From positions 1 to 40,143 of the forward strand of contig JAGYNC010000002.1 of assembly GCA_018400135.1 (NCBI GenBank): DNA of 40,143 bases, written 5' to 3'. This DNA is from Victivallaceae bacterium (GTDB lineage Bacteria; Verrucomicrobiota; Lentisphaeria; Victivallales; Victivallaceae). Positions within the stretch are counted from its first letter, which is position 1. Each line of letters begins with the position of its first letter. The notes beneath the pieces are model-generated. The model was not told the origin of the DNA and ran no database searches. It worked only from the letters and a program-made list of their open reading frames with translations. Both the position numbers and the translations under genes were made by a program. This document shows, piece by piece, positions 1 to 40,143 of the stretch.

Positions 1-40
1 TGGGAAGAATTATGCGTTTAGTGCTTGTATTAGACGACTT

Positions 41-211
41 TCAGGTTTCATAACATACGCGGCTACAATAAACCCTGCTGTTTGCCTTGAGATATTTACC
101 CTGAATACGCTTTCCGCAGCTGTCGCAATTTAACGCAGCCGCCAGCGAGCTCGCCAGTAAACAAAGTCCGGCAATCATCCAGGCTCGCTGATATTTCGAG
201 GCGGTAGACAT
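41..211 (-). CDS. Small secreted Cys4 (LIM-/zinc-ribbon-like) protein, 56 aa, not in the supplied ORF track
   Basis: Manual translation: MSTASKYQRAWMIAGLCLLASSLAAALNCDSCGKRIQGKYLKANSRVYCSRVCYET*. Hydrophobic signal-like N-terminus, then CxxC-x17-CxxxC. ATG (211) is 2 nt after the sodN stop (214-216). Confidence 0.6.
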   Translation of the reverse strand: MSTASKYQRAWMIAGLCLLASSLAAALNCDSCGKRIQGKYLKANSRVYCSRVCYET

Positions 212-213
212 CT

Positions 214-684
214 TCAAAGGTGATTATGTTCGGGATAATAATCAGCGATCGCTTTAATGCTTTTGATCAGTGCCGCAACATATTTCGGTTCGACATTTTG
301 TTTGACGGCGACCGCCGCCAGAATAACAGCGTGATGCCGAACTAACCGCTCAATATAATCTTTTTGTTTCGGATTAACGCGTTGCGTTAGAAAGTAACTC
401 GTAATAACGTCAATTATTTTCTGTGCGTGCGATTCTTTGTTAACCACCCAGCGAACCAGCTGATTCTCAGATTGTGGATCTGACTTGCCGGATAATTCAA
501 CGATAAGTCGCGCAGATTTTTCGACGGTATCCGCGTGCTCCAATAGCACTTGAATTCGCGCGTGGTCGTCATAAATCCCGCAGGGAATTTCGCAGTGAGC
601 ACGTGCCGGCACTAACGACACCATATTAACCAATACGAGCACTATTATCCATCCCGCGATTCCCGAAAACTTGCATCTTGCCAT
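214..684 (-). CDS. sodN: Nickel-type superoxide dismutase with Sec-type signal peptide
   Basis: HCEIPCGIYDD matches the NiSOD Ni-hook HCxxPCGxYD. It is preceded by a hydrophobic segment ending ARA. A GGAGG 8 nt upstream favours the ATG at 684 over the ORF start at 699. Confidence 0.85.
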   Translation of the reverse strand: MARCKFSGIAGWIIVLVLVNMVSLVPARAHCEIPCGIYDDHARIQVLLEHADTVEKSARLIVELSGKSDPQSENQLVRWVVNKESHAQKIIDVITSYFLTQRVNPKQKDYIERLVRHHAVILAAVAVKQNVEPKYVAALIKSIKAIADYYPEHNHL

Positions 685-800
685 TGTCAATACCTCCATG
701 ATTGAGATGCTTTGCGCTTTAGTAAACTTTCCTCCGGCAGAGAGCTGAAGGCTAATAATTTAATTATTCCTTATTCAAAAAGATATAAAAATTTGTTACT

Positions 801-1283
801 CTAATTTTTATCAGACGGCCAAACGTATAAGACCGCGTCTTCATCGCAACAATCTTTTTTAGGACAATTTTCGCAATCGCTCCAGATCTTTTCTGGAAAC
901 ATCTCCTTGTTAACCAACACAAAGCCCTGTTTGAAGAAGAATTCCTTCTGATAAGTCAACGCAAAAAGGCGAAACGAGTTTCGTTTTAACCGTTGACCGG
1001 CCACAATAGCCTCAACTAACGCACACCCGACGCCTCTGCCATGTAACTTCGGATCGACTGCTAATGAACGAACTTCCAGCAAATCTCTGTCAAAATCCCG
1101 AACAGCGCAACAACCACAAATCCTGGATTCAATTTCACCGACAACAAAATTATTCAGATAGTATCTAATATCATCCCGGCTGCGAGGCAACACGATCTGT
1201 CTTTCAGCATAATACTTAAGCAAATCGTGTATTGCAGAAATATCCGCTGCTCGTGCTTCGCGTACCGTCAACAAATTCTTCAT
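801..1283 (-). CDS. GNAT N-acetyltransferase, short-form N-acetylglutamate synthase-like
   Basis: GNAT core [19 protein letters not shown] and C-terminal [17 protein letters not shown], resembling short ArgA-like NAGS proteins. Confidence 0.7.
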
Positions 1284-2269
1284 TCAACAACCGCCGCTTC
1301 TGGTTCCGGTTCTGGTTCATTATACCGCCCCATAGCCCGGAATTTCTGATAACGTTGTTCCCGTAATTTATCTGGAGACATTTTTTTGAGCGCCTTCAAA
1401 TGCTTTTTCAATACACTGCCCAGCAATTTGGCCGCTGCGTCATGATCCTTATGGGCGCCTCCAAGCGGTTCCGGGACGATTTCATCAATAATGCCCAGCT
1501 CTTTAAGTTTTCCGGCAGTTAAACCCAACGCCTCGGCTGCCTGAGGAGCATATTTGCGATCCTTCCAGAGAATGGCGGCACATCCTTCCGGCGTAATAAC
1601 TGAATAATAGGAGTTTTCCAGAATCAAAATGCGATTCCCGACACCAATGCCTATGGCTCCACCGCTACCGCCTTCGCCGATAACCACGGACAACACAGGT
1701 ACTTTAAGACTAAACATGGAGCGTAAATTAACAGCAATGGCTTCAGCAATATGACGTTCCTCAGAACCAACGCCGGGAAAAGCTCCGGGTGTATCAATAA
1801 AAGTGATAATCGGCACCCCTGCTTTATTCGCCAGCTCCATCAAACGCAGCGCTTTGCGGTATCCTTCCGGTTGTGGCCAGCCGAAATTGCGAAACATGTT
1901 TTCTTTCACATTTCGCCCTTTCTGAGTACCAATCAGCATTACCGTCTCATCGTCGAATTTAGCAAAACCCCCAACAATCGCGGTGTCATCACGAAACCGC
2001 CGGTCCCCGTGCAATTCGATAAAATCAGTAAATAGCCGCTTTACGTAATCAAGCGTATAAGGACGAGACGGATGACGGGCTAATTGCACACGCTGCCATG
2101 AAGTTAGATTCTCATAAACCTCCTTCATCGTCTGGTTGAGCTTTTCGGTCAACGCTACTACTTCGTCCTTGACATCAATTTGAGTCGATTCACTGAGTTT
2201 AATCCACTCTGCAAGCTTTTTCTCCAGCTCTACTATTGGTTTTTCAAAATCCAAACATGCTTCAGCCAT
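1280..2269 (-). CDS. accA: Acetyl-CoA carboxylase carboxyltransferase subunit alpha
   Basis: [81 protein letters not shown]. Confidence 0.96.
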
Positions 2270-2316
2270 ATGACATACCTTGTGTTATTTACCACCTGAA
2301 TCCGTGATAAATTTGA

Positions 2317-3321
2317 TTATTCTTTAATAACCACCGGAGTGCGATAAGGCACGATGGAAAACAACTCTTCAACTTCTGCATTGAACATACGAACACAGCC
2401 ATTGCTGAGTTCCTTACCTATGCTATCAGCCTTCCACGTGCCGTGAATACCATATCCTGTCAACGCTTTGTCCGTGTCCCCTGTAGGTTGCAGTCTAAGC
2501 CAACGCGTGCCAAGTACGTTGTCCTTACTGCCGAAAGGGATAACCCCCTCCGGTGAATACCAGTCGGGATTCTTGATTTTCGAGGTAATGGAAAAGCTCC
2601 CGACAGGAGTGCGATTCTGACGACCAATACCAATAAAATAACACTTAAACAACTCATTGCCGTCATACAAACACAAGCGCCTGTCACTTTTACTGACAAC
2701 AATACGCCAGTCGCCGCGATAAATCCTCAATGTCTGGCCAATACGTATGATATAATTGTCCGGGCTCATTCCGTTCGACGCTTGAATAACCCCAACTGTG
2801 GTATTGAAATCACGAGCAATCCGCTGCAGCGCGTCATTCCGCTTAACCGTGTAAACCTCTTTCTTTTCAGGAAAGGGAAGATCACTCATGAGAATCTTAA
2901 TATTAGCCTCGCCCAGCATTTTTACTACTCGATCCCACGTCTCGCTGCCAGCAGGAACTTTTCCTGTGCTCAAAATCTGCAGACATTTCTTTCTAACTTC
3001 GACATAATCCCGCGATTGCTGTGCCGCCATTGTCTGTTTTTCCAACTTCTGGATAAGGTCCGCCGCTTCGACGGGTACCGACTGCGTCACTGGCATTGAA
3101 GGTGTTTGTTGCGTGACAGACGATGGCATAGCGGTAGAAGTTTTGTCGGAAGCTGACGGATTCTCTGTTTCAGAAGTTGATGTCGGGCGGGGACGAAAGA
3201 AAAAAAAGCCGGCAACCACCAACACTGTCAGGGCACAGAAAATAATTAAGCGACGCAACCGGCCATTGTCGGATCTGCCCGGCTTTTTGTCATAATCAAA
3301 TTGATAACTGATTTTTGCCAT
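2317..3321 (-). CDS. LysM-containing L,D-transpeptidase (YkuD)
   Basis: TM segment after MAKISYQ, LysM-like YTVKRNDALQRIARDFNTTVGVIQASNGM, YkuD motif YGIHGTWKADSIGKELSNGCVRM. The ORF extends to 3459, so the start is uncertain. Confidence 0.88.
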   Translation of the reverse strand: MAKISYQFDYDKKPGRSDNGRLRRLIIFCALTVLVVAGFFFFRPRPTSTSETENPSASDKTSTAMPSSVTQQTPSMPVTQSVPVEAADLIQKLEKQTMAAQQSRDYVEVRKKCLQILSTGKVPAGSETWDRVVKMLGEANIKILMSDLPFPEKKEVYTVKRNDALQRIARDFNTTVGVIQASNGMSPDNYIIRIGQTLRIYRGDWRIVVSKSDRRLCLYDGNELFKCYFIGIGRQNRTPVGSFSITSKIKNPDWYSPEGVIPFGSKDNVLGTRWLRLQPTGDTDKALTGYGIHGTWKADSIGKELSNGCVRMFNAEVEELFSIVPYRTPVVIKE

Positions 3322-3612
3322 CTCCTTGTGCCTCCGGAATCTTGTTCGAGAAAGGGGTAAATTCAAAACTCTGGCGCCCTCACTCAAAATTTGAAGTATG
3401 GAGTCTTTTAAAGTCGTCTCCAGTAAAGTCAATATATATTTTGATGGCGTATTTTCCAACCTCTGCCGAATAAATGTTGCATATATCTAATGCCGCTGTT
3501 ATATTTCCAAAACCTGATTATCAATAAATGCGTTAAAAACAATTACACTCAATTTATCACGGATTCAGGAGTATACCCAACTCCAAGCAAAATAACAGCA
3601 GGCTGAATATTT

Positions 3613-4314
3613 ATGAAAAGCATTAAACGTTTCACTCATCCCGCCAAAAAAGACTTTGCGCAAATCAACGATTATACGCAGGAAGAAACCTGGCGCATTT
3701 TCAGGATTATGGCTGAGTTTGTCGAATCTTTCGAAACCATGTCTCACCAAGGTCCTCTGGTTACCGTTTTTGGCTCTGCCCGTACCACCCCGGAATCTCC
3801 TCTTTATCATGAAGCACTTATGATGGGCAAATTGCTTGCGGAAAATGGTTACGGAGTGTTGACCGGTGGCGGTGGCGGCATTATGGGAGCGGCCAATAAA
3901 GGCGCATTCGAAGCTGGCGGTGCGTCAATTGGACTCAATATTGAACTGCCGGCCGAACAAGTGCCCAACGAGTTTCAAACCACAAGTCTTTTCTTTCGTT
4001 ATTTTTTTGTTCGCAAAGTTTGTTTCCTCAAATACTCTCTGGGCGTCGTTGCATTCCCTGGCGGATTTGGCACAATGGACGAGTTTTTCGAATCACTGAC
4101 ACTGGTACAAACCGAAAAAATCAATCGTATCCCAATCGTGATTGTCGGCGATTTCTGGGACGGTTTAGTTAAATATATAGAAGACAACCTGTTGCAACAG
4201 GAAACTATTTCCAAGGACGACCTCAAGCTGTTCAAAGCTGTTCCAGATGCTCAGTCGGCAATGGATTATCTGCTCGAATGTCATCAGTTCGGCTTGCAGC
4301 ATACCGTAAAATAA
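3613..4314 (+). CDS. LOG family protein (lysine decarboxylase-like / cytokinin-activating phosphoribohydrolase-like)
   Basis: GGGGGIMGAANKGAFEAGG and PGGFGTMDEFFE motifs. Confidence 0.9.
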   Translation: MKSIKRFTHPAKKDFAQINDYTQEETWRIFRIMAEFVESFETMSHQGPLVTVFGSARTTPESPLYHEALMMGKLLAENGYGVLTGGGGGIMGAANKGAFEAGGASIGLNIELPAEQVPNEFQTTSLFFRYFFVRKVCFLKYSLGVVAFPGGFGTMDEFFESLTLVQTEKINRIPIVIVGDFWDGLVKYIEDNLLQQETISKDDLKLFKAVPDAQSAMDYLLECHQFGLQHTVK

Positions 4315-4365
4315 ATCCTTGCAGCAAATGGTGAATCAGCTGCTTACACAACGTTGGAGGTAATT

Positions 4366-4656
4366 ATGAAAGGGTTATTGTGGCTGATTATTATGTTGTT
4401 GATTATCGGCGGGGCTATGTGGTTTTACAGTAAATATTTTGGAGCCGCCCTTGATCGCACCGCCTCGGCGGTGGCGGTTGACTCCCGAATAACCAAACAA
4501 AACACTGTGCCGGAAGAAACAACTGAAGCAGTTGATCCGAAACCAGCGTCGGGCTCAAGTCGAACCGGTGATAGTATTCGTCAGACCGGAATTGGGAAAC
4601 AAATCAATCAAATCTACTCGCAACATAATAAAAAAGTTGAAGATACTACGCGCTGA
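4366..4656 (+). CDS. Small single-pass membrane protein, function unknown
   Basis: GGAGG upstream of ATG 4366, N-terminal TM segment MKGLLWLIIMLLIIGGAMWFY, polar tail. Confidence 0.6.
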   Translation: MKGLLWLIIMLLIIGGAMWFYSKYFGAALDRTASAVAVDSRITKQNTVPEETTEAVDPKPASGSSRTGDSIRQTGIGKQINQIYSQHNKKVEDTTR

Positions 4657-4745
4657 ATCCTGATCTCTGAAACTACGGAGAAGTTATCCCGTTAATTTGC
4701 TGCGTGATATAGTACCTGGCCGAGCAAAAAAAACAAAAAAAACTG

Positions 4746-4768
4746 GTGCGCCGGAATGGCGCACTTTT
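4746..4768. terminator. Rho-independent terminator
   Basis: GTGCGCC-GGAAT-GGCGCAC followed by TTTT, between convergent genes. Confidence 0.75.
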
Positions 4769-4772
4769 AATT

Positions 4773-4804
4773 AGACCGTGAGGAAAAAAGCCTTTAGGAC
4801 ATGC
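4773..4804. repeat. Half-copy of a palindromic intergenic repeat, overlapping the 3' end of the MFS gene
   Basis: agaccgtgaggaaaaaagcctttaggacatgc, 30/32 identical to 14704-14735. Confidence 0.7.
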
Positions 4805-6005
4805 TGCGCTTGCGGCAAACTACCAGAATCGCGACCAGTACCTGACATATGCCGGCAGCCAGGAAAGGAGCACGGATGCCAAATTCCTTGCCCAGGAATC
4901 CTCCAGTGAGCGGCCCCAGTGCGATTCCAATCATGCTTATGGACGAGGCAATACCGAAAGCTTTCCCCATATGCTTGGGGTCAATGTGTTTTTGGATCAT
5001 CGCATTGGCTGCCGGCATAGTGCCGGCAACAGCAAGCCCAAAAAGAATATGGGCAGCTGCCAGTTCAGGAACACTCCGTGCCAAGGCATGTCCGACAGCC
5101 GTCACTGCAGCAGCGAGACTCGCAAAAATAACAATATAAAAATGTCCAATACGATCTCCGAAATAACCAAGCAAGCCGGCAGAAATGGCTCCGGTGATGC
5201 CCGCCAGTGCCATAATCACTCCTGTTGTGCTATTCAACCGCCCAACATTTTCAACAATATCACGAATAACCAGAGGAAAAGACGGTTTGATTATCGTATT
5301 CGCAAACCTGACCGCTAAAAGAATCATGACGGCGGAGATGAATCCTGAATTCAACATTGCTTTCATAAAATTCAGATGCCCTGAATCCAGCATCGGGTCA
5401 GGCCGTGAAAAATCCTCATCAGCGCCATAGTGCACGAGGAATCCTCCGAGCAAAACAATAACTGCTCCGATTCTAAATGCCGTGCGGTATCCGTACATGT
5501 CCGCAACCAACCCGCCAATCAATGGGCCAATTGCCACTCCGACAAACACCGCCGACTGCATCAATCCCATAGCCATACCGCTGCGTCGCGATGGAGTAAC
5601 ACTGGCAACCAGAGCTATGCTTGCAGATATAGTTCCGGTAAGCATCCCCTGGAATAAACGAAAGATCAGCAGGTCTATCACATTTCGCGAAAACGACATC
5701 AGCAGTAACACTATTGCTCCGCCGAACATTGAGCGCATTACCATACTTTTGCGGCCGTAACGGTCGGCCATTATCCCCCAAATCGGTGCAAAAATCGCCA
5801 AAGTCACCCCAGTCGCCGCCAAAGTGATTCCTGCCCACCAAGCTTGTTCGCCCCGATCCGTAATTCCCAAATCCTGGATAAAAAATGGCAGAAACGGCAT
5901 AGCGAAAGAAAAGCCGATAATCGATAACACCTGCGCCATAAATGAACAGGCAACGGTGCGTTTCCAGGTGTGTTTACCATCTGTTTTTGTTGCTTGTTTT
6001 CCCAT
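4794..6005 (-). CDS. MFS multidrug/drug transporter
   Basis: 12-TM pattern, MADRYGRKSMVMRSMFGG and GYFGDRIGH motifs. Confidence 0.9.
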   Translation of the reverse strand: MGKQATKTDGKHTWKRTVACSFMAQVLSIIGFSFAMPFLPFFIQDLGITDRGEQAWWAGITLAATGVTLAIFAPIWGIMADRYGRKSMVMRSMFGGAIVLLLMSFSRNVIDLLIFRLFQGMLTGTISASIALVASVTPSRRSGMAMGLMQSAVFVGVAIGPLIGGLVADMYGYRTAFRIGAVIVLLGGFLVHYGADEDFSRPDPMLDSGHLNFMKAMLNSGFISAVMILLAVRFANTIIKPSFPLVIRDIVENVGRLNSTTGVIMALAGITGAISAGLLGYFGDRIGHFYIVIFASLAAAVTAVGHALARSVPELAAAHILFGLAVAGTMPAANAMIQKHIDPKHMGKAFGIASSISMIGIALGPLTGGFLGKEFGIRAPFLAAGICQVLVAILVVCRKRSMS

Positions 6006-6011
6006 CTCAAT

Positions 6012-6836
6012 TCATTCCTCAGGTTCGTCGGGATCAGATGTCGGGGCGTAGGGATAGGGGAAAAAATCCGAAGCATCTTCATCAATTAACGAGGACAGAC
6101 TGTGTCCAATAGTATGAACATAACGAAAACTGTCGGAACTTACCGCGTGAAGAAACAACATACTGGACGCCAGTTTAAGGATTTTAACGTTATCCCAAAA
6201 ATCACAATTTTGAATCGTAATGCGCGACATAAGTTGCCAGTTGTTTTTGGGCACTAATGCCTGCCCGTCGGTGTCAACTAGAGCAAAATTGCCAACTACC
6301 CGGACAATACGCAACTCCAGGCCCCAGACAGCAGCAATCTCCAAAGCAATCGCGCACAAGATAAAATCGGCACCTTCCTGATCTTCTAATACCGGCCCCA
6401 GACAATAGTGATCTGCCTGAATCTCATCTTCGGCAATAACACTGAAACCGCATTTCCGCATAAAATAAGAGAGTTGTTCGATCGTTTCAGGTTTATACCG
6501 TTTGGCAGTTTTGAGTATTTCACGCCACAGCTTAAACAAGCTACGTTCTGAATCGTTGTCATACCACTGCAGATGAACCGCAATAAGCCCGTCGATAAGC
6601 TTCAAATGCTTTTTTCTCAACAGGTTGCCAAACGAACTTCGCCGTCGCCGAGTCGTCATAATTGACTGTAGCTGATGAATCCGCATCCTTAAACGCGAAT
6701 TGTCGCTCTCCTGATGTTCTGCCAGCAGCGGGATAACTTCCTGTTCGTGGCGCAACAGTTCAGCCATAACCGACTGAACTACCACAGGATTATCGTCATC
6801 CAAAAGCTTGATCAAACTGATAATTTTTTGTTTCAT
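6012..6836 (-). CDS. Divergent SirB1/transglutaminase-like protein
   Basis: Weak resemblance to the SirB1 N-terminal domain (LSYFMRKCGFSVIAEDEIQADHYCLGPVLEDQEGADFILCAIALEIAAVWGLELRIVRVVGNFALVDTDG). Confidence 0.45.
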   Translation of the reverse strand: MKQKIISLIKLLDDDNPVVVQSVMAELLRHEQEVIPLLAEHQESDNSRLRMRIHQLQSIMTTRRRRSSFGNLLRKKHLKLIDGLIAVHLQWYDNDSERSLFKLWREILKTAKRYKPETIEQLSYFMRKCGFSVIAEDEIQADHYCLGPVLEDQEGADFILCAIALEIAAVWGLELRIVRVVGNFALVDTDGQALVPKNNWQLMSRITIQNCDFWDNVKILKLASSMLFLHAVSSDSFRYVHTIGHSLSSLIDEDASDFFPYPYAPTSDPDEPEE

Positions 6837-7044
6837 ACTGTTGATAATTTTATTTTGCGTCAGACAAAATAAGACAAAGAGTTCCGCTCCGGGCGTTGCA
6901 TCCGCCTTTCATCTATCGCGTTTCCAGCGCGGCGGAGCGTGTTCGGTTATGTTCCTGGCACGGACAGACCTTATTTCTACTCCGTCGGGCCGGCTGAAAG
7001 CCGGGATAAACACAAGCGATATTCGCTCTCCGTCGTACGGATCC

Positions 7045-7836
7045 TCACGAATCCAGGTCTTTGGCGGGAAACTTGCCGTACAGCGCATCCTGAGCGATAC
7101 GTTTGACATCATCCGGAAAATCTGAGCGTATGATCCATTTCAGGAAACCCGGTTCATCGGTCGCCAATTTTTTCAAAGTCGTACCACTGTGTTTGCCAAA
7201 ATTGACCACCGCCTCATCGCCGGACCACTTGAAACGATTTGACGTGTCAATCGCATCCGGATCCGAGAGATCAGAAAGATTGTGCAATACCTCAATATCA
7301 TCTGGAACCTCTTCCGGAAACATGGCCATTTGTCCCAACAATACTTCAAACGTGGCCAGCGTATCGGCCTCGGCGCCATGCGCGCCAACAAGTTCTTTGT
7401 TGCAGAAAAACTTATATGCAGCCTCCAGGGTACGAGGACAGAGCTTACAAAAAATATTAAAGACGTCTACCACCTTCCTGCCCACAACCGAAAAGGTCAA
7501 ACCGGCGCGTTCAAACTCTTTGGTCAGTACTGGAATATCAAAACGCAAGAGGTTGTAACCGCCGAGATCACAATCGTCGAAAAAGGCGTAGAGATTTGGC
7601 GCGATTTCCTGAAAAGTGGGCGCATCCTTCACGTCATCATCAGTAATACCATGAATATCACTGGCAGCTTTGGGAATCGGCATTTCCGGATTGAGACGAC
7701 GTGTGTGCGTACGCCTGGAGCCGTCCGGCGACAATTTCAACACGGAAATTTCGACAATACGATCCCGTTGCGTCACAATCCCTGTAGTTTCCAGGTCAAA
7801 AATTACTAACGGACGCTGCAAATTTAATTCAGCCAT
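7045..7836 (-). CDS. DnaQ-like 3'-5' exonuclease with C-terminal exodeoxyribonuclease-X-like module
   Basis: VIFDLETTGI, ExoII/III-type motifs LGGYNLLRFDIPVL and HGAEADTLAT, C-terminal VNFGKHSGTTLKKLATDEPGFLKWIIRSDFP. Confidence 0.88.
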   Translation of the reverse strand: MAELNLQRPLVIFDLETTGIVTQRDRIVEISVLKLSPDGSRRTHTRRLNPEMPIPKAASDIHGITDDDVKDAPTFQEIAPNLYAFFDDCDLGGYNLLRFDIPVLTKEFERAGLTFSVVGRKVVDVFNIFCKLCPRTLEAAYKFFCNKELVGAHGAEADTLATFEVLLGQMAMFPEEVPDDIEVLHNLSDLSDPDAIDTSNRFKWSGDEAVVNFGKHSGTTLKKLATDEPGFLKWIIRSDFPDDVKRIAQDALYGKFPAKDLDS

Positions 7837-7851
7837 AATAATACCTCTTGT

Positions 7852-8841
7852 TTAGAAATAAAACTCCAATTCCAACTTGTCGCGTTCGCGACGTATCTCC
7901 AGCGCGAGATAGTGTCGGATTTTGCTATTCAACAGTTGTTCCTTAATAAACTCCTTGACTTCAGCAAATGGTATATAGTGCTCCGATTCCAGCTTGTCCA
8001 CCCGAACGATTACCAGACTATCCGTCAATACGATGACTCCACTTATTTCTCCCGACCGCATACTAAAAAGTATTTCCTTCAGCGCCTTTGGCAACGCCAC
8101 ACGCGGCAATGTTTCCTGAGTTTCCCCGGCCCGTTCGTTAAATTGTTCTGCCATCCCCTCGAATGACTCACCCTGAAGCAAACGCGCAGCAATTGATTCC
8201 ATCAGTTGCTGTGACTGTTCCAGGCTTCGACTATTAGATATTTTTCCTAGCTCTATTCGAGAAAAGGTCACCTGTTCAGGAATCAAAAACAGTCCCTGCC
8301 GCGTTCGATAATAATCCTCCGCTTCGGCATCAGAAACCTCAAACAAGTTGCGATTAGTCTGTTCAAGCCATGTGGCAATCGCGGCTTTTAGTTGCTCATC
8401 CTTCTTCTGACTCAGCTGTTCGATATAAGCGTTGAAAGTCAATCCCTGCTCTCGCAATTCGGCAAGTAACTTAACACGGTAACTATCTGGTAACAAATTA
8501 AAACGGCTTTGAGCCTCGCTTTTGACCAATTCAGGGCCGGGCGTAAGTTGATGTCGCTGTAACAACGACTCCAAAACTGCTATTTCAATCTGCGGCTCAA
8601 GCAGCTGACGGAGCCTTAACACAACCTCCTGACGAGACACGGAAACATTTTCTCCGGTTTGTGAATTCAATAGTCGAATCGCGCATTCACGATCAATAAT
8701 GCGTTGTCCTATTTTTGCCACAGGATCAGGGAGAAAATCATAATCTCTTTCTGCCCCCGTTAAGGCCGTGGACAATAATAATACTCCAGCCAACAGAAAT
8801 AGGTTTATTTTCACGCTGTAACAAGTCATAGCAATATCCAT
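7852..8841 (-). CDS. Parvulin-type peptidyl-prolyl isomerase (SurA/PpiC-like), exported
   Basis: Signal peptide, SurA-like N-domain, parvulin region QVTFSRIELGKIS...RLLQGESFEGMAEQFNER...ALPKALKEILFSMRSGEISGVIVLTDSLVIVRVDKLE. Confidence 0.75.
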   Translation of the reverse strand: MDIAMTCYSVKINLFLLAGVLLLSTALTGAERDYDFLPDPVAKIGQRIIDRECAIRLLNSQTGENVSVSRQEVVLRLRQLLEPQIEIAVLESLLQRHQLTPGPELVKSEAQSRFNLLPDSYRVKLLAELREQGLTFNAYIEQLSQKKDEQLKAAIATWLEQTNRNLFEVSDAEAEDYYRTRQGLFLIPEQVTFSRIELGKISNSRSLEQSQQLMESIAARLLQGESFEGMAEQFNERAGETQETLPRVALPKALKEILFSMRSGEISGVIVLTDSLVIVRVDKLESEHYIPFAEVKEFIKEQLLNSKIRHYLALEIRRERDKLELEFYF

Positions 8842-8887
8842 AAGCCTGGAATTTTAGCCCTCTCAAGCCTTTTCGAGAATGTTCTAG

Positions 8888-9217
8888 CTATTGCCGAATC
8901 ATTACCAGCAGCATTTTAAAGCGGGGGTTAGCTTTCAACGCGTGGGGCTGGTTTGCCGGCATGATAAGCATTTCACCCGCCTTGACCGTGTGAGCCACTC
9001 CTGAAATAGTAATTTCAGCCGTACCGTCAAGCACTTGTACCATGGCATCATACGGAGCTGTATGTTCACTAAGTCCTTGCCCCGAGTCAAACGCAAATAC
9101 TGTTACTGTCCCAATGTTTTTGTCTATAAGCGTACGGCTGACGACAGAACCCGGCTGATAACTAACTAACTTGTTGATATCCACCACATTTCCAATCAAA
9201 CTTTTTTCTTCAGTCAT
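8888..9217 (-). CDS. Small cupin-domain protein
   Basis: LSEHTAPYDAMVQVLDGTAEITISGVAHTVKAGEMLIMPANQPHAL. The ATG at 9217 is preferred over the upstream ORF start. Confidence 0.85.
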   Translation of the reverse strand: MTEEKSLIGNVVDINKLVSYQPGSVVSRTLIDKNIGTVTVFAFDSGQGLSEHTAPYDAMVQVLDGTAEITISGVAHTVKAGEMLIMPANQPHALKANPRFKMLLVMIRQ

Positions 9218-9336
9218 TTTCTTGTTTCCCTTTTTAGGCATTACCCGATTGCGGCTAATATTATTATCGAATATGTATTGGCCCCTGCCCGCGCGCAAAA
9301 AACAAAAACTGCAGGGATAGGGGAACTTTTATCGGG

Positions 9337-12300
9337 TCAATGCTGATTTACTCTACCGTTGGGATACCCGTTGTTGTATCGTCTTCTAGGTTCCGGCACA
9401 TATTTCGCCGGCTTCAGGCGATAACGTTTCTCGCCCAGGCAATTTTGAATAGAATCAAGCAATTCTCGCGTAATATCAACCCGATGCTTGGAATTGGTTT
9501 CGATAAAAACACATTCACCAGAATCGCAAACAATACAGATAACCAATTTAGTACTACCTGCATTCTCCAGACAAATACGAGAAAGTTTCTCCAAATCATC
9601 GCCTGAGTTTGAACCCTCATAAATATGGATATGAAGTTCGTCAGTATATTTTTTTATGCCCTCGTCGATTGAAATAATGTCATCGACCGTCAGGCGCATT
9701 TCTTCATTGTCATTTCTTTTGACGGCGATTGCCTCAACAAAAACCGGCTTGCCGCATTCAAGATCAACACCGCCAGCTTCAATCTTGTCCAGTTCCTGAT
9801 TGTAAATCAGACACTCTACGGTTGCTTCAATGTCCTCAATTTCGAGTAGCGCGTATGGTTTTCCGGAATTTTTCGAAAACCTTTTTTGAAAAGATTTGAT
9901 GATGCCGCCAAGACGTACACCGGTATTATCAGTAACTTCATTAACCGCGTTAAGACTAATAGTGGCATAATCCGCTATCAAATCAGCATACTTCGCCAAC
10001 GGGTGTCCGGTAACATAGAATCCGAGAAGCTCTTTTTCGTTTCGCAACAGCTCATTTTCGTCAAGTTCCGGAATATCCGGAATAGGAACTGAAAAAATCT
10101 CCTCCTGTCCCTCATCATCTAATAGATCAAACAATGAAGCCTGTCCGGAGAGTCGATCCCTGATTTTGGATTGCGCGTAACTCATGGCAGGTTCAGCCAC
10201 AGCCAATAACTGCGAACGTTTTAATCCAAGCGTATCAAACGCGCCCGCCTTAGTCAAATGTTCGATCATCCGCGAATTCATGGCATCACCACAACGTTCA
10301 CAAAAATCAAGAAAAGTCGAATAAGTACCATGTTCTTCACGAGACGCAATAATTTTACTCGCGGCAGCCTCTCCGCATCCCTTAATGGCGCCAAGACCGA
10401 AACGAATGGCATCGCCATCCACAGTAAAATTGGTGTCACTACTGTTGATATCCGGCGGAAGAATTTTGATATTAATCTCCCTGCATTCATTGATAAAGAA
10501 GGCGATTTTTTCCGCGCTGTCAATTTCCGAAGAGAGAATGGCTGCCATAAACTCCACAGGGTAATTTGCTTTGAGATAAGCGGTACGATAGGCCACAAAG
10601 GCGTAAGCCGCACTATGTGATTTATTAAATCCGTAATTAGCAAAACTGCCAATTTTTTCCCAGATTTTACGTGCTTGCTCTTTGTCAATATTGTTGTGTT
10701 CCTCGCAACCTTCAATGAACTTGGCTTCTTGTTGCTTAAGCTCTTTCTCTTTTTTCTTACCAATGGCACGACGTAAAATATCGGCTCCACCCAAGGTAAA
10801 ACCGGCAAGTTCCTGAACTACCTGCATGATTTGTTCCTGATAAAGCATAATGCCGTATGTTTCCTCCAACAACTTCTCCATCAGAGGGTGGTCGTATTCA
10901 ATGTTGGCTTCACCCTTCTTACGAGCAATAAATTCCGGAATAAACTGCATCGGGCCCGGGCGATATATAGCGATCAACGCGATAATATGCTCAATGGTTT
11001 CAACGCCAAATTGTCGGCACAAATTACGCATACCCGAAGATTCCAGTTGGAATACGCCAACGGTATCGCCGCGATTAAGCAATTCAAAAGCTTTCGGATT
11101 ATCCAACGGAATTTTGGATATATCCAGTTCAATATCACGATTCCTTTTGATATTATCAATGGCATTTTGGATAACCGTCAGCGTTTTCAAACCGAGAAAG
11201 TCCATTTTAAGCAGACCAAGATTTTCGCACGGCCCGGCCGGAAACTGCGTAATAATCTCTTTTTTAGCGCCACGCGCCAGCGGCACCAGATTATCAAGCG
11301 GTTGATCACCAATAATAACCCCCGCCGCATGAGTTCCTAATTGGCGATTGACTCCTTCGAGAGTCTGCGCGTATTCAAAAATTTCACTAACCCACGCCTC
11401 ATTATCGATTAAGCTTGCCAACTCCTTGGATTGGCGCGCCTTTTTTAAAGTCATTTTGGGATCGGCCGGAATCAGCTTGGTAATGCGATCACCTTCCTCA
11501 AAGGAGTGTCCCAGCACTCTGGCCACATCTTTAATGACTGCGCGCGCTTTCAGCGTGCCGTAGGTGCCAATTTGAGCCACATTATCCTTGCCATATTTGT
11601 CACGAACATACTCAATTACCTCGCCGCGCCTTTTTTCGCAGAAATCAATGTCAAAGTCCGGTGGACTAACGCGTTCCGGGTTAAGAAATCTTTCAAAAAG
11701 CAAATTGTAGGCAAGTGGATCAATATCGGTAATATGAGTCAGGTAGGCAACCAGGCTGCCCGCGCCGCTGCCACGTCCCGGACCGACAGGAATTTTCTGT
11801 TCCTCGGCATAACGGATAAAATCCCCGACCACCAGAAAATAACTGCAATATTTGGCATTGTCAATTACTGTCAATTCGTATTCAAGCCGTTCCATGATTT
11901 CTCGTTGACGTGAACTATCCGGGTCTTTTTTCGGGTCAAAACCGTAACGTTCCGGAATGCCGTCCAGGCAGAGATTGCGCAGATATTCTTTCCCCGACAA
12001 ATCCGGCGCGTCGCTAATGTGATAGACCGGATAATGGTTAACTTCAGGAGTAAATTTAAACTCCACCCGGCAGCGTTCGGCGATTGCAACGGTATTGCTT
12101 ATTGCCTCCGGAACTTCCCTGAACAATTCACGCATCTCGTCCGGACTCTTGAAATAAAATTCCGGAGCAGGAAATTTAAAATGCTTCGGGTCGTCAAACT
12201 TACTTTGGGTCTGAATACACAACATTATCTCGTGGGCTTTGGCATCCTTTTTTCTGAGATAATGAACGTCGTTGGTTGCCACCAGTGGCAGATTTAACTT

Positions 12301-12891
12301 GCGGGAAAATTCCACCAGAGCACGGTTTACGGTGCGCTCTTCTGTCATGCCGTGATCCATCAGTTCCAGAAAAAAATTATCCTTGCCAAAAATATCACGG
12401 TATTCTCCAATCAGTGTTTCCGCATCGTTCATTTTCCCAGCCAAAATCGCTACGGGAATCTCACCGCCGATACACGCACTCAACGCCAGCAATCCAGAAT
12501 GATGCCGGGCTAAAAGTTCTTTATCCACACGTGGTTTATAGAAAAAACCATTGATAAATGATTCCGAAACCAATTTACATAAATTGTAATAACCGGATTC
12601 ATTCTGCGCCAGCAGCACCAGGTGATAGCCACCGCGCGGCCCTTTACCCGGCGTCCGATCCAATCGGCTGCCGGGGGCAACGTAAACCTCGCAACCGATA
12701 ATCGGATTGATACCTGTTTCTGTGAAAGCCTGGTACATATCAATGACACCACCCATAAAACCGTGATCGGTCATAGCCACGGCCGGCATATCATATTGTC
12801 GCGCCATTTCAATTAAACCTTTGACGGTACAGGCGCCGTCAAGTAAACTGTAATGTGTATGCAGGTGAAGATGGACAAAATCAGCAGACAT
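9337..12891 (-). CDS. dnaE: DNA polymerase III subunit alpha
   Basis: PHP start FVHLHLHTHYSLLDGA, VGPGRGSGAGSLVAYLTHITDIDPL, PDFDIDFCEKRRGEVIEYV, NKSHSAAYAFVAYRTAYLKANYPVEFMAA. GGAGG before the ATG at 12891. Confidence 0.97.
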   Translation of the reverse strand: MSADFVHLHLHTHYSLLDGACTVKGLIEMARQYDMPAVAMTDHGFMGGVIDMYQAFTETGINPIIGCEVYVAPGSRLDRTPGKGPRGGYHLVLLAQNESGYYNLCKLVSESFINGFFYKPRVDKELLARHHSGLLALSACIGGEIPVAILAGKMNDAETLIGEYRDIFGKDNFFLELMDHGMTEERTVNRALVEFSRKLNLPLVATNDVHYLRKKDAKAHEIMLCIQTQSKFDDPKHFKFPAPEFYFKSPDEMRELFREVPEAISNTVAIAERCRVEFKFTPEVNHYPVYHISDAPDLSGKEYLRNLCLDGIPERYGFDPKKDPDSSRQREIMERLEYELTVIDNAKYCSYFLVVGDFIRYAEEQKIPVGPGRGSGAGSLVAYLTHITDIDPLAYNLLFERFLNPERVSPPDFDIDFCEKRRGEVIEYVRDKYGKDNVAQIGTYGTLKARAVIKDVARVLGHSFEEGDRITKLIPADPKMTLKKARQSKELASLIDNEAWVSEIFEYAQTLEGVNRQLGTHAAGVIIGDQPLDNLVPLARGAKKEIITQFPAGPCENLGLLKMDFLGLKTLTVIQNAIDNIKRNRDIELDISKIPLDNPKAFELLNRGDTVGVFQLESSGMRNLCRQFGVETIEHIIALIAIYRPGPMQFIPEFIARKKGEANIEYDHPLMEKLLEETYGIMLYQEQIMQVVQELAGFTLGGADILRRAIGKKKEKELKQQEAKFIEGCEEHNNIDKEQARKIWEKIGSFANYGFNKSHSAAYAFVAYRTAYLKANYPVEFMAAILSSEIDSAEKIAFFINECREINIKILPPDINSSDTNFTVDGDAIRFGLGAIKGCGEAAASKIIASREEHGTYSTFLDFCERCGDAMNSRMIEHLTKAGAFDTLGLKRSQLLAVAEPAMSYAQSKIRDRLSGQASLFDLLDDEGQEEIFSVPIPDIPELDENELLRNEKELLGFYVTGHPLAKYADLIADYATISLNAVNEVTDNTGVRLGGIIKSFQKRFSKNSGKPYALLEIEDIEATVECLIYNQELDKIEAGGVDLECGKPVFVEAIAVKRNDNEEMRLTVDDIISIDEGIKKYTDELHIHIYEGSNSGDDLEKLSRICLENAGSTKLVICIVCDSGECVFIETNSKHRVDITRELLDSIQNCLGEKRYRLKPAKYVPEPRRRYNNGYPNGRVNQH

Positions 12892-13048
12892 ACGTCCTCC
12901 AGATCGGTAAAAATTCATCATAAATCAACCAGTCGAAAGCTGGTATTCCGGACAGGTTCCTTCACGCCGTTAAACGTCAATAACCCTTGATAGAACAATA
13001 TAAATCTTACACGTGAATACAAGCCTGATAAATAAAATTTCGCGTTTT

Positions 13049-13075
13049 CAGTTTGCATTTCTACAAACTGCAAAC
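13049..13075. promoter_or_regulatory. Two overlapping inverted repeats between divergent dnaE and the repeat-protein gene
   Basis: CAGTTTG-N8-CAAACTG and GTTTGCA-N11-TGCAAAC share the same bases. Confidence 0.4.
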
Positions 13076-13181
13076 ATTTTATTCACTGTCGACTCCGTGA
13101 GAAATCCAGCTCGTTACGAATTCAGGTTATAGCCTGGCCGTTACAAGCAAATAAACTATAAAAAACAAGCGAGGTCAAATC

Positions 13182-13703
13182 ATGAAAAAAATGTTCATGG
13201 CCGCTTTTGTTTTAACCAGTTTCACACTGGTTGGACAAGAAACAGCGACCGCAACCGTCAAATCCACCTCTCTCCCAGCCAAAAATGTTCAACCCCGCGC
13301 TCAATCTCCCACTACAGCACCGGCCGAATCTCCCGAATGGGATTTTGTGCAAATCGGCGTCTGGTTCGGGGTTCCGAAACAAACCAACAACACTGATGTT
13401 TACGGGATCAAGATCGGGGTTCCATTCTGCGGCGGCAAGAAAAAAGTTGCCGGACTGGAAACCGCTGTTCTCTGTGGTGCCACCGATCGTATCGAAGGCG
13501 CGCAGGCCTGTATCATCACTTCCATCAGTAAAAAAGTTGTCGGATTCCAGGGGAGTATCGTTAATTTCTGCGACGACGTGGAAGGGCTGCAGTTCGGAAT
13601 TATTAACTTTGCCAAGAACAGAGCTTTTCAACTCGGCATTCTCAACTTCATCGACAACAGTTCGGTTCCCTTCTTCCCCATTGTCAACTTCCGTTTCCCA
13701 TAA
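13182..13703 (+). CDS. LA_2272-like surface repeat protein, short
   Basis: Signal peptide and GxQxGIxNFxxxxxGxQxGIIN-type repeats (GLQFGIINFAKNRAFQLGILNFIDNS). Confidence 0.65.
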   Translation: MKKMFMAAFVLTSFTLVGQETATATVKSTSLPAKNVQPRAQSPTTAPAESPEWDFVQIGVWFGVPKQTNNTDVYGIKIGVPFCGGKKKVAGLETAVLCGATDRIEGAQACIITSISKKVVGFQGSIVNFCDDVEGLQFGIINFAKNRAFQLGILNFIDNSSVPFFPIVNFRFP

Positions 13704-13767
13704 AATTTGACAAGATTTCTTGCCCGATAAAAATATAAAAAAACTTCAAAAAGGAGACAACACTAAA

Positions 13768-14544
13768 ATGAAAAAGCTACTCATTACCACAACTCTTTTA
13801 ATCGTTGGAACAGGTTTGTTTGCTGCCGAAACTAAAACACCGCAAAAACCGCTTGACGATTGGACGCTCTTTCAAATCGGGTTCTGGTTCGATATTCCCT
13901 CATCTACCCGAAATTCCAATGTTTATGGCCTGAAAACCGGACAGCCGGTAAGTTCAGGACAAGGCAGGGTCTGTGGAGCTGAAATTTCCTGGATTGCCGC
14001 CGCCACCGACTATATCAATGGTGTCCAGGCATCCTGGACTTTCTGTAACGCCAAGGAAGTCAACGGCATTCAGGCCGCCCTCGGTGTGGTCATGAACCAG
14101 GTCGAATTAAACGGTCTCCAGGCATCATGGGTCGCGTCAATGAATAAACGCGATCTGAATGGAGGCCAGGGCTCTCTGGCTTTCTGTTCAAATGGTGGGA
14201 AACTTACCGGATTGCAGGCAAGCGCGGTAAATATCGCCAGTGATATTGTTGGGGTTCAGCCCGGCGCGGTAAACATTGCGAAAAATCTTACCGGGGTTCA
14301 GGCATCCGCTCTGACCAACGTGGCCAAAAACCTTGAAGGAGTTCAGTTGTCGCTGATCAACATTACCGAAAATATTACCGGGTTTCAGGCCAGTCTCATT
14401 AATAAGACCAAAAAGTCAAATGGATTTCAGATGGGATTAATCAATTATTCGGAAAATAATGGCGCGCAGTTCGGCCTGATAAATATTATTAAGGACGGTT
14501 GGCTGATGCCGTTTTTCCCGATCTTCAACATCAGCTTTAAATAA
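13768..14544 (+). CDS. LA_2272-like surface repeat protein, long
   Basis: Signal peptide, many GxQxSxxNIxxNIxGxQ repeats, terminal MPFFPIFNISFK. AAGGAG upstream of ATG 13768. Confidence 0.7.
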   Translation: MKKLLITTTLLIVGTGLFAAETKTPQKPLDDWTLFQIGFWFDIPSSTRNSNVYGLKTGQPVSSGQGRVCGAEISWIAAATDYINGVQASWTFCNAKEVNGIQAALGVVMNQVELNGLQASWVASMNKRDLNGGQGSLAFCSNGGKLTGLQASAVNIASDIVGVQPGAVNIAKNLTGVQASALTNVAKNLEGVQLSLINITENITGFQASLINKTKKSNGFQMGLINYSENNGAQFGLINIIKDGWLMPFFPIFNISFK

Positions 14545-14671
14545 AATCATCAATGAAGAGCGCTGACGATTTATTTTACACTGAAATATGTATTCGAGTT
14601 TGGGCGTATGCGTCGTCGGGGACTGGAAAATGTCCGGGCTGAAATGATCAAAAAAGTCATTGCTTATAACC

Positions 14672-14698
14672 CATTTCAAAGAAATGTTCTTTGAAATG
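14672..14698. repeat. Perfect 12-bp inverted repeat, 3-nt loop
   Basis: CATTTCAAAGAA-ATG-TTCTTTGAAATG. Confidence 0.8.
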
Positions 14699-14703
14699 AA
14701 CAA

Positions 14704-14772
14704 AGACCGTGAGAAGAAAAGCCTTTAGGACATGCGGAGCATGAACCCTAAAAGGCTTTTCGAGCACGGTCT
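14704..14772. repeat. Full-length palindromic intergenic repeat (possibly REP-like or bidirectional terminator)
   Basis: AGACCGTG...AAAAGCCTTT...CATGC-GGA-GCATG...AAAAGGCTTTT...CACGGTCT. The left half recurs at 4773-4804. Confidence 0.8.
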
Positions 14773-16057
14773 AATTATGCTCTCTGGCCAGGGCTCGGAA
14801 GCCGATGTCTCGTCGGCAAAAACAGTTCTGCCAGTGAATAGCGTCCACGCCACGATAGGCGTTGGCAATAGCCTGTTGGATGGTCCCTCCGCGAGCGGTA
14901 ACTCCGAGCACGCGTCCACCACTGTTAACGATCCTTCCATTCTTGAACGCGCTTCCAGCGTGAAAAACCACCGCGCCGTTAGTAGCGGCATCGGCAAGTC
15001 CGGAAATCTCATATCCCTTCTCGTAATTTCCGGGATAGCCGCCGGAAGCCATGACAACACATACGGCCGGCTCATCAGACCAGGACAGTTCGGCCTCATT
15101 CAAGCGTCCATCAACCGTCTTAAGCATGACATCCAAGAGGTCGCTTTCAAGGCGGCACATTACCGCCTGAACTTCCGGATCGCCGAAGCGGACATTAAAT
15201 TCCAGCACTTTCGGGCCGTTTTCAGTTACCATAACGCCCACAAACAAAACTCCGCGAAAGTAGAGTTTATCTTCTTTTATTCCAACGAGAAAACGGTCAA
15301 GTACTTCCTCTTTTATCTGCTGCATGACCTTATCGCTGACCACCGGTGCCGGGGAATACGCGCCCATGCCGCCGGTATTCGGGCCGCGGTCGTTATCAAA
15401 GGCGCGTTTGTGATCCTGCGAGGTTGCCAGCGGAACAATAGTTTTTCCGTCAACCAGCGCCAGAATCGAAGCTTCTTCGCCATACAAGCACTCTTCAATC
15501 AACACTTTACTGCCGGCATGGCCGAAAGTTCCGGCAAAACATGATTCGACAAAATCAATAGCTGAAGAGGCATTTTCCGCCACGAACACTCCCTTGCCGG
15601 CGGCCAGGCCGTCCGCCTTGACGACAATTCCCTTGACTCCGCGATCAAATTCCGCCTTGATATATGATATTGCCGGAGCAACTGAAGAAAATGATGCGGC
15701 AGCGGCGGTCGGAATGCGGTGACGCAACATAAATTGTTTGGCGAAATCTTTGCTGCCTTCGAGTTGCGCGCTCATACTATCAGGCCCGAACGCTTTAAGT
15801 CCGCGTTGATTAAATACATCAACCAAACCGGCACACAAAGGCGCTTCAGGGCCAACAACAGTAAAATCGACACCATTGACGAGAGCAAAATCCGCCAGCT
15901 TATCCAGTTCATCTGCGTTAATGGCCACACATTCGGCAACATCCGCGATACCGGCATTGCCGGGGGCGCAATAAATCTTATCCGCGTGGCGGCTTTGTTT
16001 TAATTTCCAACATAAAACGTGTTCTCTGCCGCCATTGCCGACAACCAATATTTTCAT
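14771..16057 (-). CDS. purD: Phosphoribosylamine-glycine ligase
   Basis: MKILVVGNGGREHVLCWKL, VVKADGLAAGKGVFVA, SQDHKRAFDNDRGPNTGGMGAYSPAPV, FNVRFGDPEVQAVM. Confidence 0.97.
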   Translation of the reverse strand: MKILVVGNGGREHVLCWKLKQSRHADKIYCAPGNAGIADVAECVAINADELDKLADFALVNGVDFTVVGPEAPLCAGLVDVFNQRGLKAFGPDSMSAQLEGSKDFAKQFMLRHRIPTAAAASFSSVAPAISYIKAEFDRGVKGIVVKADGLAAGKGVFVAENASSAIDFVESCFAGTFGHAGSKVLIEECLYGEEASILALVDGKTIVPLATSQDHKRAFDNDRGPNTGGMGAYSPAPVVSDKVMQQIKEEVLDRFLVGIKEDKLYFRGVLFVGVMVTENGPKVLEFNVRFGDPEVQAVMCRLESDLLDVMLKTVDGRLNEAELSWSDEPAVCVVMASGGYPGNYEKGYEISGLADAATNGAVVFHAGSAFKNGRIVNSGGRVLGVTARGGTIQQAIANAYRGVDAIHWQNCFCRRDIGFRALAREHN

Positions 16058-16276
16058 AACAGCTATTCCTTCCTGATTGCTGGTTTATCCATCGAACCAT
16101 TGTCTGAATTCATGATAATTTACATTATTTTATCATCTATTCGCCTGATTTTTTCACAACTCTGGCCTTTATTCAGAATTTTAACCACATTTTTCATTAT
16201 TTTGATTTTGATTTCAGTATTATAACCTATATAATAAAAAGGACAACGTGTTAAAACAAAAGAAAGGTGTCTCGTC

Positions 16277-16909
16277 ATGTTTGCATCCCTGGGGAGATTT
16301 AAAATTATTCCGGTGTTGAAAACCAGAGAAATCAGCTCTGACGATGCCCTCAGGGTATGCGAGGCTTTGCAGACTGCCGGACTTCCGGTACTGGAGGTGA
16401 ATTTTCGCCGCCACAGCGACAGCCTGGCAATCCGTGCCATCACCAGAGAATTTCCGGATTTTCTGGTTGGTGTCGGCGGTATTCTCAACCGTGACCAGTT
16501 GTTGCGTGCCGCTGATTGTAAGGCAAAATTCGCGGTAGCTCCGGGATTCAATCTTGAAACCGTGCAGGTTGCCAACAAAAAGAAGATTCCCTTTGCTCCG
16601 GGCGCTGCAACACCGGGCGATATTGAGAACATTCTACTTAACGGGATAGTCGACTTTCAGTTTTTTCCGGCAGAGGCATTGGGTGGAGTTGAATACCTTA
16701 AAGCGATTCTCGAACCTTTTGAACATCTGCCAATCGATGTTTTTCCGAAAGGGGGAATTAAACTTGAGCAACTATCTTCCTACCTTGAACTGCCACAAAT
16801 TACTGCGGTGAATCTTGATTGCATTCTTCTTCCGGAATATTTGGCCAATCGACAATGGGAAAAAATTACCGAGGCCGCTAAACATGCCCTCCACCTGGTG
16901 TTGAAATAA
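16277..16909 (+). CDS. KDPG/KHG aldolase-family protein with Schiff-base lysine replaced by Gln
   Basis: Eda fold motifs LPVLEVNFRR, FAVAPGF, FFPAEALGG. The residue equivalent to E. coli Eda K133 is encoded by CAG (16658-16660). Confidence 0.8.
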   Translation: MFASLGRFKIIPVLKTREISSDDALRVCEALQTAGLPVLEVNFRRHSDSLAIRAITREFPDFLVGVGGILNRDQLLRAADCKAKFAVAPGFNLETVQVANKKKIPFAPGAATPGDIENILLNGIVDFQFFPAEALGGVEYLKAILEPFEHLPIDVFPKGGIKLEQLSSYLELPQITAVNLDCILLPEYLANRQWEKITEAAKHALHLVLK

Positions 16910-16950
16910 CCAACTCGGATAAGGAGGGCGTTATCGACACGATTTTCACA

Positions 16951-17436
16951 TTGTCTAATGATCGTGATAACTGGCTGAAGTTGAGCAATGAAAATTTACT
17001 CCGGCAATGCGAGATCAGCTACGTTATAGGTTCCGGAACCGGCGGACAAAAACGCAATAAAACCTCAAACGCGGTTCGGATAAAGCACTTGCCCAGTGGA
17101 ATAACAGTAACTGACTGCGAAACTCGGAGTCAGTCGCATAACCGCAACCGGGCTATCGAAAAACTTCGATTGCAACTGGCTTTCAAATTTCGCAGCACAC
17201 CGGATCGCTGCTTCCTATGGCGCAAAATTGCGGTTTCACATCCGGACTATCCGCTGTTTATTGCCAAACTATTGGACGTATTGTACGCATCAGGTTTTAA
17301 AACCAGCACGACAGCAGAAACATTGCAAATTAGTACCGGCATGCTGATTAAAACGTTAGGGCGCGACCCGGCACTCTGGCAATTAGTGAACCGTTGCCGG
17401 GAACAACTGGAGCTTGGCACTTTAAAAAAACGGTAA
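16951..17436 (+). CDS. RF-1 domain (GGQ) peptide chain release factor-like protein
   Basis: GSGTGGQKRNKTSNAVRIKHLPSGITVTDCETRSQSHNRNRAIEKL. Start codon uncertain: the ORF-track start is TTG. Confidence 0.85.
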   Translation: MSNDRDNWLKLSNENLLRQCEISYVIGSGTGGQKRNKTSNAVRIKHLPSGITVTDCETRSQSHNRNRAIEKLRLQLAFKFRSTPDRCFLWRKIAVSHPDYPLFIAKLLDVLYASGFKTSTTAETLQISTGMLIKTLGRDPALWQLVNRCREQLELGTLKKR

Positions 17437-17440
17437 TAAA

Positions 17441-18586
17441 ATGCAAAAAAATATCAATAAAATGAGCTGTTTCGCTCCGTCAGAAAGGGTGCCTGCTGCC
17501 GAAATAGACACCGCCGCAAAGTTATTCGAAAGCGATGAACTGGTTGCCAAAATGACCGATGCCATCCCGAACCCGATTGTAATATTAAATGATTGCAGAC
17601 AGACTGTCTATGCCAATAAGAACATGCTTGCCATGATTGGAACCGATAGTTTGAATGCGATTAAAGGCAAGCGACCTGGTGAGATTATCAACTGTGTACA
17701 CGCGGATAATACATGCGGGGGTTGTGGAACATCTGAATTCTGCAGGGAATGCGGTGCCGTCAATGCCATTCTGGAATCTCAGCTCGAAAACCGGCAGTCT
17801 GTTCGTGAATGTCGCGTTTTGACCAAAGATAACTCGGCATTTACTGTCGCTGTCTGGGCTACACCGTTTGAATATGCCGGAACTGACTTCACTATTTTCG
17901 CGCTGGCGGATATCAGCGGAGAAAAGCGGCGTGCCAGCATTGAAAGAACACTCTTCCATGACATTCTTAATACCATTGGCGGCATTTCCGGCCTGGCCAA
18001 TCTGCTGCTGGAGACTGATGACGTAGTGGAAGTTAAAGAACTGGCGCAAACCATCTATCAGGCAAGTGATGAAATAATCGAAAACATCCGATCACATCGT
18101 CAGTTGGCAGCGGCGGAGCATAAAGTGCTTGAGCTGACCGAATCAGAACAGGATGTGTTGTCTCTGCTTAAAGAGGTGGTCAGTCTCTACCGGGGACACG
18201 ATTTGGCACGCGGCAAAAACATTGTCATCAATGATTTTGTTGAAGGCATAAAAATCATAACCGATGCCGCATTAGCCAAGCGAGTACTCGGCAATATGAT
18301 TAAGAACGCCATTGAAGCAACGCCGAAAGGCGGGACGGTTACAGTCAGCCTCCGTTACCAAAAAGGTGAAGTTGAATTTTCTGTCCATAATGCATCCGTT
18401 ATTCCCAAAGATATCCAGTTGCAAATGTTTCAGCGTTCATTCTCTACTAAAGCGTCTGACCGCGGCATCGGCACCTACAGTATGAAGCTATTAGGCGAAA
18501 ACTACCTGCGCGGCAAAGTCTGGTTTGAAAGCAGTGACAGAGCCGGTACGGTATTTTACTTCAAGCTGCCACAGCTAAACACCTGA
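17441..18586 (+). CDS. PAS-domain sensor histidine kinase
   Basis: PAS N-terminus with CGGCGTSEFCRECGA, H-box FHDILNTIGGISGL, N-box MIKNAIEATPKGGTVTV, G-boxes DRGIGTYSMKLL. Confidence 0.88.
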   Translation: MQKNINKMSCFAPSERVPAAEIDTAAKLFESDELVAKMTDAIPNPIVILNDCRQTVYANKNMLAMIGTDSLNAIKGKRPGEIINCVHADNTCGGCGTSEFCRECGAVNAILESQLENRQSVRECRVLTKDNSAFTVAVWATPFEYAGTDFTIFALADISGEKRRASIERTLFHDILNTIGGISGLANLLLETDDVVEVKELAQTIYQASDEIIENIRSHRQLAAAEHKVLELTESEQDVLSLLKEVVSLYRGHDLARGKNIVINDFVEGIKIITDAALAKRVLGNMIKNAIEATPKGGTVTVSLRYQKGEVEFSVHNASVIPKDIQLQMFQRSFSTKASDRGIGTYSMKLLGENYLRGKVWFESSDRAGTVFYFKLPQLNT

Positions 18587-18594
18587 GAACAAAG

Positions 18595-19869
18595 ATGAAT
18601 TTAAATTTGAGTACTGAATTTTTTCTTGCCCGCCGCTATTTACGTCCGAAGCGAAACGCGGTATCGGTTATCACCTGCATCTCGGTCGTCGGGGTGACAC
18701 TGGGCGTGGCAGTGCTGATCGTCGTGCTGGCGGTAATGACCGGATTCACGGATTTGATGAAAGATAAATTACTTGAAACCCGCGCCCACCTGCATGTTTA
18801 TTCCCGCTATGGCTCAAACATAACCCGTCCTGAAGACGTTATTACCGTACTTAAGGAAGAAGGTGTCAGAGGAGCCGCGGTAGTAAACTATCCGGTGCTG
18901 TTACAGATAGGCGGACAATTTATTCCCAAAAACATCTTCGGGGTCAGGCGTAGCGACATTGAAAAACAGATGAATATTGATCAGGTAATCGAAGATGGCA
19001 AATTCAGTCTCGGGCCGGGCGAAGTGGTTATCAGTACCCAGATCGCCAACGATCTGCGGATGCGGGTTGGCGACAAACTGCTGATTCACGCCCCCGGACG
19101 ACTTGCCGATCTGGTAAAAGTCAAACAGGACGGCGGCGTCGAATTAACTCAGCCAGAGCAAGTCTATCTGCCCGATGAATTCCGGATTACCGGATGTTAT
19201 TCCTTCGGCAAATATGATTTTGACAAAAACATCATTTTCGTTGGACTGGAAGATGCCGATGAACTCTTCGGACTTCCCTGGGGCGCAGCCAATGTTATTT
19301 ACGGCTGGACAGACGATCCTTTTTCCGTGGAAAAAATCGCTGCCGGGCTGAAAAAAAAACTGCCGTTGATGCAGATTATGACCTGGAAACAACTTAACCA
19401 GCAGCTACTGGGAGTACTTAATGTGGAAAAAAACATGATGTTCTTCCTGCTGGTTTTTATTGTGCTGGTGGCCGCGTTCAGCATCACCAATACCCTTATC
19501 ACCGTGGTTTACCAGAAAACCCGTGAAATCGGCCTGTTAAAGGCACTCGGTGCCTCATCCGCCATGGTAATGCGAATTTTTATTTTACAAGGGCTGCTGG
19601 TGGGAATTATCGGCAGCGTATGCGGTACCCTGCTCGGTTCAGCTGTGGTTTATTGGCGCAACGATCTAATGGGAATAGTCGCGAAAATCACCGGCCAGCC
19701 GTTATTTCCCAAAGAGTTTTATTATTTCAATGAACTGCCGGCACATATAGTAACCGGCGATATTATCTTTATTGTCACAACTTCTATTTTGCTTTGTACG
19801 CTCGGCGGCATCATTCCTGCCTGGCGTGCGGCAAAACTCGATCCAGCCAAGGCATTGCGTTATGAGTGA
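18595..19869 (+). CDS. lolC: Lipoprotein-releasing ABC transporter permease (LolC/LolE family)
   Basis: FFLARRYLRPKRNAVSVITCISVVGVTLGVAVLIVVLAVMTGF, FtsX-like C-terminus. Confidence 0.92.
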   Translation: MNLNLSTEFFLARRYLRPKRNAVSVITCISVVGVTLGVAVLIVVLAVMTGFTDLMKDKLLETRAHLHVYSRYGSNITRPEDVITVLKEEGVRGAAVVNYPVLLQIGGQFIPKNIFGVRRSDIEKQMNIDQVIEDGKFSLGPGEVVISTQIANDLRMRVGDKLLIHAPGRLADLVKVKQDGGVELTQPEQVYLPDEFRITGCYSFGKYDFDKNIIFVGLEDADELFGLPWGAANVIYGWTDDPFSVEKIAAGLKKKLPLMQIMTWKQLNQQLLGVLNVEKNMMFFLLVFIVLVAAFSITNTLITVVYQKTREIGLLKALGASSAMVMRIFILQGLLVGIIGSVCGTLLGSAVVYWRNDLMGIVAKITGQPLFPKEFYYFNELPAHIVTGDIIFIVTTSILLCTLGGIIPAWRAAKLDPAKALRYE

Positions 19870-20569
19870 AACAACGCCAAAAAAACCACAAACAGAAAAC
19901 TATCTTCGGGCATCCGGAATATTTAAGTCCTACTCTATCGGCAGAAAAAAAATTGAAGTGCTTCAGGGCGTTGATTTGACTGTTTCGAAGGGAAGTTGGC
20001 TGACGCTACTCGGAGCGTCCGGCAGCGGTAAAACCACGCTGTTAAACCTGCTTGGCACGCTTGAATATCCTGATCAGGGACACATTAAGCTCGGGGACGC
20101 TGACTACGCGAAACTTTCATCGGGACAATCTAATCGTTTTCGCAACCATCGCATCGGTTTCATCTTTCAAGTTTCCCAGATGCTGCCGGAACTGACGGTG
20201 CTGGAAAACGTCTGCCTGCCGGCAATGTTGTATGGAACTCGTGCCGAAGAATATCTGGAACGCGCGACCGCGTTGCTGGATCGGGTCGGACTGAAACACC
20301 GCGTTAAACATCGGCCTACCGAACTGTCGGGCGGCGAACAGCAGCGGGCAGCCATCGCACGCGCTCTGATTAATAGCCCCGAACTAATCCTCGCCGATGA
20401 ACCGACCGGCAATCTCGACTCCAAAACCGGCGAGGGAATTCTGGAGATATTCGAACAACTTCACGCGGCACGCAACGGACATACCATCGTGATGATTACC
20501 CACAATCAAAAAATCGCTGAATTAGCCGATGAAATCGCCGTGCTTGAAGACGGGGTTGTCAACCGTTGA
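19862..20569 (+). CDS. lolD: Lipoprotein-releasing ABC transporter ATP-binding protein
   Basis: Walker [25 protein letters not shown], Walker [21 protein letters not shown] overlap with lolC. Confidence 0.93.
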
Positions 20570-20677
20570 TCACCTAATTGGCGGAAAAATCAACTGTCAA
20601 TCTTGTAGCGGTTTTCCGTATGGGAAATATACGGACAGCGTTCTTGGAGGAACTGACTTCCGGTCGTCCGAAAAGTA

Positions 20678-20704
20678 GTGCCGGGTTTAACCTTAAACCG
20701 GCAC
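20678..20704. repeat. Strong hairpin downstream of lolD without a T-tract
   Basis: GTGCCGGGTTTAA-CC-TTAAACCGGCAC (one-base bulge). Confidence 0.6.
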
Positions 20705-20973
20705 ATTATGGAAAATCGCAGCGAAAGGCTAAGTTTGCGACTACTTGGAGAGTCCTGATTGTGGCAACATAATTTTTATTCCACATTATTCTTCGTCCAG
20801 ACATATTTAATTTTTCCAATTACCAAATTATCAAGTACAGGATCATACCTTATGAGAGTTTAGTTACCCTTGAAGGTATAACCCTTCCACCAGCAAAGTA
20901 GGTATTAATGCAATAAAAATGCCAAACAACTATTACAAACATTGCAAAATTAAAAAAAAATTAGTTTTTACTA

Positions 20974-21001
20974 TTGACAAATGTTTATCTAAGTGTATTA
21001 T
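20974..21001 (+). promoter_or_regulatory. Sigma70-like promoter for the GntR-led operon
   Basis: TTGACA, 16-nt spacer, TATTAT. Inverted TCTAA/TTAGA overlaps the -10. Confidence 0.55.
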
Positions 21002-21037
21002 TAGACATAGGTGAACATATTATAAGGAAAGATCATC

Positions 21038-22132
21038 ATGCTGAGTAATATAAAAATTAACAAATCGGATTATGAACCGATTTATATACAAATAACCAAA
21101 AAGCTTCGGAAACAGATTTTGTCTGGAGAACTACCGGACGGCATCCAGTTGCCGTCGGAGCCAGAATTGGCAAAAATATTTTGTGCTAATCGTTTGACGT
21201 TACGTAAAAGCTTAAAACTACTTAGCAATCAACGTTTAATTGTTCAAAACAAGGGACGAGGAACTTTTGTAACTTACGCCCCCAGAAAAAAATATCGCAT
21301 AGGTCTCAATTTCTCGGTGGAGGGAACCGATAAAGATTTCTTCGCGCTTAGAGTTCTCAATGGACTGGTCTATGCATTGCAGAATTTTTTTAATAGCGAG
21401 CTTGTTTTGTTGAATATTCATGATCCTCAAAAGTCATCTATTATGCAGGCTTATAATGAACTGAACTGTGATGGTTTGATCATTGTTGGCATAAATAACA
21501 AAGATGTTGAGGAAGTATGTTCTTCTGAGTTTGACAAGATTCCAGTAGTGGTTATATGTGGTGATAAAGAAATACCTGGGAATGTCAATCACGTGTGTAT
21601 CAACCCCAGCAGCGAGGGGATAACAACTGCGGTTGAACATCTTTTTGAACTTGGACACCGTAAAATTCTGTTTATGTCCACCGCTCCAGATACGCCAGAC
21701 CTTAAAAGGCGTAATGCCGAATATAAACAGGCTATGGAAAATTTAGGTACTGCGGAGACTTCAGAAGCAATTGAAATTACCGATGTTGATTCATGGTATG
21801 ATGCGTCTCGCAATATAATACGGGAAAAATGCATGAGCAATGGCCGCCCAACCGCAATTGTTTGCTCGGGAAGAGTATTTGCTTATGGGGCCTGGCAAGG
21901 GATCATGGAGGCAGGACTTAGAATTCCTGAAGATATATCAATAATCGGTATTGGTTGCGAGGAAGATGCCAATCCGCATTTGAGCACAATAAATGTGGAA
22001 GTTTTTAAGATGGCGGAGCTTGCGGGCGAAAAAGTAATAGATTTGCTTGAGCATCGCAATATCCCCCAAAAAAATATTTATTTTGAACCGGTCATGATTA
22101 ACCGGGGCAGTTGTAAAAGCGTCAAATTTTGA
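21038..22132 (+). CDS. GntR-type HTH regulator with LacI/periplasmic-binding-protein sensor domain
   Basis: wHTH PIYIQITKKLRKQILSGELPDGIQLPSEPELAKIFCANRLTLRKSLKLLSNQRLIVQNKGRGTFV, then LacI-type ligand domain (DGLIIVGIN, HLFELGHRKILFMS, EDISIIGIG). Confidence 0.92.
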   Translation: MLSNIKINKSDYEPIYIQITKKLRKQILSGELPDGIQLPSEPELAKIFCANRLTLRKSLKLLSNQRLIVQNKGRGTFVTYAPRKKYRIGLNFSVEGTDKDFFALRVLNGLVYALQNFFNSELVLLNIHDPQKSSIMQAYNELNCDGLIIVGINNKDVEEVCSSEFDKIPVVVICGDKEIPGNVNHVCINPSSEGITTAVEHLFELGHRKILFMSTAPDTPDLKRRNAEYKQAMENLGTAETSEAIEITDVDSWYDASRNIIREKCMSNGRPTAIVCSGRVFAYGAWQGIMEAGLRIPEDISIIGIGCEEDANPHLSTINVEVFKMAELAGEKVIDLLEHRNIPQKNIYFEPVMINRGSCKSVKF

Positions 22133-22154
22133 AAAGGTTAAAGGAAAATAATTT

Positions 22155-23117
22155 ATGAGAATTACTGGAACTTTTGTTAACACCGTCCCTGGAGATATTC
22201 CTGCAGCGAACTGGGGCTACGAAGAATGGGATCGTGAACTTGAATTAATGAAGCGAATAGGAATAGATACCTTAATTTTATTGCGAACCGGTTGGAAAGA
22301 ATGGCTTTGTTATCCTTCAAAATATCTACAGGCCAAGATGGATTGTTTTGAGTCGTTATATGACTATCTGAAAATGTATTTGTCGCTGTGTGAAAAACAT
22401 GGACTAAGGCTTTTTGTTGGCACTTACAATTCAAACCATGACTGGCTGAGTGCTTCTTACGATGTTGACTATGAGGCTGAAATTATTATGAAATCAGCTA
22501 AAGAGATGTGGGACAACTATGGTTCCAGTCCAGCATTTGGCGGTTGGTACATGACACAAGAGATATCACGAAAAGAATCATTTAGAGTGATTGAACTTTG
22601 GCAAAAAGTGGCGCCGTATTGTAAAGAAATTTCCAATGGCTTGCCGATTTTAATATCTCCCGGAATGGCTGGGGTCAAGTCAGGCAATGTACATCCTAGA
22701 ATGGCGGTAACTCTGGAGGAACACCGTTCTGACTGGGATTGGATTTTTGGGCAGATTTCCGGCATAGTGGATATCGTGGCTTTTCAAGATGGACATGTAA
22801 GTTTTAAAGAGCTGGAAAACTTCCTGGCAATAAATAGTGAACTTGCAGCGAAACATGGTATCGAATGCTGGACTAACGCAGAATCATTCAGCCGGGATAT
22901 CGGTTCTACGAACTTCCCGCCAATTGCTTGGGAAAAACTAATTATGAAACTAGAGGCGGCAAAACGTACCGGACACAGCAAAGCAATAACTTATGAGTTC
23001 ACTCCTTTCATGAGCCCCAATGGAAATTATCCGGCTGGCAAATATCTTTTGGAAAGGTATTGCGAATATTACGAAATTCTTTATAAAAACAAAGTACAAG
23101 AAAAAGAGATGGCATAA
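22155..23117 (+). CDS. DUF4434-like (TIM-barrel glycoside-hydrolase-like) protein
   Basis: N-terminus ITGTFVNTVPGDIPAANWGYEEWDRELELMKRIGIDTLILLRTGWKEWLCYPSKYL. Confidence 0.7.
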   Translation: MRITGTFVNTVPGDIPAANWGYEEWDRELELMKRIGIDTLILLRTGWKEWLCYPSKYLQAKMDCFESLYDYLKMYLSLCEKHGLRLFVGTYNSNHDWLSASYDVDYEAEIIMKSAKEMWDNYGSSPAFGGWYMTQEISRKESFRVIELWQKVAPYCKEISNGLPILISPGMAGVKSGNVHPRMAVTLEEHRSDWDWIFGQISGIVDIVAFQDGHVSFKELENFLAINSELAAKHGIECWTNAESFSRDIGSTNFPPIAWEKLIMKLEAAKRTGHSKAITYEFTPFMSPNGNYPAGKYLLERYCEYYEILYKNKVQEKEMA

Positions 23118-23254
23118 AGTGAAAAATCACGCTATTTAAATGTGTAATTCAAGTAAGGTAACACCATGCTGCTCGACCGACAGGTCTGAAACCGGCAATG
23201 GCGTTAAAGTTAAAAAAATGGGAAACTCATACTTTTATGAGAAAGGAGGTTAAG

Positions 23255-24070
23255 ATGTTTCAACATTATTATGTGGATCATCTAAGGTCATCAAGTCAGG
23301 TTCGAGTAGAAATCAGTGTGAAGAACCAGAACAAAGTTAGAGGGGTGAAGAATGTCAACAATGAAGCGGAATGGCAAAACTTCAAGCATGATTTGGTCGG
23401 CGAGAAGAAGTCGACAAGGAGTAAGTTGTTGTGGCTTAGGGGTTTTACCTTAATCGAACTCCTCGTAACTATAGCCATTATAGCTATCCTGGCCGCAATG
23501 CTACTTCCCGCCCTGAATAAAGTCAGAGATATGGCGAAAGGCACATATTGTATCAACAATGAAAAACAAATAGCCAATTACATGCGCTTTTATGCAGACG
23601 ATAACGATGATTTCATTCCACATTATTATGCATCAAGCGCTCCAAAGGAATGGTGGCGCTCGCTAGGTTATCACTATATGGGACTTGCCCCAAATGCCGC
23701 TCCGGCCAAGGTTTTTTCATGCCCTGCAGCAAAACCACCTTACTACGGTTGGGGTGGGGGCTGGCTTGCAACCGATAATTGTTCGTATGGAATTAATTAT
23801 GCACAATTCAGCACCATTCCTCTTAAAAAGATAAAACGTCCGTCTTCGTTGGTAATGTTTACTGATATAGAAGTTACACCTGCAGGGTATTTCATATGCT
23901 ATAAACCTAGTGCCAAGGATATGGCAGGAACCAGTTATACCAAGGACTGGGGTGTTGCTAACTGGCATTCAAATCTTAGCACGAATATCGGGTGGACAGA
24001 TGGACATGTTTCGAATATGAGAGAGATAGAACTTTACAATAACAAAAACAATTACTATTTCAGCGAATAA
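23255..24070 (+). CDS. Prepilin-type N-terminal cleavage/methylation protein (H-X9-DG-like pseudopilin)
   Basis: [30 protein letters not shown] and C-terminal [24 protein letters not shown] at 23242-23249 supports ATG 23255. Confidence 0.9.
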
Positions 24071-24167
24071 AATTAAAAATCTTTAAGAAACCCAATTTTT
24101 TATTAGATACAATAATAAAATACGCACGGCCTAAATAGTACACATTAACTAGATCAAGGAGTTTTAC

Positions 24168-24935
24168 ATGATTAAGAATATTATTGCCATAACTATCACA
24201 AACGTAGCTTCATTACTTTTGGCAGGTATTGTTTATGGAGAGAGTGTTACATTAAATTTATCAAAAAATTGCAAAGAAGGCAATGTAGAGGTTGCTTTTG
24301 TCAATTACCCTCAGATGGAACAGGGCTTCTCTGGCAAAGGGGTAAAGGTTTTTGGTAAAAATCCTGAGAATATGGTAAAAATCACCCTTGTCAATGGGCT
24401 GCCGTCGCTTGATGGTGGTGGTATATCTTTCTGGATATCCCCTGATTGGAATGGTCGGGACGGAAAATACCACATTCTATGCACACTACATTTCCACCAG
24501 AAAGAGAAATCAGAAAGACGCATTTTGATTTATAAATATGCCAATCCAACAATAAATTCCAAAGGGTTGGGATTGCTTGCTAAATACGATGATGCTATCG
24601 ACAAAAAGCAGGGAATTATTCTAAATATGCCACAACGTAAAATAGGAGAAGATTGGAGCAAGTCAAATTGGCATTTCCTTGCTTTGTACTGGAATAAAAG
24701 TGGAACTAAGCCATTGTTAGAATTATTTGTTGATGGTGAACGAGTAGCATACAGTCATAAGGACTTTGACTTAAGTGGCGAATGTGTAATTACACTTGGC
24801 CCCGTGTGGGGCGAACCTGATGCCACGATTTTTGATCGTTTCAAAATTTACGATCATGTTTTAAGTCCTAAGGAATTAGATAAAGAGTTAGAAATTACTT
24901 TTGAAAAAATTGAAAAAATGAAGGTAAAAAAATGA
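24168..24935 (+). CDS. Exported LamG/concanavalin-A-like domain protein
   Basis: Signal peptide, GISFWISPDWNGRDGKYHILC, HFLALYWN, LELFVDGERV, FDRFKIYDHVLSPKEL. Confidence 0.75.
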   Translation: MIKNIIAITITNVASLLLAGIVYGESVTLNLSKNCKEGNVEVAFVNYPQMEQGFSGKGVKVFGKNPENMVKITLVNGLPSLDGGGISFWISPDWNGRDGKYHILCTLHFHQKEKSERRILIYKYANPTINSKGLGLLAKYDDAIDKKQGIILNMPQRKIGEDWSKSNWHFLALYWNKSGTKPLLELFVDGERVAYSHKDFDLSGECVITLGPVWGEPDATIFDRFKIYDHVLSPKELDKELEITFEKIEKMKVKK

Positions 24936-27112
24936 ATAAGTTAGTTTTGTGCATTTTCTTATTGGCAATTTTGAATGTTACTCATGGCAAAGAACAGTTA
25001 ATTGAAGGAGTTTGGAAGAGTACGCCAATTAATCGTGAGTGGCATGAATTAATTAAGGAATCCCCGTGGCAAAATAACACTTTGGGTAATGACCACAGTG
25101 TGCCTGAACCATGGACAGAGATGCAGACTTCAAAAACAGCTATTAAGTGTTGGAACCGCACGGTTGAATTTGCAGGACACGCCCTGCCACAACAACTTAT
25201 AAGTGCAAATGAGACTTTACTTGAAGGCCCATTTAAAATACGCGTACACAGCGAAGGCAAATGGCATGAGTCCAGTGCCGGAACCGGTAGGATAATTAAA
25301 AAGTTTCCCGATAAGGTGGTTTGGGAAGGGAAGTGTAATGTAAACGAAATACCAGTCGTTACAAAAATTCAAGTAGAATTCGATGGCTTTAGCTGGATTA
25401 CATTACAATTTGGCCCTACCCCTTCGGGAATAAAAATCAAACGCCTAACTCTAGATATCCCGATATTACGGCATAATGCAGAGTACTACTGGAAAAGTTT
25501 TGAAGGATATGCTCCATTTCTCATTAAAGACATGTGGGGAAAGGTCAAAAATAGAAAAATGAATCTCCAACGATTTACTTTGGCGAGTGATAAACGAGGA
25601 ATGAGTTTTTTCGCGGAAGGTCTGAAAGGTTGGATTCTAGACCGCAGAAGTCGACAGGTAGAGTGGCTTCCAAGCGAGGATGCCGTAACCGTCCGTTTTA
25701 ATATTATAGATTCTTATGTAGCGCGTGCTCTTGAAAAGCAGCATACAGTACAGTTAGGGTATACAACTTTACCTATACGTCCTTTTGATCGAAAACTGCG
25801 TAGATACATCGTAAATATTAATGGTCGAGAGCCGGAATATTACAAGGGTATTGCGGGCACTGATATGAGCTTGGCTTCAATTCGCTTGACTTCTTTTATT
25901 CCTGATAATGCTAGAGAAGCAAAGCACAAAAAAACACCCGTATACATTGACAGCTACGTGCCAATAGAAAATGCGGAACCATTCAATCCAGAAGCATTTA
26001 AAAAGTACATAAAACTTTGGCGGGATAAATATCCACGTACTAAACTCGCACTTTACACCGTGGGTAATGAACACAATATACTTGATCCGGTTTTTAGAAA
26101 AAATTATAAAGCATGGAGTGCCACTACCACTCCTTTAACAAAAAACGATTTGGATGAAGCTTTGCAAAAAGCGGGACAAGCTCCTGGTACAAGATATGTA
26201 TGTGGCTGGAACCAAGAATACATCGATTACAAGGTGTTTTACTTATTGTGGTGGTTCGATAAACTGGGATTAGACGGTTATTACTATGATAATCAAACTT
26301 TTGTGCCATGTAACAACCCGGCTCACAAAGAACATCAGTTTAAAGACCACAAAGGACGCTTTTTAAGTATTGCCCCGATTCGTCAATACCGACAAATGAT
26401 GAAACGTGTATATAAAGAAATTAAAAAACGGAAAAAGGATTCTATTATTATTGGTCACGGGATTCCAATGTCGGCACCATTTTGTGATATAGCTATTGAC
26501 GGAGAATGCTTGTTGAAATTAGCAGGTGAACATGGATACTACACGCATTTTGTTTCTGCGGAAGACTGTAGAACTCCTTATTTTAGTGGACATCTTTCAG
26601 GTTTTGCAAAACTATTATTGCCAGAATATAGGAGTAAATTTGCTTGGGGGAAACAGTCGGTAAAACCAACACGTGCTATGTTGAGTTTGTTGTGGATGGC
26701 AGATTTGAGTTATTGGCGAGCTTGGAGTAATGGTAATGTTCTTGACAATGATGCAAGGGTTAGAGGAGAATTTAAGATATGGGAAGCAGAATACGTTCCA
26801 TATTGGGAACATCAAACTGCACTTGTTGATATAAAGGATGTTTATGTTACAATTTACAGCAAAAAGCAGGCGGCGTTGTTAGCGGTTTCCAGCCCGACCC
26901 CCCAAACCCCGGCAGGTGAAGCGACAGTGTCAATCGACCTGAATAAACTTTTTCCAGAGTTGACGTTCGAGCAACGTAGGCAATTGAGCGCTTTTGATGC
27001 CGAAACAGGAGATGCATTGGAATTCCGTAAAATGATGTCAATGAATATTATCGGCATGGATATAAACGTAAATGTTCCCAATCAAGATTTCAGGCTCATA
27101 GAGATAAAATAG
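24932..27112 (+). CDS. Exported glycoside hydrolase-like protein (GH123/DUF6067-like)
   Basis: Signal peptide, VPEPWTEMQTSKTAIKCWNRTVEF, YYDNQTFVPCNNPAH, PIRQYRQMMKRVYKEIKKR. Confidence 0.65.
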   Translation: MNKLVLCIFLLAILNVTHGKEQLIEGVWKSTPINREWHELIKESPWQNNTLGNDHSVPEPWTEMQTSKTAIKCWNRTVEFAGHALPQQLISANETLLEGPFKIRVHSEGKWHESSAGTGRIIKKFPDKVVWEGKCNVNEIPVVTKIQVEFDGFSWITLQFGPTPSGIKIKRLTLDIPILRHNAEYYWKSFEGYAPFLIKDMWGKVKNRKMNLQRFTLASDKRGMSFFAEGLKGWILDRRSRQVEWLPSEDAVTVRFNIIDSYVARALEKQHTVQLGYTTLPIRPFDRKLRRYIVNINGREPEYYKGIAGTDMSLASIRLTSFIPDNAREAKHKKTPVYIDSYVPIENAEPFNPEAFKKYIKLWRDKYPRTKLALYTVGNEHNILDPVFRKNYKAWSATTTPLTKNDLDEALQKAGQAPGTRYVCGWNQEYIDYKVFYLLWWFDKLGLDGYYYDNQTFVPCNNPAHKEHQFKDHKGRFLSIAPIRQYRQMMKRVYKEIKKRKKDSIIIGHGIPMSAPFCDIAIDGECLLKLAGEHGYYTHFVSAEDCRTPYFSGHLSGFAKLLLPEYRSKFAWGKQSVKPTRAMLSLLWMADLSYWRAWSNGNVLDNDARVRGEFKIWEAEYVPYWEHQTALVDIKDVYVTIYSKKQAALLAVSSPTPQTPAGEATVSIDLNKLFPELTFEQRRQLSAFDAETGDALEFRKMMSMNIIGMDINVNVPNQDFRLIEIK

Positions 27113-27121
27113 GAAATTATT

Positions 27122-27802
27122 ATGTATAAAATTATTATTATATGTTTCATGGCTTGTAGCTCTTTATTGGCGGGTGATTTTGTAAAAGAAATAAGGGTAA
27201 ATTACGCTAGTTCTCCCCCCGTAATAGACGGAATCCTCGAAGACAAATGCTGGGCAAAAGAAAAAAAGTTAAGCGATTTCCGTAAATTAAATGCGGCAGA
27301 CATTTTGGCTTTTCCACAGACTACCGTACAATTACTTCATGATAAAAAAAATCTTTATATAGGCTTAAAGGTGAAAAATCCTTTAATAAAAAATATTCCT
27401 GAAGAAAAACATCCCCAGGAAGACGAAAAACAAGCATTTAAATATGATTGTGTAGAGTTCTATTTCTCGGAAAGTAAAACGCAATATGCTTTTTTTGTTG
27501 TTAATGCGCAAGGCTTCAAAGGTGAAGCATTATTTCCCGGCTATGATGCAGATAATTTTTCCTGGAATTGCGAATGGCAGGCAAGAGTTAAACGTTTTGA
27601 TAATTTCTGGACGGCAGAAATTGTGATTCCTTTTGAATCGTTGGAATTTGAATTAAAAACCAAAGAAGCAGTGCTATGGACGAATTTTGCGAGAACTTTC
27701 GCTCAAGGACGTGTAGATAGTAAAAAATATTCCGTGCACAGTTCATTGAACCCTGAATATGGTGGATTTCACGCACTGGGCATAAAACTGATTATGCAAT
27801 AG
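27122..27802 (+). CDS. Exported CBM9-like carbohydrate-binding protein
   Basis: Signal peptide, IDGILEDKCWAK, TVQLLHDKKNLYIGLKVKNP, YDCVEFYF, WTAEIVIPFESL. Confidence 0.75.
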   Translation: MYKIIIICFMACSSLLAGDFVKEIRVNYASSPPVIDGILEDKCWAKEKKLSDFRKLNAADILAFPQTTVQLLHDKKNLYIGLKVKNPLIKNIPEEKHPQEDEKQAFKYDCVEFYFSESKTQYAFFVVNAQGFKGEALFPGYDADNFSWNCEWQARVKRFDNFWTAEIVIPFESLEFELKTKEAVLWTNFARTFAQGRVDSKKYSVHSSLNPEYGGFHALGIKLIMQ

Positions 27803-27824
27803 CTTTCCATACAAACATCATAAA

Positions 27825-29126
27825 ATGCTATTTTCAAGAGAAATTCAGATAAAGAAAAAGGTTCAGGTCTGCATTGTAGGCGGTGGCCCCGCCGGATGTG
27901 CGGCAGCCATTGCGGCAGCACGGCACGGCGTAAAAGTTTTCTTGGCGGAAGCTCATACCTGCTTGGGCGGACTCAGCACTGCCGGAGGTGTCCCAATATT
28001 CATGACGTTTTCTGATGGAGAAAATTTTGTGGCTGACGGAATTGGACGCGAAATACTTGATCGGATGAATATTGAGGATACAGCAAGTCCAATGCCTAAC
28101 AGTATCAGTGCTGAAATATTGAAGCGCTTGTATGAAAAAATGTTACTGGAAGCCGATGTGGACTTTTCTTTCATGACTGAATTCATTGGAACCGAAGCTA
28201 GTGACAATAGCATTACCCATGCAATATTTAATGCGAAAAGTGGGTTATTTGCGGTGGAAGCGGATATATTTATCGATTGCACCGGCGACGGGTGCTTTGC
28301 TGCACGGGCTGGAGCAAAAGTCATGATCGGAGACAAAAACAACAAAGTTATGCCTGCCACGTTATGCTCTTTATGGGCAGGCATTGACTGGGCACAATTT
28401 AGAAAATCAGGAGTCAATCCAAAACAAATTTTGCTTCAAGCCTTTAAAGATGGCATCTTCAGGAATAATGATCCACATCATACCGGCATCAATCAAACCG
28501 GCAAGAATCTTGGTGGCGGCAATATGGGGCATCTTTTCGGACTCGATCCCTTAGATGAAATTTCATTAACAAAAGGTTTAATTGAAGGGCGTAAACAAGC
28601 GGTGGAATTCGAACGCTTTTATAGAAAATACATGCCAGGCTACGAAACCGTGGAATTAGCGGCAACGGCCTCACTGCCTGGGATTCGTGAATCTCGCCGG
28701 GTTGTGGGTGATTATATCCTTAACATAGATGATTATAAAACCAAACGTATTTTCGCTGATGAAATTGGCCGTTACTCATATCCCATCGATATCCATCCTG
28801 CAACAACTAAGCGAAAAGACCAGGCTGAATTTAAACGTTTGATAAATTCATTACGTTATAAAACAGGAGAAAGTTATGGAATCCCTTACAGAATATTAAC
28901 GGTAAATGGATTTAATAACTTGTTGGTTGCAGGACGTTGCGTAAGCACTGATCGGCCATTGCAAAGCTCAATCCGAGTTATGCCAGGATGCTTTATCACT
29001 GGCCAAGTAGCCGGTGTTGCTGCCGCAATTGCGGCAGAACATAATGTAGGCATTCGTGATTTTGATATTTATAACCTCCAACTACGACTGAAAAATATCG
29101 GCGCATTTCTTCCAAATTTTGTGTAA
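27825..29126 (+). CDS. FAD-dependent oxidoreductase
   Basis: VCIVGGGPAGCAAAIAAARHGVKVFLAEAHTCLGGLSTAGGV, IDCTGDG, VAGRCVSTDR. Confidence 0.88.
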   Translation: MLFSREIQIKKKVQVCIVGGGPAGCAAAIAAARHGVKVFLAEAHTCLGGLSTAGGVPIFMTFSDGENFVADGIGREILDRMNIEDTASPMPNSISAEILKRLYEKMLLEADVDFSFMTEFIGTEASDNSITHAIFNAKSGLFAVEADIFIDCTGDGCFAARAGAKVMIGDKNNKVMPATLCSLWAGIDWAQFRKSGVNPKQILLQAFKDGIFRNNDPHHTGINQTGKNLGGGNMGHLFGLDPLDEISLTKGLIEGRKQAVEFERFYRKYMPGYETVELAATASLPGIRESRRVVGDYILNIDDYKTKRIFADEIGRYSYPIDIHPATTKRKDQAEFKRLINSLRYKTGESYGIPYRILTVNGFNNLLVAGRCVSTDRPLQSSIRVMPGCFITGQVAGVAAAIAAEHNVGIRDFDIYNLQLRLKNIGAFLPNFV

Positions 29127-29200
29127 ATACAATATTTCATTTAAAACTTACAGACCTTAAAGAACTTAGGGTATAATCAAATAAAATCAAAAACGATAAA

Positions 29201-31432
29201 ATGAAAACTTTAAAACAAAAATTGAATAAAATGACGGGAATGGGATTTTATAAGCTCCAAGCATTTATTGAACTTAAAAATAAAACCATCAAGCCGATAA
29301 AACATGATTTTATCCTTAATCTCGCAGAAAATCGGGCACATATTAGTCTAACTTATACCGAAAGCATTGAAGAGGATTTATATTTTGAAATCTGTAAGTC
29401 GCATATAATCTGCAAGCGATTAACTCGCAATGCTTCGAAAAAAGTGGCAAAAATCCGCGAAACCGGATTTCGAATAGATGGACTAAATCTGGGTGATAAG
29501 GCTGATAATGATTATTTTTATCATGTCGAAAATCCTCGCATTTATGATAAGATGACTATAAAACTTGATACTATTCGCTCTCCTGATATGGCTAAAGACA
29601 GCGGTTACGATGTACAAGCCGGCAACCGCTGGTCGGACCCGGGAACGGTTTCCGAACGTATTGGACGGTCGCCATATCAGCCTTTCCCTGCTATCGGCTT
29701 GAGCAATTATGCTGTAAAGTCTGGACTAGTTCACGGAACATTGTCGCAGGATGTGTTTTTTCATAATTATTTAGTCGGACATTCTAAAAATGGAGCATTC
29801 CTGGATATCCGTTCCGGCTTTAAGGCTGTTGCCTCCCGAGAGTTACAGGCCGGGGAAAGCATTACTGATGTATGGTATCTTGGCAAGGCGGAAAATGCTG
29901 ACAATATCGAAAAGGTTTTTGCGGAATACTGCGAGGTACTCAGGAAATATTTGCCGCCATTGTGGGGGGCTACTGCCATAAACCGGAACTCGCTGGTTTG
30001 GGGTTCGTGGAATGATAGTATTTACAGGGATATTAACAGTGAACGTTTGGTCAAAAATGCCGAATTTATCTCCGCCAACTTTCCCATGGTCGAATGGCTG
30101 CAAATTGATGATGGTTATGCTAAATATGACAAGGTTGCACATGGTTTGGGGATGCCTTATGAAGGTGAAGAAGGATTGAATAAAGAGAAATTTCCCGAAG
30201 GTTTCAAGGGCTTTACCGACAGAATAAAGCAAACAAACTTGCGCCCTGCAGTGTGGATTGGCGGTTCTTGTCCTGATGAAACCAGTATTGCACAGGAAAA
30301 ACCGCAATGGGGAGCTAAATATGATTTCCGCCTGCCTAATCATCTGATTTTGGATATTAGCCAGCAGGAAGTACGCGAATATGTAGAAAAAGCTTTAGAT
30401 TTCTTTTTCAAGGATGGTGGCTTTGAGGGAATGAAACATGATTTCTGGAGTTATCCATTTGAAGCCAGCGAAGACCTGCTCAAAAACAAACATCGCTCCG
30501 GATATGAATGGAGGGAATGGTGGTTGAGCGAAATTCGTAAGCGTATTCCTGACAATGCTTACCTTCAGACCGGCTGTGATATTGTGATGGGAAACCCTTT
30601 CCTGGGAAAATATTTTACCAATTATCGCTATGGCATTGATATTGGTGGTGGTGAATGGAAGAATGTCAAAGCGACGTTTTTATGGGGAGCTGCGTGTTTT
30701 GCCACTCATACTGGCGACTTATTTGTGCCGAACAGCGATTCCGTAGGACTGTTTCCGGGACTAACCGATGACGAAGCACTATTGTGTATTAATTACTGTC
30801 TTATCAGTCGTTCAATGGTTGAAATAGCAGGCTGGTTGTATAAAGAAGATACGGATAATCCGCGTTTCGCCATATTGAAAAAAGCAGTATGTTGCATAAA
30901 TAATGGACAAGATGTATTCTTTGTTGATTACGACTATCGTTTAAAAGATGATGCTCCTGAAGTATGGTACATAAAAACTCCACATTTTTCCACTTTGAGT
31001 GAAACCCCAGGTCTACCTCTTCGAACAGTGGCGTTATTTAACCTGAAAGACGAAGTTAAAAATTTTGAAATTAAATTTAGTTCTTTAGAGCTTGATGAAG
31101 ACAGCTATTTTGTTAAAAACGTTTGGACAAACGATTGTTCTGTTGAACAAAAAATTAAATGCACTTTGCCTGCTCACTGCAGTGCTTTGTACATGATTAG
31201 TTCACGAAATAAACCACAATTGCTTGACTCAAATATTAAGATTGATTCGGTACAATTGGGGAATAATTTCATGACTTTTAATTTTGGCTATACCGGCAAT
31301 TATGAATTGATGCTTTCACACAAACCTATTAATATGGACTATTTTGAAACAAACAGTGGTTTTATTGTTTCCGGCAAAGCAGATATCCATAAAAATTTAG
31401 TCATAAAATACAGCAGTAATAATAAAAATTGA
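29201..31432 (+). CDS. GH36-like alpha-galactosidase-family protein, no signal peptide
   Basis: WLQIDDGYAKY, PAVWIGGSCPDE, MKHDFWSYPFE (KxD), YGIDIGGGEW. Confidence 0.75.
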   Translation: MKTLKQKLNKMTGMGFYKLQAFIELKNKTIKPIKHDFILNLAENRAHISLTYTESIEEDLYFEICKSHIICKRLTRNASKKVAKIRETGFRIDGLNLGDKADNDYFYHVENPRIYDKMTIKLDTIRSPDMAKDSGYDVQAGNRWSDPGTVSERIGRSPYQPFPAIGLSNYAVKSGLVHGTLSQDVFFHNYLVGHSKNGAFLDIRSGFKAVASRELQAGESITDVWYLGKAENADNIEKVFAEYCEVLRKYLPPLWGATAINRNSLVWGSWNDSIYRDINSERLVKNAEFISANFPMVEWLQIDDGYAKYDKVAHGLGMPYEGEEGLNKEKFPEGFKGFTDRIKQTNLRPAVWIGGSCPDETSIAQEKPQWGAKYDFRLPNHLILDISQQEVREYVEKALDFFFKDGGFEGMKHDFWSYPFEASEDLLKNKHRSGYEWREWWLSEIRKRIPDNAYLQTGCDIVMGNPFLGKYFTNYRYGIDIGGGEWKNVKATFLWGAACFATHTGDLFVPNSDSVGLFPGLTDDEALLCINYCLISRSMVEIAGWLYKEDTDNPRFAILKKAVCCINNGQDVFFVDYDYRLKDDAPEVWYIKTPHFSTLSETPGLPLRTVALFNLKDEVKNFEIKFSSLELDEDSYFVKNVWTNDCSVEQKIKCTLPAHCSALYMISSRNKPQLLDSNIKIDSVQLGNNFMTFNFGYTGNYELMLSHKPINMDYFETNSGFIVSGKADIHKNLVIKYSSNNKN

Positions 31433-31463
31433 TACCTATATATGAGTGACCTAAGGAATTGAC

Positions 31464-33842
31464 ATGAAGAATTATGGTCATTTTGATCAGGCAAAACGTG
31501 AATATGTAATTACTAATCCGATGACGCCGGAACCGTGGATTAATTATTTGGATGGTAATAGTAATCTAAGAGCTTTTGTTTCCAACGGCGCAGGAGGTAC
31601 TGTTTGGCATGGACAAGCCCATACCGGACGGCTTACTCGTTATCGTTTAAACGGCTTACCGATGGATACTCCTGGGTTCTATGTCTACATCAAAGATGGG
31701 AATGATGTCTGGTGCCCATCGTATTTTCCCACTATGACCGAACTGGATAGGTGGGAATGTCGGCACGGAATGGGTTACACATGCTTTAACGCTGTACATG
31801 AAAATATTCGTGTTCAACTAAAATATCTCATCCCATTAAATGATGAAATTTTGTTGTGGGATTTGACGATTAAAAACTGTTCCAAAACACCCCGTCAACT
31901 GGAGATTTATCCATATATTGACTACTCGTTGCATGATTTTGATAAAGACACCCTTTATTTCCTAGTCTGCGGTAATCAGGCCAAATACCGTTGGGACAAC
32001 ATAAGCGGAGGACTGCTGAGTGATTACTTCGCATTCGAAGCGCCATTTCCCGGCAATACACTTTTTTCCGCCAGTGAATCTTTCACCGAATTCGATATGA
32101 ACCGAAACAAATTCATCGGTCGAGGCCGGACTGAAGCCAATGCTATCGGACTTTGGGACGGGCTGAAAAATACTGAGGTTAAAGATGGCGGATTCTACGC
32201 ATGTGGCGTATTCAAGCTGCATTTTACTTTACAACCGGGACAGTCCAAAAGGGTTATTATCAAACTTGCAGCAGGAACTAGCCTCAATAAGATTAGATAT
32301 TTATCAGAGAAATACAACTCCACAGTGATGGTCGACAACGCAATTGAAGAACTCAACACGTGGTGGAAAAATAAACTGGAACGGAGCCAAGTTGAAACCC
32401 CTGACTCCAAAGCTGACGAAATGCTTAATGTCTGGCTACCCAAAAACATTCACACTACTATGCGCAATGGGCGGTCAATTTCACATCGTCACTCAGGTAA
32501 TAGTTCATCGCTGCGTTTTCGTGATACAATGCAGGACATTATGGCCGGGATCGATTTTTCTGCCGAAAGAACCCGTGGAATAATTTTGCTGCTCATGCAG
32601 TCGATTACCGCCTCCGGAAGAATTGTAACCAGTATTGATCCAACAACATATATCTGCCCAACTCCGCAACACACCCGTAGCGATGCAATTGTATGGGGTG
32701 TTTTGACATTATACAAATATCTTGCAGAAACTGGTGATATAACAATTTTAGATGAGGTTATCCCGTATTACGATGACAATAAAGGCTGTGTGCTTGAACA
32801 CTTAATCCGAGGCATGCACTTTATCGGAAAAAACATTGGCGAAAAAGGACTACCAAGGTTGTTCGATTGCGACTGGAACGATATGTTGCAGGTTTTTGCC
32901 AATGCCAAAGTCGGTGGCGAAAGTGTTATGCTGGCAGAGCAATATATCTACTCCGCAAAACTTCTGATTGAAATTCTCGAATATAGTGGACACCAAGAGG
33001 AGATACAGTTTTTTGAAAATAAAATTAATGATTTTTCAGAAATCCTTGCTTCTGATATCTGTTGGGACGGTGCATGGTTTAAACGTTTGCTTTATCCCAA
33101 TGCCGAAATAGGTAGCAAAAGCAACACAGAAGGAAAAATTTTCTTGAATACACAGAGTTGGGCAGCTATTTCCGGGGCATTACCTGAAAAGAAAGTTCGT
33201 ATTGCATTGGACAATGTTACCAAAATGCTTGACACTGAATGTGGAATCCGATTGTTTACTCCGCCGTTTACCACAATGATGGATGGAGTAACTCCTTTCA
33301 ACACCAATGCCCCAGGAGCTGGAGAAAATGGCGGGTTATTTCTTCATGCCAATACTTGGGCGATAATTGCTGAAACCATGATGAAAAATCCGCGTCAGGC
33401 CTGGAAGTATTTTTCTCAGATTCTGCCGAATAATCTCTCGAAACGGAATCCAGAACACTACGGACGTGAACCATACGCCTTTGCTTCCTGGATTTATGGG
33501 CCGGATCACGACGCATTCGGACATGCCGCACTCACCTGGCTTACCGGTGGTGCCGCCTGGGTTTACATAGCTGGAACAGAATATATTCTGGGAATAAGAT
33601 CAACTCTCAAAGGGCTGGTAATAGATCCTTGTATTCCTCCCGAATGGAACGGATTCAAGGTTAAACGCATAGTGCGCGGCGCAGAATATCATATTAACGT
33701 TAGTAACCCATATAAAATTGGATGTGGGATAACAAAATTGACAATTGGTGGTAAATCTGTTGACAATAATACAATCCCGTACGAGTTGGCTGGAAAAATC
33801 ATCAATATTGCAGCAACCATCGATGGTAAACAATCGGCCTGA
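31464..33842 (+). CDS. GH94-like glycoside phosphorylase, no signal peptide
   Basis: YGHFDQAKREYVITNPMTPEPWINYLDGN, RLFDCDWNDMLQVFANAKVGGESVM, PGAGENGGLFLHANTW. Confidence 0.88.
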   Translation: MKNYGHFDQAKREYVITNPMTPEPWINYLDGNSNLRAFVSNGAGGTVWHGQAHTGRLTRYRLNGLPMDTPGFYVYIKDGNDVWCPSYFPTMTELDRWECRHGMGYTCFNAVHENIRVQLKYLIPLNDEILLWDLTIKNCSKTPRQLEIYPYIDYSLHDFDKDTLYFLVCGNQAKYRWDNISGGLLSDYFAFEAPFPGNTLFSASESFTEFDMNRNKFIGRGRTEANAIGLWDGLKNTEVKDGGFYACGVFKLHFTLQPGQSKRVIIKLAAGTSLNKIRYLSEKYNSTVMVDNAIEELNTWWKNKLERSQVETPDSKADEMLNVWLPKNIHTTMRNGRSISHRHSGNSSSLRFRDTMQDIMAGIDFSAERTRGIILLLMQSITASGRIVTSIDPTTYICPTPQHTRSDAIVWGVLTLYKYLAETGDITILDEVIPYYDDNKGCVLEHLIRGMHFIGKNIGEKGLPRLFDCDWNDMLQVFANAKVGGESVMLAEQYIYSAKLLIEILEYSGHQEEIQFFENKINDFSEILASDICWDGAWFKRLLYPNAEIGSKSNTEGKIFLNTQSWAAISGALPEKKVRIALDNVTKMLDTECGIRLFTPPFTTMMDGVTPFNTNAPGAGENGGLFLHANTWAIIAETMMKNPRQAWKYFSQILPNNLSKRNPEHYGREPYAFASWIYGPDHDAFGHAALTWLTGGAAWVYIAGTEYILGIRSTLKGLVIDPCIPPEWNGFKVKRIVRGAEYHINVSNPYKIGCGITKLTIGGKSVDNNTIPYELAGKIINIAATIDGKQSA

Positions 33843-33955
33843 GAAAAATATCGAACAAATGTGTTTAAGGAGCATCCCCCTACCGAAAATTCAGGATTTC
33901 AATTCGTTGGCAATCCGCACATAAAAAATATGAACAAGCAAAAGAAGGGAATAAA

Positions 33956-35335
33956 ATGATTTTGCTAAAAGAGAAAATTAAAGAGCAGCTCATGCCGTAT
34001 CCGCGTTATTTGGAACTGGGAGACGGCGTATTTAACAATGCCTCTGATGCTTCTGTTCGAATTAATGCAACAGGAGAGAATAAACTTTCATATTTATTGA
34101 GTTTATGTGGTTTTTCTGGATCAGTGCAATATGAGCCAATAGATAGCCAATATTTAATTTTAAGCATAGGAACGAAAACACACACATTTCAGCCAATAGA
34201 GCCAGAGCTTAAGGAAGTTGAGGCTTATGCTCTTGATGTAACAGAAAATTCAATATCAATTAGTGCGCGTTCTATAAATGGAATTGGTTACGCATTGAAA
34301 ACACTAGCGAAAATAAAACATATTGCCAGCAACATCCCAGTTATGCAAATTCAGGATGCGCCTGAGATTGAATTTCGCACGGTTCATCTTTGTATTTTTA
34401 ATCCGAATGACGGTACTGAAAAAGAAGCTACGGCTCCAGACGACATTAAACGGATGATTAAGCTTGCAGCGATGAGCGGATACAATCATGTAATGCTTGA
34501 ATTCTGGGGTATGTTTCCTTATGAAAAACATCCCTACGCAACATGGCCCAACAAGTTATATTCTAGGGAAGTTGTCGATGGCATTATTTCATATGCCATT
34601 GATAATCTGTTTATCACTCCCCTGCCATGTCAGAACTTAACTAGTCATGCCGGTTGGAGCCGAATTGACAGCCGTAAACATGTTGTGCTTGATCAACGTC
34701 CCGACTTGGCAGATATGTGGATACCAGGCGGCTGGTGTTTTGCCACCGAAAATCCAGATACCAAAGATTATCTCAAAGATATAATGTCAGAATTACTTGA
34801 CACCTTTCGCAATCCACCATTTCTGCATGCCTGCTGCGATAAAGCCTTTGGTTTTGGTTCAAACGAAAAGGACCGAACTAAATCAGCGGATATTTTATTT
34901 GGTAGTCATTTGTGTTTTTTAAATACCTTTTTACAAGAGCGTAGCACACGAATGATAATGTGGAGCGACATGCTCTACTCTTCAATGGATGCATTATACT
35001 GGAAAAACAATCCTGCCCTCGTAGATGTGCTGCCCCGCAATATTTTGATGAATATTTGGACACATAATGATCCAGGCACTCATTGGGGGGATCCTGAATT
35101 CTTTGAAAGTAAAGGATTTCAGACCATTTACTCACCGTGGATAAACAAAAAAGGCGTTGACAACATGATTGATATTTGTAATAAACGTGGCAGTTACGGA
35201 ATTATGCAGACAACCTGGCACCTGCCACAGACTGCGACCGATTCTGTTGCTTATTCAGGGGCCGCACAGTGGAACTCTAATAAATTGGCGGCAGATATTG
35301 AACAACATCTTAGTAAATGGTATAACGGACATTGA
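33956..35335 (+). CDS. GH20-like (beta-N-acetylhexosaminidase-related) protein with altered DE motif
   Basis: GH20-like N-terminal pseudo-barrel region and EFRTVHLCIF...MIKLAAMSGYNHVMLEFWGMFPYEKHP. Expected H-x-x-x-DE reads HACCDK. Confidence 0.65.
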   Translation: MILLKEKIKEQLMPYPRYLELGDGVFNNASDASVRINATGENKLSYLLSLCGFSGSVQYEPIDSQYLILSIGTKTHTFQPIEPELKEVEAYALDVTENSISISARSINGIGYALKTLAKIKHIASNIPVMQIQDAPEIEFRTVHLCIFNPNDGTEKEATAPDDIKRMIKLAAMSGYNHVMLEFWGMFPYEKHPYATWPNKLYSREVVDGIISYAIDNLFITPLPCQNLTSHAGWSRIDSRKHVVLDQRPDLADMWIPGGWCFATENPDTKDYLKDIMSELLDTFRNPPFLHACCDKAFGFGSNEKDRTKSADILFGSHLCFLNTFLQERSTRMIMWSDMLYSSMDALYWKNNPALVDVLPRNILMNIWTHNDPGTHWGDPEFFESKGFQTIYSPWINKKGVDNMIDICNKRGSYGIMQTTWHLPQTATDSVAYSGAAQWNSNKLAADIEQHLSKWYNGH

Positions 35336-35419
35336 TTGCCACGAGTCGGTTAAAATACACCACCTTTAGATGGCCAAATTCTATTATCAAAATCAACATT
35401 TCAACAGTAAAGCATAGAA

Positions 35420-35452
35420 CTCACTTTTTCATGAAGAATGCGAGTTTTTTGC
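35420..35452. terminator. Possible terminator between convergent genes
   Basis: Imperfect hairpin AACTCAC...GCGAGTT followed by T-run. Confidence 0.45.
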
Positions 35453-35466
35453 CTGCGAAAGTTGGA

Positions 35467-36374
35467 CTAACCTTTTCCGGAAACCGCATTAACTCCGCAT
35501 TTTTGTAATATTGTTACCGTGTGCTGTAATGCATCGTCGTCTGGAAATTTTGCATCCGGCATCGTGTCAGGCATTCCTAAGGCAGTATATTTTGTGTGAG
35601 CCATGGAATGATAAGGTAGGACTTTTACCTTTTCGAGCTTCAGTTTTCTCAGCAGTTTCCCCGTGTTCAGGAGATTGATTTCGGAATCATTGCACCCCGG
35701 GATAAGCGGAATGCGAATTTCGATTCTGGTGCCGGATTCAGATAAACGCTGTAGGTTGGCAATGATTAACTCATTGCCCCGTCCTGTCAGCTTTCGATGT
35801 TCAAAACTGTCAGAATGCTTGAAGTCAAAGAGAAACAAATCTGTTATCGGGATAATTCTTTTAATAACGTTCCAGCTTACGCATCCACAGGTATCAACCG
35901 CAGTATTGATTCCATCTCTTTTCAGTTTGTTCAACAGTCCATAACAAAATTCCGCCTGAAGTAAAGGTTCGCCACCGGATAAAGTTACTCCACCATCTGA
36001 GCCATAGAAATCCCGATCCTCCGCCGCAAGTTTTACCGTCTCGTTAACTGTGACTTTTCGTCCATAAACCGTAAAGCATTGCCCAAGCATACCGCTTCGC
36101 AAATACCGCAACTCCGGCATTTCTCCCGATTGAAGCCATGTTCACCATCTGTCAGTCCATGAGCATGTTCCGGGCATACAGAAACGCATTCTCCGCAATT
36201 AATACATTTATGCTTGTAATAAGCAAGTTGCGATTTCGACGCTATACTTTCCGGATTATGGCACCAGCCGCAGTGTAGCGGACATCCCTTTAAAAATAAT
36301 GTGGTCCGCACGCCCGGGCCGTCGTGGACTGAAAAGCGTTTAACGTCAAATAACATTCCAGTAATGGTTTTCAT
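35467..36374 (-). pseudogene. Glycyl radical enzyme activating enzyme (radical SAM), split by a frameshift
   Basis: N-part 36033-36374 carries KGCPLHCGWCHNPES and two CxxCxxC ferredoxin clusters. C-part 35467-36120 carries VTLSGGEPLLQ. The frames join near 36071-36077. Confidence 0.8.
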
Positions 36375-36377
36375 TGT

Positions 36378-38588
36378 CTACTCACTGATATTCAACGCAC
36401 GTTTGATGTATGTATCCTGTTCTTTTTTCGCGATGTCGTTGAAACGGACGTTCCAACCGCACACGCGAACCTGCAGGCCTTCGTATTTTTCCGGGTGTTT
36501 TTGGGCATCGATCAGAATCTTGGCATCGAAGATATTGAAATGAATGGCAATGCCGTGTTTCTCCATATAAACCTTAAGCAAAGTACGCATTGCTGCAAGC
36601 CCTTCATCCCCTTGAACCGTAGCAGGATGCATCATTACATCCAGAGGAAAATCACCCGGAAACTTTGCCGAATCAATTCTGGTCACTGATTTTACCAGTG
36701 CGGTTACACCGTTAACATCCATGCCCATGGTCGGAGATGTGTTTTTAGACATTTCTTCGCCAGCCAACCTACCGTCAGGTGTCGCTCCGGTCTTTTCTCC
36801 CAAAGTTATAAAGGTTCGCGCCGAGTGCATGGAAGCTATATAAAATCCATTGCGGGTATTAGGACGCATGTTAATTTTTGACGCCACATAATTTGCTATT
36901 TTCTCTGCATAAGCATCAACACAATCAATACCGTTTCCATATTTGGCTTTGCAGTGCAATGCCTTCAGCCTGAGTTTTTCGTATCCTTTCCAGTTCAAAT
37001 CCAGAACTTTCTTGAGCTCAGGCAAACTCATGGCCTTTTTCTCAAAAACTAATTCCCGCACTACCATTAAAGCATCTACAGCTGTTGCCAAACCAGCTTG
37101 CAATATTGAAGAAAAGTTATAGACAGAACCATTATGAAAAGCATCTCGCGCATTTTCTAAACTATTACTAATAGTAGCTGAAAAAACTTGAGCCGGATTA
37201 ATAAAACTTAGATATTTCTCAATATCATTCGTACAACAAATTACATTTTCAATTGTATTTCCTAACTGCTGTAGATAGGCTGCAAAAAAATCATCGAAAG
37301 TATTTATATGTGCGATTTCGCCTGTTTTGCCCCCGCAACTGATACCACTATACGGATCAATTCCGTTATTAAAAACTAGTTCAACAGGCTTAAGCATATT
37401 GATATAGACAGGTATAGTGGTATTACCGCGTCCACGCGGAATAAATTCATAACAACCTGAAATATCACAAGTTCGCGCCTCTTCCTCGGAGACTCCAATT
37501 CCCATCATTGCTCGCTTGATGGAGGGTTCACTAATAAAAACAATACTGCTGTTACCGCGCCGGATCATATCCAGTGCTTTATTAATAAATTCAACCGGAG
37601 TGTTTGGGGAGATTTTGAGCTGCAATTTGGGCGTGCAAATGTTAAGTTTGTCGAATACGTCCAAAATTAAATAAGACAATTCGTTTATTTCACTTTCTCC
37701 ATTCTTTTTTGTACCACCGAAATAAAAGGGGTGTCCCCAGTAATTATCAATTGAGGCCCATTGCATCAGGAAATATGAGAAAAATTCACGGATCTGCTCG
37801 CGTGTATATCTCTCTTCCTGTAAGTCTTTAAGGAAATACGGATATACGGTGCGATCCAAATTGTTAAGTGAACGCACCTGAAAGCGATCAATATGCTCCG
37901 AAAACATAAAAAATAAGTAGACCAATTGAAGCACTTCAAAAGTATTTGTCGGAGCACCGTGAATTAATGTATTTAAACACTCGGTTACCGCAATTATTCG
38001 CTTATTGTTAGTAACATTTTTCAAGGCTTGGGAATGAAAGCGTTCCAGCATTTCAATAATTGCGCTATATGTAATTTCTATTCCGTCAAAATAAGCTTGC
38101 GCTTCAGCATTCATCAAGCCTTTTGCCTCGCGTTCCTGGCGATAGCGCCTTGCACGTTCTCTGAGTCCAGGGAAGCCAAGCGAAAAAATGGCATCCCAAT
38201 CAGGGACTGAATGATCGAAATCCTTCCACACTACTGCGGCACCGGAAGTATTCTGCTCATTTATGAGATTTCGTGTGCTCAAATACTTAATATCGACTTC
38301 ATTGTTCCATTTGGCAATTAATGAATCCAATGGCCGTTCATACCTGTTCCAACAACCGAAACCAACAAACCAATCATGAGGATTAACGTCGATCTGGACA
38401 TTTCGAGTTACATATTCAAAAACTTTTGCCTTAATGACCGGATGCGGTAAGCCTTCCAGCTTTTGGGCTAAAACAATAATATTTGTTTTAAGCGTTTTGT
38501 TATCCATTCCGGTATCTGGACCAAATACTGGACTTCTGAACTTGTTTAAAAGGTAAGGATAATCTTGTTTAAAAGTACTCGTTGCCAT
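36378..38588 (-). CDS. Glycyl radical enzyme (pyruvate formate-lyase-like), substrate unknown
   Basis: Glycyl loop VRVCGWNVRF (Gly711, 36456-36458), thiyl motif CDISGCYEF, PFL-type N-domain. Confidence 0.9.
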   Translation of the reverse strand: MATSTFKQDYPYLLNKFRSPVFGPDTGMDNKTLKTNIIVLAQKLEGLPHPVIKAKVFEYVTRNVQIDVNPHDWFVGFGCWNRYERPLDSLIAKWNNEVDIKYLSTRNLINEQNTSGAAVVWKDFDHSVPDWDAIFSLGFPGLRERARRYRQEREAKGLMNAEAQAYFDGIEITYSAIIEMLERFHSQALKNVTNNKRIIAVTECLNTLIHGAPTNTFEVLQLVYLFFMFSEHIDRFQVRSLNNLDRTVYPYFLKDLQEERYTREQIREFFSYFLMQWASIDNYWGHPFYFGGTKKNGESEINELSYLILDVFDKLNICTPKLQLKISPNTPVEFINKALDMIRRGNSSIVFISEPSIKRAMMGIGVSEEEARTCDISGCYEFIPRGRGNTTIPVYINMLKPVELVFNNGIDPYSGISCGGKTGEIAHINTFDDFFAAYLQQLGNTIENVICCTNDIEKYLSFINPAQVFSATISNSLENARDAFHNGSVYNFSSILQAGLATAVDALMVVRELVFEKKAMSLPELKKVLDLNWKGYEKLRLKALHCKAKYGNGIDCVDAYAEKIANYVASKINMRPNTRNGFYIASMHSARTFITLGEKTGATPDGRLAGEEMSKNTSPTMGMDVNGVTALVKSVTRIDSAKFPGDFPLDVMMHPATVQGDEGLAAMRTLLKVYMEKHGIAIHFNIFDAKILIDAQKHPEKYEGLQVRVCGWNVRFNDIAKKEQDTYIKRALNISE

Positions 38589-38628
38589 TTTATTTACCTT
38601 TGTTTTTCTTTAATGTTAAATATAAATC

Positions 38629-38653
38629 CAACTATGCCATAAGTGAATAGTTG
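38629..38653. promoter_or_regulatory. Perfect inverted repeat in the divergent GRE/AraC intergenic region (candidate operator)
   Basis: CAACTAT-N11-ATAGTTG. Confidence 0.5.
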
Positions 38654-38685
38654 AAAATACCTTTCATTTGTCGTATAGTACCATT

Positions 38686-39528
38686 ATGATAATTAAATCA
38701 AAACATAATCTTGATGTTCAGCCAATGTTTTGCAGAAAACATTATTTTGCTGATTCCACGAAGTGGGTAAAACAATCATTTCCAGTCCTGGCAATGGTTA
38801 CCGGCGGCAAGGCTAAACTTATGCTAAATTATAAGTCAACGCCAGATATCTCGCTAAAGCTTCATCAACCATTTTTTCTTTCCCCAAATTTGATACGAAA
38901 ACCTCTTCCGGATAAACCCAATGAACTTGAAATTGTGGCACTGGGATTTCAGGTGAAAATATTTGACGGAATAGACTTGTTCAATCTGCTTGAAATACCA
39001 ATGTTTTTTGAAGATGAAGCATCTAAGTACTTGTGTGATTTGATGCAGGAAGCATATTTGGCGGAAACAGCTGAAGAAGAGAACTGGCTTCTGAAGACTG
39101 CGGCGAAAAAAAGGATTTTATATGAAATAGTAGAAAATATATTTTCATCGTTATCACAAGATAAAGTAATTAATGTTGGATTCTCAGATGGTATGCATTG
39201 TCTGCCGGCAATCAAATATCTGAATGATAATTTCAATATCCCCTTGAATATTCCTAAGTTGATGAGATTGTGCAATCTTTCACGAACCCATTTCTTCCGT
39301 TTATTTAAAAAACAAACTAATTTCACGCCTTTTGAATACGTAAAAAACTGTCGTCTGCAGAAAGCGCAAAATATGTTGCTATGTGCCAATCTTTCTATAT
39401 CTGAAATTGGTGACAAGGTGGGATGGCCAGATCAATTTCATTTCAGTCGCATTTTCAAAAAAGAGATAGGTTTATCCCCTAACAACTACAGACGGCAGTT
39501 TCTAAAAGGCAGAACAAAAAATTTATAG
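38686..39528 (+). CDS. AraC-family transcriptional regulator
   Basis: Two HTH: IPLNIPKLMRLCNLSRTHFFRLFKKQTNFTPFEYVKNCRLQKAQNML and ISEIGDKVGWPDQFHFSRIFKKEIGLSPNNYRRQF. The ORF track starts at a TTG (38668); the ATG at 38686 is likelier. Confidence 0.93.
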   Translation: MIIKSKHNLDVQPMFCRKHYFADSTKWVKQSFPVLAMVTGGKAKLMLNYKSTPDISLKLHQPFFLSPNLIRKPLPDKPNELEIVALGFQVKIFDGIDLFNLLEIPMFFEDEASKYLCDLMQEAYLAETAEEENWLLKTAAKKRILYEIVENIFSSLSQDKVINVGFSDGMHCLPAIKYLNDNFNIPLNIPKLMRLCNLSRTHFFRLFKKQTNFTPFEYVKNCRLQKAQNMLLCANLSISEIGDKVGWPDQFHFSRIFKKEIGLSPNNYRRQFLKGRTKNL

Positions 39529-39687
39529 CAGTTGTCCTGTCTGCCGTTCTGAGCCGTTTGGCGCCGTGCACATGCAACATATTTAATATAAACATTTACA
39601 CTATTTATGCGCACGCGAAATTTATACCGGAGAAAATAATGTATCTTATGTGCTCCAGGAAACCAATGGCGGTGATAGGAGGCTACC

Positions 39688-40143
39688 TCAATCTTGGGTG
39701 AAAGCCGGGCAGACATCTGCAGGTGAGAGGTGCGGGGTTCGTCCGAGACAGATGGATTCAATCGCTTTTCGTGCCAGATACACGGCTAGATACCCCGCGA
39801 TTTCATCGCAGGGCGACGGAGAATTTTCCAAAATCGAACGAACAAAAAAATCAAGCATATTGTAATGTCCCTTGTCCACAGTCAAATTGCCGTATCCTTC
39901 CTTGCTATTCTGGAGTCCTTGAACCCGCAAAGCGGCTTTCTGCATATAGGCATCAATGCCATCAACAAGATAGCTGGTTATCTATGCCGCTTGGACAACG
40001 CATTTGCGTGCCAAGGCGGCCTTGATACTTCGGGATCGTTTTTCGTATCCCCGTTCTTTCGCCTGCACAATTGCTCTTGGTTGTCGGGCGACCAGAATCC
40101 TTTGTCGAAGTTGCAACCTTTCAGTGAGGCTCGAAAACGGAAA
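39688..40143 (-). pseudogene. Possible degraded transposase or other disrupted ORF running off the window edge
   Basis: The minus strand contains FRFRASLKGCNFDKGFWSPDNQEQL, reminiscent of IS1182/ISNCY-type transposases, then stops. A second frame is open except for one TAG before the 39945 ORF. Confidence 0.3.

Follow-up and report, generated by a model that had tools for sequence, protein, structure and literature searches.

A GCYE/RVCGWN subfamily of glycyl radical enzymes in Victivallaceae and other anaerobes, a candidate eliminase of carbohydrate-derived compounds

Which reaction does a glycyl radical enzyme (GRE) encoded next to a glycan cluster in a Victivallaceae genome catalyze, and do these neighbors supply its substrate? 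The window analyzed here, i.e. the whole stretch of 40,143 nucleotides from assembly GCA_018400135.1, contains on the minus strand (36378..38588) an open reading frame with an ATG start that encodes 736 amino acids and belongs to what we call the GCYE/RVCGWN subfamily. The product is a real full-length GRE of the oxygen-sensitive radical enzyme superfamily, with matches to PF02901 (PFL-like, E=2.6e-95, 320.9 bits against a Pfam cut-off of 24.3) and PF01228 (Gly_radical, E=7.3e-22, 78.3 bits against a cut-off of 22.2).

The radical loops and the adjoining activase

The reading frame and both loop motifs given in the original prediction match the translation exactly. The thiyl loop CDISGCYEFIPRGRGN (residues 374-389, 37422..37469, minus strand) provides C379 as the candidate thiyl residue and E381 as the putative base, while the glycyl loop RVCGWNVRF (residues 708-716, 36441..36467, minus strand) carries the radical site G711 with C710 beside it. 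The published GRE fingerprint is RVXG[FWY], so that the aromatic residue after the glycine may be a tryptophan (PMC11528403). RVCGW together with the mid-protein cysteine C379 conforms to the superfamily fingerprint, and related genomes encode further GREs with a tryptophan after the radical glycine (RISGW, RVSGW, RVGGW); the tryptophan is therefore not the oddity it was first taken for. The noncanonical aminoacyl radical enzymes (PMC11528403) were ruled out because the radical glycine is present.

A C-x-E motif in the cysteine loop is the mark of GRE eliminases (PMC8473560). GCYE was originally set apart from both the GCVEP of common dehydratases and the CC motif of pyruvate formate-lyase (PFL), and the middle residue, the following proline and GC-for-CC do differ; the eliminase C-x-E is nevertheless intact, and the departure from GCVEP is confined to the middle residue and the proline. 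What distinguishes the protein is GCYE together with an invariant cysteine before the radical glycine (RVCGWN). This position is Ser in PFL and Ala in the aligned GRE eliminases, and among the references compared the cysteine is common only to the class III ribonucleotide reductase NrdD of E. coli (RRVCGYLG). NrdD is, however, a separate GRE family, and a Pfam match to it is absent for the 36378-38588 product. Scans for promoters and terminators gave signals at chance level.

An activase adjoins the GRE (36374 to 35467, minus strand), as expected of this superfamily, though it is frameshifted in assembly GCA_018400135.1, where it is split over two frames with the change near 36066. The N-terminal part (36033..36374, minus strand) contains the radical-SAM CxxxCxxC and two 4Fe-4S motifs and matches TIGR02494 with 2.7e-37; the C-terminal part, in the other frame (35467..36120, minus strand), reaches 193 bits with the same model (cut-off 174). 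Could the system be decaying in this genome, with the GRE left unactivated? An activase that is readable only across two frames would fit such a loss. We judge it unlikely, as the GRE is intact with all conserved residues and relatives have intact activases of 57-75% identity. The N-terminal part is 75% identical to the intact activase of locus L033, and single activase reading frames of relatives span both parts seen in the window. Moreover, the assembly consists of 403 contigs at 87% completeness, so that an assembly error is possible, and the same genome has a second activase on contig C201.

This genome has just one further GRE, which is encoded on the latter contig within the region 4988-11562 of L051. 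It is a protein of 763 amino acids with GCQEP and an atypical glycyl loop, MRIHGTF, in which no aromatic residue directly follows the glycine. An activase is among its neighbors; the others, like it named by eye, are genes for an FGGY-type kinase and a GntR/LacI-type regulator and one resembling phosphomannose isomerase.

A separate clade of GREs

In a whole-protein search of 61 genomes, identities ran from 71 to 54%, then from 44 to 37% and from 36 to 32% before falling below 30%. GCYE and R[VI]CGWN are present in all 19 of the best matches, which were picked without regard to motifs, and C710, G711, W712 and N713 are invariant among these members. In a larger set of 59 aligned members, the invariance of RVCGWN follows in part from the pattern used for the scan, a bias of which the 19-member set is free. 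Full-length profile scores across 388 genomes of the phylum, taking in the best two candidates per genome, fall into two groups of at least 664 bits and at most 446 bits, the upper comprising 43 genomes by our count. When GTDB species genomes were scanned with a seed pattern, 394 relatives emerged; the best 80 belong mostly to Lentisphaeria/Victivallales, Phycisphaerae and gut Clostridia, the last in large number, with a few other bacteria besides. Relatives were not found in the viral collection searched, and among the matches listed for the plasmid collection there were only CutC and other GREs of about 25% identity.

A maximum-likelihood tree places 28 sampled members in one clade (support 100/100) apart from glycerol dehydratase (GDH), PflD, YbiW, CutC, HypD and PFL, with HypD and GDH entered as partial sequences from printed alignments and a reference set without IslA, HplG and the X-succinate synthases. 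The nearest branch (92/85) consists of uncharacterized GCWE/RISGW GREs from the same bacterial family (L023, L025, L026, L030), which likewise have a tryptophan in the glycyl loop but differ in Ser-for-Cys before the glycine and in GCWE-for-GCYE. Identity to the reference GREs, aligned over their length, is 19-25%.

With the 36378-38588 product, every NCBIfam GRE model stays below its cut-off. We rejected its identification as HypD (NF043068, 314.6 bits against a cut-off of 1100; Q237 at the D278 position; a separate branch), choline TMA-lyase CutC (TIGR04394, 219.6 against 1050), sulfopropanediol dehydratase HpfG/HpsG (NF048009, 238, and NF048011, 220, against 1000), indoleacetate decarboxylase (NF033718, 201.6 against 1100), hydroxyphenylacetate decarboxylase (NF033715, 174.6 against 1150) and PFL (TIGR01255, 77.8 against 994; GC and not CC in the thiyl loop). 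PflD, the anhydromannitol-6-P enzyme, was rejected by its separate clade and by NF007437 (PRK09983), which we take to be the PflD model (230.8 against 1109), and glycerol/propanediol dehydratase by its separate clade and by Q237 and V238 at the H281/S282 positions.

The protein had been predicted to be an uncharacterized GRE, a description upheld by its own clade, the missed equivalog cut-offs and the low identity to references; clustering with a characterized family of unrelated function, named in advance as the outcome that would speak against it, was looked at in the tree, and the subfamily is separate from the references included. In the literature covered, which leaves out most subscription journals, we found no paper on this subfamily or on GREs of Lentisphaerae/Victivallales. 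Taken together, this is a large, coherent and apparently uncharacterized subfamily, mainly of gut and sediment anaerobes.

Radical enzymes are markedly expanded in several related genomes (G033, G056, G018, G023 and G051), with 8-13 GRE matches each; modules of GRE, activase and AraC are found in tandem, and some pairs of GREs share one activase (L105, L117, L097, L086). One tandem member (L097, 10001-12214) has GCYG in place of GCYE and has thereby lost the near-invariant catalytic glutamate.

Predicted fold and proposed reaction

The predicted fold of the GRE (mean pLDDT 94.8, pTM 0.93) is best matched by propanediol dehydratase (5i2g), HypD (6vxc) and glycerol dehydratase (1r8w), and structures of PflD and YbiW with bound anhydrosugar phosphates rank lower. 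The PDB matches 7kq3 (1e-40) and 4pkc (6e-35), on the isethionate lyase (IslA) / X-succinate synthase side, are weaker. The B12-independent glycerol/1,2-propanediol dehydratases (1r8w, 5i2a/5i2g) are alike in fold (TM 0.77-0.89), in the C-x-E loop and in a histidine at the H164 position. On the other hand, identity to them is about 25%, the subfamily has a shorter N-terminal part, GCYE and RVCGWN stand against GCVEP and RVAGYS, H281 and S282 are replaced, and the loci are without microcompartment genes. For HypD, the trans-4-hydroxy-L-proline dehydratase, the fold score is similar and the equivalents of C434, E436 and H160 are retained, whereas the subfamily has Gln at D278, a score below the cut-off and a different branch in the tree.

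In the alignment, C379, E381, H126 and G711 correspond to C434, E436, H160 and G765 of HypD, a numbering confirmed from primer sequences (PMC7077986), and HypD mutants at these four residues are inactive (PMC7077986). C379, H126 and Y380 are found in 59/59 aligned members and E381 in 58/59; R239, K321 and D650 are, like Y380, invariant in all 59.

The residues around the leaving group are different. Protonation of the leaving group is assigned to H281 in GDH and to D278 in HypD. The position of both is occupied by Q237 in our protein, with Gln in 51/59 members, and V238 lies where GDH has S282. Because Gln replaces H281/D278 and Val replaces S282, the leaving-group chemistry may differ, which would suggest an eliminase with altered leaving-group handling.

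We therefore favor, with moderate confidence and at slightly better than even chance, a 1,2-eliminase, either a dehydratase or a C-O lyase, that acts on a carbohydrate-derived polyhydroxy compound and is induced by its substrate via the divergent AraC regulator. The residues, the predicted fold, the clade and the operon are established, and the chemistry and the substrate class are what we infer. The neighboring activase would generate the radical on G711, from where it would move to C379; the thiyl radical would then abstract a hydrogen from an OH-bearing carbon, and E381 would deprotonate that OH, with H126 tuning it in the manner of HypD. The resulting ketyl radical would lose a leaving group at the adjacent carbon, either water or an oxygen of a ring or an ester, after which the radical of the product would regain a hydrogen from C379. 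The original proposal of a dehydratase or lyase for a sugar-derived alcohol thus holds as to class, since the protein retains C379, E381 and H126 and its fold is nearest to 1,2-eliminases; partner genes in sister branches make a carbohydrate substrate plausible.

Gene neighborhood and candidate substrates

Neighbors were counted for those 95 GREs of the subfamily whose flanks extend 1.2 kb or more on each side, and the glycan genes of the window were searched by tblastn at 106 relative loci. A same-strand activase lies within 2.5 kb in 60/95 and a divergent AraC gene within 700 bp in 38/95. The conserved unit is AraC (divergent), GRE and activase, and the window has the same layout, with an AraC-family gene at 38668..39528 on the plus strand (PF12833, 1.2e-20) as the probable regulator of the GRE.

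Most loci comprise only these three genes, and sugar-type partners occur in sister branches and not in the window. They include a SASA esterase (7 loci, 10/10 on the GRE strand), a CMD-family protein (6 loci, 11/11), a NAD-epimerase (5 loci, 7/7), an SMP-30 lactonase (4 loci, 4/4) and an EamA transporter (5 loci, always or mostly on the GRE strand), and GDSL esterases are recurrent. In one close-packed run (L116), GRE, EamA, activase, L-rhamnose isomerase (RhaA), GDSL esterase, L-rhamnose mutarotase (RhaM) and a Gfo/Idh oxidoreductase follow one another. As SASA genes of the compact, high-scoring type are rare (4 in 21 related genomes), their recurrence near these GREs, in Lentisphaeria as well as in Clostridia, is probably more than coincidence. 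A carbohydrate-type substrate is plausible from these partners. No product-consuming enzyme is conserved at the relative loci. Near the GREs of L059, L064, L084 and L086, in three of them directly upstream, there is a small CMD-family (carboxymuconolactone decarboxylase-like) gene, whose product may assist or protect the enzyme.

Could the substrate instead come from the glycan genes of the window itself? These genes (21038-35335, plus strand) comprise a GntR/LacI-type regulator, GH123_N, CBM9, an FAD oxidoreductase, a melibiase-like gene, GH94 and a GH20-like gene, which makes the earlier term sugar island a fair one. Several proteins at 24932-33842, beside GH94 and the FAD oxidoreductase, are weakly assigned (GH123_N-like, melibiase-like), and a protein of 255 amino acids at 24168-24935 has no Pfam match. 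The cluster is physically close to the GRE, and a melibiase-like gene of 53% identity lies near the GRE of L073. But the cluster is on the opposite strand and convergent with GRE and activase, and its genes occur at 0-2 of the 106 relative loci, apart from the generic regulator in 5. The last gene, GH20-like (33956..35335, plus strand; PF00728/PF02838 weak), converges with the activase, has a similar protein at 1/106 loci and is probably outside the GRE unit. Because these genes are convergent and not carried by close relatives of the GRE, the suggestion that the adjacent glycan pathway delivers the substrate finds no support, and we regard it as highly improbable.

That GREs can use sugars is known from E. 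coli PflD and YbiW, which act on anhydrosugar phosphates (PMC12441222). A divergent form of this activity, the ring-opening of 1,5-anhydrohexitol 6-phosphates or similar phospho-sugars, would agree with the sugar context, the shared eliminase fold and the invariant R239 and K321, which could be anion binders. The identity to each of the two enzymes is 24%, however; the subfamily lies outside the GDH/PflD/YbiW group in the tree, and its NF007437 score is 231 bits. PTS and FSA-aldolase genes were not found near the 106 loci, and there was a single sugar-phosphatase match; microcompartment genes were likewise absent. We consider a PflD/YbiW-type activity very doubtful.

A different reaction class recruited in anaerobes (decarboxylase, C-C or C-N lyase, or C-S lyase) deserves somewhat more weight and is still rather unlikely. 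The replaced dehydratase leaving-group residues Q237 and V238 speak for it, and the CMD, SASA and lactonase partners could be compatible with an acid or lactone pathway. Against it stand the C-x-E motif and the GDH/HypD-type histidine in nearly all members, as well as scores far under the cut-offs for the HPAD, IAD, CutC and sulfopropanediol models.

The reaction that this subfamily, widespread in Lentisphaeria and gut Clostridia, carries out on carbohydrates might be new for any GRE; an acylated sugar, a sugar lactone or a deoxy-sugar derivative might, for instance, undergo elimination or ring-opening, with the cysteine beside the radical glycine maybe participating in radical transfer or protection; we put this forward tentatively, at a little less than an even chance. 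To our knowledge, the characterization of almost every GRE family has brought a new anaerobic pathway to light, as with choline, hydroxyproline, isethionate and anhydrosugars. The present subfamily has hundreds of members, many of them from the gut or the rumen, a minimal unit fixed as AraC, GRE and activase, and one known cultured host, Oligosphaera ethanolica DSM 24202 (L064). It is thus an accessible candidate in which to look for a new radical step of carbohydrate degradation.
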